64,000 nt of DNA, taken from contig JAEOUA010000011.1 in assembly GCA_016839555.1 (NCBI GenBank), positions 124,001 to 188,000 on the forward strand. The letters run 5' to 3'. The stretch is from Promethearchaeota archaeon. Its GTDB lineage: Archaea; Asgardarchaeota; Lokiarchaeia; Sigyniarchaeales; SOKP01. Positions 1-64,000 of this stretch are shown here, one piece after another. The number at the start of each line of letters is the position of its first letter. Positions within the stretch are counted from its first letter, which is position 1. The translations under genes were made by a program, and so were the position numbers. The notes below the pieces were generated by a model. It was not told the DNA's origin, did no database searches, and saw only the letters and a list, made by a program, of their open reading frames with translations.

Positions 1-295
1 TAGATATCTAATGCGAAAAAGGTTATATGAACAAGAAAATTAAAAAACATTTCAATTTATTATCTCTTGAATGAGAATTTCAAATTGTCTCTTTTTATTT
101 GAAAAATCACTATAATTCTTTTCAATTTGAACTATTTAACAATTTTTGGACTATAAAAATATTTTTAACTATGATTATCTTATATTGTTAAAATAGATCG
201 ATAATTGTTAAATTTTTAAATTTATTTCATTATATTAATTATAAGATATTAATAAAAAATATAGAGATTTTTTGATTTCAAAAGGGTGATTTAAG

Positions 296-943
296 ATAGG
301 ACTTAAAGATAAGCTCTTCCCGAAAAAAAACCGTGATAAGGACGTTACTATAACGAAAGCCAAAACACATATCAGGAAATTAGCTCTTTCCAATAAAAAT
401 TATAGCCAGCGAGCTGAAATTAGTAGAAAGAATGCGAAAATTGCATTAAAGCGCGGTGAAAAAGATAGAGCGAAGAATTATCTTATTCAATATAAAAATT
501 ATCAGAGAAAAATGGATAGAGCCAATAAAATCAGAACAAGAATAGAGAGACAAATTCAAGCAATCGAGGAGGGACAGTTAGTCGCAGATACCGGTAATTT
601 AATGGGTGGGATGAGGGATCAACTAAAAGGAATTGCTACAAAGGCATCTCCTACTGAGGCTGCTGAGATAGCTGAAGATTCTGAATTGTATGTAACTGAA
701 ATAGAGGAGGCTGCAGATATTTTAGCTGGTGATCCAGAGATTGATTTGGCAATTTCAATAGACGATGAATTGGAGAAATTAGAATCAGAAATGTTGTTAG
801 AGCAAGGTGGAGAAATGCCTGAAGTGCCTGCCGATGATTTGCAATACATTTCTGACGTGCCTCTTGAAGAATTACCTCAAGAGGATTCCAAAGACAAACT
901 TGAAGAAGAAATAAAAAAGCTTCGCGAAGAATTGGAAAAATAA
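296..943 (+). CDS. ESCRT-III / Snf7-family protein (CHMP-like), probable non-canonical ATA start
   Basis: Frame of the 512..943 ORF continues upstream: GLKDKLFPKKNRDKDVTITKAKTHIRKLALSNKNYSQRAEISRKNAKIALKRGEKDRAKNYLIQYKNYQRKMDRANKIRTRIERQIQAIEEG..., basic N-terminal helices and acidic C-terminus as in Snf7. In-frame stop TGA at 287-289; no ATG/GTG/TTG before 512. Confidence 0.85.
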   Translation: MGLKDKLFPKKNRDKDVTITKAKTHIRKLALSNKNYSQRAEISRKNAKIALKRGEKDRAKNYLIQYKNYQRKMDRANKIRTRIERQIQAIEEGQLVADTGNLMGGMRDQLKGIATKASPTEAAEIAEDSELYVTEIEEAADILAGDPEIDLAISIDDELEKLESEMLLEQGGEMPEVPADDLQYISDVPLEELPQEDSKDKLEEEIKKLREELEK

Positions 944-951
944 TTTAATCT

Positions 952-1983
952 TCATTTTTTCACTGAATTTATTGCGGATACCATATTTTTTAATTTTCTG
1001 AATGCGATTTGATAACCAAATTCTTCTTTTTCAAAAAGCTGTCTAATTGAACCAAATCCACAATCCGGTTTTACAAACAAGTTTTTTTGACCGTATAAAT
1101 CAATCGCCTTCTTGATGCTATTTATAATTTCAGGGACCTTTTCAACATAATCCTCAATTTTACCGTTTTGTATTGGTTGTAATTTAGTTTTCACCGCACC
1201 GAATGCCAAAAATTTATCTTCTTGCATAAAATGCTCTTTTTGGAAAATATCATAGTTTTTAGGATTTGTTTGGAATTCGTGATCTAACACATTTACTTCT
1301 GTTTGTAATAATATATCTCGTAATTTCGGGCTTATTTGACCACATACATGAACTGAAGATAATTCTTTAATACCCGAAATCGCTTTATTTAAGGTTTTGA
1401 TAATAAAATCTTCAGAATGAAACATGACGCGTTTTCCAATCAGAAGACTCAAGATAGGTTCATCCATAGAGATAAGATTTATTCCCATATCACTATAAGC
1501 TTTCCCGATCTGCTTCATGATTTCTGCAAATTTATCTACAATCCAATCAACCATAATTGCTTTAGGTTCATTAAAAATAATGGGTTTTATCCCTTTAGCA
1601 AGGGTTTCTTTTAAAATAATTTCACTTGCTAGGGTAAATGGTCCTGTTAAACAAGCTTTTAATCCTTTAATTTTTTTTTCAAGATTTGGATGGGTATTCA
1701 TGAAATTCACTAGAAATTTTCCATATTGTAAAGCTACAGGTCGAGTAGGAATTTCAAAATCATTAAATAGATAAAAATTATTATTCTCTTGAACAAGCTC
1801 GGGAATTTCCTTACTTAACGGCGATAAAAATTGCGATATCATATCAATGAGTTGACCATAGCAGACATAATCAATCCCTATATTGATTTGGTCATTAATT
1901 GTTCGTGCGAGATTTTCGTCCGTATTTTCAAGCGGAAACGAGCCAACTACAGTAGAATAGAGCCCATTATCTTTTAAATCCAT
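952..1983 (-). CDS. Cobalamin-independent methionine synthase-like protein (archaeal core-MetE type)
   Basis: STVVGSFPL N-terminus, VHVCGQI and KPDCGFG metal-ligand motifs of the MetE C-terminal fold; 343 aa. Confidence 0.75.
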   Translation of the reverse strand: MDLKDNGLYSTVVGSFPLENTDENLARTINDQINIGIDYVCYGQLIDMISQFLSPLSKEIPELVQENNNFYLFNDFEIPTRPVALQYGKFLVNFMNTHPNLEKKIKGLKACLTGPFTLASEIILKETLAKGIKPIIFNEPKAIMVDWIVDKFAEIMKQIGKAYSDMGINLISMDEPILSLLIGKRVMFHSEDFIIKTLNKAISGIKELSSVHVCGQISPKLRDILLQTEVNVLDHEFQTNPKNYDIFQKEHFMQEDKFLAFGAVKTKLQPIQNGKIEDYVEKVPEIINSIKKAIDLYGQKNLFVKPDCGFGSIRQLFEKEEFGYQIAFRKLKNMVSAINSVKK

Positions 1984-2092
1984 ATAATGTATAAGATTAA
2001 AAAAAATTTAAATTTATAAGGTTTAATAAAATTGTAATAAAATAAAAATATTTTACCCTTTATAAGAAATTAAAAAGATAGAAAGTATTAGA

Positions 2093-4111
2093 TTACCATC
2101 GAAATTCTTCTTTTAAACGTAAATTCTTAATTTTAGTATTAACATTAAAAAGGTCTCTTTTTAGAGATAGATGACTTTTCATAAAATCCTTACGCGTTAT
2201 CTCTCCTTCATCGAATTTATTTTCAAATTTTTTCATTGTTTCTAAAATACTATACCGTTCTCCTTCAAGTTTATTATATTTTTCCTGTAAATCTTCAAGT
2301 TCTTTCTCATAAGAATTAAATTCAAAATCACTTCGGCCTTGATAATTGGATGGAAATCGTTCATTTTGAAAATATTCGGAGAAATGATTTCGATTATAAT
2401 CAGGAAAATCAGAATTTATATGGGGAGTATTGACCCATGACTGAGAAGATCTATTCAATGATCTAAAATTCATAAAATCATTAGCTGCTCTATTCACTTG
2501 GTTTAGAAAGGGCTGTCCATATTCTTTTTGAGCTTGCTCCAATTTTTTCATAAGGAAACTCTTTTCTTCCTTATTAGAATTGGGATTTTTATTATAATTG
2601 TGATATCTAGAAGGACAATTCTTGAATTGTTGAAGATCGAACCTATTTTCAAATCCTCCCTTATCATTATAATTATTAGAAGGAAAATAATTACAGGCAT
2701 TGGGATTATTTTGATAAAATGGAGGTTTATCATTAGAAGAGAAAAAATTTCTCTGATTATTAAAATTAGAATCAAAATGATTGGAATTTTGATAATTATT
2801 GTAATAATTAGGTGATATGTTAGAATCCCCATCATATGATTGAAATTGATTTATGTGTTGGGAATTTTGAATTTTTATTTGATTTTTTTCGCTATTTATA
2901 TTGCATCTTAAACTAAAAAAGGAATTTATACCTTCTTCAATGAAATTCTTCAAACTACTCAAATCAATATCTATATTGGTAAGCTTTTGCCAAGATTTTT
3001 TATCATAAATACTGGTTTCATCAAAATTTCTTGCTAATAAGATATATTCTATTACTCGTGAAATCGCATCATTAGGAAGAGTAAGCTCGTAATTGCCGTA
3101 AGCAAATTCAATATAGAGTTTTTTAAATAGTTTGCCAATTTCTTTAATTCGTATGATATCCTCGACAGGGGCTTTAAAAATGAGATTTTGTTTATTTTTT
3201 ATTACACCATATTCATGCACGAAAGAAAGGTCATAATTCGTAATAAATAACACTCCTTTTTGTCTCTGAAGAACTCCTTTATTAGTATGACTATTTGACA
3301 GTTTAGCATGAATCGCATAAATCGGTTTTTCATCCTCAGCTAAATTTATAAATCTCTTATATTCTAAGAAAAAATCTGTGATTTTATTTATAAATTTCAA
3401 ATTTTTTTTAATTGAATTAAGTTCTTCTTCAATTTTTTCAATTTTCTTTTCAATAAAAGATTCAATTGATTTATGACTCTCATGAAGATTATCTAATATA
3501 CCTTCAATAATTCTTACATTATCGTTAGGCTGTGAATAAATGTCAAAAAAATAATCTTTATTTAATGCTAAATGATGGAAATATATGTTTATTTTTTCTA
3601 GAAGAGTACTTTCAAGATATTCTAATAACTTAAATATGGAAACTAATTCGGATTCCATTTTAGGAAAATGGTAACATTTAATTGGAGGATCTCTGGCCTT
3701 TTTAATATTATCTCGTGTTAAATGTAGGGCATTAATAAGGTTTCTAAACGGCTTTATAAGCATACGTGTATTTTTGATCAATTCCAAAAATCTTTGTTCT
3801 AAATCCTCTTTTTTTTCAAAGATATTGACGATTCTATGAGAACTACATCTAGGACAAGATTTAATATTTTGATTTGTTTTAATTACATTTTCTGAACCAC
3901 ATTCTTCACATATTCGTTTATTTCCTGATTCCTCAATATTTTTAGAATTACATTCTTGACAAATAAAAGTCTCTACTTTCTCATTCGCTAAACAGTCAGA
4001 ACAACAACTAGCACCACAATTCTCGCAGTAATAAGCAATTTCGCGCCTTCTCTGGCAGAAATGACAGACTTGAGGTGTAAGTTTGTGATTATAAGGATAG
4101 TTTTCTGACAT
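2093..4111 (-). CDS. Multidomain protein: N-terminal B-box/zinc-ribbon Cys clusters, coiled coil, GRAM/PH-like domain, Asn-rich segment, SHOCT-like C-terminus
   Basis: CHFCQRRREIAYYCENCGASCCSDCLANEKVETFICQEC; CEECGSENV..CPRCSSHR; GVLQRQKGVLFITNYDLSFVHEYG...APVEDIIRIKEIGKLFKKLYIEFAYGNYELTL resembles GRAM; long N/Y/F-rich stretch; FENKFDEGEITRKDF near C-terminus. Confidence 0.7.
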   Translation of the reverse strand: MSENYPYNHKLTPQVCHFCQRRREIAYYCENCGASCCSDCLANEKVETFICQECNSKNIEESGNKRICEECGSENVIKTNQNIKSCPRCSSHRIVNIFEKKEDLEQRFLELIKNTRMLIKPFRNLINALHLTRDNIKKARDPPIKCYHFPKMESELVSIFKLLEYLESTLLEKINIYFHHLALNKDYFFDIYSQPNDNVRIIEGILDNLHESHKSIESFIEKKIEKIEEELNSIKKNLKFINKITDFFLEYKRFINLAEDEKPIYAIHAKLSNSHTNKGVLQRQKGVLFITNYDLSFVHEYGVIKNKQNLIFKAPVEDIIRIKEIGKLFKKLYIEFAYGNYELTLPNDAISRVIEYILLARNFDETSIYDKKSWQKLTNIDIDLSSLKNFIEEGINSFFSLRCNINSEKNQIKIQNSQHINQFQSYDGDSNISPNYYNNYQNSNHFDSNFNNQRNFFSSNDKPPFYQNNPNACNYFPSNNYNDKGGFENRFDLQQFKNCPSRYHNYNKNPNSNKEEKSFLMKKLEQAQKEYGQPFLNQVNRAANDFMNFRSLNRSSQSWVNTPHINSDFPDYNRNHFSEYFQNERFPSNYQGRSDFEFNSYEKELEDLQEKYNKLEGERYSILETMKKFENKFDEGEITRKDFMKSHLSLKRDLFNVNTKIKNLRLKEEFRW

Positions 4112-4287
4112 ACTATTTTTAACCCAACTTAAGTTTAGCTTACTTTTAACAAATCGCTTATTAAAAAAAGGTTAAAATTACATTAAAAATTAAAATAATA
4201 TTCTAATGTTACCTAAAAAATATTTTAATGAATGCGCAATTATATTAATTAGAAGGATGCATTAAGAATATTCCGAATTTTATCAGA

Positions 4288-4764
4288 ATGGAAAACAAAT
4301 TTGGAATGAAAAATTCAACCAATTTTGGTATTATTGTTTTTCTAGATTTAGATAATTTTAAAAATTCTATGAGGGTAAAGGGTTGGACAAGATATTCTCC
4401 AAACCCTATTACTGGATATTTAACAAATAAAATTGTGGAATATATTCGAAAATTTAGGGCAATTGATATTTGGGGACTAAATAGAAGAGAAGGAACCGAA
4501 GAAGCGATTCTTTTCTTTTATCAAGATCAAGATTTTGTTCAGGATCTTATGAATACCTTACGAGAAGAAATTTTTACAATAGCAAACGAATTAAATGCCC
4601 CAACTTCGTTAAGTATTGGAATGTGTAGAGGAGATGTGCCTAAGTTAAAAAAAATTACACGTCATCGCAAAAATGAATTTAAGAAAGATCCCGCGATTTT
4701 TTTAGCTTATAAAGCATTGAAAAAGGCAAAAAAGAAAGGCGGAAATTGTATCGTTCAACTATGA
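4288..4764 (+). CDS. Small stand-alone palm-domain protein, degenerate GGDEF / GTP cyclohydrolase III-like
   Basis: FLDLDNFKNSM (DxDxFK-like), EGTEEAILFF in the position of GGDEFAIL, SIGMCRG, C-terminal AYKALKKAKKKGGNCIV like AxxALYxAKxxGxN. Confidence 0.55.
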   Translation: MENKFGMKNSTNFGIIVFLDLDNFKNSMRVKGWTRYSPNPITGYLTNKIVEYIRKFRAIDIWGLNRREGTEEAILFFYQDQDFVQDLMNTLREEIFTIANELNAPTSLSIGMCRGDVPKLKKITRHRKNEFKKDPAIFLAYKALKKAKKKGGNCIVQL

Positions 4765-4848
4765 ATTAATTAGCTTTTTTTATTAAGATTTTAATTATTT
4801 ATTCTCTTAAGAAAGCTATAAATTTTATATTTTTAATAAAGTTTTATT

Positions 4849-5139
4849 TCAAAATTTTTTCAGTCTTTTCTTCATATTTTCTAGTGCTGCTTTACCATAT
4901 CTAATTTCAAATTCTCTTTCGTACATTTTGCTACGTACTTCGGCTTCTCGTTTTTGTCTCTCATCCCATTCTTTCCTTAGGCGTTCCGCATTTGCTTGGA
5001 TTTGTTGCGCTTTAAACATTTCTTCTGCTTGTTGTTTAATCTGCCTATCCCACTGCATAGGCGACAGAGAATAGCGTAATCCCCCATTCGGTTTTTTTAG
5101 ATTTTTTTTAAGCATTTCTTCAATTTCTTTTTGGTTCAT
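4849..5139 (-). CDS. Hypothetical highly charged helical protein
   Basis: 96 aa ORF, no overlap with better ORF, coiled-coil-like composition. Confidence 0.5.
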   Translation of the reverse strand: MNQKEIEEMLKKNLKKPNGGLRYSLSPMQWDRQIKQQAEEMFKAQQIQANAERLRKEWDERQKREAEVRSKMYEREFEIRYGKAALENMKKRLKKF

Positions 5140-5474
5140 TCCTTAAATTCTCTTTTAGATTTTTAATTAATTATTAGAGTATTTAGAAGAAAAATATTAT
5201 TAGCTTATATTTAAAGGTTTTTATCAAAGTATTTCAAAGAACTATATTCATATTATCTATTACTATGTTTTAAGTATATATTATAATAAGAAAGAAATAT
5301 GTACACTTTTTAATTAATTAAAAAATTTTTAAAGAAAAATTCAAAATTAGGGGAAATTTTCACTAATTGTCTAATAATTAGAAGAAAGTAAAAACAAAAA
5401 GAGTATATAGTATTATTTAGATTGAAACGAAGTGAATATCCATTTAGCCTAAGAAATTAATATAGGAATGCAAA

Positions 5475-6050
5475 ATTTTCTTAATAGATATGCATATTCA
5501 TCTAAAAGATAGGTCTCCTTGCTCAATTTTATCAATCGAAGAGTTATATAGATTTCTTTCGCCTCGTTTGGATGGAATTTGTATCACAGATCATTGGGTT
5601 TTACAGGAAATTAAAGGAATAAGTTTCGAGGAAGTTAAAACTTTTTTTAGAGTAGAGCTCACAAGTAGAGAAGGGGATATTCTGGCATATAACTTAAATA
5701 TGATGCCCTCAAAAAATTTAGGAGCAACCCAAGTTATCGATTTTATTCATCGGCAGGGAGGTATAGCAGTTGCGGCTCATCCTTTTTCAAATCGACATAT
5801 TGCATTTTATGATGCGGTTTTTAATTACAATTTTGATGCTATAGAAATTAATGGATCTATTGGAAAAAGTAGCAATGAAAAAGCTAGAAGAGCAGCAAAT
5901 AAAATGGATATCCCTCTAATTGGTGGAAGTGATTCACATTCTAAGACCCAATTGAATACAGTCGCAACAAAATTTAAAAATAAAATTTATTCATTATCAG
6001 ACATCATTAAGGAAATAAAAGATAAAGATTGTAAGATTATTCGAATATAG
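5475..6050 (+). CDS. PHP-domain phosphoesterase
   Basis: LIDMHIHLKDRSPCS, GICITDHW, GGIAVAAHPF, IPLIGGSDSHS. ORF track starts at ATG 5490; the frame extends to an ATT at 5475 that restores IFLID upstream of MHIH. Confidence 0.8.
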   Translation: MFLIDMHIHLKDRSPCSILSIEELYRFLSPRLDGICITDHWVLQEIKGISFEEVKTFFRVELTSREGDILAYNLNMMPSKNLGATQVIDFIHRQGGIAVAAHPFSNRHIAFYDAVFNYNFDAIEINGSIGKSSNEKARRAANKMDIPLIGGSDSHSKTQLNTVATKFKNKIYSLSDIIKEIKDKDCKIIRI

Positions 6051-6097
6051 AGAATATTTTCGAAAGGAAATTATAAAATATAGACATAAAAAAGAAT

Positions 6098-6391
6098 CTA
6101 CTTAATTATTTTTATTTTCTGACCTAGAGCTTGCCCAGGAACTCCCTTTTTTTTAAAGTGAGCGCGAACTGCTCCATTATTACCATGAGCTCGTGTTATT
6201 TTTCCTTTTAATTCTCTACCACTTGAAGTATACCATACAACAGTTCTTCCGATGAGCTTATTTGCTTCTTTACGTGAAGTGATACCGGGAAAAACTAATA
6301 TACAGTGTTTTGGATGCACTGTATGGCGCCCTGTTCTATAATTTGCAATAATTCCTTCTTTACCGATTAATTCTAATTTATTCATAGTCAA
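6098..6391 (-). CDS. rpl35ae: Ribosomal protein eL33 (L35Ae)
   Basis: YRTGRHTVHPKHCILVFPGI...IGRTVVWYTSSGRELKGKITRAHGNNGAVRAHFKKKGVPGQALGQKIKI. Confidence 0.93.
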   Translation of the reverse strand: MTMNKLELIGKEGIIANYRTGRHTVHPKHCILVFPGITSRKEANKLIGRTVVWYTSSGRELKGKITRAHGNNGAVRAHFKKKGVPGQALGQKIKIIK

Positions 6392-6482
6392 AATTCCGAT
6401 TTTATAAGAAGTTCTTGTTTTATACTTACCAGATAAAATATTTAAAAAAATAAAAAATTTTAGGTTTTAGATTTAGTGGACT

Positions 6483-7670
6483 CTATGGGATTAATTTAAA
6501 AGCTTTTTGATATGCATCCTTATGAATTTTATACAATTGTTCATTAAATTCCTTTTCAGCTAAATTTTTCTCATCTTGAATAAGATTTACTACTTTTTGG
6601 TAAATTTTAGTTTCAATCGCTTCTCTTTCTTTATCATAATTTTTCTCAGCACTCTTGCCTAAAGATCTAACATATTTAGAATGCCTCAGCCATTCCCAAT
6701 CATTATTTTTCACCTCATAAGGTCCCGGCGCTTCGACCTTTTGGTTATCTATTGGAAAGATATATGGCTTATAGACACTTTTGCAGGGGCGAGTAGTGCC
6801 TGTATACCAATGGATATTTTTTGCATCATCTCTTAATAAAGAGACTTGAGAACCTGTAGATTCGAATCCTCCATGCATGCATATGCTATTAGCTCTATAA
6901 TGATCTCTTAGAAATTCCATCATCATACGATCTGTAATATGACCTTTATTATCATTTAATAATTGTGTTGATCTTCCTAATCGAGAAGAAGGGGAATATG
7001 ATGGTGCAGATCCAGAAAATGTTATAGCAAAATCAAATTGATCATCGTCTTTACAATAGCCTTTTTCAATAGCGTGCTGAATAATTCCTTCTCGTCTTAT
7101 ATCTCCTTTTCCTCTAATAGTCAAACCATTTGAGATGGATCTTACATCTTTAATTTTTTCAGCAATCCACCAGTCATCCGCCGTCTCCAAGACAAAAGCT
7201 TCTTTCTGGTCAGCAATTAGAAAAGAATTATGATAAGTCCATCTTGGGTTATTATAGGCACAACCGCCGCCTTGATGATACTTTTCTAGTAAACTCGTTA
7301 TTGCATTCAAAGCATTTATGGCATTTTCTCCTCTTTCAAGTCCTAATCGGAGTAAATCCATTCCCAATAAACCTTCACTTCGTAGTGGTTCATGAGTATT
7401 TACTGCTTCATTACCAATAACCACTCCATATTCATTACACCCCATTTCCGCACCCCACATCCACCAAGGTTGGCTTATAAGAACTGCTGCAGTTTCACTT
7501 ATTTGAGGAATTGTTATATAGGTACATTGTACTTCTTCATCATTATTATGTTTCATTCGAGGATTATAAGTGATTAATTGAACTTCTTCACTTGGTCTGT
7601 CCGAATTTTTTCCAAAAATAACATTCCCATCAGATGTAGAATTTTTTAAAGCAACTAATGTATCACACAT
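6483..7670 (-). CDS. Peptidase C69 / secernin-like protein
   Basis: MCDTLVALKNSTSDGNVIFGKNSDRPSEE N-terminus with catalytic Cys2 as in secernin/C69; WWMWGAEMGCNEYGVVIGNEAV. Confidence 0.85.
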   Translation of the reverse strand: MCDTLVALKNSTSDGNVIFGKNSDRPSEEVQLITYNPRMKHNNDEEVQCTYITIPQISETAAVLISQPWWMWGAEMGCNEYGVVIGNEAVNTHEPLRSEGLLGMDLLRLGLERGENAINALNAITSLLEKYHQGGGCAYNNPRWTYHNSFLIADQKEAFVLETADDWWIAEKIKDVRSISNGLTIRGKGDIRREGIIQHAIEKGYCKDDDQFDFAITFSGSAPSYSPSSRLGRSTQLLNDNKGHITDRMMMEFLRDHYRANSICMHGGFESTGSQVSLLRDDAKNIHWYTGTTRPCKSVYKPYIFPIDNQKVEAPGPYEVKNNDWEWLRHSKYVRSLGKSAEKNYDKEREAIETKIYQKVVNLIQDEKNLAEKEFNEQLYKIHKDAYQKAFKLIP

Positions 7671-7882
7671 TTTCTATAACTTTAATTATTTTATTATTTT
7701 AAAAATATTCTATTATAATTTTTAGAAATTAATTACTCTATGATAATACTATTAGATCAACTTTTAATTTCATATAAAGTAAATTAAAATTTGATAAATA
7801 ATATAAAAATACTTTAAAATTAAATTCTGATTTTAATTAATTATAAAAATAATATAAAAACCTTAACTGATATTGATTTGTT

Positions 7883-9688
7883 TTGAGTGATCAAAAAGAA
7901 AACATCTGGATTTTAACATTTGAGTATGACGGAGTAATTAAGTTAGGTGGATTAGGCGAAGTAACGGCGAATCAGTCTAAAAATTTATCAGATGCGTTTA
8001 ATTTTACTGTATTTATTCCTTCCCATGGACAAACGGAAAGATTAACAAAACAGAGAAGTTTTCAAAAAATTTCTTTTATAAGTACGGGAAATGTTAATCT
8101 TGCTAATTTGGGGCTCCCCGAGACAAAAGGAGCTTACGAGATTAGTTATTATAAATTTAATTTCAATGGAATCAATATAATCCTTTTAAATGGAGAAAAT
8201 GACTTTTCAAAAAAATACTTAAATGATAAAAGTATTTATAATCCAGATACTTTCAATGGAAAACTACTTCTATATACTTTAGGAGTAAAATCTTTCATCA
8301 AAAATTTAATAAGTAAAGAAATGAAGGATTTACCAAAAGTAGTACATTTACATGATTATCATGTAGTTCCTCCATTTATAACTATTAAACAAGAATTTAT
8401 TAAGAATAAATTAGATGTTAGCTCAATCATTACAATCCATTTATTAACACGGCCTCGCTTTGAACTCGAATTTATAAAAGCATGCGGAATTGATGATACG
8501 CCTATTACAATTCGGCTCGAAAAGGGCATAAAGCGTATGGATATTAATCAAATCTACCAATTATGTCAAGAAAAAAGTTCGAATGGAGAGATACAGCCTC
8601 CTTTCATGGAGAAAATTGGTGCTTTAATAAGCGATTTAGTAATAACAGTAAGCGAATCATACCTTAAATCGTCTATTATACCGAAGCTGGGAGGAGATTT
8701 AATTCGTTTTAAAAGTGATTTTGTATGGAATGGATGTGATTGGGATTATTACGATATTTATGAAAATGTGATAAACTCTTTTGGAAAAGAAATTCGAGAT
8801 GTCTTAGATATTTCTGAAAGCTCAAGAATATCCAGAAAAGATTTAAAAAAATATTTATTAACCTATAAAATTGGTAATTTAGAAAGAAGTCCATTTATTA
8901 CCTCTGAAAAAGTATTAGATACAATAAATGAAATATCAGATGGCAATATATTTAAAAAAGATGGCACAATCACCCCATTTAAGGACTCTGGACCTCTTGC
9001 TATAGGAACTGGCAGAATTTCCAGGCAAAAAGGTTTTGATACGATTTTTAAAGCAATTCCCAGCATAATTGAAATCATTCCAAATGCGAAATTCTTACTA
9101 TTGATATTACCTACAGAATATAGTTTGAATGAGATAAAAGAATATGCGCAATATGTCAAAAAGTATAGTAGTAATCTTAGAATAGTTTTTGGCATCGCAC
9201 CAAGTATTTTTCATTTAGCACATATTAGTGCAGATGTGTATCTCGCCTTAAGCAGATGGGAGCCCTTCGGAATTATTGTTCTAGAGGCAATGGCATCAAA
9301 ATTACCCGTGATTGCAACGAAGGTTGGAGGGTTTCAAGAAACTATAATAGATTTAAGAGAGGATCCCGATAATGGAACCGGAGTATTATTACAAGAGGAT
9401 AATGTATCTCAATTCTCCAGTAGCGTAATCTCACTATTAAAAAGTGCCAAAATATCGGAAAATACTCAGTTAAATACTCAAAAAAAACTAAATATCATAG
9501 AAGAAATTCCTGATGAGAAAATTAAAAAGTTAGTTAAGAAAGATCCTCAATATTTTAATAGAGTAAGAGAAAATTGTTATATACGGGTAGATAATAATTT
9601 TAGATGGAAAAAAGTATCCCAAAAATTAAAACAATTATACTTTGGTTTAATAGAACTGAATAAAACTAAGTATAATGAAATAGATTAA
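7883..9688 (+). CDS. Glycogen/starch synthase, GT5 family
   Basis: KLGGLGEVTANQSKNL (KxGGLxDV-like), VHLHDYHVVP, ALSRWEPFGIIVLEAMASKLPVIATKVGGFQETI; TTG start. Confidence 0.85.
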   Translation: MSDQKENIWILTFEYDGVIKLGGLGEVTANQSKNLSDAFNFTVFIPSHGQTERLTKQRSFQKISFISTGNVNLANLGLPETKGAYEISYYKFNFNGINIILLNGENDFSKKYLNDKSIYNPDTFNGKLLLYTLGVKSFIKNLISKEMKDLPKVVHLHDYHVVPPFITIKQEFIKNKLDVSSIITIHLLTRPRFELEFIKACGIDDTPITIRLEKGIKRMDINQIYQLCQEKSSNGEIQPPFMEKIGALISDLVITVSESYLKSSIIPKLGGDLIRFKSDFVWNGCDWDYYDIYENVINSFGKEIRDVLDISESSRISRKDLKKYLLTYKIGNLERSPFITSEKVLDTINEISDGNIFKKDGTITPFKDSGPLAIGTGRISRQKGFDTIFKAIPSIIEIIPNAKFLLLILPTEYSLNEIKEYAQYVKKYSSNLRIVFGIAPSIFHLAHISADVYLALSRWEPFGIIVLEAMASKLPVIATKVGGFQETIIDLREDPDNGTGVLLQEDNVSQFSSSVISLLKSAKISENTQLNTQKKLNIIEEIPDEKIKKLVKKDPQYFNRVRENCYIRVDNNFRWKKVSQKLKQLYFGLIELNKTKYNEID

Positions 9689-9740
9689 GAAATTTTTAAA
9701 TAACACCCCCGCCATTTTCATATTCCAAAAAAATTAAGAA

Positions 9741-11714
9741 TTAATTATTCCAGAAAGGGAATAAGCTTTGTATAATTGCGTTTTTTTGATCGGGAATAAT
9801 CTCTATTTCTTTTTGGATCCAATCAGAAATCCAATTGTATTTTTGCTTAAATCGGGAGTCCATGAATATTATGGCTCCTTTATCTGTCAATTTTCGAATG
9901 GGGCGTCCTGAGGCTTGATTTGCTCGCTGAATAGCAGGATAGAGATAGGCAAAATTCCAACCTTGATTATTAAACACTTTATCATAATAATGAATTTTTG
10001 CTTCTGTTCTGGGAGTTGGAAGATGATAAGGGAATCCCGCAATAATCACAGAGTTCATCGTATCTCCTGGATAATCTTCTCCTTCGGAGTTTCTTCCTCC
10101 GCATACGCCTAATAAAACAGCTCCCGTATCAGGATTTTTTACCATTGATTTAAAATCTTCAACAAGTAGTGCATTTTCAGATGCAGATAACCCCGGTTCT
10201 TCAACAAAGAGCCTTTTATTATTTTTTAAGGCAATATCAGTGATTCCATTTTGAAGTAATGCTTTAAGTACTTTATATGAAGCACAAAAAATGCCCACAT
10301 TAGCAGGAGTGCAGTATAAAACTTCATCAATTTTTTTAATCATCTTTATAAACATAGTAGACGTTCTATTTTCTCTTTTGGTATCTACACCCTCAGTAAT
10401 AAGAGCTCTAATATTTCTTTTATCAAATGGTGATTCGGCTATAATTCCTTTATAAGATTTTCCACTTTGCATTAATCCCATTAAATTATTATATACATAT
10501 GGATTCACAGTCCCAGATAAATGGAGACTTGTATAGCATGATTTTAATATGGGGGTAGCGATTTCTCTTGGATCTAAGGCGATTATTTCCATAGAAATGG
10601 ATTTTTTATTTTTATTAGTAGTTCGAAGTGTATAACAGAAAAAATATTTTTCTAAGGGATATGTTTTTATCCATTTTATCCAAAATTCTGATAAAGAGCC
10701 AAGATAATCATGGGCAAATTCGCCGTTAGCTACTTTTTCTTCATGAATTGCGACGCTAAATTCATAGAGGTCATTGATTAAATTATCAAATTGATTTAAA
10801 TCTGAATATCCTAATTTTAAAATAATAGAATTTAAAATCTTTTCAGGATTTATTGCTTTCTCTGCTACATTTAGAGAACTTTTTTTGTTTTCTAAATTTT
10901 GTTGCAAAATTTTAATAAAATTCTGCATAATAACTGGAGATCTATACTTTTCAAGATCTCGCAAACATAAATTCAATAAATAAGGAGATAGCCTTAAAGA
11001 ATTTACTTCTGTTGCTACATCTATAATGTTATGGCATTCATCTAGAACTAAGATACAATTCTGTAGCTCTTTTCCAATAAAATTTAAGAAAGAATGACGG
11101 ATAAAGGGATTGAATATCCATTGATAATTACATATAATTATTCTCATTTCTGGTAATAAAAATTTACTCAAGAAATAAGGACATAATTTTTGATCTATGC
11201 ATAGATCTATGAGGATATCGGCATCAACAGGTTGATTTAAAATTTCTGGAGAAATTAAGGTCGGATTTTCAACTTTGTTTCTTTTTTTCAGCAAGTTAAT
11301 GAAATGGGCACAATTTTTATTTTTCCTTAAATCTTTACAAATAGACATTGCTTCTCGTGGATCGGGATTCAAATCTTTGAGAATTTTATTAAGACACATC
11401 TCATTTCTCCCTCGAATCGAAAGCCCGTTAATTTTAATATCTTCGAGATTTTTTGATATGGAACTTGAGATTTTCATTAATTCTTTAATTACTCGAGCAT
11501 TCTGCGAATGGGTTCTGCATAAATATAGAATTTTGAGATCATTTTCTATAGCGACAGGAAGCAATGCGCTTAAAGCAATTATAGTTTTTCCTGTACCGTT
11601 AGGTGCAGATAACAAAATATTATTTCTTTTTCTAGCACTTTCTTCTATTTGCTCTATAATCTTTTCCTGTGATTCTCTATACTGGTGATATGGAAAGAAT
11701 TTTTTATAATTCAT
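9741..11714 (-). CDS. XPD/Rad3-like superfamily 2 helicase with Fe-S cluster region
   Basis: SAPNGTGKTIIALSALLP Walker A, LVLDECHNIID Walker B, spaced Cys residues (CLNK..CKDLRKNKNC..CPYF), QASGRPIRKLTDKGAIIFMDSRF motif VI. Confidence 0.88.
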   Translation of the reverse strand: MNYKKFFPYHQYRESQEKIIEQIEESARKRNNILLSAPNGTGKTIIALSALLPVAIENDLKILYLCRTHSQNARVIKELMKISSSISKNLEDIKINGLSIRGRNEMCLNKILKDLNPDPREAMSICKDLRKNKNCAHFINLLKKRNKVENPTLISPEILNQPVDADILIDLCIDQKLCPYFLSKFLLPEMRIIICNYQWIFNPFIRHSFLNFIGKELQNCILVLDECHNIIDVATEVNSLRLSPYLLNLCLRDLEKYRSPVIMQNFIKILQQNLENKKSSLNVAEKAINPEKILNSIILKLGYSDLNQFDNLINDLYEFSVAIHEEKVANGEFAHDYLGSLSEFWIKWIKTYPLEKYFFCYTLRTTNKNKKSISMEIIALDPREIATPILKSCYTSLHLSGTVNPYVYNNLMGLMQSGKSYKGIIAESPFDKRNIRALITEGVDTKRENRTSTMFIKMIKKIDEVLYCTPANVGIFCASYKVLKALLQNGITDIALKNNKRLFVEEPGLSASENALLVEDFKSMVKNPDTGAVLLGVCGGRNSEGEDYPGDTMNSVIIAGFPYHLPTPRTEAKIHYYDKVFNNQGWNFAYLYPAIQRANQASGRPIRKLTDKGAIIFMDSRFKQKYNWISDWIQKEIEIIPDQKNAIIQSLFPFWNN

Positions 11715-11832
11715 TCTTATTAAAAATCAAAGTGAATGATTCAAGGTAAATTTTTATATTAGTATGTTAATCCTATTAAAATTTAATTTCAATCGGAAAT
11801 TTTATACTTAAATAATAAGAAAAAATATTACT

Positions 11833-12744
11833 ATGAGTGAAGATCATTATTTAACAATACGACAGTTGTTTTCGGAAAGCGTTATTATAAACCTAATTGT
11901 ATTTGCAGTGTTATTTATATTCACACTTGGACAAGAATGGAATAATATTTTCCTTTTTTTATTTCCTATTATTACATTTTCCTTTTCCTTGTTTTTTAAA
12001 TTAATAGATGTGAATAAATGGAGGACCAAATTTAAGGAAAGTCCTATTGTTTACAATCCTCTTGGTTCAGAGAAAAAAATTGCAAATCGATTTAATTTTT
12101 CCGCAATTTTACAAATGGTTTTTTTGTTTTGGATTGGTGCTGAATCTTTTTATCACCCCCAACTTATTGATGATTATGGATTCTATTTTAATTTAATCTT
12201 CCTATTTCTCTATAGTTTTGTATATTTTTGGATGTTTATGGATATTTGGAAATATAGTCATATTAAGATCTCATATAAAGAAAAAAAGGATAAAACTTTA
12301 GAAACAATTAAAAGCTATGAAAAGATAATTAAATTTTTGAATGTCAAGAATTTTCGAATAATTTCATATATTAATCTCTCTATTTTCTTAATTCTAAATG
12401 GATTGAATCTTTATTTTACATGGTTCACTTATAAAGGAAATATCACTGGAATCTATCTTGAATTACCCGGTACAGCACTTGAGTTTTCACAATCTCTTCT
12501 GATCTCCTATATATTTCTTCCGATATTAATAATCTCTCCAATATTTTTTGTTATGTTGTTATATTTAATTTATAAAGATATTAATAGCTTAACTGAGGAA
12601 AATCTAAAAGATGCTCTTAATGGGCTATCTAAAAACGAGAGATCTCTGGTATTAAAGAATTTTGTTTCTCTAAATAAAAAATTATTGGAAAAAATAAATA
12701 TAAATCAATTACTTGAAAGATTGGAAGGAAAGACTAATTCTTAA
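11833..12744 (+). CDS. Integral membrane protein, unknown function, cytosolic helical tail
   Basis: Multiple hydrophobic segments; 303 aa. Confidence 0.7.
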   Translation: MSEDHYLTIRQLFSESVIINLIVFAVLFIFTLGQEWNNIFLFLFPIITFSFSLFFKLIDVNKWRTKFKESPIVYNPLGSEKKIANRFNFSAILQMVFLFWIGAESFYHPQLIDDYGFYFNLIFLFLYSFVYFWMFMDIWKYSHIKISYKEKKDKTLETIKSYEKIIKFLNVKNFRIISYINLSIFLILNGLNLYFTWFTYKGNITGIYLELPGTALEFSQSLLISYIFLPILIISPIFFVMLLYLIYKDINSLTEENLKDALNGLSKNERSLVLKNFVSLNKKLLEKININQLLERLEGKTNS

Positions 12745-13028
12745 TAATATATTAAAGTTATATTATTGAAGATATATAATTTTGCTGTTTCTATTTTTAA
12801 TTTATTTTTTCAGCAGTAAATCAATTTCATTTGATCAGCTAGCCAATATCGATGAGAGCAATTAATTTAAATGAATATGAGGATTAGGATATAAATTAAG
12901 AAAAAAAATTAATATATTATTTTTTATGATATTATTATAGTATTTATTAAAATATACACTTCTGTTTGGTTTTTCGAATTATATATTATTATTTCAGAAA
13001 AAAAAATAATCTGCTTTATTAATAATAT

Positions 13029-13361
13029 CTAATTAGATTGGAGGTTAAAACTATAGCATTCCGAATCCACGTTGATTTTTCCTGCTTTATTGTTGATATC
13101 TCTCATAGCATTAATTGTAATAATTTTCGGATCGTGAGTGATATCGTGGACTTTATACGTGTGGAGAAAATACTTCAATTGTTTTACCTTTGTATTGTTA
13201 TCGAATGAGAGCGCATTTAACATTTCCAGATACACATTAAGTTCTTTAATAAAGCGTTCCCCTGTAAAATCATCTAATAGAATAGTCTCGCTTCTAAAAT
13301 GATTCTCATCGCAGCCATTAATTTTTTCAAAATTTATCTTAATTTTATACGTCATAAGCAA
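13029..13361 (-). CDS. Hypothetical protein
   Basis: 110 aa ORF in otherwise empty region; no recognised motif. Confidence 0.45.
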   Translation of the reverse strand: MLMTYKIKINFEKINGCDENHFRSETILLDDFTGERFIKELNVYLEMLNALSFDNNTKVKQLKYFLHTYKVHDITHDPKIITINAMRDINNKAGKINVDSECYSFNLQSN

Positions 13362-13524
13362 TCTAAGCTAATAATCTGACATTTCTATTTAAAGAAAAAA
13401 TTAGTAAAAAAAAGAGGGATTTTTAACTCTTATTTAAATAAATTTTTTTTAGTTTGAAAAGTCACACAACTTTTATAGAATACTTAACTACCTAAACTAA
13501 AATATTTTAAAAATTGAACTTAAA

Positions 13525-14460
13525 ATGAAAGTTGAAAAATCAAGTCAAGACTTAGAGAATGAAGTGATATACGCAGGATTGTGTATCCATTGTGGGAGTT
13601 GTAATGCCTTCTGTCCACATATGGATTTTAATAAGGAAACGGGTGAAGCTTATGTTGTTGATGAGTGCGCAGAAACGATAGGATTGTGTTATAATGCCTG
13701 TCCACGCAGTTTTTTACCTATTGAAGAAATTGAACAAAAATTATTTGGAACTAAACGTGTGGATACAGCTGTTGGTGTATATAAGGATATAATTCAAGTG
13801 AAATCGAAGAAAGATGACATTTTATATGATTTAGTAAAAGCTGCTTTTGATAAAGGTATTATAGAACATATAGTGCTCAGTGAAGTACACAGTAAAAAAA
13901 CCCCAGTCGCGTTCCCAGTTGTCGTGGATAATGCGAAAGATGCTAAAAAATATATTCCGAAGAGCACCATCGAAAATGCAGGACCTTTGATCACTGGAAT
14001 TGGTAAAGCATATTTAGATCAAAAAAAGAATGTGGGAATTATTGGAAATCCTTGCCATCTGCAGGGTTTAGGCAAGATTTTAACAAATGATTTTAACACA
14101 GGAACAAGGGAAACTGTTTCTTTAAAAATTGCGTATGCATGCTCATCTGGCGGAATGGATGGATGTAAATATTGTACGGATTTTTCTGGAGAATTCTCTG
14201 ATATCTCTTATTCTCCATGGGGAGCACCTAAAGGTGAAGCACTTTTAATCATCAGAACGGATTTGGGTAAAAAAGTTGTAGATGCAGCAATTGCGAACAA
14301 ATCATTAACTGTAACGGAAAAAAATCCAGATCTTAGTGAGATGAAGAAATTCTTAAATAAGAAGCGTAAGAAAAACTTTAGAACACTCATCGGAGATGCA
14401 ATAATTAATACCAAGTATCTACAGTTAAATTTAGAACAATTAAAAGATCTTATTGAATAA
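13525..14460 (+). CDS. FrhB/FdhB-type F420-interacting Fe-S flavoprotein
   Basis: CIHCGSCNAFCPHMDF and CYNACP ferredoxin-like Cys motifs, VGIIGNPCHLQGLGKI, KIAYACSSGGMDGCKYCTDFSGEFSDISYSPWGAPKGEALLIIRT as in FrhB. Confidence 0.88.
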   Translation: MKVEKSSQDLENEVIYAGLCIHCGSCNAFCPHMDFNKETGEAYVVDECAETIGLCYNACPRSFLPIEEIEQKLFGTKRVDTAVGVYKDIIQVKSKKDDILYDLVKAAFDKGIIEHIVLSEVHSKKTPVAFPVVVDNAKDAKKYIPKSTIENAGPLITGIGKAYLDQKKNVGIIGNPCHLQGLGKILTNDFNTGTRETVSLKIAYACSSGGMDGCKYCTDFSGEFSDISYSPWGAPKGEALLIIRTDLGKKVVDAAIANKSLTVTEKNPDLSEMKKFLNKKRKKNFRTLIGDAIINTKYLQLNLEQLKDLIE

Positions 14461-14689
14461 GAGATCCTTTATATTTATTATTTTATTTCGTTTTCTTCTT
14501 TTTATTCATTAATGAAATGTATTTAAATTCATTTTATATCCATTTTTCATAAATAATTTAATAATCTTATTTTTATTTTCAAAGCTCATATTTTAAATAT
14601 GATGGAATACATTATTTGATCTAACAATTTTGGAAAAATTTTGTAAAATAATTTTTCCCTTCAACCATATAAATCGGACCCAGATTTGT

Positions 14690-14703
14690 GGGAAAATTTT
14701 CCC
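14690..14703. repeat. Perfect palindrome GGGAAAATTTTCCC nested inside CCAGA...TCTGG arms
   Basis: Direct reading: ccaga(14680)tttgtgggaaaattttccccccaaaacgcagtctgg(14720); GC-rich arms in AT-rich intergenic DNA upstream of tfb. Confidence 0.7.
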
Positions 14704-14917
14704 CCCAAAACGCAGTCTGGATTAATATAATATAATAGTTAGAAATAAATACAAAAATTTTTATATAAGTCATAACAATAATATTTATAAATTATTATTG
14801 AAAATATTTTGACAATAATTGGAAGGGGGGAGGGCATTGATTAAAAGAACTACGTTCCCTCTTCTTCTTAATTATAAAAAAATATACATATAAAAAAAAG
14901 AAAAAAAGTGAAGAAAA

Positions 14918-15871
14918 ATGTCAGAGAATTATAGAGAAAGGCTTCGAAGGAAGAATCTATGTGAAACTGATGCAGATTTAGGAAATCTGGAATGTTGTGA
15001 TAATCCATGTATTGAGCGAAGAGACGGTAATGCAGTTTGTATTAACTGCGGAATGGTCTACGGAAAGAATATCGTAAAAAATGAAAGGAGAGCGTATACA
15101 GCACAAGAAGTAGAGAGTCGAAGACAAACAGAGCCTCGTTGGAGAGGGTTTGGACCGCGAACTATTTTGCCAAATGATAATGTAGATTCAAAAGGCAATA
15201 AATTAAACGTAAAAGATAAGACACTCTTTTCCAGATTATCAAAGATTCAGCAATCATTAATTTCCAGCATCGAAAGAAATTTCTGGGAAGCGAAACCAAA
15301 ATTGAAAATGCTTATTTCCAAATTAAACATTCCAGAATATATCGAAGAGACTGCCTGGAGGATTTATACGGAAGTAGCGAAAAGAAAATTGACCATGGGA
15401 CGCTCTATTGATGGATTCATCGGTGCCTCACTGTATGCGGCCATCCGAATTCATGAATTTCCTAGATTACTTGAAGAAGTAAGTGATGCGTCTATGACAA
15501 GTAGACACACAATAATCAGATCGCTGGGTATGATCATTAAACAAATTTTGCCTGATTTAAACTTGAAATATCGCCCAATAACCAGTGAACAATTGATTTT
15601 TAGATTCGGAAATGATTTAGGATTACCATTAAACACACAAAAAGAAGCGTTAAATTTATTGCGAAACTCTTCTACGGGAGGACTTAACCGAATTGGAAAG
15701 GATCCAAAAGGGTTTGCTGCCTCCGTGTTGTATATGGCTGCAAAGAAAACAAATGAACGTAAAACACAAGCGGAAGTATCGGAAGTAGCTGGGATAACAG
15801 AAGTTACTTTAAGATCACGTGTTAAAGACATTAAAACTGGATTAAAGAAGCAATCTTTAAAAAATAGTTAA
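14918..15871 (+). CDS. tfb: Transcription initiation factor TFB (TFIIB)
   Basis: N-terminal zinc ribbon CCDNPCIERRDGNAVCINCGMVYG, B-reader EPRWRGFGPRT region, two cyclin folds (GRSIDGFIGASLYAAIR; KDPKGFAASVLYMAAK). Confidence 0.95.
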   Translation: MSENYRERLRRKNLCETDADLGNLECCDNPCIERRDGNAVCINCGMVYGKNIVKNERRAYTAQEVESRRQTEPRWRGFGPRTILPNDNVDSKGNKLNVKDKTLFSRLSKIQQSLISSIERNFWEAKPKLKMLISKLNIPEYIEETAWRIYTEVAKRKLTMGRSIDGFIGASLYAAIRIHEFPRLLEEVSDASMTSRHTIIRSLGMIIKQILPDLNLKYRPITSEQLIFRFGNDLGLPLNTQKEALNLLRNSSTGGLNRIGKDPKGFAASVLYMAAKKTNERKTQAEVSEVAGITEVTLRSRVKDIKTGLKKQSLKNS

Positions 15872-16076
15872 AAATCCTTAAATTTTTTAACATTTAATCC
15901 TTAAATCGTTCGAAATTTGAACAAATATAATTTGTATTAGTTTTTATATAGTATTTTTCCTTTTGAAGTTATGAAGTAAGAAATTTTTTAAATATTATTC
16001 TTTTTGAAAGAAGTTAGAATATCTTACAGATATTTTAGCATTCTGTTTTTTTATTTTTTATAAATCTTATCTATTT

Positions 16077-16364
16077 TTAGTCATCAAGAAACCTGCCACA
16101 GGTATCTTCTAAATGTTTAATGAGATGATCTCTATCTTTCCAAATAATCCACGAATTCCCTAATTTCTCGAAGTGAAATCCCTCGTATTGTTCCTTTTTT
16201 AATTTTGTTAATAATTTCTTAATATATGTCCAAGATAATCCGGTATCATCAACTATTGTTGAGATATCTACTGGTTTATTTACTTTTAACTCTTTATTTA
16301 TATATTTAACAAGTCTTTCAAATGCAGGTGTTGGTGAGGTATCCTCCTTTTCGGATGTAATAAT
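16077..16364 (-). CDS. Small winged-helix/HTH-like protein with probable ATT start (absent from ORF track)
   Basis: Frame: (I)ITSEKEDTSPTPAFERLVKYINKELKVNKPVDISTIVDDTGLSWTYIKKLLTKLKKEQYEGFHFEKLGNSWIIWKDRDHLIKHLEDTCGRFLDD*; preceded by AAAGGTGATAAA then ATT. Confidence 0.6.
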   Translation of the reverse strand: MITSEKEDTSPTPAFERLVKYINKELKVNKPVDISTIVDDTGLSWTYIKKLLTKLKKEQYEGFHFEKLGNSWIIWKDRDHLIKHLEDTCGRFLDD

Positions 16365-16473
16365 TTTATCACCTTTAGATAAATTGGTAGAAAAGAGTCT
16401 TTTTTCTCATTATGTAAAAAAGATTAATATTTAATATAGGTTTTTATCTTTTATTTGAAATAGTAATAAAGGA

Positions 16474-17655
16474 TTATTTCATTTCTAAAAACTCTCCTGA
16501 TATTAACAATTTACAGGGTTTAAGATACGATAATCCTGATGTTTCAGAAAAGTTTTCCAATAATTGAGCCCATTCTTTATAGTGCCTCTTCCCAACACTA
16601 AAAGGTCCAGGCATATTCATGGCGGCAATAACTGCTTTATCAATTTCTTTATAGCTATTAATAACATTCTCCTCCAATAATCTACAGGCCTCATTTAATT
16701 GAATTGCCATAAATATTTCAAGATTAAATAATCCCGCCTTTTCGGGCAGATCCATTTTAGGTTTTTCTTTTTCTGTCCATTCATAAAAACCTTTTCCTGA
16801 TTTTCTCCCCAATTTTTCTCCCTCTACAAAGTTTTTAAGCGTTTCGGCAGGAGTAAAATCCTTGGAAAGTTTTTCAGCAAAATAATTAAAACTGTCATAG
16901 ATTACATCCAGCCCTAAATAATCCCATTTGGCATACGGTCCCAAGCCTCCTTGTAAAGAAACAACATCAGCATCAATTTGTTTGTAGGAGATTCCTTTTC
17001 TTTTGCATTCTTTTAACAACCAATTAAGATAAATGCTCCCCGCAGCAGTTATTCTATTTATAACAAAACCGGGGGTTTCTTTTTCAATTTTAATTATCAT
17101 TCTCTCTCCCTTCAGACAAGGTAAGGAATTTAGAAATTTTTCTCCAATTTTTACAGTCTCATTTGATGTTTTTTCTCCTTTAATAAGCTCTATAGCTCTT
17201 AATATGATAATGGGAATAAAAAAATGCATCCCTATTACTTTATCGGGCTTTTCTGATTTTGAAGCGATTTCCGTTATGGGCATATTGGATGTATTAGATG
17301 CAAGGATAGTATGATTTGGAGTTATTTGAGATAATTTCCTGAATAAATCCTGTTTGAGCTTCATATTTTCTGGAATTGCTTCAATAATAAAATCGGCTTT
17401 CTCTACCGCTTGATTGATATGTTCTGTTTTTTCTAGATTCTTAAAAAGGTCATCTGCAGAAGCACCTAGAGACAATTGATTTTTTTTCTCAAGCGCTAAT
17501 ATATTATTTCTAATAAATTCTTCAGCATTTTCTACTTTATTTTTATCAATATCATATAGATTGACTTGATATCCTCCCATTAAAACAACTTGAGCTATTT
17601 CTCGTCCCATAATTCCATTACCAACAACTGTTACCCTTCGAATTTTATTTGTCAT
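16474..17655 (-). CDS. 3-hydroxyacyl-CoA dehydrogenase
   Basis: RRVTVVGNGIMGREIAQVVLMGGYQVNLYDID Rossmann motif; ILASNTSNMPITEIA; GMHFFIP; GFVINRI; GRKSGKGFYEW. Confidence 0.92.
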   Translation of the reverse strand: MTNKIRRVTVVGNGIMGREIAQVVLMGGYQVNLYDIDKNKVENAEEFIRNNILALEKKNQLSLGASADDLFKNLEKTEHINQAVEKADFIIEAIPENMKLKQDLFRKLSQITPNHTILASNTSNMPITEIASKSEKPDKVIGMHFFIPIIILRAIELIKGEKTSNETVKIGEKFLNSLPCLKGERMIIKIEKETPGFVINRITAAGSIYLNWLLKECKRKGISYKQIDADVVSLQGGLGPYAKWDYLGLDVIYDSFNYFAEKLSKDFTPAETLKNFVEGEKLGRKSGKGFYEWTEKEKPKMDLPEKAGLFNLEIFMAIQLNEACRLLEENVINSYKEIDKAVIAAMNMPGPFSVGKRHYKEWAQLLENFSETSGLSYLKPCKLLISGEFLEMK

Positions 17656-17677
17656 TTCTAAATTAATCTCATTTAGC

Positions 17678-18871
17678 TTATTTATTATTTAAATCAGAAA
17701 TAGTAGCGACGGTTGCTTTTGTTATTTTTGCAAGGAAATTAAAATCTAATTTTTCTATGGTATCTGCTTGCGTATGATAAAACGGGAATCGAAAATTGGC
17801 TGTATCTGTGAAAAATAATCCGGGAATATTTTCCTTCCAGAAAGGTCCATGATCTGATCGTAATAGATCTGGAAAAATGCTTGCAATTTGCTGATATCCG
17901 ATGTTAAAATGAGCGTATGCATAAGGAAGGTCTATCATTTCATTAGATGCATTCTGAGAGAAGGCTTCAATTATTTCATCAGAGCCTTTTGAAGCAATAA
18001 TAGTAATAAAATCCCCGATCATTTTATCAAAATCAACTTTATGGGTTTTAAAAATGCTTCTAAGTATTCTCGGAGACATTGAGGCAGGAAACCACTGACT
18101 ATTCCGTTTTTGGTTTGTATAGGCAATTGTATCAAAACATAATATACCTTTTATTTCTTTTTTGTTTTCAAGAGCTTCTTTTAACCATATTTCGCTGCCT
18201 ATAGTATAATAATCTTTTCCTTTTTTATCTATATCACCAAAAAAATCGTCACAGAATTTAAAATATGTTTGAACCTTAGGAGGAGTTTCTAAATTTATTT
18301 TTTTTATTGCCTCTTGATGAGACTTAATATAGGATTGACCCTCATTCCTAAAAGAATTAAAAAGATCATTGTATTTACTCATAAATTCGTGAATTTTTAA
18401 TGATAAATATCTATTATTTTTATTCGTTATCCCAAGTTGCTTTGCTTTTTTCTTACATTTTAATTCTATATAGGGATCTCCTTCTTCTAATGAAAAGCTT
18501 ATAAAACGTATATTATATTCCTTTTTTTTCTGAGCTAAAACTCTAGCGCATTCCAGCATTAAAGCAATACCTGAGGCATTATCATTAGCTCCAGGGCAAT
18601 TTGCAACAGTATCATAATGAGAGAGAATTAATAGTTCTGGCTGCAAGTCATTCCCAATATATCCTTCTATATTTCTAAATGCTTCATCAAATCCTTGAAT
18701 ATTAAATTCCTGTTGATTTGTTGATAAGCCAAATTTATTAAATTCTGCTATAATATAATCCGCCGCATTATTTAATTTATCTAAATTTTTAATTGGATGC
18801 CTTGGTCCCTCTAATTTTAAAATATGTTCGTAAAGAATTTTAGGATTGACTTTATTAATTAGATTTTCCAT
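17678..18871 (-). CDS. M28-family zinc metallopeptidase (aminopeptidase)
   Basis: LLILSHYDTVANCPGANDNASGIALMLECARVL; SFSLEEGD; RSDHGPFWKENIPGLFFTDTA; FPFYHTQADTIEKLD. Confidence 0.9.
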   Translation of the reverse strand: MENLINKVNPKILYEHILKLEGPRHPIKNLDKLNNAADYIIAEFNKFGLSTNQQEFNIQGFDEAFRNIEGYIGNDLQPELLILSHYDTVANCPGANDNASGIALMLECARVLAQKKKEYNIRFISFSLEEGDPYIELKCKKKAKQLGITNKNNRYLSLKIHEFMSKYNDLFNSFRNEGQSYIKSHQEAIKKINLETPPKVQTYFKFCDDFFGDIDKKGKDYYTIGSEIWLKEALENKKEIKGILCFDTIAYTNQKRNSQWFPASMSPRILRSIFKTHKVDFDKMIGDFITIIASKGSDEIIEAFSQNASNEMIDLPYAYAHFNIGYQQIASIFPDLLRSDHGPFWKENIPGLFFTDTANFRFPFYHTQADTIEKLDFNFLAKITKATVATISDLNNK

Positions 18872-18927
18872 GCTTAGTTGATAAGTTTTTTAAAAGTATT
18901 CTAACTTTCTTACTGTTAAAATTAATA

Positions 18928-19965
18928 TTAAATAATATATACAAAAATAGCCCATGAAATTAAAAATGTACCAAGCCCGAGAAAAATTGAAATTGGCAAT
19001 CCCGGCAATATTTTATTTCTTTTCAAACCCTGGATGGTTATACCTGTTCCTATTATTATAGCAAGTGCAGTTAATATCAAAATGATAATATTTTCTGTAA
19101 TAACTAAAGTAGCTGATGTGAGCATACTATAAAAAACTAAATCACCAATTCCTAGTTCCAATTTGGAGGTATCATATTCAAATTCACCAGTTTTTATTTT
19201 TTCTTCAATTTCCTCATCAGAAATATCAGAAGCAAGATCAATCATCTGTTTAATGGGCCCTTTCTTGTAAAGTACGGCAAAAATATCCCATAAGGATATG
19301 CCTATAAGAATAGCGATTGTTGTCCAGAGCGGCATCATTATGCCTAATAAAGCCCCTGTAAGAAGTCCCACATATAATATGATAAAATTTTTTATGAAAA
19401 GACTCTCGGTTGTAAAATATTTATACATCATATAAATGCTAACAGCAATAATACCAATTAACATAATATAATAAGTGATATCATAGATTAATTGAATGTT
19501 AGAAAAAGGTGGGAGAGAGATAAAGATAAGATATAATATAATTTCAGCAAAAAATAGCGTCTGTAGGATGATCAAAAAACCAATACTAAAGCCAAAAATA
19601 TATTTTAAAACATTTATTCCTTTCTTTTTTACTAAAAAAATGATAATAAATGCAGAAACTACGGCAATTACTGTAAAGATAATACCGTTTAATAATCCTG
19701 CAGTAAATCCGTATTCTGCTTCTGAGAAATATCCTCCTTCTATTTGAATTCCCGCGACACAATATGTTAAATATGTCAAGAATCCCGCACAAATAATAGC
19801 AATCAATACAGGAATAGGATAAAATATTCTTTTTACTGTGAAAGTGGGAAAAAAATGAGGAACAAACTTTTTTTCTACTAATTTTTTTTCTAATTCTTCA
19901 TTTAATTCCTTAGATCTCAGAGGCTCACTATTACTTAGTTCGTTTTTATTATGGTTATCAGACAT
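18928..19965 (-). CDS. Presenilin-like intramembrane aspartyl protease (GxGD type)
   Basis: Multi-TM protein with LWDIFAVLYKKGPIKQMI (YD/WD motif), LGIGDLVFYSML (GxGD motif) and LPGLPISI (PAL-like motif) in presenilin order. Confidence 0.8.
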   Translation of the reverse strand: MSDNHNKNELSNSEPLRSKELNEELEKKLVEKKFVPHFFPTFTVKRIFYPIPVLIAIICAGFLTYLTYCVAGIQIEGGYFSEAEYGFTAGLLNGIIFTVIAVVSAFIIIFLVKKKGINVLKYIFGFSIGFLIILQTLFFAEIILYLIFISLPPFSNIQLIYDITYYIMLIGIIAVSIYMMYKYFTTESLFIKNFIILYVGLLTGALLGIMMPLWTTIAILIGISLWDIFAVLYKKGPIKQMIDLASDISDEEIEEKIKTGEFEYDTSKLELGIGDLVFYSMLTSATLVITENIIILILTALAIIIGTGITIQGLKRNKILPGLPISIFLGLGTFLISWAIFVYII

Positions 19966-20192
19966 AATTATGAAAATATTTCTTTTAATATAGTAATCAA
20001 TAGTTATTTAAATAAAAAATGCTTTTAAAACAAATGTCTTATTTCTTTTCCTAACAAAATAGTATTTAAACATTACTATTGCATCTTTTGAACTGGCATT
20101 TTGCTCTTATTTCGATCTATATTTTTTAATAAGAAAATCTAAATATTGAAATTGTTTTAATCATAATAGTAATAAAAAGATCTGGATTCCAA

Positions 20193-20990
20193 ATGAATCG
20201 ATATGAAAAATATAAAAGGAAAATTAAAAGGTATTATAACACAATTTCGAGATACAAGGTGAAATTAAAGAGAAAATTCATTAAATTGAAACATCTTATT
20301 ATAGAAATTGGGATCTCAAAAGACGAATTTTCCTTAATAGAGCCAAAAACACGAAAAATTTCATATCCATGTCATTTGGGGGTAATTATTATTGGAGACT
20401 TTAAGAATAATATATTCACTATTATTAGAAAAAATTTAATGGGTATTTTTGGGCCCTTCTTTTATGATATTCATGATCTGGGGAAAAAAGATTCTTTAGA
20501 TTATTTTCCGGGTGATATTTTTAAGAAGGGAATAAAAAGAGAATTAAAAGAGAATAAAAAATCTTTAGAGACCCTACGTCTTCATCCCACTAAAAAATTC
20601 CATCAGCTATTAATTGAGAAGAAAAAAGAATATGATGTGGATATTATCTTAGCGATCACCGACCTTCCCTTGTATTCTAGCTATGATAAGCAAATTATTT
20701 TCCTTTTTGGCGAAACAAACTTGAAGCATTTTTGTTCAATAGTATCATCTTTTAATTTGAAAGAAGAATTCTATGAACGGCATCATAATTATAATATATT
20801 TACACGAAGATTAATAAAAGAAGCTATACATGAAGTAGGTCATTTAATTTTGGGACCAGAGCATTGTTCAAATGATTTTTGTGTAATGAAATATTCATCT
20901 GACATTTCAGATATCGACCAAAAGTCGATTCATCTCTGCGCCGAATGTTATAAAAAATTAGCAACCCAAAGAAAAAAATATAATCTTTAA
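20193..20990 (+). CDS. amzA: Archaemetzincin (peptidase M54)
   Basis: HEVGHLILGPEHCSNDFCVMKYSSDISDIDQKSIHLCAECYKKL: zinc motif plus conserved Cys set. Confidence 0.93.
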   Translation: MNRYEKYKRKIKRYYNTISRYKVKLKRKFIKLKHLIIEIGISKDEFSLIEPKTRKISYPCHLGVIIIGDFKNNIFTIIRKNLMGIFGPFFYDIHDLGKKDSLDYFPGDIFKKGIKRELKENKKSLETLRLHPTKKFHQLLIEKKKEYDVDIILAITDLPLYSSYDKQIIFLFGETNLKHFCSIVSSFNLKEEFYERHHNYNIFTRRLIKEAIHEVGHLILGPEHCSNDFCVMKYSSDISDIDQKSIHLCAECYKKLATQRKKYNL

Positions 20991-21005
20991 AATTTTTAAA
21001 ATATT

Positions 21006-22253
21006 TTAGAAATAAATGTTTGGATTTTGACGAGCGAAATTTTTCACTATTTCTACTCTTTCTCTTCGTGCCTTTCCATAATATCTTAAGGGATATAATT
21101 CATTAATAGTTAATTCATAGATTTTTACCCAATTCTTTGCCACATTTTCGATCCTATGACTTTCAGCAACTTTTCGCGCGTTTTTTCCAAATTCTTTTCT
21201 AAGATCATCATCTTTCAATAATTTCACTATATAATCTTCGAATTCACTTAAATTATTTGCTAGATACCCCGTTTTTCCATGCTTAATTACATCAGCTATT
21301 CCGCTTCCATTCGCCCCTACATTCGGTGTGCCTTGAGCCATTGCCTCTAATAATACTAACCCTTCCGCTTCTACCCAAGACCATAAACAAGATACATCTG
21401 CTGTATTATAAAGCTTAATTAAATCATCGAAAGGTACTCTTCCCGCATAGGATATAAAATCTCTATATTTTCGTTTATTTACAATCCGTTTTACTGAATT
21501 AGAAGAAGGACCATTTTCTCCAACCAATAAGAGATGGGCATCGGGTATCCTTTTATGAATATCTTTAAATTGTTTAATAATTCTTATGGGATGTTTTTCT
21601 GGAGATAATCTTGCAACATTTAATAGTACTTTTTTGTCCTCTATTCCATATTTTTCTCGTATTCCATTGGGTTTCGGATGTTGAAAATATAAATCACTTA
21701 TTCCGTTTGTCAGGGAGATGATAGGTTCCTTAAATTTATATTCCAATAACATTTCTTTTTTTGTTTTGGTTGGAACATGACATAAATCGTATTTTTCCAA
21801 AGCTAATCGTTCATACCACCAGAGAAATTCATTCTTTACTAGCATTTTTCCAATAATCGGAAGATATTGAGAAGAGTAAAAAGTCATTGGACTATGGTGG
21901 CTTCCAACCATCGGAATTCCGTTTCTTTTTGCCCAGTGTATTCCAAGCGCGCCAATTGATGCGTGAGTCTGTAAATGAATCACATCTAAATATTTAGGGC
22001 CCGGCATAAAAGCTCTGTGAAGGGGAAAACTAAGTACAAAACCAGTGCTTTCTGCTACTCGAGCACCTCCAAGAGAGTGATAATGTAAAGTTTTTGGTTT
22101 TCCATTATGGCCGTTTTCTATTCGTGGTGCAAAAATGTGCACATTATGACCTAGTTTTGCTAATGCTTCGCTTAAAAATCTGCAAGCATGAGCAGAACCA
22201 TTTGTTTGGCTATAAAGACAAGAGAACATGCCGATTGACAATTTCTTCGTCAT
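21006..22253 (-). CDS. GT4-family glycosyltransferase
   Basis: MFSCLYSQTNGSAHACRFLSEALAKLGHNVHIFAP; NVARLSPEKHP; WVEAEGLVLLEAMAQGTPNVGANGSGIADVIKHGKTGYL. Confidence 0.9.
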   Translation of the reverse strand: MTKKLSIGMFSCLYSQTNGSAHACRFLSEALAKLGHNVHIFAPRIENGHNGKPKTLHYHSLGGARVAESTGFVLSFPLHRAFMPGPKYLDVIHLQTHASIGALGIHWAKRNGIPMVGSHHSPMTFYSSQYLPIIGKMLVKNEFLWWYERLALEKYDLCHVPTKTKKEMLLEYKFKEPIISLTNGISDLYFQHPKPNGIREKYGIEDKKVLLNVARLSPEKHPIRIIKQFKDIHKRIPDAHLLLVGENGPSSNSVKRIVNKRKYRDFISYAGRVPFDDLIKLYNTADVSCLWSWVEAEGLVLLEAMAQGTPNVGANGSGIADVIKHGKTGYLANNLSEFEDYIVKLLKDDDLRKEFGKNARKVAESHRIENVAKNWVKIYELTINELYPLRYYGKARRERVEIVKNFARQNPNIYF

Positions 22254-22444
22254 TTTGAAGTATTTAGGCCATATGTGATTGATTATTTATCTAGATGTTT
22301 GTTTGTTTAAATACTTATCTAGACGATTTTGGTATTAATAAAAAAATAAGATTTCAAATAATAAAAACCTTTTTTTCAATATTTTTTTGAACTAATATTA
22401 TATTTCTATCTTTCTGAGCTCTATATTCCAATCAAAAATCTTTT

Positions 22445-22648
22445 TTGGCACGAATAATTCTTTATTATATGGACAAAGTAGAGAAAAAAAAGATTATACA
22501 AGATATTATTAGAAAGAGACGACTCCCGTATTCTTTAGATTTAATAGAAGTTCAAGGGAATAAATATCGAATCGTGAATAATTTTGGTTCTGAAATTGTA
22601 TATATTAAGAAAGATGATGAATATTATTTAGAAAATGAATTAGAATAA
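22445..22648 (+). CDS. Small hypothetical protein (start could instead be ATG 22469)
   Basis: 67 aa ORF from TTG; internal ATG. Confidence 0.4.
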   Translation: MARIILYYMDKVEKKKIIQDIIRKRRLPYSLDLIEVQGNKYRIVNNFGSEIVYIKKDDEYYLENELE

Positions 22649-22820
22649 AAAATTATTTTATTACTAAATAGATTATATTAATTCTATATAGTAGTTAAGA
22701 ATTTAAGATTGTGTTTTTTCTATATAAAATAGGAAAAAAGTACGTAATTTAAAAAAAAATAAAAACTCGTGATTAATCATTCGTCGAGTAGAGTCCAGAT
22801 CAGACAGAACGGAAAATAAA

Positions 22821-23915
22821 TTGACGGAAAAGTTTCGTGCGGTAATAGACAAAAATACATCATTGACAATGTATCAAAAGAAAAACCGATTCTATTGTAT
22901 TATCCGAAAAGATTTGGCAAAGAATTATGAAATTGAAGTAGATGCCTCTGAAGCTCCTATTTTAAACAAATTCTTAAAGGATCCGGATCCATACGAATCA
23001 AGTATGGCAGAAATCAAGATTTTAGAACAGGAAGTATTTCCAATAAATGAAACGACAAAGGAAATATTTGGAGAGGATAAAGGTCTTGAATTAAAAACCA
23101 TTAAATTGGGAATAGGAGGTAATATTACTGATTATGTGACAATAGGAGAGGAAGATCTTATTAAATTTGATGTAAAACCGACGCTTACAGGATTAATGAG
23201 TTTTATTGAAGAAAACAACGAAAGCATATTAGGGTTCCTCGATTGCAATTATATTAGAGAGGAAGGCAACGTAGAATATTTAAATTGCAGCAAAACAAAT
23301 CTTTCGGAAAATATTTATTCAATAAAATTGAAAATTCTTGCATCCATGCAACAGAGAGGCTATTATCTACAAGAAGAACATAAATATTATGGCCTTCAGC
23401 TTTATATTATCATAGAATCAAAGGTACCAAATGATGATAAATTATTGGAATTCTTAAAAGAACTAGGAATTGATTGGGAGTTAGTCTTTTTTAGAAGAAG
23501 GTTAGGAATCCACGACTGGACAGAAATAGAATGCGAATATAATTCTGATAATCTTAAAAGCTATTTGCGCGCCAAATTTGAAAGTCTCAATTATTTTGAT
23601 GTAAATAATATTAATCGGTTAATTACGAAAAATAATTTAGCATTTATAGTTGCTGATAAGATGGCATCATTATTAGATAAAATGAAGAGAGAACGCTCTT
23701 TTAAACTCGAAGGAAAAGAAATCAAACCATCCACATACAATATAAATGATTATAGTGGTGGGGATGAATATTCGAGAACTCTTAAAAAAGCAGAAATAGC
23801 GGCTGCGGCAAAACTCGCTTGTGCATATTTGGGTATTCAGAAGGAGATTAAATTTGACAGGGATGTCTCGGATGCAGAGATCCTAAAATATCAAGAAGAA
23901 TTAGCCAATATCTAA
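22821..23915 (+). CDS. Hypothetical protein, unknown family
   Basis: 364 aa ORF from TTG; no recognised domain. Confidence 0.7.
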   Translation: MTEKFRAVIDKNTSLTMYQKKNRFYCIIRKDLAKNYEIEVDASEAPILNKFLKDPDPYESSMAEIKILEQEVFPINETTKEIFGEDKGLELKTIKLGIGGNITDYVTIGEEDLIKFDVKPTLTGLMSFIEENNESILGFLDCNYIREEGNVEYLNCSKTNLSENIYSIKLKILASMQQRGYYLQEEHKYYGLQLYIIIESKVPNDDKLLEFLKELGIDWELVFFRRRLGIHDWTEIECEYNSDNLKSYLRAKFESLNYFDVNNINRLITKNNLAFIVADKMASLLDKMKRERSFKLEGKEIKPSTYNINDYSGGDEYSRTLKKAEIAAAAKLACAYLGIQKEIKFDRDVSDAEILKYQEELANI

Positions 23916-24264
23916 CTGTTTATTAACAAGAATTAATTTTACTTATTTAAAAATATCCTTTAATAATATCTACTAATTCTTTTAATCCATATTATAACCT
24001 ATCGTAGTTATTTATTTTTTTTTTGTTTAAGTCTTAATTCATTTTAAAATGAATGAAACTAAAATTTTAAAATTGAATTATTTAAGAAAAGGCTCTAAAG
24101 AATCGAATAATTATTCTCTATTTATTTTTTAAAATAATTTTTAAAAATTTGCTTCAATTTATTTAGTGGATTACTCTATTTTTTTAGTTTTTAACATATT
24201 TAAGAATAAATAATTAATTTTGTATGTTTAAAAATAGAAACATAAATTATAAAGGGGGGTGAAG

Positions 24265-24624
24265 ATGTCGGAAGCTATTAAAGAAACAGAAGGTTCTGAA
24301 CTTGAAGAAGTAAAAGAAAAAGAAGAAATGACGGAAAGAATAATTTCACCAAGATTTTACCTTTGCGTAAAAGATAGTGGAAGGGGATATTCAGGAGAAA
24401 TTCATTTACCTGGAGTAGATAGAGAATTTATTACTCTACGGATGAATGAAAATTATTTATTAGTTACTGGTAAAACGGATAGCATTAAATACATAAGATC
24501 ATTTGGATTTGGTTGTCCAGTTGATCCTAAAACTGCCAAATCCAAATATAGGGAAGGCTTATTGACATTTGAAGTAGAATTCAAAGAGCCGGATCTCCGC
24601 ACAATTGATATAGAAGTTGCATAA
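24265..24624 (+). CDS. Hsp20/alpha-crystallin-fold small protein
   Basis: GYSGEIHLPGVDREFITLRMNENYLLVTGKT...YIRSFGFGCPVDPKTAKSKYREGLLTFEVEFKEP: ACD-like strand pattern; SD ggggggtgaag before ATG 24265. Confidence 0.7.
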   Translation: MSEAIKETEGSELEEVKEKEEMTERIISPRFYLCVKDSGRGYSGEIHLPGVDREFITLRMNENYLLVTGKTDSIKYIRSFGFGCPVDPKTAKSKYREGLLTFEVEFKEPDLRTIDIEVA

Positions 24625-24687
24625 CTTCTTTTACTTCTCTTTTTTTAAAAATAGATCTATAATTCTATTAACAGTGCGATAAAAAAA

Positions 24688-24885
24688 ATGGATGAAAAAA
24701 AAGAAGAAATGAAAAATAAAAGTAAGCAAGATAAAGAAATAAAGAGAAGAATAATAATTAAACCATTTAAGGATTATAAAGTTCAAAAATGTATCGATCC
24801 TTATGATTTGTTGGCAGCTATCAATACAAATGATTCTAAAGATCAATTAAAAAGATGCCTAAATGATATGCTATTTATTCATTAA
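24688..24885 (+). CDS. Small charged hypothetical protein
   Basis: 65 aa ORF directly after the Hsp20 gene. Confidence 0.35.
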   Translation: MDEKKEEMKNKSKQDKEIKRRIIIKPFKDYKVQKCIDPYDLLAAINTNDSKDQLKRCLNDMLFIH

Positions 24886-25060
24886 CTGCTTATTACAAAA
24901 AATTCTCTGCTGAAATAATCTTAGATAAAGTATATAAAAAATTATGAAATTTCAATAAGAGAAGTTCTATAATTTTTACTTTATTTATTTGGCATATCTT
25001 TTTTAAGATCTTATAATATCCATAAAAAATAAAAATATAAAATTTAAAAAATAAAGAGAT

Positions 25061-26056
25061 TTATTTTAATCCGAAAGATTCTTTCAACAATCTTTCATCC
25101 TGTTTTCCAACAGTTATCGTCTTTCCCGTTTTAATATTATTTACGGTATATATTGCGGGAGCAAACAATCCTGGATCTATTTTATAGAAATCATATTCCG
25201 ATTCCTTAAAAATTACATTAAAAGGTTGTCCATAGCTTGAAGAAGTACTTGCCGGTGCTTTTTGAAGAAGTTCAAACAATTCTGCCTCTTTTTCTTTATC
25301 TGCTTTAATTGTATAAAATGTTTGACCAACTGCAAACATAGCATCATTAGGTGGCCCCATTGCCGCGAAATCATCTTTAGCAACTGGTGCGACAGGCACA
25401 GTTCCATAGCCATCTTGAATAACTTCTAATGGAAAATGAATTTCATGTAATTTATGAATACCAGTTTCAACAATTCTAGCAGCAACTTGAATAGAGCCAG
25501 TAAGGCATGCAGTTGGTGCACATACAGCATATGTATCACTCACATCGACTTTACATTTTTCGGCAACTAATTCCATAACCTCCTCATTAGGTAATTTAGG
25601 GGTTTCGAATACTAGGACTGCACAATTTGAATCATCTTGGTATTCGATCTCATTAAATAATTTTTCAACTCTACTTTTCGCTCTCGCTGGACCCGAACCT
25701 AAAGACTGAAAGATGGTCTTTTTTTTCATTTCTCCATCTTTTTCCACTTCTTTTTTGATTTTTATACTCCATCCTGCTAATTGGGAGGCCATACAAGAGA
25801 TAATGGGAAATGAAGTATATACGTTAACGCTTGGTAAAAAATAAGTGTCTAGAGTATAAGTTGAAAATTCTACATTACCTAATCCCCCCATACATATCTC
25901 TCCAACCAGTTTTCCACCTTCCCAAGAAGCATTTTTCATACTCAACAAAGTTGCCCCGTTTTGCAATGTATGAACTTCTGCACCATAAAGATCTTTATGA
26001 TCTATTATTTTTTGAACAATATTTTTAGCTAAATCATTAACTTTTACGTGATGCAT
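25061..26056 (-). CDS. mch: Methenyltetrahydromethanopterin cyclohydrolase
   Basis: GEICMGGLGNVEFST, ISCMASQLAGW, LGSGPARAKSRVE, CAPTACLTGSIQVAARIVETG, DGYGTVPVAPV. Confidence 0.95.
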   Translation of the reverse strand: MHHVKVNDLAKNIVQKIIDHKDLYGAEVHTLQNGATLLSMKNASWEGGKLVGEICMGGLGNVEFSTYTLDTYFLPSVNVYTSFPIISCMASQLAGWSIKIKKEVEKDGEMKKKTIFQSLGSGPARAKSRVEKLFNEIEYQDDSNCAVLVFETPKLPNEEVMELVAEKCKVDVSDTYAVCAPTACLTGSIQVAARIVETGIHKLHEIHFPLEVIQDGYGTVPVAPVAKDDFAAMGPPNDAMFAVGQTFYTIKADKEKEAELFELLQKAPASTSSSYGQPFNVIFKESEYDFYKIDPGLFAPAIYTVNNIKTGKTITVGKQDERLLKESFGLK

Positions 26057-26276
26057 CTATTATATTTCACCAATTTTTTTCTATTTATAACTTTTTAACA
26101 TTTTATCATTATTAAAATTTTTATAAATATAACAGTTCCAATTAAAAGTCTATTGATTTAATTAATGATACATTTTTATATTTCTTTTAAAAAAATTTAT
26201 GATATTTTATAGTTTTAGATTAATTTATTAATAAATATTTAGGAAAAAAAGTTTAAACATCCAAAGATTTTAAATT

Positions 26277-27788
26277 ATGGAAATGAATTCTATCTCAGAT
26301 AATTTTGAACAATTCTTCTCGGATTTTATCCAAATAAAACAATTTTTCTATGAGAATTATAACAAGAGTGAAAGTCCAGTGAAAATTTATACTCATTTAG
26401 ATGCTGATGGATTATCTTCCGGTGCTATTCTTGGTAAAGCACTATATCGCGAAAATATTCCTTTTCAAATTACTGTTATAAAACAATTAGAACGAGAAGA
26501 AATAAAGAAAATTGTTGCTCAAAGTGAGAAATTTAATAATTTTATAATATTTTCTGATTTTGGAAGTGGTCAATATTCCGTTCTCAAAGAATTATTAAAA
26601 AATCCCTTTATTATTTTGGATCACCATCTTCCTCAAGGAATTGCCAATAAAGATGAAATAGATGCATTGGAGGAAATTTACCTCGAAACTAAGCAGTGGC
26701 AAATTAATCCATACTTCTATGGGTTTGATGGTTCTAGTGAGATATCTGGATCGGGGGTATGCTACTATTTTACAAAATGCATTAATAAGAATAATAAGGA
26801 TCTTTCAGCAATCGCGCTTATTGGAGCTAATGGTGATGTACAAAATAAAGGACTTAATAAATCATTCACAGGAGTCAATGCAAAGATCCTTGAAGATGCT
26901 AAGGAAAGTAATTTAATCCAAGTTGTTGATGATATCAATTTTTCCCCAATTAGACCTTTAAATGAAGCATTAGCTTATTCTTCTGATATTAATTTGCCCG
27001 GTTTGAGCGGTGATGTAAATAAAAGTCTAAAATTTCTAAAAAAGCTTGGTATTTTAATGGAAAAACCTGACGGAACCATTAAAACTTTATTAGATTTAAA
27101 TCAATCTGAAAAACAAAAAATAACTTCAGCCATTATCGAATATGCTTCCTTGAAATTAAATATTGAACCCTATGAGATTCTTAATAACTTAATTGTAAAT
27201 AGATATTTATTAATAAATGAAGAAATGGGCTCTGAATTGCATGATATTAATGAGTTTTCACATTTATTAAATGCTTGTGGACGTTCTAATAATGCTTCAA
27301 TTGGAATTGCTATTGCGATGGGTGATAGAGAAAAAGCCTATCGACAAGCTCAAGAAAATCTTGCAGCATATAAAAAATCTCTTTCAGAGGCACTTTTATG
27401 GGTTAAAAAGGAGGATATAATACAAGAACTAGATTCTATCCAATATTTTTATGGTGAGGATATCATTCCAGAGACGATCATTGGTACCGTATGCTCGATG
27501 TTGATTTATGATGAGAGTAAAATAATTAAAAAAAGTAAACCGCTCTTTGGGTATGCAAAAAGAAAGGATGAACGCGTTTATAAAATTTCTGCAAGGGCTC
27601 ATGAGTCAATTGTAGAAAAAGGTGTGAATTTATCTGAGGCAATAAGAGAAGCATTACAACTCTCTAATCTAAACGCATTAGGAGGAGGTCATCCTCCCGC
27701 AGCAGGTACCACAGTTCCAATTGATAAAATTGATTTGTTTATTTCTAATTGTAATAAAGTTATAAAACAACAATTAGAAGAAAATTAA
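26277..27788 (+). CDS. DHH-family archaeal RecJ-like single-strand exonuclease
   Basis: IYTHLDADGLSSGAILGKAL, IFSDFGSG, ILDHHLP, C-terminal DHHA1-like NALGGGHPPAAGTTVP. Confidence 0.88.
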   Translation: MEMNSISDNFEQFFSDFIQIKQFFYENYNKSESPVKIYTHLDADGLSSGAILGKALYRENIPFQITVIKQLEREEIKKIVAQSEKFNNFIIFSDFGSGQYSVLKELLKNPFIILDHHLPQGIANKDEIDALEEIYLETKQWQINPYFYGFDGSSEISGSGVCYYFTKCINKNNKDLSAIALIGANGDVQNKGLNKSFTGVNAKILEDAKESNLIQVVDDINFSPIRPLNEALAYSSDINLPGLSGDVNKSLKFLKKLGILMEKPDGTIKTLLDLNQSEKQKITSAIIEYASLKLNIEPYEILNNLIVNRYLLINEEMGSELHDINEFSHLLNACGRSNNASIGIAIAMGDREKAYRQAQENLAAYKKSLSEALLWVKKEDIIQELDSIQYFYGEDIIPETIIGTVCSMLIYDESKIIKKSKPLFGYAKRKDERVYKISARAHESIVEKGVNLSEAIREALQLSNLNALGGGHPPAAGTTVPIDKIDLFISNCNKVIKQQLEEN

Positions 27789-29092
27789 ATTTTATATACT
27801 TCTCCATCCTCTGGCGCGACAGAATTGAAACCTTTTTCTGCTAATTGTTTAGCAAAAGTAATTGTCGCCTTATTATCTCCGTGAACGCAGAAGATTTCTT
27901 TTGAATTATTATTAAAATTTAAACTATCGATATAATTATGAAGTTCCTCTCCATCTGAATGACTGGAAAAATCATAATGCTTTATTTCACATTTGGCTTT
28001 AATGTTAATATCATAGTCGATATATGGATAGCTATGATGCTCTTTAAATTGAAAAATGCCCTCATCAAGCAATTGTCGTCCAGGAGTTCCTTCAACTTGA
28101 TACCCAATTAAAAAAATTGCTGAAGAGGGATCCTTTAATATAGGTCGTATATATTCCATAGCAGCGCCTCCTTTAAGCATCCCAGAAGGAGATACAATTA
28201 CACCATTAGATTTTTTTGCATATAATCTTTTTCTTCTACGATTTACAAAGTTCACATTTCTCATAGCCTTTCTATAATTATTTTTATTTTTTAATGAGTT
28301 GGGATAATCAAAATAGATTTTGGAAATTAAAGTTGCCAATCCATCAAGAAACAATTTCCCTTTATAATGATATTTATCTAAAATCATCAATGCTTCTTGA
28401 GATCGAGCAACACCAAACGCAGGAACTAAAACCTTACCTCCATTTTCAATGATATTTATGGTTCTCTCTACAAATTCTCTCTCAAGAGCAGCACGTGGAG
28501 GGTGTGCGCGTAATGCATAGGTTGATTCCATTATCGCAACATCAATTTCAGGAATATCATTAGGATTAGCTGAGTCTACGAGATTAGTTTTGATAGTATT
28601 TATATCTCCGGAATAAAATATCCGTTTTCCATCAACCTCAACTATAATTGAAACACTTCCTGGGACATGACCTGCATCATAAAAAGTAATATAAAACTTG
28701 GGGGCAATTTTTTGTTTAATACCGTTCTCAAGAAACTGTGAATATCTTATTAATTCATTAATTTCTTTTTTACCAAAAGGATATGGATAACTAGAGACTT
28801 TTAGCATATCATAAATAAGTTTTTCCACAATTTCTAACGTAACGGCATTTGTAAATAAAGGCGGTTTATTTCCATTCAAATAAAGAAATGGTAAAGCCCC
28901 AGAATGATCAATATGACAGTGGGTCAGTGCTACAGCTTTAAGACGAGATAAATTTGCTGCAATTGGCATCCTGTCCTCTTCATTAAAGCGTACTCCATAA
29001 TCAAGCACACATTGATCTCCTTGATTTGATTCTATTAGTATTGCAGATCTGCCAACTTCTCTACAGCTTCCAAGAAAGGATATCTTAACCAT
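27785..29092 (-). CDS. Beta-CASP metallo-beta-lactamase-fold ribonuclease (archaeal CPSF-like)
   Basis: SFLGSCREVGRSAILIE, ALTHCHIDHSGALPFL, GHVPGSVSIIVE, FYSGDINT, VIVSPSGMLKGG, DFSSHSDGEEL. Confidence 0.93.
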   Translation of the reverse strand: MVKISFLGSCREVGRSAILIESNQGDQCVLDYGVRFNEEDRMPIAANLSRLKAVALTHCHIDHSGALPFLYLNGNKPPLFTNAVTLEIVEKLIYDMLKVSSYPYPFGKKEINELIRYSQFLENGIKQKIAPKFYITFYDAGHVPGSVSIIVEVDGKRIFYSGDINTIKTNLVDSANPNDIPEIDVAIMESTYALRAHPPRAALEREFVERTINIIENGGKVLVPAFGVARSQEALMILDKYHYKGKLFLDGLATLISKIYFDYPNSLKNKNNYRKAMRNVNFVNRRRKRLYAKKSNGVIVSPSGMLKGGAAMEYIRPILKDPSSAIFLIGYQVEGTPGRQLLDEGIFQFKEHHSYPYIDYDINIKAKCEIKHYDFSSHSDGEELHNYIDSLNFNNNSKEIFCVHGDNKATITFAKQLAEKGFNSVAPEDGEVYKI

Positions 29093-29319
29093 AAAAAATA
29101 TACCTAATAAAATAAAGTTGAATTTTAATTCGAATTCTAATGTTATAAATAATTTATTAAAGAATAATTTTTCGATTGATGGGTCTAAAAATCTGCCTAT
29201 AAATAGAATTAGAGATAATTTTTTTCATCAATTTTTTAATATTGAATTTGAAAAAATTAAAAAAATCTTTTTCTTTATTTTAAAGAAAGAATTAAATAAA
29301 ACTATTATAAAATATATGG

Positions 29320-30198
29320 ATGAAAATGAGATTAAAAAGTAATGAAGATCAGGCAAAAATTGGAATTATAGGAGGTACAGGTTCGGATATTGAGCTGGAA
29401 AATGCTGAAGATATGAAAATATATACTCCTTATGGAAGACCTTCAGATATAATTAAGATTGGGTCTTTTAAAGGCAAAAAGGTAGCATTTTTATCAAGAC
29501 ATGGGACTGGACATGTAATTCCCCCTCATAAATTAAATTTCCGTGCTAATATTTGGGCGTTAAGTGAGCTTGGGGCAAAAATTATCATCTCTCCTTCTGC
29601 CGTAGGTTCTTTACGAAAAGAGCACCATAAGGGAAAATTTTTTTTAGTTGATCAATACATAGATAGAACTAAGAAACGATTTGATACTTTTTATGAGGGA
29701 GGACAAGTTTGCCATATCTCTCAGGAAGATCCCTATTGTTCCTATTTAAATAATCTTTTTTATGAAACTGGTTCTACAATTGAAGGACTTGATATTCAAA
29801 ATGGAGGTACCTATGTGTGCATTGAAGGTCCGAGATTTTCAACTAGAGCGGAATCAAAGATGTTTCGACAATGGGGAGGTGATATCATAGGAATGACGAC
29901 GTATCCAGAGGTGGTGCTTGCGTCTGAAAAACAAATTTGCTACTGTTGCATTGCAAGTGTAACTGATTTGGATGTCTGGGCGGGTGAATGCAAGAATTGT
30001 GGTGTGGTGGAATACGGGGAATCTTGTCCAAATTGCGGTGGACCTGTCCAAAAACTTGCGGTTGATGTGACTGAAATATTAGAAACAATGGAAGAAAATG
30101 CCAAACATCTAAAAAAATTATTAGAAATTACTATCCCTAAAATTGATACTGAACGAGATTGTGGATGTCACCATTCACTAACAGGAGCTCTCTTATAA
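29320..30198 (+). CDS. S-methyl-5'-thioadenosine phosphorylase-family enzyme with inserted zinc ribbon
   Basis: IGIIGGTGSD, FLSRHGTGHVIPPHKLNFRANIWAL, GGTYVCIEGPRFSTRAESKMFRQWGGDIIGMTTYPEVVLASE; insert CKNCGVVEYGESCPNCGG; C-terminal DCGCHHS. Confidence 0.92.
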   Translation: MKMRLKSNEDQAKIGIIGGTGSDIELENAEDMKIYTPYGRPSDIIKIGSFKGKKVAFLSRHGTGHVIPPHKLNFRANIWALSELGAKIIISPSAVGSLRKEHHKGKFFLVDQYIDRTKKRFDTFYEGGQVCHISQEDPYCSYLNNLFYETGSTIEGLDIQNGGTYVCIEGPRFSTRAESKMFRQWGGDIIGMTTYPEVVLASEKQICYCCIASVTDLDVWAGECKNCGVVEYGESCPNCGGPVQKLAVDVTEILETMEENAKHLKKLLEITIPKIDTERDCGCHHSLTGALL

Positions 30199-30289
30199 TT
30201 TCTCCCATTCTTTTTCTTTAATCATCTTATTATTTATTTTTTAATAAAAATTATCCATTTTTTAAGGCTTTAATAGATAGGATTAAAAT

Positions 30290-31336
30290 TTATTGCTTAG
30301 ACTTTCGTGGGATTCTTTCATCTACAGGAAGTAATTTTCTGAATTCTTTATGTGGTTCCGTTTGGTACCAATAAGCTGTGCTACTCCAATCATCAGAGCG
30401 CTGGTTAGCATGTCCATGCTCAATTTTAACTTGTATATTTTTATGAAAATAAATCGGATCTTCAATATGATATCTATAATAGCTAATATGGCCACTCCAA
30501 TTTTCTCCACCAGGTAAAGTTACTCCAAAATAAGGAGAACAATAAAATTGTGAAGGGCACCAAGCGCCACAAAAATAATCTTCTGTACCGGTGCCATATA
30601 AAATTGTTTCTCCGTCGTCAATAATAATATAATCATCGCCTTCCCCTGGCCAATTTAGTTTTTTAGTTTTAAATAAATTATAGATATCTAAATGCATCCC
30701 CACATAATGACCCTCTCCCTCTGCCTCTAAAACTACATAATCTTCTTCATGGCTTATATTTTTCTTTAAGAAAAATTCAATTTTTTTTTTATTTTCATAT
30801 ATATTTCCTCGGCACGGATTTTCTCGATGCCATGTTGCATGAAATCTCCCATAATCTTTGTCTAGTTCTTTAAGTTCTTCATAATCTATATAATAATATA
30901 CTATCATTAGGTCTTTGGATTCATTTTCAAGCTCGATTTTTGCACGTTGAGAAAAAGGCATGGGAAAAAAACAATTAAAGCCCTTTCCATCCTCTGGACC
31001 ATTGGAAAAAGGAAGACTCCAGAAATTAACCGTTTTCCCGTGTCCAATACCAAAAAAATCGCCAATAGGTACCTCAACCGAGGGGTTTTTTTCACTGTCC
31101 CACCATATTCGAAGCACTGCTTTTCGAAGATAATCAGGATCAGGGCAAGCAAGAGTCATCCAGATATGTTTTATTAATCCAGCTCCTTGAATGTCGCAAA
31201 TTTGATAAGATTCATAAGATTTAATTGGAACATTGTCCATATTAGCCCCAGTTTTATCATAACTAGAAACTCTCTTTCTTTTTACATTTTTTTTAATTTT
31301 TGCTAATTCTTCCAAGGAATTATATCCAAAATTCAT
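30290..31336 (-). CDS. DUF2961 / GH172-like glycosidase
   Basis: GAGLIKHIWMTLACPD..YLRKAVLRIWWDSEKNPSVEVPIGDFFGIGHGK; GTGTEDYFCGAW; SYYRYHIEDPIYFHKNIQVKIEHG. Confidence 0.85.
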   Translation of the reverse strand: MNFGYNSLEELAKIKKNVKRKRVSSYDKTGANMDNVPIKSYESYQICDIQGAGLIKHIWMTLACPDPDYLRKAVLRIWWDSEKNPSVEVPIGDFFGIGHGKTVNFWSLPFSNGPEDGKGFNCFFPMPFSQRAKIELENESKDLMIVYYYIDYEELKELDKDYGRFHATWHRENPCRGNIYENKKKIEFFLKKNISHEEDYVVLEAEGEGHYVGMHLDIYNLFKTKKLNWPGEGDDYIIIDDGETILYGTGTEDYFCGAWCPSQFYCSPYFGVTLPGGENWSGHISYYRYHIEDPIYFHKNIQVKIEHGHANQRSDDWSSTAYWYQTEPHKEFRKLLPVDERIPRKSKQ

Positions 31337-31459
31337 TTTTCTATACCTTTCATTCTAATTAATATTAAATTATTATTAGAAAAGTATTAAAAAAAATTAA
31401 CTCCCATCACATTAAAAATGAAAATCAATAATATAATAATAATTAAGAAAGAAAAAAGG

Positions 31460-32866
31460 TTATAAATTTAATTCTTTCAATTTCGCTTTAATCTCTTTTG
31501 TTCTTTCAGGAGTTAAATTATAAATTATTATAAATAATACTAATCCTATTAAGGTCAAAACCATAGGAATGAATGCGGTGTGTAATCTAATTCCAAATTT
31601 AGCCAAGTCTGATTGAGTGGTTAAGGCAGCATTAAATCCCGTAAGTTCATGCACAATTGCAAAAATTAAGCCTTGAGCAATTAAGGCAAATCTATTAAAG
31701 AACGCATATACTCCCATAAATGCTCCCTCTAAATGGAGCTTTGAATCGAGAACTGCTTCATCGATAGCGTCTGCCATAACTGGGTTTCGACCAATTCTTA
31801 ATGCACCGCCGCCAATACCCAAAAGAATTGCCGAAATTGTCATCCAAAGGAGGCTCTGAACAAACATAAATGGTAATAAAAAGATTGTGTTTAAAAACAC
31901 ACCTATTATTAACATCCTACGGTTATTATTTATTTTCTCGGAAAAAATTAACCATGGCCCAAGCGATATCAAAGCCCCTAATAAGAATCCCGCTAAAATA
32001 AAAATAGAGACTTCTGCTTCCGTTTCCAACACATATTTAGTTACATATTGAATAGATGCCGTTAAACTTGCTCCGATAATTGAATCTAAGAAAAAAATCA
32101 CGATGACCATAAGAAAATTTTTATGCTTTAATACAATCTTAATGCAATTCCAAAATGAAATCTGCTCCTTATATTCTTGCTGCTCCCTTATATATCGTTC
32201 TTTAAGAAGTTCTGATTCTTTATGACCCGGTATGAGTGTAAGAAAGATAACCAGATTTATTATTACGAATATCCACGCCATACTTGTATAAGATCCTCTG
32301 TCTCCATACTCTATTAGCATGGGAGGGATGATAAATCCCACAGCAGTTCCTACCAATGATAATGCCATTCGAATACCACCGGATCTCCTTCGTTGCTTAT
32401 CGGTTTTGAATTTGTCTGGATAAAGAGCAAAATGATTCAATGAACTTAATGTAAAAAAAAACTCATAAGAGCACGTGGTTATTAAAATCCATGCGAAATA
32501 AATCCACGCCCCTTCAACAGGATCAAGGTAAGGCGGACTGAATATTACTGCAAGTAATAAAATTGCAGGCACAGTACCAATCATAACCATGGGAAATCTC
32601 TTTCCATACTTTTTCCAAAATCTATTTGGGCGGTCCGTGAGATATCCTACTAGGGGGTCATTAGCAGAATTCCAAATGACGTAGAAAATATAACCCAGAG
32701 TTACGATCCAGATATTTAGCTTAACTTCTGTTTCCCAAAATAAAAAATAAAACGCGCCAAAAATACCATTAAAAACGTCATATATTAGATCTCCCATCCC
32801 AAAAGAGAACATTGACCCAAAAGATTCTTTATTTGCTTCATTAACGATTTCTTCTTTTTTTTCCAT
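31460..32866 (-). CDS. GPH/MelB-like MFS sugar:cation symporter
   Basis: 12-TM-like protein; WNSANDPLVGYLTDRPNRFWKKYGKRFPMVMIGTVPA. Confidence 0.88.
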   Translation of the reverse strand: MEKKEEIVNEANKESFGSMFSFGMGDLIYDVFNGIFGAFYFLFWETEVKLNIWIVTLGYIFYVIWNSANDPLVGYLTDRPNRFWKKYGKRFPMVMIGTVPAILLLAVIFSPPYLDPVEGAWIYFAWILITTCSYEFFFTLSSLNHFALYPDKFKTDKQRRRSGGIRMALSLVGTAVGFIIPPMLIEYGDRGSYTSMAWIFVIINLVIFLTLIPGHKESELLKERYIREQQEYKEQISFWNCIKIVLKHKNFLMVIVIFFLDSIIGASLTASIQYVTKYVLETEAEVSIFILAGFLLGALISLGPWLIFSEKINNNRRMLIIGVFLNTIFLLPFMFVQSLLWMTISAILLGIGGGALRIGRNPVMADAIDEAVLDSKLHLEGAFMGVYAFFNRFALIAQGLIFAIVHELTGFNAALTTQSDLAKFGIRLHTAFIPMVLTLIGLVLFIIIYNLTPERTKEIKAKLKELNL

Positions 32867-32985
32867 AATTTTTCCTCTCTATTAAGACCAACTTCTAAAT
32901 TAAAAAGATTTTTTGTAATAATATTTTGATGTTATTCTATTTAAGTGAATAGAAGAAGAATTAAGAAAATTTAAGGAGAAAAAAT

Positions 32986-34515
32986 TTATCTTTTTGCTAC
33001 AAATAAGGGTGGTATGCAAAAATAGGCGAGTGAACAGTGGTCAGAATAAAGGTTTCTAGCTTTATCAATAGCCTCATCTAAATTTTTCGCATACTCATAT
33101 CCCAAAACGTCTAATACATCTTTATTTTTAGCACCAGCTACTATTATTTTACCGATATTTAAGAGGCCTCTAATGCCCCAATAATATACGATTGGAGCAT
33201 GAGTAGGATGATAAGCATAATGATTTCTATATTTTTCAATATATTCTTCATTATTAAGGTATTTGCTTTCAATTTTTTTTAAATCAAAAATATCCGCTTT
33301 CTGAGTCAAAATATTATAATAAAAATCTTCATAAGAAGGATGTTGCTGAGAATCAAATATTTCATAGGCAGGATTTGCAATAATTAGAGTACCTTTTTCT
33401 TTTAATGGGGATTCTCCCTGATGCATATTGAATAAATAACCTGAAACAAGAGTGTGTAATAATAAAGGATTCATCTCAGTGCCAACATTATATGGCGTAA
33501 GATTAGGCACACCAAAAATGATTATATCGTATTTCTTTGGTATCTCCACATTCAATTGCTTATTCATAAGTTCTAAAGACTTTTTATGAGCTTCCTCAAT
33601 ATCACCTGCAAATGTATCTATTAATTGATATCCTGCTTTAAGATTCTTCCTCACATAGGTTTTAATAAATTTTGGAAAAACTCGAAATAAGGAAAGTGTT
33701 AATCTTCGCCATAAAGGAATATTATCTTGAATACCTTTTAATGGTTTGTAGATCTTACTGTAGAAGCCGCTATAGAAATTATTATTGAGCACCATTTCAA
33801 TAGTAAAGACATTAAGCTTGTCTTTAATAATATTACCCATTTCCCAAATGATTTTATGTAATTCTGATGAGGGGGGATCCATGAATGAACCTTTCATTAA
33901 TTTTTTTGGAGAGTGATGTGGAATGATTGTATTATAGCTCCCTAATCCCACTATTATAGATTTCCATCCCCCATTTAAAGGAGTGAAGCTAATATTTAAA
34001 TAAATGATCAGATCTGATTCAGTGGCAATTTTGTTTATTTCGATGTTATTGCCCCCCTTGGTTTTCCCTAATATTTTCAAATTAGCTTTATCCTCAGCAT
34101 CATGATTAAATATATGACTTTTATATTTCTTATAAATTTTTTTTCCTAATAGATGTTTTAATTCTTTTGGTTTGCACTTTCTATGCAATCCAGTGGCGCA
34201 AATAAAGTTAATATTTTCATCTTTCACGCCAATATCTTTAATATGTTTTAATACTACTTTTGCTGCTATTTGTCTAACATCTTTTTTCATAGGTGGGAGG
34301 GGAACGCTTATATCATCAAAACATATAGAAATAGTAGAATCAGAATTAATTAAATTCTTTAATTTCGATGATTTTATGGGGTTCTTAATGGCAGATTCAA
34401 TTGCGGCTTCTTCATTATCTAAAGGTGGTAACGTATCCTTTCCATAATAAATATCAATATCCTTAGGAAAATCATGGATGAATGCGTCATCACCATAAAA
34501 AATAATTTCTTTCAC
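32986..34515 (-). CDS. LarA-family (DUF2088) protein, nickel-pincer racemase-like
   Basis: SICFDDISVPLPPM, CATGLHRKCKPKEL, FTPLNGGWKSIIVGLGSYNTIIPHH. Confidence 0.8.
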   Translation of the reverse strand: MKEIIFYGDDAFIHDFPKDIDIYYGKDTLPPLDNEEAAIESAIKNPIKSSKLKNLINSDSTISICFDDISVPLPPMKKDVRQIAAKVVLKHIKDIGVKDENINFICATGLHRKCKPKELKHLLGKKIYKKYKSHIFNHDAEDKANLKILGKTKGGNNIEINKIATESDLIIYLNISFTPLNGGWKSIIVGLGSYNTIIPHHSPKKLMKGSFMDPPSSELHKIIWEMGNIIKDKLNVFTIEMVLNNNFYSGFYSKIYKPLKGIQDNIPLWRRLTLSLFRVFPKFIKTYVRKNLKAGYQLIDTFAGDIEEAHKKSLELMNKQLNVEIPKKYDIIIFGVPNLTPYNVGTEMNPLLLHTLVSGYLFNMHQGESPLKEKGTLIIANPAYEIFDSQQHPSYEDFYYNILTQKADIFDLKKIESKYLNNEEYIEKYRNHYAYHPTHAPIVYYWGIRGLLNIGKIIVAGAKNKDVLDVLGYEYAKNLDEAIDKARNLYSDHCSLAYFCIPPLFVAKR

Positions 34516-34670
34516 AATTTTATATTTGGATTTCTATTCTATTTAAATCTTTAAAGAGATACATATTCTAGATATTGGATTAAATTTCGAAATAACTATA
34601 TAATTATAACGATTTTAGTAATGATAAAATAAAAAACATGGGAAAAAAAAGAAAGCGGCATATTATTTTA

Positions 34671-35201
34671 TTATTCTTCTACAGGAATTTGTACCAAGGC
34701 AAGAATATCATAGCCTTCTAATTTATCTCTTCCGTGGAGACTTCCTGTTAGCTCGATTACAAACGCAAATCCTTCCACAATTCCTCCTGCTTTTTCAACT
34801 AATCGTATTGCTGCCTTTGCTGTACCTCCCGTAGCTAGTAAATCATCAAATAATAAGACCTTTTCCCCTTTATTAATGGCATCTTGATGCATTTCAATAA
34901 TATCAGTCCCATATTCTAATTCATATTCTTCTTGATAACATTTCCAGGGCAATTTACCTTCTTTCCTTATTAAAATAAATCCCGCATCCAAAAGATAAGC
35001 AATAGCTCCACCAAATACATATCCACGGGCTTCTATTGCTGCTACTTTATCTATTCCCTTATCTTTATAATGCTCCACAATTTTATCAATCGACTCTTTA
35101 AAAGGAATTGAATTTACACAGAGAGTAGTGATATCTTTAAACTGTACTCCATCAACCGGCCAATCTGGCACATTTCTAATAAAGTCAATTAATTTAACCA
35201 T
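34671..35201 (-). CDS. apt: Adenine phosphoribosyltransferase
   Basis: IRNVPDWPVDGVQFKDIT, IEARGYVFGGAIAYLLDAGFILIRKEGKLPW, VLLFDDLLATGGTAKAAI PRPP motif. Confidence 0.95.
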   Translation of the reverse strand: MVKLIDFIRNVPDWPVDGVQFKDITTLCVNSIPFKESIDKIVEHYKDKGIDKVAAIEARGYVFGGAIAYLLDAGFILIRKEGKLPWKCYQEEYELEYGTDIIEMHQDAINKGEKVLLFDDLLATGGTAKAAIRLVEKAGGIVEGFAFVIELTGSLHGRDKLEGYDILALVQIPVEE

Positions 35202-35440
35202 AGTATTTACTCAATTTGTTTTTTTTATTTATGTGTATTTTGATAAATAATTCAAATTTTAAAAACACTTCATCTGTAGTTTCTTCCAAAATAAGTTATT
35301 TTCAAAAAAAATCATTTAATAAACATAATTTACTATGAAATTTTAATACTAAGATTAATTTATTAGATTTAAATTTATTAATTCTATAGAAGTATACTAG
35401 ATCAGTAAAAAGTTTAAAAACTCACGGTGAAATTTAATTT

Positions 35441-36403
35441 TTGAAAGTCTTATTATTCGGTCCCGAGGGTGCAGGAAAGACTTCTCTTATGCGAACAACT
35501 TGTTTGGGCTATAATTTTATGAAGGTTGCGAATTTAGCACCTACTAAAGGAATTTCACGTGAGAATTTTATATTTCGTGGCCTCTGTGAGCTGAATGTTT
35601 GGGATGCTGGAGGCCAACAACATTATATGGAGCAATATTTCTCTGATTCTCAGAGAGAATTAATATTTTCGGAGATTACTGCAACAGTATTTATGGTGGA
35701 CTCTACAGTTATAGAACCATATATAAAGGAAATTTTTGAAAATTATTTAATAAATATTTTTGAGTTTAGTCCATATATCGAAAGAATTTATGTATTATTG
35801 AATAAAATAGATTTACAAGATTCTCAGGAGGATAAAGCATATATTATGTTATCAGAGGGATTAAGCGAGGATGTGAAAGATAAAATAGATTTTACACCGG
35901 TGTCGGTAAAAGAAGGATCAGCTCAACATCGATTAATTGAAATATTAGACCAAGAAATTCAAAAATCCACATTGAGCCTACAAAGACTGGGAAAAATTCG
36001 TCATCAAATAGATTCCCTTAAAAAGGATACATTAGCCGAATATTTTTTGTTTAATCGCCCTGATGGCTTATTAATCACTTCTACTATAGGTAAATTTGAA
36101 TCTAAACCACTAGAGTTTATGAAATTTGAAATCGGAACTCTTGATTCCAATATATATAAAATCTATAAACTGATTTTGGAATTGAAGGGGATAACAAATA
36201 TTTCACCGCTTAATCTTTCCACAATCATTTATCAAAGTGAAAATTCTTATATATTGATGAAAGATATTGCCAATGATGCTATTTTATTAGCTTTAACAAA
36301 GACTAAAGATGAAAATGCCTTTTTTGAGGTAATGAAAAAACTAAATAGTGAAGAATTCCAAAATTTAGCAAATTTGTTGCAGGAGAAAATAGTTAATTTT
36401 TAA
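35441..36403 (+). CDS. Rag/Gtr-type small GTPase with C-terminal roadblock-like domain
   Basis: KVLLFGPEGAGKTSLMR P-loop, LNVWDAGGQQHYMEQYFSDSQRELIFSEI (Rag-like switch II), LLNKIDLQD, then FLFNRPDGLLITSTIGKFE... beta/alpha extension; TTG start. Confidence 0.88.
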   Translation: MKVLLFGPEGAGKTSLMRTTCLGYNFMKVANLAPTKGISRENFIFRGLCELNVWDAGGQQHYMEQYFSDSQRELIFSEITATVFMVDSTVIEPYIKEIFENYLINIFEFSPYIERIYVLLNKIDLQDSQEDKAYIMLSEGLSEDVKDKIDFTPVSVKEGSAQHRLIEILDQEIQKSTLSLQRLGKIRHQIDSLKKDTLAEYFLFNRPDGLLITSTIGKFESKPLEFMKFEIGTLDSNIYKIYKLILELKGITNISPLNLSTIIYQSENSYILMKDIANDAILLALTKTKDENAFFEVMKKLNSEEFQNLANLLQEKIVNF

Positions 36404-36523
36404 AAAATATCATCTCTATAATCGAAAATAACTATACAATATATAAGAAAGATAAACCATAAAAAATAATATGAAATATGAATTAAGAAAAAAAGGTTTG
36501 TGAAATAGAACTATTTTTTTTGG

Positions 36524-37363
36524 CTATTTTTCCTTTTCATGCAGCTTGACTTTTGTTAAAAGGTGTTGATATTTATGATGAGGTGTTCTACGGACCGTAT
36601 CATTGGATTTTTCTATTTCTCTTGCAATTTGACATAAATCTGCAGCAGTTTTCATCATTTCGTGTGCAGCAGCCAGTTGTGGCATATATCGTTCACGTTC
36701 CTTCATTGCGAAGCAGGCCTTTCCTGTAATTTTTGAAACATTTGCTGCGATTTCAAATGCAGCGATTGCTTTTGCTCGAGCATAAGGATTCGAAAAATGT
36801 GCTCTCTCAGTAGCCATTTCCGCATCAATTATAATCTGTGGGAGAGTTGGTGTTCTTCCATCCAACATATCTATTATAACTTTGTTTAATTCTTCTACAA
36901 TAACTTGTAATACTCCAGTTCCTGCTAAAACTCGCAATAAGTTGGAATTAAAAAAGCTCATTTCAATAGGGTCTAGAAAAGGTCGGCGAGCACCAATCAT
37001 ACTATCACACTCTACAATTATATATCCTAATCCTTTTTCCTTGATTTCATCAATCGCTTTTTTAGTGGGGGCATCCGAAATTACTATGGCTGGAATATTT
37101 CCAACTAATTCTCTAGCTCTCATAGGTCCTTTTAAAGCGGCATTAGGAGAACTCATTAAAATTAGTTCGGGTTTAAACTCTAATAATTTATTCATTGTCT
37201 CAATGCACTCTTCAGGTGGGTGCATTTTTGGTCCTGATGTTACTTCTCTAAATGAAAGGCGTTCTGCTTCAGCCCTTTCATCTATTAGAAAAGAAAGTAG
37301 TAGAGAGCTTCCGATAGTGCCGTTTTTCAAGACACCTATCTTTAGGACTTTCTCTTGACTCAT
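36524..37363 (-). CDS. mtd: F420-dependent methylenetetrahydromethanopterin dehydrogenase
   Basis: KIGVLKNGTIGSSLLLSFLIDERAEAE, VTSGPKMHPPE, NIPAIVISDAPTKKAIDEIKEKGLGYIIVECDSMIGARRPFLDPIEMSFFNSNLLRVLAGTG. Confidence 0.96.
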   Translation of the reverse strand: MSQEKVLKIGVLKNGTIGSSLLLSFLIDERAEAERLSFREVTSGPKMHPPEECIETMNKLLEFKPELILMSSPNAALKGPMRARELVGNIPAIVISDAPTKKAIDEIKEKGLGYIIVECDSMIGARRPFLDPIEMSFFNSNLLRVLAGTGVLQVIVEELNKVIIDMLDGRTPTLPQIIIDAEMATERAHFSNPYARAKAIAAFEIAANVSKITGKACFAMKERERYMPQLAAAHEMMKTAADLCQIAREIEKSNDTVRRTPHHKYQHLLTKVKLHEKEK

Positions 37364-37588
37364 ATTTTATTTTCACTTATTTTAAACTTATGTTCACTTA
37401 TTTTAGATTAAATTTTATAATCACTGATTATTAAATAAGATTTTTAGAGTTTTTTTATTTTTAAATGGGAATGATCTAAAAAGATAATAGATTTTCACTT
37501 TCTCAAATAAAAACTTTAAAATACAAAAAACTTTACATTAAATTATCTTAAAATTATAAATAAAAATATTTGAAAGATGTGATAAAAT

Positions 37589-38497
37589 ATGGAATTAAAC
37601 GGTGTTGAGATTGAAGATACCTTTTGTGAAGCATTTGGATCCTATTTCTCACGAATTATTGTCACAGCAACTGATAAGAAGTGGCTTGATATATGTAGTA
37701 ATGAAGCAACGGGCTACGGAACCTCAACAATCCATTGTGATTCTGAAGCTGCGATGGATGTCTTTGTATCTCCAGATGAAACCCCAGATGGGAGACCCGG
37801 AGTTGCTATAATGTTTTTCATAAGTGATAAGAAGAAAGTCGATTCAGTAATGTTAAATCGAATAGGTCAATGTATTTTAACCTGTCCAACAACTGCATGT
37901 TTCGATGGAATGAAAGATTCTCTCGATCCAGAAAAAGAATTTGAAATAAAAACAGGATATAAATTAAAATTTTTTGGGGACAAATTTGAGGAAAAATTAG
38001 AGGGTAAATTCCCTTTTGAAGCTTGGAAAATCCCCGTTATGGATGGTGAATTCATAGTTCAGAGTAATTTAAAAGTTGGAAAGGGCATTGCAGGTGGAAA
38101 TTTCTTGATTATGGGAAAAAATCAATCCTCTGCTTTAACTGCAGCAGAGAAAGCCATTAGTGCAATAAAGGATATCCCAAATGTAATTGCTCCATTCCCT
38201 GGTGGTGTTGCTCGGTCTGGTTCAAAAGTTGGTTCAAAATATGATTTCTTGGGAGCATCTACTAATGATCCTTTATGTCCAACTTTGAGAACCAAGATTG
38301 ATAATTCTTTATTAAAAGAAGGAGAAAATTGCGTTTACGAAGTTATTTTAGATGGTGCCACGGAAAAAGCTATTAAAAGCGCCATTAAACTCGGTATTAA
38401 AGCTGCTGTCGAAGTTCCAGGGGTTATGAGGATTTCTGCTGGAAATTATGGCGGAAAATTGGGTAAGTATCAATATAATTTACATGATCTTTTGTAA
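37589..38497 (+). CDS. ftr: Formylmethanofuran--tetrahydromethanopterin N-formyltransferase
   Basis: MELNGVEIEDTFCEAFGSYFSRIIVTATDKKWL, ATGYGTSTIHCDSEAA, PDGRPGVAIMFF, IAPFPGGVARSGSKVGSKY. Confidence 0.96.
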   Translation: MELNGVEIEDTFCEAFGSYFSRIIVTATDKKWLDICSNEATGYGTSTIHCDSEAAMDVFVSPDETPDGRPGVAIMFFISDKKKVDSVMLNRIGQCILTCPTTACFDGMKDSLDPEKEFEIKTGYKLKFFGDKFEEKLEGKFPFEAWKIPVMDGEFIVQSNLKVGKGIAGGNFLIMGKNQSSALTAAEKAISAIKDIPNVIAPFPGGVARSGSKVGSKYDFLGASTNDPLCPTLRTKIDNSLLKEGENCVYEVILDGATEKAIKSAIKLGIKAAVEVPGVMRISAGNYGGKLGKYQYNLHDLL

Positions 38498-38594
38498 AAA
38501 TTACACATCATACAAAAACTAGATTAAAAATTCAGAGAATAAATAATTTTAGAGAAAAACTTATTTTTTTCTTTTATCATTACTATTTATTTTT

Positions 38595-40259
38595 TTACAA
38601 TTTTCTTTTTATTTTACGTTTTGTTGGTTTCTTTTCTTCTTTTTCTTCTTCTTTCTTCTCAGCTTCTTCTTTGGGTTTTTCTGCTTTTCTTTTAATCTTT
38701 TGTGGAGCTTTTTCAGAAATGGGTTCTTCTCTAGATGGTTCTTTAATTTTTCTCCTTGATTTTAGCAATTTATAGCCGAGTGCGAACCCGATTAAAAGCC
38801 CAGCAACTATGCCAATAATTAAGGTTATCCAAGGCATAATATTTTCAAGAGTATTTGCAATAATTTTGATCTGTTGAGGTGCTAATCCATAATCAGAAGT
38901 TAAATTTATGGTGCTTCCATCTGAATCTGTTGCTGAAATAAATACATACCACACGCCTGATTCTAATTCAGCAGAATTAATAGAAAGTACTTGATTTACT
39001 GTAGATATAATAAAAAATTTATATTCATCACTTATCAGGGTGACGGTAATATATTCAATATTGTTATCTTTATCTCTTATATCAAAAGCAAAGATAATAT
39101 CTTCTCCATAATCGATGGAAATGGTTTCAGTAGGTAGCTTTCCATTAATTAAATATAAATTAAATTGAGGCGGATTATTTTTTACTTCTATATCAGAAAA
39201 ATAGGATGTGGCGCCTCCATTTAGGTCTATAGCAGTTATATTTATTTTATATATACCTATTGGAGAATTTATACCAATGTGAAAATCCGTTGAAAAATTA
39301 TTCCCTATATTAGAAAGTGGATATTGAATTTTATTTGTCCCGAAGAGATCAGTTAGAGTCATTATTACACTTAAATTAGCTGGGTTATCATCCTCTATAT
39401 CAGTAACATTTAGAGAGACTCTGCAATTATTAACATTTGAACGAAAGATCTCTAAAGAGGAGAATTTAATTGTTGATTCTATTATCTGAGGATTATGATT
39501 TAAAATTTGGAATGGAAAATATGTAGCATTAACTTTTCCAGTGGATTCGTCAGTTAGATTCACCTTTATATAGTAAACTTTATTAAGTTCTCCAAAAAGA
39601 GATTCATCAGCTGTAATATTAAACCATTCTATATTGTTCCCAATAAATTTTAAATTAGTTTGAGCTTGCTCATTTGTACTATCTACAATCGCAACATTAT
39701 ATATGAAATTATGTTCAGTCGTATTTTTAATAGTTAGGGATATAGATAATAAATCTCCAATATAAAGCTCGTCTTTAAGAAAATCTGCACTATAGTAATT
39801 TGATTTCACTATGAAAGTTGTTTCTGTTTTATTATTATTTAACAAAGAATCAGTATCATCATAGATTTGAAAATAGATACTATGAATGCCTGTTGGAATA
39901 TTATAAGGAGCAGTATAATTATAGGTAAAATTAGCTTGTACAGTATGAGTCATATTATCAATAAAAGAGCTTCCATCAGCATAAATAAATAGAATTTCTG
40001 TATAATTTGCAAAATAATATTGGCTGGTGTTAACATCTATCTTTATGGTATCAAATAAGGTGATAATTTCTGTATCATTTAAGTAGATATCCGTTGAATT
40101 AAGCGCCCCATAAGAGGATTTTATTAATGGATTTTTAGTATTATAATTATAAGGTAAATTTTTAGTGTTATTCTTTTGATATATTTGGCTAATAATTACT
40201 AACCCTATTATTGACAAAATAAACACTGAATAAATTAAATATTTATTTGCTTTTCTCAT
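38595..40259 (-). CDS. Exported surface protein: signal/TM N-terminus, Ig-like repeats, C-terminal TM and highly charged cytosolic tail
   Basis: Hydrophobic N-terminus, many NxS/T sequons, C-terminal TM followed by KSRRKIKEPSREEPISEKAPQKIKRKAEKPKEEAEKKEEEKEEKKPTKRKIKRKL. Confidence 0.75.
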   Translation of the reverse strand: MRKANKYLIYSVFILSIIGLVIISQIYQKNNTKNLPYNYNTKNPLIKSSYGALNSTDIYLNDTEIITLFDTIKIDVNTSQYYFANYTEILFIYADGSSFIDNMTHTVQANFTYNYTAPYNIPTGIHSIYFQIYDDTDSLLNNNKTETTFIVKSNYYSADFLKDELYIGDLLSISLTIKNTTEHNFIYNVAIVDSTNEQAQTNLKFIGNNIEWFNITADESLFGELNKVYYIKVNLTDESTGKVNATYFPFQILNHNPQIIESTIKFSSLEIFRSNVNNCRVSLNVTDIEDDNPANLSVIMTLTDLFGTNKIQYPLSNIGNNFSTDFHIGINSPIGIYKINITAIDLNGGATSYFSDIEVKNNPPQFNLYLINGKLPTETISIDYGEDIIFAFDIRDKDNNIEYITVTLISDEYKFFIISTVNQVLSINSAELESGVWYVFISATDSDGSTINLTSDYGLAPQQIKIIANTLENIMPWITLIIGIVAGLLIGFALGYKLLKSRRKIKEPSREEPISEKAPQKIKRKAEKPKEEAEKKEEEKEEKKPTKRKIKRKL

Positions 40260-40265
40260 GATTTT

Positions 40266-42959
40266 TTATCTTTTTAGACGGTCAGTTTTTAATTTTTTAT
40301 TCTGAAAATAAATTACAATAGCAATGGGTATTAAAATGGGTAAGATATAAAAAAGTACTAGATTCATTATAGATATTAGAATTTGAGTTTTAAAAAAGAA
40401 TCGAAATAGTTCCTTTCCAGAATTATCAAACATGACCAGTTGATAAGTTTTAGTGCTAATATCGTATGGATTTATTATGGGATCAAGATCCACTTCGATT
40501 CTATTTTCACCGGGAACTAATAATCCATAAATTACTTTTCCGTTAATATATAATGCATATACTTCATTAGTTTCTTTATTATTATTTATAGTTAATATAA
40601 ATTGAGCGGATGTACCTTGAGTCACGCTCGATGGATAAAATAAGGTGGAAATTTCGAATGAATTAACGATTTGAATATTAATCGTTTTATTATAATCGGT
40701 TGTATTACTTCGAGATACTATGATGGTTATTTGCATTTCCTCTGTATTTATATTATCTTCAATATTTAAGTTTATTTCTATTAATTTGATTTCATTTGGA
40801 TTTAAATTATATTCTGCTTCAACGGGGGTAATATAATCTCCTGTGATACTCAAATTAAAGGATAAACTTTGATTTTGGAGAAAGTTGGCTATATTCAACG
40901 ATATCTGAGTAATATCTCCTTCAACCACCCGACTATCATATATTAAATTAGTAACTTCTATGGCTGTTTTAATTTCAATTATTTTTGTATAGTCTAAGTA
41001 AATATCACTCCCATTTTTCAAAATAAAATGAAATGTATAATTTCCAGGAAGGGCATTATTTTTTACCGTAAAATTATTCCAAATACTAGTTTCTTGTGAG
41101 GCATTTAATAAGTAAAAACGTGGAGATGTAATTAAGATTGAATCAGCTATTATTGAGAAATTCACCGTCACATTATTATTTCTAGTATTATTAACTAAAA
41201 GGGTTATATTCACATTTACTCCTTGATTGTATTCATTTTCATTTTCTAAACCAGAAATGTATTCGATGCCTGAGCTTACATTGAAATATAAAGTGGTCAA
41301 GGCAAATTTAAAAAAGCTTTTATTCGCTAAAATAGTGATTGAATAATTATTACCAATTAATAGACCAACTGGGAGAGGATACAAGAAGGTATGAGTTCCA
41401 TTTTCATTGGTACTATTATATTTTATTTTTAATATAGTCTCATTAGGATAAGGATATCTAATTATATAAGTTAAATCAGCATTAGGGATACTATAATTTG
41501 CATATGGTGAGGAATACGTATAATTTGTTGTTATATTCAAGGTTTCTTGATCAAAAATAAATTCAGGAATAGAAGCATTTGAATTAAATGAACAAGATAC
41601 TTTAGTATTCTCATAAACTTCTAAAGCTGTTAAATATGCTTCACAAACTCTCAAATTATAAAGAAAATTTTTATCTGTATTTTTAGACATAGTAAAAGTA
41701 TCTAATGAGGTCGAATATGCTTTATTAGTACTGTCATAAAAAGTATTTTCAAGTGTATTATATATATTTAACGCTGAATTGTAATAAGTAATATTTCCAG
41801 AAACCTCAAACAACTTTAAGCACGCTTGCATCATCATAGCATTAGATTTTACATCAATCAAATCATCATGACTTCCCCAATTTGAATTAGATTGATTTAG
41901 ATATGCTCCATAAGTTCCATCAAATAAAGTCGTGTTTATTTTATTAAAAATCAGAGTGGCATTATTTAAATACTCTGATTTATTGCTTACTTTCCAATAT
42001 TCAATTAAAGTAATAATTCCTAAGGCATTTGTTTCTAAATATTTGTTATTATTATCTGAACTTAAATCATTTTTAAGACTGTAGAAATATCCTTTATCAG
42101 AGGGATCCCAAAATTTCGCTGTCAATGTTTCCATTGTTTTATTAGCTAGATTTCCCGCATCGTTTTTATATTGATCGTCAATATTTTCTGTTTGATTTAA
42201 TAAAAGGTTTGCTAAAACGGCGTATAAATTATCTATAGCATACACATTACCATTTGAAGAATTATAGTTAAGAAAATTATTATTACTTTCATTCCAAAAC
42301 TGATTTGAACTAATAAGGTCAAATGCTTCGTAAATATTATTACGATATGTGCCTCCTGGACTATCTGGTATATTCTCTACTAATAGAAATATCGGCATTA
42401 AGTTATCTATTAAATTCCTCCGATAATTATTTACATCTTTTGTACTATTGTCTAGGGAATCCAAAAATCCATATTTATATCCTCCATTATCATACCATAA
42501 ATCAGTATCCTTTAAATCTAAATAGATACTAAGAATCTCGGAAGCACTATATTCATTTATATGCTTTAATAAAGTATTATACAAAAGTAAATTATCCAAA
42601 GAATACACTAAGTCATTCAGAATTGTTCCATCTTCATCTCCCAATCTAAAGTAGGTAGCAATATCAAAATTAAAATCGGAAGTATAATTTGTTTCAAAAA
42701 AAGTCCAAATATCGGTAAAATTTACTGTATATGGATCTTGTAATAATGAAATATCAATACCTTGAGATTGAGGGTTTTTAGCGGAATTATCTCCTTTTAG
42801 ATTTGGAAAGTTTAAGGGTTTGTTGGATTCAAACAAAAGATTTGAACTAAGGAGAAAAAAATTTAGAATAAGGAAGAAAATCAATAAAGCTCCGATAAAT
42901 ATCCTTTTCCTATTTGCTTTACATGTTTTTGATGAAAATAGTGAATTTCTTTTAATCAT
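40266..42959 (-). CDS. Exported surface protein: (alpha/alpha)6-barrel-like N-half plus Ig-like repeats and C-terminal TM
   Basis: N-terminal TM, repeated helical hairpins (YLETNALGIITLIEYWKVSNKSEYL; DVKSNAMMMQACLKLFEVSGNITYYNSAL), Ig-like C-half, terminal TM plus KKLKTDRLKR. Confidence 0.7.
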   Translation of the reverse strand: MIKRNSLFSSKTCKANRKRIFIGALLIFFLILNFFLLSSNLLFESNKPLNFPNLKGDNSAKNPQSQGIDISLLQDPYTVNFTDIWTFFETNYTSDFNFDIATYFRLGDEDGTILNDLVYSLDNLLLYNTLLKHINEYSASEILSIYLDLKDTDLWYDNGGYKYGFLDSLDNSTKDVNNYRRNLIDNLMPIFLLVENIPDSPGGTYRNNIYEAFDLISSNQFWNESNNNFLNYNSSNGNVYAIDNLYAVLANLLLNQTENIDDQYKNDAGNLANKTMETLTAKFWDPSDKGYFYSLKNDLSSDNNNKYLETNALGIITLIEYWKVSNKSEYLNNATLIFNKINTTLFDGTYGAYLNQSNSNWGSHDDLIDVKSNAMMMQACLKLFEVSGNITYYNSALNIYNTLENTFYDSTNKAYSTSLDTFTMSKNTDKNFLYNLRVCEAYLTALEVYENTKVSCSFNSNASIPEFIFDQETLNITTNYTYSSPYANYSIPNADLTYIIRYPYPNETILKIKYNSTNENGTHTFLYPLPVGLLIGNNYSITILANKSFFKFALTTLYFNVSSGIEYISGLENENEYNQGVNVNITLLVNNTRNNNVTVNFSIIADSILITSPRFYLLNASQETSIWNNFTVKNNALPGNYTFHFILKNGSDIYLDYTKIIEIKTAIEVTNLIYDSRVVEGDITQISLNIANFLQNQSLSFNLSITGDYITPVEAEYNLNPNEIKLIEINLNIEDNINTEEMQITIIVSRSNTTDYNKTINIQIVNSFEISTLFYPSSVTQGTSAQFILTINNNKETNEVYALYINGKVIYGLLVPGENRIEVDLDPIINPYDISTKTYQLVMFDNSGKELFRFFFKTQILISIMNLVLFYILPILIPIAIVIYFQNKKLKTDRLKR

Positions 42960-43091
42960 CTATCTTAAAATTTATATAATAATAGATATATTTCAGAGAT
43001 ATTATATCTTTAAAAAATTCTTCTCTTTAAAATTTTTTTAAATAATATCTAAAAACGAAGGGAATGGTATAAAGAGATTTTTACAAATGTG

Positions 43092-44594
43092 TTAAATTTT
43101 ACTTTTCTCTAACTTCTTTTTAATAAGTTCAGGAATTTCGGAAATTTTTACTCGTATCTGATCCATTGAATCTCGGTCTCTAATTGTCGCACTATCATCT
43201 TCTAAGGAATCATAATCGATAGTCACACAAAATGGAGTACCGAGCTCATCTTGTCTTCTATATCTTTTACCAATTGATCCTGATTCATCATAAAAGGAGT
43301 TAATTAACCTATTCTGAAGGTTTTGATGGAGATTTAAGGCGAGATTTCTTATTGCCTCTTTATTTTTCACCAAAGGGAATACAGCAACTGTATTTGGTGC
43401 AAGAAAATTGTTTAATTGTAAATTAATTCTGCCATCTTCCACCATAAAGGTTGTTTCAAGTAATGTATAAATAATACGATCGTTTCCAAACGCTGTTTCA
43501 AGAATTTGAGGTATTTCTTTTTCTTGGGAATCTGAATCCATCGCAACCTCAAAACTTTGGTTAGAGAATTCTGCATGCCTTCTTAAATCATAATCAGTCC
43601 TATCGTGGATTCCACATATCTCTACCCAATCGAATTGTTCAGTTTTGATCTCCAAATCCCACGCATCATCAGCGTAGTGCGCTCTCTCATTTGGACTATG
43701 CTGGCGGTATCTAATAACATTATTAGAATACCCTAATTTTTTAGTTAAATAGTGAGCGATAAAAAGGCAATAAGCAAATGCTGGTTTTTTAAGAATTTTA
43801 ATTTTTATGGCATCTTTTAAACTAATTAAATTGGGCTTTTCGATATTTTCTTCTTGTACTTTCCAATCCAATAAAGGTAATTGGTTATCTTTAACCTCCT
43901 CGAATGGTTCAAAATTATATTCTTGCTTTTTGCTAATGAACATCTGTATTTCGAACTGATCAAAGGATCTCATTCTTAAGACTCCTTGCCGTGGAGAAAT
44001 TTCATTTCTATAAGCTTTCCCGTATTGAAACACTTTTAGTGGATATTGTCGTCTCATTACTTGGTCTAATCTATTAAATAATAAATATGTGGTTGTTGCG
44101 GTCTCTGGTCTCAAATATACGATTGTATCTGTTCCTACTTTAGTTTCTAGCATTAAATTATATTCCTCAATATTCTCGAATTGACTACCACAACTTGGAC
44201 AAGTAAGATTATTTTCTCTGATAAGATTTTCCATCTCTTTATAAGAAAGACCATCTATCATTTGATTGGGTAATACTTTCTTAAGAAATTTATCTACTCG
44301 ATAAACGGAATTGCATTTTTTACAATTAAGAACAGGATCAATAAATCTTTCTAGATGACCTGATGCCTCCCAAACGATTTCAGGCATAATTGTTGGGCAC
44401 TCAACTTCTCCAAAACCCATTGCTCGTAGTTCTTTTCTAAAAATGGATAAGATATTATTTTTAAGTGCCATTCCTGCCGGTCCATAGGAGTAAAATCCTG
44501 CTAATCCACCATATATTTCTGGAGAGGGCCCCCAAATAAATCCACGACGTTTAAGTAGGCTATTGAATGTTTCTATATTATCTTTAATTTTCAT
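43092..44594 (-). CDS. glyS: Glycyl-tRNA synthetase (archaeal/eukaryotic type)
   Basis: LLKRRGFIWGPSPEIYGGLAGFYSYGPAGMALKNNI; IVYLRPETATTTYLLFNRLDQ; RNEISPRQGVLRMRSFDQFEIQMF; WVEICGIHDRTDYDLRRH. Confidence 0.95.
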   Translation of the reverse strand: MKIKDNIETFNSLLKRRGFIWGPSPEIYGGLAGFYSYGPAGMALKNNILSIFRKELRAMGFGEVECPTIMPEIVWEASGHLERFIDPVLNCKKCNSVYRVDKFLKKVLPNQMIDGLSYKEMENLIRENNLTCPSCGSQFENIEEYNLMLETKVGTDTIVYLRPETATTTYLLFNRLDQVMRRQYPLKVFQYGKAYRNEISPRQGVLRMRSFDQFEIQMFISKKQEYNFEPFEEVKDNQLPLLDWKVQEENIEKPNLISLKDAIKIKILKKPAFAYCLFIAHYLTKKLGYSNNVIRYRQHSPNERAHYADDAWDLEIKTEQFDWVEICGIHDRTDYDLRRHAEFSNQSFEVAMDSDSQEKEIPQILETAFGNDRIIYTLLETTFMVEDGRINLQLNNFLAPNTVAVFPLVKNKEAIRNLALNLHQNLQNRLINSFYDESGSIGKRYRRQDELGTPFCVTIDYDSLEDDSATIRDRDSMDQIRVKISEIPELIKKKLEKSKI

Positions 44595-44856
44595 ATTTAC
44601 AACTAATTAAGTTTTATTTTTAATAATCAAATTTGCTATTAAAATCTCAATATATGATAAATTAAACCACTTAAGTAAAATTTCCTATAATTTTGAAAAA
44701 ACTAAGAAATCAATTATTTTTCAACATTACTTATTAAAATCCAATAATGATAAATAAAAAATATACGTAAAGATTAAATGCGAAAAAGAAAAGTAAAAAA
44801 TATATATGTATCACTTATATTATTATTATTAAATTATATTGATAACTTGATCAATT

Positions 44857-45684
44857 ATGATTTCTCAAATATTCCAACAAATAAACTTTTTTGAAATGAT
44901 TTATTTTGGGTTTGTTGATTCAATTGAATTAGGATTGTATTTCGTTGTGATTGGTTATTATTTCCTTATTTTCGCCTATTTTTTAATAATGAGGTTTCGC
45001 GTATCGAAAAAATTATATTGGTTATTCTTCTCACTATTATTTCTTATCTTATCAATTTCTAGAGGCTTTTTTATAATTTATTATTTCTATGCCCCAGAAA
45101 CTCATAGTGCGATTTTAATAATGCTTAATTACAGATTGGCCTTATTTTTTACATGGATCGCCATATCATGTTTAATGGGCATGTTGGGGATCTTTCTTTT
45201 TCCCCCAGAAGGTAATTTAGAAAAAAAATCTGTAGATAAAACTAAAGAATACATCAAATATGCTGTTAGATTAGTATTGATTATATCCCCTATTGTTATA
45301 GGGATTGTGGCATTGACCTTGCCAGATAGATTATTAATTGATGTTGAATTCTTAAAACAATTTTTTATTTTCACATCAATTGAGCCATCCACTATAGCAG
45401 GGTATCCCGCTGGACGCTTTATAATAAATTTAATTTTCCAACCACTATTTAACTTTTTAGTACCAATTATGTTTTTCTATTTGGCGAAAAAAACTTTTGG
45501 AGTACTTAGAAGGTCGTATTTGATAAATGGAATTGGTTTTCTTTTATATTACATTGGAAGGCTCTCTTATAGTATTTTTGGTGCTTTAAATTTACCCCAC
45601 ACCCAAGCCATTTTACCTCCTCTGATTATTTTATTATCATTACTCATAATTGTAATCGCAAATAGTTTTGAAGCATTAAAATAA
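44857..45684 (+). CDS. Polytopic membrane protein, unknown function
   Basis: 275 aa with about seven hydrophobic segments. Confidence 0.7.
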   Translation: MISQIFQQINFFEMIYFGFVDSIELGLYFVVIGYYFLIFAYFLIMRFRVSKKLYWLFFSLLFLILSISRGFFIIYYFYAPETHSAILIMLNYRLALFFTWIAISCLMGMLGIFLFPPEGNLEKKSVDKTKEYIKYAVRLVLIISPIVIGIVALTLPDRLLIDVEFLKQFFIFTSIEPSTIAGYPAGRFIINLIFQPLFNFLVPIMFFYLAKKTFGVLRRSYLINGIGFLLYYIGRLSYSIFGALNLPHTQAILPPLIILLSLLIIVIANSFEALK

Positions 45685-45815
45685 ATAGAATTAAAAAAAA
45701 AAAAATTATTAATTTACTTAATATATATAGCATTTTTAACCATGATTATATTAAATTAATGATAATTAATTTTAAATTGTAATATTCCTATAAAATCTAT
45801 ATAGAGGTATAAAAA

Positions 45816-47480
45816 ATGTCAGTACATGGAGACCAGTACCTTCTACCATTATTTCTTGAAAAATCTTCAAATCGTCCAATGTTTCAAGTGGATGAGGAAA
45901 AAATTAATGATGAAATTTGTCTCGCATTTTATTTATTAACGAGAAATCTTAGAGACAATCAAAAAATTCTTTCCTTTGCGAGACTGGCTTGGCCATTTTT
46001 AGCAATACAAGGTGTTTCTAAGCCTGAATCCACTCATATATTTTTAGACGGGATCCAAATTCTCTCAAAAAAGGATAAATTTACTAACCCTCCTCGCAAG
46101 CCATTGATCGGACATTTAATTCGCAATGTAGATAATCTTTCAGAAATAGAGCAATTAAAAAAAATAATAGAAATACTAAAATATGAAGATAAGGATGCCA
46201 AAAAAATTGGTGAAGGGGAAAACGCAGAATTTCAAGAATTTCAAATAAAGAGTTTGGTAAATCCTGAGTTTTTAGATGCTCTAAAAATATTAATCCCTCA
46301 TTTAGAATATAAACCTATCAAAAATTTTGGTCAACTTGATACGGGATTATCAACTGAGAAAGCTTTAGACATTTCCGAGGGATATAGAGGTACTATTGAA
46401 AAATTAAGAGGAAATGCACTTAGATGGAAAGAAGAAATTGAGTTGATAAGCAATGAACTTGATAAAATGCTTAAAAATTTGAATTTACAAATTAAAGATG
46501 CAAGCTTACGTTATGATTCTGAAATTGCCAAACTTTCATTTAGTATTGATGAGGAAGCAGTAACAGAGCAAATTAATTTAAAACAAGATGAATTGAGTCA
46601 ATATAAAAGAAAAGAAAAGAAAAATCTTATTGATAATATCGCAGTTTTATTTAAAAATATTGATAGTGATATAGAAACGATTCTTAAAAAAAACAAATTT
46701 TTTAGTAATGAAGAAATGCTTATAAGAAAAGCTTTTGATGATCTTATACCTAATATAAAGGATCATATTGATTTTTTAAGAGTCCAAGGAAAATATTATC
46801 TATCCTCATTGGATACGATTGAAGATAAAATTCAGATGATTATAAATAAAGCAGATGATATCAATCGAGAGGGTGAACAAAGATTAGAACAATATAAAGA
46901 GGAGGTAAATCAACAATTAAGGGAACGGGATCAACAAATAGCAGCTAAAAAAGAAGAAAAACAGGCAGAAATCGAAAAATTGGAAAATTTAAAAAATAGT
47001 ATCGAGGAAATATTTTCACAGATTAAGCAAATAATCAATATAAAGCAACAAGATTGCTTGAATGAAGCACAAGAATTAATTGCGTGGTCCCTCAGAGATA
47101 CAGAAATAGAAGAGATAAAAATGCCCATTCAATGGATTTATATGCCATTTTACGCGATGTTTATAGAAGATCAAGACTTATTAGAAGAAAATATGATTAT
47201 AGTATTGCCAGGATATATTAATAAAAATTCTGATGAAATATATAAAGATCTTTCCGAAGCATTTTCAGAATTAAAAAAGAATATAAGTGAGAAAATCGAG
47301 GATGATATGGCAATTCGCTCTAATTTCGAATTTAGTGTGGAAAATAATAATTATCTAAAGGATGAGAAATTTAAAGAGAAATTAGAAAAAGGTTTAAATC
47401 TTCTAAAAGAAAAAAATATTATAACTTACAATATAGAAAATCAAATCAATTATACACTTAATAAAATTGATTTAGAATAA
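45816..47480 (+). CDS. Large coiled-coil protein of unknown function
   Basis: 554 aa; globular N-part, central long heptad-like helices (REGEQRLEQYKEEVNQQLRERDQQIAAKKEEKQAEIEKLENLKN), globular C-part. Confidence 0.75.
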   Translation: MSVHGDQYLLPLFLEKSSNRPMFQVDEEKINDEICLAFYLLTRNLRDNQKILSFARLAWPFLAIQGVSKPESTHIFLDGIQILSKKDKFTNPPRKPLIGHLIRNVDNLSEIEQLKKIIEILKYEDKDAKKIGEGENAEFQEFQIKSLVNPEFLDALKILIPHLEYKPIKNFGQLDTGLSTEKALDISEGYRGTIEKLRGNALRWKEEIELISNELDKMLKNLNLQIKDASLRYDSEIAKLSFSIDEEAVTEQINLKQDELSQYKRKEKKNLIDNIAVLFKNIDSDIETILKKNKFFSNEEMLIRKAFDDLIPNIKDHIDFLRVQGKYYLSSLDTIEDKIQMIINKADDINREGEQRLEQYKEEVNQQLRERDQQIAAKKEEKQAEIEKLENLKNSIEEIFSQIKQIINIKQQDCLNEAQELIAWSLRDTEIEEIKMPIQWIYMPFYAMFIEDQDLLEENMIIVLPGYINKNSDEIYKDLSEAFSELKKNISEKIEDDMAIRSNFEFSVENNNYLKDEKFKEKLEKGLNLLKEKNIITYNIENQINYTLNKIDLE

Positions 47481-47738
47481 ATCTTATTAACTTTATTAAA
47501 TCATTAATATATTATATATAATTGATTGAACCAATTTTTTCCTTACCATTTCCAAAAACTTTTATCTTTATTCTTCATAACTAAAAATTGAATTTTCAGT
47601 TTCGTATTAGATTTATAAAAATTGAGATTGTCTCATTTTAAAATTTACTTAGGACTTGCTAAGAACTTTAAACGATTTAGAATTATTTGATAGTTAAGAT
47701 AAAAAATTTTTTCTATATCAAAAAATTTTAATAAATGT

Positions 47739-48389
47739 ATGCCTAGTAAACCCAAATTAGATCTAAAGAAAAATCGGATTAGAGCTTTTTTCCATTCTTT
47801 AGGAACACATGAAAAAGGAGAGCTTACTGAGGAAATTCAAAAGATTGAAAAAGAGGGAATGGCATATATTCAATTACGCCTTCCAGTAAAGCGTATAACT
47901 GAAGAATTTGAAAATAAAGTAAAAGAAAAAGTAGAACATAATGTTATAAAAGCAGAAATACGAGAAGCCTCCTACCATGATTTGCCAAGCATAAAAGATA
48001 TTTATAATAAAGCGTGGTTGACCAGCAGCACACCTTTTAGAGCTATTGATATTGATACCTTAGGAATTATTTTAGAAGATGAGGACACGGTGTTTTTAAT
48101 AGCAAAAGTATATGGTAGAGATGCAGGCTTTATTATTCTGGATTTTGAAGAAGGAGGAAAAATTGGTACAATTGCTGGGTTAGGTGTATTACCTCGCTTT
48201 CAGAGAAAAGGTTTAGGTACCATGATGGGTATAGCAGCTTGGAATTATTTCAAAGAACACTATCCAAAAATTGAAGAATTAAGGGCGGAAGTATACCAAA
48301 AAAATGAAGTTTCTTATAATTTCATAAAAGGATTAGGTTTTGAAGAATTTGATATAAAATATTATAGGAAGGAAGATTTCGAAGTTTAA
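47739..48389 (+). CDS. GNAT N-acetyltransferase, paralog 1
   Basis: AGLGVLPRFQRKGLGTMMGIAAWNYF acetyl-CoA motif; EVYQKNEVSYNFIKGLGFEE. Confidence 0.92.
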   Translation: MPSKPKLDLKKNRIRAFFHSLGTHEKGELTEEIQKIEKEGMAYIQLRLPVKRITEEFENKVKEKVEHNVIKAEIREASYHDLPSIKDIYNKAWLTSSTPFRAIDIDTLGIILEDEDTVFLIAKVYGRDAGFIILDFEEGGKIGTIAGLGVLPRFQRKGLGTMMGIAAWNYFKEHYPKIEELRAEVYQKNEVSYNFIKGLGFEEFDIKYYRKEDFEV

Positions 48390-48492
48390 CAAATACTCTT
48401 ACTTTTGAATCTTACTTTTAATTGAAAATTATATTCTTTAGATAAAAAACATTCAATAGATTAAAAAATTAGAATTTATCTATTTAAAACTT

Positions 48493-49122
48493 ATGCCAGA
48501 AACTTTAAAAGAAAAGAGAATTAGAACTTTTTTTCAGAGTTTTGAGGAGAAATCTATAGAAGTAAAAGCAGAAGAAAAAGAAGAAGAAATTTGTCTTGAA
48601 TATATACAAATGAAATTACCAGTAGAGAATATAACAGAAGAATTTGAAGCAGAGATTACTGCTAAAGTAAAAAAAAATTTCTTAAATGCTAAAATTAGAA
48701 CGGCAAGTAAAGATGATCTAGAAAGTGTTTTAAGAATTCATAATCGGGCATGGCTCACAGCAAATGAACCTTTTCGACCAATAGAATTAGAATCTCTTGA
48801 GAAGATTTATGAATATCCTGAAACAGAGATTTTAATAGCAAAAGTATATGGTGATGACGGAGGATTTATTATGCTTGATTTTGAAGATGATGGAAAAATA
48901 GGAATAATTGCAGGATTAGGCATATTACCTCGCTTTCAAAGAAAAGGATTAGGAACTGTACTAGGGGTTGCCGCTTGGAACTATTTTAAAAAGAGGGGTG
49001 TAGAAGAATTACGGTGTGAAGTCTATAAGGATAATTCGGCATCATATTCCTTTATAAAATCATTGGGATTTAAAGAATATGGTAGAAAGAAATATACCAA
49101 AGAGGATTTCGCATTAGAGTAA
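48493..49122 (+). CDS. GNAT N-acetyltransferase, paralog 2 (tandem)
   Basis: AGLGILPRFQRKGLGTVLGVAAWNYF; shares the full length including the N-terminal extension with the preceding ORF. Confidence 0.92.
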   Translation: MPETLKEKRIRTFFQSFEEKSIEVKAEEKEEEICLEYIQMKLPVENITEEFEAEITAKVKKNFLNAKIRTASKDDLESVLRIHNRAWLTANEPFRPIELESLEKIYEYPETEILIAKVYGDDGGFIMLDFEDDGKIGIIAGLGILPRFQRKGLGTVLGVAAWNYFKKRGVEELRCEVYKDNSASYSFIKSLGFKEYGRKKYTKEDFALE

Positions 49123-49201
49123 TTTAGGTTAATTATTTATTAATTTATAGTTATAATTTTAATCTTTTTTATTAATTTCGAGATCTTAGGGAGTTGTTTT
49201 T

Positions 49202-49810
49202 TTGCTAGATAATAAAAAATTGCAGAGATATAATAGAGAATTTTTTAGTGGTAATACAAAGATTATTGCACAAAATCTTATAGGCAGTTATTTAATCAGG
49301 AAAGCTAAAAAAGGCGTAATGGTTGGAAAAATAATCGAAACTGAAGCATACTTAGGGCCAAATGATAAAGCGTGTCATACTTTTAGGTATAAAAAAACTA
49401 AAAGAACCAAGACGATGTATGAAATACCTGGCACATGGTATGTTTATCTTATTTATGGGATGTATCATTGTCTTAATATAATCACGGAACCAGAAGGAAT
49501 CCCTTGTGCAGTACTGATAAGACAATTATATCCTATAGATGGTATTGATTTAATGAAAAAAAATAGAGATACAAAAATAGGTAAAAATTATAAAAATCTT
49601 TTAGATGGTCCTGGAAAATTATGCTTAGCCTTTGATATAACCAAGGAAAAATTTAATGGAAAAGATTCATGCGCTTCAGATGCCAAATTATTTTTAACAA
49701 AAGGAGAAAACATTAAGCCGTTAGAAATCTCTTCCCATAAACGGATTGGAATTGACTATGCTGAAGAAGATAAAGATAAACTACTAAGATTTAAATTAGA
49801 AGAAGAATAA
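49202..49810 (+). CDS. 3-methyladenine DNA glycosylase (AAG/MPG type)
   Basis: FFSGNTKIIAQNLIGSYLIR, GKIIETEAYLGPNDKACHTFR, PGTWYVYLIYGMYHCLNIITEPEGIPCAVLIR, LLDGPGKLCLAFDI. Confidence 0.93.
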   Translation: MLDNKKLQRYNREFFSGNTKIIAQNLIGSYLIRKAKKGVMVGKIIETEAYLGPNDKACHTFRYKKTKRTKTMYEIPGTWYVYLIYGMYHCLNIITEPEGIPCAVLIRQLYPIDGIDLMKKNRDTKIGKNYKNLLDGPGKLCLAFDITKEKFNGKDSCASDAKLFLTKGENIKPLEISSHKRIGIDYAEEDKDKLLRFKLEEE

Positions 49811-49877
49811 TTATTTTACCTAATGTTTATAAGATTATTTTTTTAAAAAAATCACTTTGGAATTTTAATAGAAAAAA

Positions 49878-50720
49878 TTAATCCTTTTTTAGTAATTCTT
49901 TTTTAAGAAATGCATCTAATTCTGAATTTGAATTATAAGCAATTAGAGGTAAGAGTAGATCCATGGAAAGATCATGATCTAACTTTTCTCCATTTATCTT
50001 AAATATTTTTCCTCCCGCTTCCTTAACAATTAAATAGCCTGCTGCCATATCTACTAATCTTATTCCTTTTCTGAAATCAATGTATCCATCAAGACCGCCT
50101 TTAGCAAGATGGCATAAACTTAAAGCAACACTACCCATTACTCTAATTCTATATAACTTATTAAATATGGAGCGATAATCTTTTAATTTTTTTCTAAGAT
50201 TCCATAAATAAAAATCAACTTCAAATATTAATTGATCAGATAAACCTCGTTCAGAAACCGTTATTTTTTTATTATTATAGAATGCTCCTTCTCCTTTTTT
50301 TGCCCAAAAGAGATCTTTTGTCGAGAGATCCAGAACAATTGCTAATTTAATATCCTCTAATTTTTTTCCCTCCGCATAGGCTATAGAGACACTATAGAAA
50401 GGTATAGCCCTAATTGAATTAGTTGAACCGTCAATAGGATCAACAATTAGTTTTCTTTCGGTTTTTTGTGCTTTTATTTTATTTCCTATATATTTTTTGC
50501 CAATTTCTTCACTGAGTAATAAAATGTCTATTTTGTTTTTTTCCAATTCTTTAATAATAGTACTTTCTGCTAAGGTATCAATCCTCATGCTTATATCACC
50601 ACCTGCGCCACGACTTAATTCTGTAGCGCCCTCTTTAGTCCCAATCAATGGTGCGACGTTTTCATGAACCTTTAACACTAAATTTTTTAGAAAATCTATA
50701 TCTATTTCTTTTGAGCTCAT
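49878..50720 (-). CDS. Inositol monophosphatase / fructose-1,6-bisphosphatase family
   Basis: LLSEEIGKK, LIVDPIDGSTNSIRAIPFYSVSIAY, VDMAAGYLIVKEAGG. Confidence 0.93.
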   Translation of the reverse strand: MSSKEIDIDFLKNLVLKVHENVAPLIGTKEGATELSRGAGGDISMRIDTLAESTIIKELEKNKIDILLLSEEIGKKYIGNKIKAQKTERKLIVDPIDGSTNSIRAIPFYSVSIAYAEGKKLEDIKLAIVLDLSTKDLFWAKKGEGAFYNNKKITVSERGLSDQLIFEVDFYLWNLRKKLKDYRSIFNKLYRIRVMGSVALSLCHLAKGGLDGYIDFRKGIRLVDMAAGYLIVKEAGGKIFKINGEKLDHDLSMDLLLPLIAYNSNSELDAFLKKELLKKD

Positions 50721-50946
50721 ATTTAACTAAATTTAGTTTCCCCATATTATTTTTTCGAAAATTCCCCAAATAAAGATGAAATATACCACTATTTTAACCT
50801 AAAATACCCACTGATTATTTCAATTATTTATTGATAATTTAATGGTTTATCCACTTTAAACTCGATAAGAATTTTAATCTTAAATTATTTTTTTATTCTT
50901 TCTTTTAATATATGTTTAGCTACATTATTTTTTTCTTTTTTAATTT

Positions 50947-51492
50947 TCATATTAAATTCTTTTTGAAGTACTGTGATAATTCTTTCATCCAATTCGGCCA
51001 TTTTATGTTAGAAGGAGCATCATAAGAAGGATGGTGAAATTTTATATCAATTATGGGGCTTCCATCAAGAGCATCCAAGCCTTTTACTTTTAATATATTT
51101 TTTTTCCTTTCTAAAAGCTCTACTGTTGTAGAGCAAATAGGATTTGGTCTAGATGGACTTCTAGTGGCAAATACTCCCACCAATGGAAGTTTTTTTTGCC
51201 CTGTGGGATGAACTTTTCTGACTGCCCGACCTTCATCGCCTATATTATGCGACCAATATAGATCCATTATATGAGAAAAATCCTCTATTCCATCTAAACA
51301 CTCTTCCTATTCTTCTTTAATAATAAGTTCTGATATACTCTCTTTACCAGTCTTTGTCTTAGTTAAAATTTCTTCATCAAGTTCGAGATCTTGATCTTGA
51401 TAAGTTAGCGAAGCTTCTTTATAAGTGCTCTTTACTATCCCAATAGGTCTGATAAAATAATTTTCTAGTTTATTTTCTATTTTTCCTGTCAT
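50947..51492 (-). pseudogene. trmO: TrmO-family tRNA methyltransferase interrupted by one in-frame TAG (51307-51309)
   Basis: FIRPIGIVKSTYKE...SELIIKEE*EECLDGIEDFSHIMDLYWSH...VHPTGQKKLPLVGVFATRSPSRPNPICSTTVELLERKKNILKVKGLDALDGSPIIDIKFHHP; both ORF fragments are in the same frame (51492-51267 = 225). Confidence 0.85.
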
Positions 51493-51545
51493 TTTTAAAC
51501 GAAATCACTCCTATCAAATCTATTGTTTTTTTTCTCTGATTTTTA

Positions 51546-52079
51546 TCACTTAATTTTTTTGAAGTTTAATATTTTGCCTTTCTCTATATGATCTTCATGA
51601 ACAACTTTTATAGTATATTCGCTTTCTAAACTAAAGCCGGTTGCTTTCATTTTTTCTTTAAAGTATTTTATACCATTTGAACTTATATGGGTGGGAAAAA
51701 CAGAAATCATGGCGTTTTCTTTTCCTACCTTATAGACCTCCTTCAATAAATTTTCCGTTTTTTTATCACGTGGACTAAAATACCAAAAGATATCATAGAG
51801 AAGAACAACATCTACTCTATTTGGTAAATAGATACCTAATTCTACATCTTTTTCAATTATTTTTATATTCTGTAATTTTTCTAAGTTGATTTTCTTTTTC
51901 AACTCGTCTAATTTACTATTGCTTCTATCTATTGCATAAACTAAACCTCCTTTACCAATTAATTTTGCAGCAGGAATTGTATAAGTGCCATCACCACAAC
52001 AACAATCCAATACTGTCTGGCCCTTACTAATTCCTATAGTTTTCAGAGCTTGTTCAGCATATGCTTTTAAATCTCTCAA
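51546..52079 (-). CDS. Class I SAM-dependent methyltransferase
   Basis: GQTVLDCCCGDGTYTIPAAKLIGKGGLVYAIDRSNSKL motif I; VDVVLLYDIFWYF. Confidence 0.9.
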   Translation of the reverse strand: MRDLKAYAEQALKTIGISKGQTVLDCCCGDGTYTIPAAKLIGKGGLVYAIDRSNSKLDELKKKINLEKLQNIKIIEKDVELGIYLPNRVDVVLLYDIFWYFSPRDKKTENLLKEVYKVGKENAMISVFPTHISSNGIKYFKEKMKATGFSLESEYTIKVVHEDHIEKGKILNFKKIK

Positions 52080-52294
52080 TTTTTATCTCAATACGAGAAT
52101 CTTATTTTTTTATAATTTCAGAATATTTTATTATATACTTAGAAAAAATAGAAGATTTTAGTTTTATTGCAATTTTATCTTTTTTATTCAAGATTGCTCC
52201 TAAGTATAGTAATGAAAAACTATTTTTTATTCTTTTTTTAAATATATAAGATTAGATTTCAACAAATTTTACTATATAATTTTAATGGAAATTG

Positions 52295-52813
52295 TTAACT
52301 TGCTTTTTCATCATTTACAATTTCTTTTAATTGCGAATGATCGGTTTGTATTGCATCAATAAAGCTATTTTGAAAGACTAATTTAGGACCTTTTTTCAAT
52401 TTCATCCTTGTATATATCTTGTCAATATTATTAGAGCTTAACCAATCCGAAATTAAAATCCCTTTTCTCTTTTCTCTATCAACATATTTATTTTTTAAAA
52501 CTTCAATTTTTGATAATTCCCCATTTTCTAATTCTAAAAGTCCAAAAAAAGGAGCTTCACCATATCGCTCATGAATGTGAGAGTTTAATCCATCATTGTT
52601 TTCTAATGGTACAGCTATTTTACTTGTTTTAACTTTTTGAATACTTGTTGTTATAACGATTTTAAAAATTTCACGAAATTGCTGTTGGATTTTATTTGAT
52701 AACTTTTTTTTTAGTAAATCTACTTTTGAAAGTGGCAGATCTTTACTTAATTTTAAATCTGCTTCTAAAAAATTATATTTACCATATGCTCTAATCTCTA
52801 AATTATCAATACT
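52295..52813 (-). pseudogene. CDF C-terminal-like domain + NifX/dinitrogenase-cofactor-like domain, N-terminus lacking or frameshifted (absent from ORF track)
   Basis: Open frame SIDNLEIRAYGKYNFLEADLKLSKDLPLSKVDLLKKKLSNKIQQQFREIF...KTSKIAVPLENNDGLNSHIHERYGEAPFFGLLELENGELSKIEVLKNKYVDREKRKGILISDWLSSNNIDKIYTRMKLKKGPKLVFQNSFIDAI...; no start codon in frame, ATG at 52823-52821 is one nucleotide out of frame. Confidence 0.6.
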
Positions 52814-52833
52814 TTAAACTCATTTTTTTGTCT

Positions 52834-53286
52834 CTATTCCTTTTTTTCTTTTTTCTCTGTGAAATCTCTTTCACTTAAAAATTCATTTGTAGCAAATTCA
52901 ATTTTCTCTGTTAGTAGATGACTTAATAATAAGGTTAATAATTTACTATCTGGAAACTTTAAATCATTACTATAAGAGCCAATTTCAAAAGTAAAAATGC
53001 TTTTCGAAGAGTCTTTCCAATATACAAAAATTTCAGTACTTTCTTGGTTGAATATATGATATCCGCGCCAACTATCTAATTTTTGTTCTAAGACCTCTAT
53101 AATACAAATAATTTCATTTAAGCTTATTTTTATCGTCTTTCCTTCCTTTTGTGAAAGCTTTTCCCAATCTCCATTTCCTTTCTTTTTTATAGATGTAAGA
53201 AAAATATAGGGAATTTTTTTGCCAGGACTTTCCAAAATTAGTGCTGTTTTATTTCCCCAAAAAGATTTTTTATGAATATCTGCCAA
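52834..53286 (-). CDS. Hypothetical protein, possibly small nucleic-acid-binding fold
   Basis: 150 aa ORF; strand-rich pattern; family not recognised. Confidence 0.55.
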   Translation of the reverse strand: MADIHKKSFWGNKTALILESPGKKIPYIFLTSIKKKGNGDWEKLSQKEGKTIKISLNEIICIIEVLEQKLDSWRGYHIFNQESTEIFVYWKDSSKSIFTFEIGSYSNDLKFPDSKLLTLLLSHLLTEKIEFATNEFLSERDFTEKKEKKE

Positions 53287-53442
53287 TTTTGATCGGTCAA
53301 ATTTTACTATTTATTAAAAACCCAGTATAAAAAAGCTTCGTATTTTATTTCAGAATTATTAAATTAATAATTAATTAATTTTGATAGTTAACATAAATAA
53401 AGAGTTTAGAAAAAAGAGATATACTTAATAATTGAAAAAAAT

Positions 53443-53748
53443 TTACATTAGTTCGATTTCGACTAATACTGATTCGGGTATGGAAATCTTCATGATCAAA
53501 TGCATGGATCGTTCATTCGCGATTATCTCAAACAAACGCTTATGGATTCGCATCTCAAATTTCGCCCATGTAGCAGTTCCCTGGCCCGATGGCGCTTTAA
53601 GGATTGGTACTAATAATTTTTTAGTGGGTAATGGGATTGGTCCATGCTTTTTAATCCCTTGAGTTTTACATACGCTCTCTATTTGGTTGCATACGGTCTT
53701 TAAATCTTCTAATTCTGTTGATGATAATCTGATACGGGCCTTTTGCAC
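53443..53748 (-). CDS. rps10: Ribosomal protein uS10
   Basis: ARIRLSSTELEDLKTVCNQI...GIKKHGPIPLPTKKLLVPILKAPSGQGTATWAKFEMRIHKRLFEI. Confidence 0.94.
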   Translation of the reverse strand: MQKARIRLSSTELEDLKTVCNQIESVCKTQGIKKHGPIPLPTKKLLVPILKAPSGQGTATWAKFEMRIHKRLFEIIANERSMHLIMKISIPESVLVEIELM

Positions 53749-54104
53749 GTTAATTTAGCACCAAGAGTTTTTTAAAATAGTTCGGACAATATTATTTTAT
53801 TTATTGTTCCATTCGGAAACTTATAAATAGTAGTTTGGATAATTAATATTCTTAAAAAAACTTTTTTATAATTCTTCGAATATAGGATTCTACTCCTCAT
53901 AAATTCTATAGTATTATTTAAAAAGGAACGTGTAAAAATCATTTTAAAAACCCTAAGGCGGTGCTTACAAATATTTTTTTTTTAATATAGTATAACAAGG
54001 CAAATTTTATTCAAATCCAATAAATTTTTGAGATTAAAGCTGTAAATTAATTTTTTCTTATAAAAAATTCTTGAAATATATAGAGAATAGAAAAGAATGC
54101 TTTA

Positions 54105-55247
54105 TCATTCGAGTTCTTTATCTCTATGAGTTTTTATCATGTCTTCTTCCGTTATATCATTCCTTTCAGCAATATTAGCTAAAAATGCATCAAGAGTAAG
54201 GTATGTATTTAATTCAAACTGAGGGAAAAACAGAGAGGTGATGTGATAAAGAGATCTGTTAAAATAAGAAATTTTTTCAGGTCTTCCATCGATAAGTAGA
54301 GTACCTACATGATTTTTATACCATTTAGTAGTTCTTGCTAACGTAGAATCTTCAAAACAAGTAATAATAAACAACTGCATGCCAAAATCACCAGCTTGTC
54401 GTGCATATTTAATCATCTGTTCCGTTTCTCCACTACCACTCAATAATATGGCAAGATCATTAGTGCGCCGGCTTCTCCAGTGACTTTCATACACTACTTT
54501 TAGATCTCTGAGATTCTCCTTGTGTAAGTGACCATAACGGATAGCTATAACCCTTGATATAATGTCGTTTATACCTGATCCCTTAAAGTAAATTACTTTA
54601 TCATTATTGATATCTAAATAATCATCTATCGTTGTTAAAAAAGCGTTTATTGTAGGATCTTGTCGTTGAAGCTTTTCTAAATTGGATTTATATTCTTTAA
54701 TTACGCTTTCACAATAAGAGTTATATTGCTCGTTGGGATTTTTTTTGTCATAGGAACATGCAATACATGATAACAACGTAGCACTTGCTTGCTCAAATTC
54801 CGTCCCAAGCGGAGCATACCTTTTATTGTATCCGTCTTTTTTTAATAAAATTACGATGTCATATTGATCTTCAATATCTTCATTAGTGGTAATAAAAACT
54901 GTACGAAGTCCTTTCTTTTTGGCAACATTTATATTATTGACAACTCGTGAATCTGGTTTTGCTGAATTTGAGTTTGCTACAAAAATATCTCCTTCTCGCA
55001 AAGGACGTAAATTAGCATTTTGTACTTGATTGACACGAATACCATAGGATTTTTCTAGTTGAGTTGTTAATAATAGAGAACTTTGCAGGGAACGTCCCGA
55101 TCCATCAACAGTTACTCTTTTCTCTTGCATTGATTCTCTTAACAAGTCTATAAATTCATATACTTTGTTTCTATCAACATTTTTTAATATTCTTTCAATA
55201 CGCGAGACTAAATATAAATAGGCATCTTCTAAGAATGAATTCATCAT
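54105..55247 (-). CDS. SIS-domain sugar isomerase-like protein
   Basis: VTVDGSGRSLQSSLLL, VANSNSAKPDSRVVNNINVAKKKGLRTVFITT, AILLSGSGETEQMIKYARQAGDFGMQLFIIT (second SIS-like repeat). Confidence 0.8.
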   Translation of the reverse strand: MMNSFLEDAYLYLVSRIERILKNVDRNKVYEFIDLLRESMQEKRVTVDGSGRSLQSSLLLTTQLEKSYGIRVNQVQNANLRPLREGDIFVANSNSAKPDSRVVNNINVAKKKGLRTVFITTNEDIEDQYDIVILLKKDGYNKRYAPLGTEFEQASATLLSCIACSYDKKNPNEQYNSYCESVIKEYKSNLEKLQRQDPTINAFLTTIDDYLDINNDKVIYFKGSGINDIISRVIAIRYGHLHKENLRDLKVVYESHWRSRRTNDLAILLSGSGETEQMIKYARQAGDFGMQLFIITCFEDSTLARTTKWYKNHVGTLLIDGRPEKISYFNRSLYHITSLFFPQFELNTYLTLDAFLANIAERNDITEEDMIKTHRDKELE

Positions 55248-55377
55248 TTGAAATTAAGAATTTTTTTAATAAAATTTTAATGATAGATTTTTTTCCTTGT
55301 TTTTGAAAAATTTTATCAAAATTCTACAGTCCACAAGAAAAAAAAAGGAATGATCAGAAAATGCTAAAAACCAGAGA

Positions 55378-57792
55378 TCATTCAGTTTCTTTTAAAATTT
55401 TATTAAGGGTTTCTATCGCATTTTCTATTATAGATTTGGAAGTCATTTTTTTAATGGTTTTTGCCATCATTTTATAGGATCCCGTGACTTCAATATCAAT
55501 TTCAGCAAAAACACCAATGCCAGATTCAATATCTTCAAAACTTATGGTATAAAACGTTGTACCTGGAGAAGGAACAACTTCAAATCTCGTAGAACGTTCA
55601 GTTCTTGGCCCAATCTCATTGGTTGAAATTTCTCTTCCCTGAACTACAGTAGTATGTTGTCCAATTGTATCAAAGAACTTGTTTATTATTTTTTGAAAAT
55701 TGGCTGGTTTCTCTTTTAATTCAAATATTAATTCCTTACCTTCAGGTTCTTCCTTTTGCTTTTCTTTACCAGTCACCACGACCCTCACACGACCGATATT
55801 CTGGATTCGTGCATGGCGAGTTTTAGGGTCGCCTTGTCTTTGTGAGGTTACACGAATCGCCGGGAAGTAAGTGGCACTCTCGGAAAAAGTATGAGTGTTT
55901 TTTACCTTTACATGAGTGCTCTTGGTGTCTTTAAGCTGCTCAGTTACTGGATACTCACCAGCACCCTCGAAATCCCATTCCACACCAACTACCGAACCAG
56001 CATCCGGTGGTGTTTCGATAACTGCAGAAAACTTAACTTTTTTCCCGACCTTGACGTCTGCACGCTCACCTCCGTTTACTTTAAGAGTGACCACCGGTTG
56101 AATCCCCTTACGCTCCGCAGCGGTTAGTGGCACTTCCACTTGGCCATCTACCACTTTATATGTAGTACTTGCTGGAGGTGCCACGCCTTTTTCAACCCAT
56201 GCGCTCACATCGCGAAGTGCCTGTTGCAACACACCACCATAATTTATAATCCGAGTGGTTATTATTGGAAGGGTATCAAACTGCGTGACTACAGGTGGAG
56301 TATGCATTGCACGGTCAATGAACCAAAGCCGGTAGTTATCATCAAACTTTTCTTCCAATGCGGCTTTTACCTTCGAACGATACCAATCAGCCTGCCAAGG
56401 AAAGGCAATTTCATCCATTAAGTTTTCAACCACGATCATCTTGCCCTCAAACTTACCAGTTTGAATTGAACCAGCGCCCCCCATGGCGTAGCGCGGTCCT
56501 ACAAACTCGGCTCGCTGCGGATACAGAGGTTTACCATTAGCATCTCGGAAATAATCATAGACATAGTATTCAGGTGGGGGAATCTGATGACGATGATAGG
56601 TTTGAATGGCGAGATAGTTAGAATTATCGATTAGCACTGCGTCTCCTACCTTGATCTTAGCTAAAGCTCGGTAGTAGGCTGCGCCGTAAGCGATCATTAC
56701 CATGTTATCGAATGCTGCAATAGCATAAGCCACGCAACCCTCTGCTTCACCACTTTTAAGAAAAATTGAAGCTCCCTGCAGGTCACCATCAGGCACACTT
56801 TCCAATACTAACCCTGCTGGGACCGTTATGTTACCCATTTGCCCAGCAGATATAGACAATGACCCTCCCATTTTCCTGACGTCATCGGGCATAATAAGTT
56901 TGCTGATAGTTGTTTTATGTTTGATTTTAGCGTCTAAAAGCGACTGGGGCGGGTTTGCACCAAGATAGCCCGATTTATTCCAAAAATCTTCAAAGTATGT
57001 GGGATCCCATTCAATCGTTTGGTCAAGGAGGGTAGTTAAGACTCCCGTATAGCCGAACGCTATCCTCGTGTAATTGAACCAAGCTTTTGGAGGAAATCCC
57101 ATCCTAGTCACTTCGGTGAGTGCCTCTCGTTCTTCTTCATTTAGGTCAGCATACATATCTCCACTACCACCAGGTTCTATCGCATCGACGATGGTTGGTA
57201 TTTTTTCCTTCAATATGCGCATAGCATGAGCTTGTACCGTGAAATTATTTAGCATAGCCATTGGTGTAGCGTGAATAAATGGCACAACACCATCCCAGAC
57301 ACCAACTGTGTTCTCTATACAACTCATGGTCTTATATGCCCCTCCACTACCACCCCAAGCATAACCATAGGGTCGGTGAGGATCATACATCTCCGAGGCT
57401 AAAACACGCGAGTATTTCGCAACAGCCGCACTGGTCCGATACCCAGCGATGGTGGGATCATCACCTGGAAACATGTCCTTTCTCCCCAGATTTGATTCTA
57501 CAAAATAAGCCCCGCTATCGAATACAAAATCTAATGAATAGCTAGGTTCAGGATAATCTGGGTTCTGTGCAAGATTCTCATTTCCAGATATCGGCATAAT
57601 ATACTGGAAGAACCGGCCTTCATATTGTTCTTTCGGCGGGAAATAGAATGAAAATCTGGCATCCGTGCCTTTAAAGCCACCATGAACGTATCGATGGCGA
57701 GCGGGCTCGTCCCGCCACTCATCAATATCTATATATGGCTCGGTAAAAAAAGAATCTCTTGATTCACTAGACTCATTTGCTGTTATAATAAT
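55378..57792 (-). CDS. Alpha/beta-hydrolase (esterase-like) with PKD-like and C-terminal SRPBCC-like parts; probable ATT start
   Basis: YGYAWGGSGGAYKTM (GxSxG), IVVENLMDEIAFPWQADWYR, AMHTPPV; frame is open and coding-like upstream of ATG 57597: IIITANESSESRDSFFTEPYIDIDEWRDEPARHRYVHGGFKGTDARFSFYFPPKEQYEGRFFQYI. Confidence 0.7.
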   Translation of the reverse strand: MIITANESSESRDSFFTEPYIDIDEWRDEPARHRYVHGGFKGTDARFSFYFPPKEQYEGRFFQYIMPISGNENLAQNPDYPEPSYSLDFVFDSGAYFVESNLGRKDMFPGDDPTIAGYRTSAAVAKYSRVLASEMYDPHRPYGYAWGGSGGAYKTMSCIENTVGVWDGVVPFIHATPMAMLNNFTVQAHAMRILKEKIPTIVDAIEPGGSGDMYADLNEEEREALTEVTRMGFPPKAWFNYTRIAFGYTGVLTTLLDQTIEWDPTYFEDFWNKSGYLGANPPQSLLDAKIKHKTTISKLIMPDDVRKMGGSLSISAGQMGNITVPAGLVLESVPDGDLQGASIFLKSGEAEGCVAYAIAAFDNMVMIAYGAAYYRALAKIKVGDAVLIDNSNYLAIQTYHRHQIPPPEYYVYDYFRDANGKPLYPQRAEFVGPRYAMGGAGSIQTGKFEGKMIVVENLMDEIAFPWQADWYRSKVKAALEEKFDDNYRLWFIDRAMHTPPVVTQFDTLPIITTRIINYGGVLQQALRDVSAWVEKGVAPPASTTYKVVDGQVEVPLTAAERKGIQPVVTLKVNGGERADVKVGKKVKFSAVIETPPDAGSVVGVEWDFEGAGEYPVTEQLKDTKSTHVKVKNTHTFSESATYFPAIRVTSQRQGDPKTRHARIQNIGRVRVVVTGKEKQKEEPEGKELIFELKEKPANFQKIINKFFDTIGQHTTVVQGREISTNEIGPRTERSTRFEVVPSPGTTFYTISFEDIESGIGVFAEIDIEVTGSYKMMAKTIKKMTSKSIIENAIETLNKILKETE

Positions 57793-57951
57793 ACATCTCC
57801 TTTTTTTTATTTAGATATAATTTTTAATTCCATTTTAAATGAACTTACGGTAATATACCGTAAAGCTAATAAAAAAAGAATTTTATTATATATAATAATC
57901 TTAAGCTTGAAATTTCAAGTTATCTGTAACTATTAATAATTATACTAACAA

Positions 57952-58599
57952 ATGAAGAAACTAAAGAAGATTGTTCTGAAAATCCCTTTAGATCTAAAAT
58001 CTAAGGAATTCTTTGGTCTACTAGAAAGATATGAGTTACTCCAAATACACCGTCAAAACGAGGATCAAATCTTTGCAACACAGAAGGTAAAATTCAAGGA
58101 TCCTAAAATGCATCCAAAAATGTTGGAAGGAGAACATTATGGGATGTCATATATAGAAGTTATAAAAGAGGACAAGGAGAATAATGAATTTATTTTCTTT
58201 TCTAAGCATAACTGGGTTAAGCAAACGAAAGAATTCCTCGATAAATTAGATCTAATCATCGATCCCCCTATCATTCTAGATCAAGATCGTCTTTTAGTAA
58301 GTATTATAACAGAAAGTAAAAATGTTGATGAATTTATTAATTCCCTAAATCATTTTTATGATGAAGAATTGCAAATTCTAAGTATATCTCATATACCTCT
58401 TAACTATGAAAATCTTTTCTTAAAATTAACAGACCGTCAGAAAGAAATTGTTTACTATGCTGTTCATAATGGATATTTTGAAATACCTCGCAGAATCAAT
58501 TCAAAAAAAATCGCTAAGCATTTTAAAATTTCTCGGAGTGCATTTTATGACCATTTGCGAAAAATAGAAAAAACAATTTATCACTCAATATTCTATTAA
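57952..58599 (+). CDS. HTH_10-type (Bat-like) transcriptional regulator
   Basis: C-terminal LTDRQKEIVYYAVHNGYFEIPRRINSKKIAKHFKISRSAFYDHLRKIEKTI. Confidence 0.9.
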   Translation: MKKLKKIVLKIPLDLKSKEFFGLLERYELLQIHRQNEDQIFATQKVKFKDPKMHPKMLEGEHYGMSYIEVIKEDKENNEFIFFSKHNWVKQTKEFLDKLDLIIDPPIILDQDRLLVSIITESKNVDEFINSLNHFYDEELQILSISHIPLNYENLFLKLTDRQKEIVYYAVHNGYFEIPRRINSKKIAKHFKISRSAFYDHLRKIEKTIYHSIFY

Positions 58600-58798
58600 T
58601 GATTATCTTATAATAACAATTAAATGTTCAAAATTAAGGAAAAGAATGTTTAAGAAATCTTCTTTTTGACTCAAATTATGAATCTTTTATAATTTTATGA
58701 ACTTTAATGAATTTTTAAAAAAATTTTAATAGTTAAAAAATGAATATTAAATTATTTAAAATTCAAATGTATAAAATAATCAATTAAGAAAAAAGAAA

Positions 58799-60235
58799 AT
58801 GAATAAAAAAGAAAATATAAATAAAAAGTCAAATTCTATAGGTAAAAAAGCATCATTATACAGTTTTGGCCATGTAGCAGATACAGTATCCTACCAATCT
58901 TTTACATTATTATCATTTGTATTTTATTTTGCTATTGTAAAAGTTCCTACTCTGTATATTACGATTGGATTTTGCATCTGGTCAATATGGAATGCCTTCA
59001 ATGACCCCTTGCTTGGTTATTTCTCTGATCGAACCCATACAAAATGGGGAAGGAGAATTCCTTATATTATTTTTTCTTTTATTCCATTAGCAATCATAAC
59101 AGTTTTAATATATACACCCCCTCTTCCGGGATCAGAAGCGCCTACTGGACAGCTTATTAACTTTATATACTTTCTTATTATTATTATGGTGTTTGAATTG
59201 TTTTATACAATGTTTAGTCTTAATATGGTTGCACTTTTTCCAGAAATTTTCCTTTCAGATGAAGAAAGAAGAATAGGGAATAATATTAGACAATTTTTCT
59301 TAATTATAGGATTATTCATAGGAGTTATTTTACCAGGTATGATTATTGGAGATTTTACTGATGCCTCGAAGCACATCAACTATATAATTGTTGGAATAAT
59401 TATTGCAATCACAATAATACTTGGAGCGCTAATATTTTTAAAATTTGGTCCTAAAGAAAGGGATGCATTCAAAGAGGATTATAAAAAAGCACCAGGTTTT
59501 TTTCAAGCATTAAAATTATGCATAAAAAGTAAAAGCTTTATGTGGTATATCCCAGCGGAAATTGCGAACTGGTATGTATATGGATTATTACTTCCCATTG
59601 TACCACTCTATGGAGAATTTGTATTAGGACTTGAAGAAGGAGCAGTTATGATCTCATTATTTCTTGCTGCGACATTTCTCTCAGCGATCTTATTTATTAC
59701 AGTTTTATGGAAGCCAGCTGTGAGAAAAATCGGAAATAGAAAAGCATGGTTATGCTCTATGACGATTTGGATTGCCACATTTATACCACTATTCTTTCTA
59801 GGACCTAGTATGGAAATAATTGCGCTTATATCTTTCTTTTTTATTGGTCTTGGATTAGCTGGCTCTCTATATATAATAGATCTTATAATTTCAGATATAG
59901 TTGATGAAGACGAGGCTACTTGCGGATATAGAAGAGAAGCAGCTTATTATGGTGTGAATGCCTTGTTTTTGCGATTTAGTACTATTTTTGTTATGATATC
60001 TATAGGTCTTGTATTTACAAGCTCGGGATGGCGAGTTTTTAAACCTGAGAATGTAACTGCCACTACAATATTAGGCCTAAGGTTCTTAATGGTAATTCTC
60101 CCAATAATTGCAATTTTAATCGCTATTATTGTAATATATAAATATCCCTTACATGGAGAGAAATTAAAAAACGTTCAAAAAGAGTTAGATAGAATACACC
60201 AAGAAAAGGAATCTAAAATAAAAGGTTTAACTTAA
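58799..60235 (+). CDS. GPH/MelB-like MFS transporter (paralog of 31460..32866)
   Basis: WNAFNDPLLGYFSDRTHTKWGRRIPYIIFSFIPLAII; 12-TM-like. Confidence 0.88.
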   Translation: MNKKENINKKSNSIGKKASLYSFGHVADTVSYQSFTLLSFVFYFAIVKVPTLYITIGFCIWSIWNAFNDPLLGYFSDRTHTKWGRRIPYIIFSFIPLAIITVLIYTPPLPGSEAPTGQLINFIYFLIIIMVFELFYTMFSLNMVALFPEIFLSDEERRIGNNIRQFFLIIGLFIGVILPGMIIGDFTDASKHINYIIVGIIIAITIILGALIFLKFGPKERDAFKEDYKKAPGFFQALKLCIKSKSFMWYIPAEIANWYVYGLLLPIVPLYGEFVLGLEEGAVMISLFLAATFLSAILFITVLWKPAVRKIGNRKAWLCSMTIWIATFIPLFFLGPSMEIIALISFFFIGLGLAGSLYIIDLIISDIVDEDEATCGYRREAAYYGVNALFLRFSTIFVMISIGLVFTSSGWRVFKPENVTATTILGLRFLMVILPIIAILIAIIVIYKYPLHGEKLKNVQKELDRIHQEKESKIKGLT

Positions 60236-60300
60236 AATATATAAAGTTTTAAGGTTTTTTAGTTTCAAACCTCCATTTTTTTATATTATTAAGTTTTTTT

Positions 60301-61548
60301 TTAAAAATATTCATTATTATAATTCTGAATGGCTTCAAACATAGCTAATATGTTTTCAGGTGGGACATCGGGTAAAATATTATGCACCGTGTTCCATATA
60401 TATCCCCCTCCTGGGGCAAATATTTCTAATAATTCAAATACATGTTTCTTTACATTTTTCGGGGATTTCCTATTAATAACATTTCTAGTATCTGCTCCAC
60501 CACCCCAGAAAGTAATTTCATCCCCAAAATTCTCCTTTAAAAACTTTGGTTCCATATCTCTAGCGTTAATTTGAACAGGATTAAGAATATCGATTCCTAT
60601 TTCTATAAAATCTGGGATAATTGGAATAATTGAGCCACAACAATGTAGAAATATCTTCATATCTGAATTTTTTTTTATATATTCACATACCTCTTTCAAT
60701 TTCGGTTTTATTAACTCTCGAAAGAGATCTGGATTCATAAAAAGACCATTATTTTCTCCGTAATCATCTCCAATACAAATTATATCAACTAAATCTCCCA
60801 CGTATTTACAAATCATTGTTAAAGATACTTTTTGAAGTTCTAAAACCAGATTTAAAAAATTTTCAACCTCTGCGGGACGTCTCATTATGTCAATTAAAAA
60901 CTTATCCATTGGTATTAAAGCTGTTCCAAATTGGAAAAAACTAACTCCTGCGCCCAAGCATAGTGCTCTGTCAGTATTTTTTTTAAAATCTATTGTTCTC
61001 CTTCTAAAATCACGCCAAAATCCTTTCTGGTTTAAATGATCCATGGGGGCCGTTATCATTTCAAATCCTGCCATTTTTGGCATAGCTTTTAGAAGATCAT
61101 TCATATTTTTAGGATATTTATCTTTACATGGAAAATATGTTTGGTCTATAACTTTTGCTGCTTCTGACATTCGTGCTAAAACAGTTCCATCAGTATGAAC
61201 GACTTCAATCGAATTATCCTCATTAAATTTAGGTTTAAACCATACTGGAAATTGCGCCTCAATACCATTAACATTTACATAATACCAATCTTCATCCTTT
61301 GTATTGTAAATCCTTCCGACATCAATTGCATCCACTGAAAATCGGTCTAGTATCATATTTTCTGGTTGAGCTAACTGTTGAGCAACATCATAAATTCTTA
61401 CATATCCAGATTTAATTCCAAGATATTTTTTAAGTCGAGAATAGGCTATTGCTGAAATACCAGTTGTATTTGTAGCACCCAAATCTACTGGGATTCGATC
61501 AGGCTCTTCATGATTAATGGCAGCAAAAATTCTTTCTCGAGAATTCAT
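60301..61548 (-). CDS. Uroporphyrinogen decarboxylase-like (UroD/MtaA-type) protein
   Basis: MNSRERIFAAINHEEPDRIPVDLGATNTTG; FLHCCGSIIPIIPDFIEIGIDILNPVQINARDM; GGGADTRNVI; GGYIWNTVHNILPDVPPENI. Confidence 0.88.
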   Translation of the reverse strand: MNSRERIFAAINHEEPDRIPVDLGATNTTGISAIAYSRLKKYLGIKSGYVRIYDVAQQLAQPENMILDRFSVDAIDVGRIYNTKDEDWYYVNVNGIEAQFPVWFKPKFNEDNSIEVVHTDGTVLARMSEAAKVIDQTYFPCKDKYPKNMNDLLKAMPKMAGFEMITAPMDHLNQKGFWRDFRRRTIDFKKNTDRALCLGAGVSFFQFGTALIPMDKFLIDIMRRPAEVENFLNLVLELQKVSLTMICKYVGDLVDIICIGDDYGENNGLFMNPDLFRELIKPKLKEVCEYIKKNSDMKIFLHCCGSIIPIIPDFIEIGIDILNPVQINARDMEPKFLKENFGDEITFWGGGADTRNVINRKSPKNVKKHVFELLEIFAPGGGYIWNTVHNILPDVPPENILAMFEAIQNYNNEYF

Positions 61549-61747
61549 ATTATAATTTCTTTTTACTTTTTTGTTCTATTTTTTAACATATTATTAAAGA
61601 TTTCTTAATATTAGAAAATAATTTTGAATATTTTAAAACATAGTTGATAATATTTATGTAATATAAATAAAAAATAAGGATAATAATAATTTAAAAATCA
61701 TAGTCTTATGTAAACAAATCCCTTTTTAATATTAAAACTCAAAAGAT

Positions 61748-64000
61748 ATGAAATTAGAAAATGATAAATATAGGATTAATTTTAAATTTAAACACGGCAT
61801 TTTAGATCAAAATATTAAAATTAAAACACAAAAAGGTTTTATTCCTGTTTTACGTAATTTTAACAATAAAAATATAATAAATTTTTCAAATAAACCATTA
61901 TATTTTTCAGCAATAAAGGGAAATAGAAATCCTAATAATTTTAATTTCATAATTAAATCTGATTCTGATATTGATATAGAATTTATTCCATCTATTGATA
62001 ATGAAGAGAATACTATTTATGAGAAATATGTAATCTTATTTCATAAAAAGAAAACATTATCCAAAATCTTAGCTGAGTTCGAAATTTGTTTAGGAAATCA
62101 AGCCGGTTTTGTTTGGGTACCACATCTCAGACCAAAACAAAAATATGTTATTGGAGATCATATTTTTAGATCTCCAGTAATTATCTATTCATCCAAAACT
62201 ATTGCATGTGCGTTAATTCCAGATTTAGATGAACTTAAAGAAAATAGACGATACCCCACTTATCTTAATTTGGAGATATACTCAAAAAATGAGAAAAATC
62301 CATACTTATCTTATGGTTTTGGGAAATATAAACCAGTAAAACATGTCTTTTTCAAAAAACAATGGTATAAGAAAATGAAATTCAAAAAAGGAGATTCCCT
62401 TACTTTTGGCTATTATATAAAGTTATTTCATAATAAATCACGCTCAGAACTTATCAAGACAATAAATTCATTTTTATGGATTAAATATGGTAAAAAACTA
62501 CTAAGACAGAATTTGAATCCTCAAATTCTTCCTTATAATATTAACGTACAAGAAGGCTTAAAAGCAATATTTAAGAGACATGAATATTGGGGCAATTTTT
62601 ATATAAATAATAAAAAGTGTGGTGGTATATGGCAAAGAAGTTGGTTAGGGAAGAAAAAGGCACCTTTAGAATATGTAGAACCAAAAGATTTAGCTTCTCA
62701 TAAAAAAGCCAGAATGAAAGAAATAGTTGGTACAAAATCAATTTTAGGGAAAATAATAATAAATATATCTTTTTCACCGAAGACTATTAAATTTTTTGAT
62801 AAGTTCACAAGAAATTATCCTATTGTACGTCGTGTGGCTGAAGTTTGGAACAATGCCTGGTTCTTAAACATTAGAACTGGATTTGGAATTAAATTATTTG
62901 GTATTGTTTATAATGATAATGATCTTATTGAAAAAGGGAATAGAATTTTAAATACTTTATTGAATTTACCACGGAAAAGAGGTTTATTTCCAAGTGTCAT
63001 TTTACCCGCAACTAAAAACGCTCAAGATTTCTCATTCATTAATGGAGTTAAAGGTTTTAGATATGATGATGAATTTCATCTTGTTGATTGTTCACTTGCC
63101 ATGTATTGGGCACTAAAATATTATCAATATTTTGAAAAAAATGAATTAATCAACGATTTGTCCTTAAAGTTAATAAATACTATAAAAGAGATTCAATTGG
63201 ATAATGGAGCAATTCCAACATATTTACGAATTGATGATTATAGTGAGAAACCTTTTATCAGCGAAAAATTAATTAATTCTGCTAGTTCTGGTGCATCAAT
63301 GATGTTTATTTTGGAATATTATAAAATAATGAAAGAAAAAGATTTAATACTAATGGCAAAACGGATTGCTAAATTTATTCATCATGAAATATTACCAAAG
63401 AATAAATGGCAGGATTTTGAACCATTTTATAGCTGTACGAATCTACCACTTAAGTTTTATGATAAATTCACTGAGAACAATGTGATGAATTGTCTTTCAA
63501 TTTATTGGTGTGCAGAAGGATTCAAAGAGTTGTATAAAATAACTAAAAATTCCAAATATTTAAAAATAGGAGAACATATACTTGGATTATTATCCCTATT
63601 TCAACAAGTTTGGAATTTGCCTTATATCGATTATAATACTTTTGGTGGTTTTGGTGCTCAAAATGCCGACGCAGAACTTGGAGATGCTAGGCAAGGATTA
63701 TTTGTCCGTACATATATGGATTATTATTTACTCACTGGAAATAAAGAATATATGGAGAGAGGAATTGCTGCCTTAAGAGCATGTTGGGCATTACAATTAC
63801 TAGAAGAATATAAAGATCAATGCCCTGGAAATTTATTAGGTATTGATAGCATAAAAGATATTGATAAAGGTTGCGTGAATGAGAATTATGGTCATTCGGG
63901 AATAGACTTTCGGACCCCTGGTTATGAAATGTTTGATTGGGGTATAGGAACATCAATTATGGCTACAGCTTACGTTAAATATAACTTTGGAGATCTATTT
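61748..64000 (+). CDS. Six-hairpin glycosidase-like protein, partial at window end (absent from ORF track)
   Basis: ATG at 61748 then open frame to 64000: MKLENDKYRINFKFKHGILDQNIKIKTQKGFIPVL...GFVWVPHLRPKQKYVIGDHIF...YDDEFHLVDCSLAMYWALKYYQYFEKN...FGGFGAQNADAELGDARQGLFVRTYMDYYLLTGNKEYMERGIAALRACWA... Confidence 0.8.
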   Translation, partial: MKLENDKYRINFKFKHGILDQNIKIKTQKGFIPVLRNFNNKNIINFSNKPLYFSAIKGNRNPNNFNFIIKSDSDIDIEFIPSIDNEENTIYEKYVILFHKKKTLSKILAEFEICLGNQAGFVWVPHLRPKQKYVIGDHIFRSPVIIYSSKTIACALIPDLDELKENRRYPTYLNLEIYSKNEKNPYLSYGFGKYKPVKHVFFKKQWYKKMKFKKGDSLTFGYYIKLFHNKSRSELIKTINSFLWIKYGKKLLRQNLNPQILPYNINVQEGLKAIFKRHEYWGNFYINNKKCGGIWQRSWLGKKKAPLEYVEPKDLASHKKARMKEIVGTKSILGKIIINISFSPKTIKFFDKFTRNYPIVRRVAEVWNNAWFLNIRTGFGIKLFGIVYNDNDLIEKGNRILNTLLNLPRKRGLFPSVILPATKNAQDFSFINGVKGFRYDDEFHLVDCSLAMYWALKYYQYFEKNELINDLSLKLINTIKEIQLDNGAIPTYLRIDDYSEKPFISEKLINSASSGASMMFILEYYKIMKEKDLILMAKRIAKFIHHEILPKNKWQDFEPFYSCTNLPLKFYDKFTENNVMNCLSIYWCAEGFKELYKITKNSKYLKIGEHILGLLSLFQQVWNLPYIDYNTFGGFGAQNADAELGDARQGLFVRTYMDYYLLTGNKEYMERGIAALRACWALQLLEEYKDQCPGNLLGIDSIKDIDKGCVNENYGHSGIDFRTPGYEMFDWGIGTSIMATAYVKYNFGDLF

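Follow-up and report, generated by a model that had tools for sequence, protein, structure and literature searches.

How translation begins on an ESCRT-III gene that has no canonical start codon in the 5' part of its reading frame is the question raised near one end of a 64 000-nucleotide stretch of DNA (hereafter the window), which corresponds to positions 124001–188000 of contig C11 in an assembly of 3.74 Mb (genome G000). The gene, whose function is membrane remodelling, comes from a Lokiarchaeon, an archaeon related to the ancestors of eukaryotes. Its frame is closed on the 5' side by TGA at 287–289, is open from 290 (TTT AAG ATA GGA CTT...) to the stop codon at 941–943 and holds no ATG, GTG or TTG between 290 and 511, the first canonical codon being ATG 512; standard ORF callers report the gene as 512–943. 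The sequence AAAGGGTGAT lies at 281–290 and is followed by ATA at 296–298. An initial annotation had described this frame, with a Shine–Dalgarno-like sequence and the in-frame ATA, and had held that ORF callers lose the N-terminal helices. Both points were confirmed, residues 1–72 comprising a short helix (3–7), α1 (13–52) and the beginning of α2 (from 56) in an AlphaFold2 model. We propose that the gene encodes the B-type ESCRT-III subunit of the lineage and that it is in all likelihood translated from AUA 296 behind a strong Shine–Dalgarno sequence. The features concerned are collected in Table 1.

Table 1. Coordinates of the features discussed (window positions unless a genome and contig are given)
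Feature	Position	Strand	Remarks
Shine–Dalgarno sequence GGTGAT	285–290	+	6 nt between GGTGA and ATA
Inferred start codon ATA	296–298	+	Initiator column of 40 orthologs
B-type ESCRT-III (CHMP4-7 / Vps20-32-60) gene	296–943	+	215 aa, stop included; Snf7 and 9fn1 matches
Segment dropped if ATG 512 is used	296–511	+	Short N-terminal helix, whole α1, start of α2
MIM2-core-like motif MPEVP (residues 174–178)	815–829	+	Published core regular expression
C-terminal amphipathic helix (residues 197–214)	884–937	+	AlphaFold2; MIM1-like in hydrophobic spacing only
Small, possibly winged-helix gene	16080–16406	-	109-codon frame without any ATG, GTG or TTG
GPN-loop GTPase, own copy	G000:C6:165421-165585	-	Loci L151–L180
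SUI1/aIF1 gene	G000:C6:233028-233243 (profile); locus 232918-233268 (L224:918-1268)		

The product is a full-length B-type ESCRT-III protein, and its family is already known. It scores 37.7–38.9 bits with the Pfam Snf7 model, against a curated cut-off of 27.3, and its top sequence match in the PDB is chain 9fn1_U, the Vps20/32/60-like protein of Loki GC14_75, which aligns over residues 1–214 (E 2.7e-82) and whose N-terminus, MGLKKKLFP, falls at the aligned position of the inferred AUA start. When the structure predicted by AlphaFold2 (pLDDT 65 on average and about 80–86 across most of residues 21–80) was compared by Foldseek, 9fn1 (Loki CHMP4-7) ranked first (E 4e-11) and 9ftl was also among the best. 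The model has the basic α1–α2/3 hairpin and the further helices of ESCRT-III, α2 extending over residues 56–114 and being followed by helices at 122–143, 156–172 and 197–214. The protein is thus closer to the B-type than to the A-type Asgard paralog, its best match being Vps20/32/60-like; the genome's other ESCRT-III has the N-terminus MGFLKRVSDWL. The closest known system, Loki GC14_75 CHMP4-7 (KKK44605.1, PDB 9FN1; EMBO J 2025, PMC11791191), belongs to the same family, aligns along its whole length from residue 1 and has the same helix plan and similar tails; its record begins with Met, the comparison being at the protein level. In Loki GC14_75 this B-type subunit self-polymerises and remodels membranes (PMC11791191).

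The orthologs bear most directly on the start. Among 40 Lokiarchaeial orthologs the initiator codon, directly 5' of GLK(K/D)KLFP, is ATG in 23, ATA in seven, GTG in six, ATC in two and TTG in one, the remaining row being misaligned by one codon with GTG adjoining. Three of the nine rows with AUH (AUA, AUU or AUC) have a usable in-frame ATG or GTG two to three codons upstream (L047, L048 and L148); six of the 40 have AUH only and no in-frame canonical codon upstream, with ATA in G000, G002, G003 and G004 and ATC in G023 and G033. In all six of these genomes a Shine–Dalgarno sequence stands at a fixed distance from the start, either GGTGA followed by 6 nt or GGAG with an equivalent spacing (6–7 nt), and this spacing recurs in other AUH-start genes. 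G000 and G004 agree at 95% of the 20 nt immediately 5' of the ATA but at 38%, near chance, of the 40 nt before these. Orthologs lacking the upstream segment, which the initial annotation had named as the observation that would speak against its proposal, were not what was found: full-length orthologs carry the segment. Moreover, in comparisons with the nearest relatives in the genus, pN over codons 2–72 is 0.08–0.15 and pS 0.8–1.0, near saturation, and synonymous differences of that order together with low pN point to translation of the segment. The tree requires six AUH/NUG changes (bootstrap 5–6), at least three of them forced on well-supported branches, so that a single sequencing or assembly error is ruled out and repeated switching is indicated. 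The non-canonical start is therefore very probably real and recurrent in the lineage, as far as sequence comparison can tell, and the proposed N-terminus (M)GLKDKLF is well supported by the orthologs, the Shine–Dalgarno spacing, the selection on codons 2–72 and the solved homolog.

Were the true start instead a downstream canonical codon, i.e. ATG 512 as in the version given by standard ORF callers, the upstream segment would be an untranslated leader. The strong purifying selection at the protein level on codons 2–72 speaks against this, as does the variable position of the first downstream canonical codon among the AUH genomes (+16, +23, +28, +30, +31 or +72); furthermore, the product from ATG 512 (residue 73) would have none of α1, and ATG-bearing homologs begin at the upstream position. 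We therefore consider a downstream start extremely improbable. Much the same can be said of a canonical start masked by a sequencing or assembly error, for which a one-base change from ATG to ATA or ATC would be enough, the assemblies being MAGs; the fact that ATA is found in four genomes of the genus, each assembled separately, and ATC in two of another genus, together with AUH at the start of many further genes in further genomes, leaves such an error next to no credibility.

Another possibility is a start further 5', in a different frame or across TGA 287–289, by way of frameshifting, readthrough, an mRNA intron or editing. There is an out-of-frame ATG just 5' in G003, and the TGA overlaps the Shine–Dalgarno site. 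However, identity at chance level from −60 to −21 argues against conserved upstream coding, the upstream stop codons vary (TGA, TAA and TAG), and the element that is conserved is a Shine–Dalgarno sequence with its spacer, as in unrelated AUH genes, so that an upstream start is very unlikely. That AUA occupies a start position could finally suggest its reassignment to methionine in the lineage, yet AUU and AUC serve alike, and at internal AUA codons the aligned residue is Ile in 56% and Met in 1.9% of cases, much as for AUU. The genetic code is thus unchanged; reassignment is refuted, and we give it practically no probability.

The initial annotation was right as to the ATA start of this one gene but missed the recurrence of non-canonical starts across the lineage. 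The start column of a GPN-loop GTPase reads ATT in 22, ATA in one and ATG in five of 30 family genomes and ATG in the outgroup and sister genomes; in one copy (L171), TAG lies immediately 5' of the ATT. The small, possibly winged-helix gene on the other strand of the window has an ortholog in 40 of the 41 genomes of the family and would start at AUU, the first ATT (16362–16364) standing behind AAAGGTGAT; an AUU or AUA start behind GGTGA or AGGTGG is seen in G000, G001, G003, G004, G006 and G010, and an ATG start in many other genomes. We also scored the starts of 336 members of 39 ortholog clusters, some of these clusters being antisense artefacts. Here an A-type ESCRT-III (CHMP1-3) gene of G020 has GGTGAACAAACA-ATC (L067, G020:C14:93569-102054), a PfkB-like gene of G022 has GGTGAGAAAAT-ATT and no canonical start, in both G001 and G022 a DinG-like helicase has none either, and the same may hold for a small gene of G011; beyond these, the 39 clusters yielded no further real genes lacking a canonical start. 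Counts of Shine–Dalgarno sequences using 5-nt matches over all codons were too noisy, and the count of GGTGA only was informative: in 752 coding frames (1.1 Mb), GGTGA plus 5–8 nt precedes 8 of 925 AUH codons and 8 of 5224 other non-start codons (odds ratio 5.7, p = 0.001, a value that ignores relatedness, the eight AUH cases including three B-type ESCRT-III copies). The assembly itself is without an anti-Shine–Dalgarno sequence, its 16S rRNA gene (G000:C5:603237-603911) ending at the contig end.

AUH starts are nevertheless confined to a minority of genes, a few per cent at most. A comparison of G000 with 1.2 Mb of G063 gave 100 reciprocal best pairs, in 90 of which a canonical codon stood near the alignment start in both genomes, and pairwise comparison with contigs of the genus likewise gave mostly canonical starts. 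Other codons occur in both genomes: the G000 gene at C1:11342 has an ACG start (GTGATTCACC-ACG) and ATG in G063, and a G063 gene with an ATA start (GGTGAAATCTC-ATA) has ATG in G000. No report of AUA or AUU starts in Lokiarchaeota was found in the open-licence literature, and AUH start usage in Lokiarchaeia is apparently an unreported variant of a known phenomenon.

Several further frames of this genome deserve mention. The frame at 52297–52810 on the minus strand of the window is coding-like, with 172 codons of which the first canonical start is codon 137, and may have either an AUH start or a frameshift. A response-regulator-like gene (G000:C1:38292-38652, plus strand) has the likely start GAGGTGAATTAGA-CTG and a sugar-kinase-like gene (G000 C11:81489-82923, minus strand) the likely start GGAAGTGAATTCTT-ATC. 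An FGGY-kinase-like N-terminus, with few orthologs, has a candidate ATC start. The gene at G000:C2:14404-15022 (minus strand) runs for 101 codons without a canonical start and lacks a Shine–Dalgarno sequence (TAA TAT ATA ATC TCA), and its G063 ortholog has GTG/ATG at the corresponding place.

Our current working hypothesis for the ESCRT-III gene is that the strong Shine–Dalgarno sequence (GGTGA, 6 nt upstream) would place the 30S subunit at the AUA, with which the initiator Met-tRNA would pair despite the third-position mismatch, presumably inserting methionine and giving (M)GLKDKLFPKK. Initiation at AUA would preserve an intact N-terminal helix and α1, and the product would then work as a B-type ESCRT-III polymer, like the Loki homolog. 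Output from AUA is probably lower than from AUG, or regulated, and the level of expression of AUH genes could be set by aIF1, which seemingly has an AUU start of its own.

In G000, the first canonical codon in the aIF1 frame is a GTG that already falls within the SUI1 domain; ICDLCGLPKELCIC, the zinc ribbon, is encoded 5' of it in the same frame and is itself preceded by GAGTGGGAA ATA ATT AGC. In another genus (G063; C1 ~880917), there is likewise no canonical start 5' of the zinc ribbon, the frame having only AGC ATT AAA GAC GAC GAC ATT TGT. Thus aIF1 apparently starts at AUU (or AUA) in two genera, this being the pattern in two genomes, where the Shine–Dalgarno match is weak. In eukaryotes, the eIF1 start is an AUG in poor context, whereas the start in the Lokiarchaeal aIF1 would be a non-AUG codon. 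Archaeal aIF1 frequently has an N-terminal zinc knuckle, and both aIF1 and eIF1 reject non-AUG start codons (PMC6237735), so that a poor start on the aIF1 gene would make the factor limit its own synthesis. In E. coli, AUU starts are restricted to infC and pcnB, and IF3 discriminates against the start codon of its own gene (PMC9410913). The two cases are alike in that an AUH start is used by few genes with a fidelity factor among them, infC there and aIF1 here, but they differ in the factor and the domain of life, the Lokiarchaeon also uses AUA and AUC, and autoregulation of aIF1 would be putative. On the basis of these two genomes we infer that aIF1 may limit itself as IF3 does. More tentatively, Lokiarchaeia might possess a small regulon of AUH-start genes behind strong GGTGA sequences, ESCRT-III and aIF1 among them, through which aIF1 controls itself and membrane-remodelling genes; we regard this as possible but rather unlikely. 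If true, the aIF1 loop would be a convergent counterpart of the bacterial IF3/infC loop. Should AUH starts be regulated by way of aIF1, the stringency of start-codon selection would control how much ESCRT-III is supplied in the archaea closest to eukaryotes, and this control could be tested.

Because common gene callers accept just ATG, GTG and TTG, they truncate AUH genes at the N-terminus or overlook them. The ESCRT-III protein as called would lose α1 and aIF1 would start inside its domain, and such truncated calls touch eukaryotic-signature proteins that are used in arguments on the origin of eukaryotes.

The tail of the protein contains EMPEVPADDL and DKLEEEIKKLREELEK, both as quoted in the initial annotation, which read the former as MIM2-like and the latter, the terminal helix, as MIM1-like and suggested that one protein may carry both. 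The first reading stands in part. MPEVP matches the published MIM2 core regular expression φ-P-x-φ-P (PMC8970359), the core being present in 25 of 40 orthologs in strict and 32 of 40 in relaxed form (chance 1.5%, from shuffling of the protein's own tail), and P175 and P178 are invariant in 13 aligned orthologs; however, the second part, xxP-φ-P, is absent, MPEVP being followed by ADDLQYI. The second reading was not borne out. The MIM1 consensus [DE]xxLxxRLxxL[KR] is a eukaryotic motif, and neither its strict nor its relaxed form was matched by any of the 40 orthologs. The terminal helix is just a conserved amphipathic helix: E205, I206, K208, L209, E212 and L213 are invariant in the orthologs aligned, and it conserves only the spacing L-x3-I-x2-L-[RK]. 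Of the proposed combination the MIM2 core is thus found and the MIM1 consensus is not. MIM2-like tails of Asgard Vps20/32/60 have been published (PMC7240154), as has the combination of a MIM2 with a fragmented MIM1 in one Asgard B-type ESCRT-III (PMC8970359); with these CdvBa2 / Vps20-32-60 proteins (Lu 2020 PMC7240154; Frohn 2022 PMC8970359) the present protein shares the proline-rich MIM2-like core, and their fragmented MIM1-like C-terminal helix was already described. The tail therefore has a putative MIM2-like core, and our data add to prior reports only its conservation in more genomes.

The Vps4 of the genome has a MIT domain. The genome's single other ESCRT-III gene adjoins Vps4 and Vps25 about 147 kb from the B-type gene, and EAP30 lies about 164 kb from it; inspection of the flanking contig for these partners, as had been suggested, thus found all three on the same contig but none adjoining the gene.
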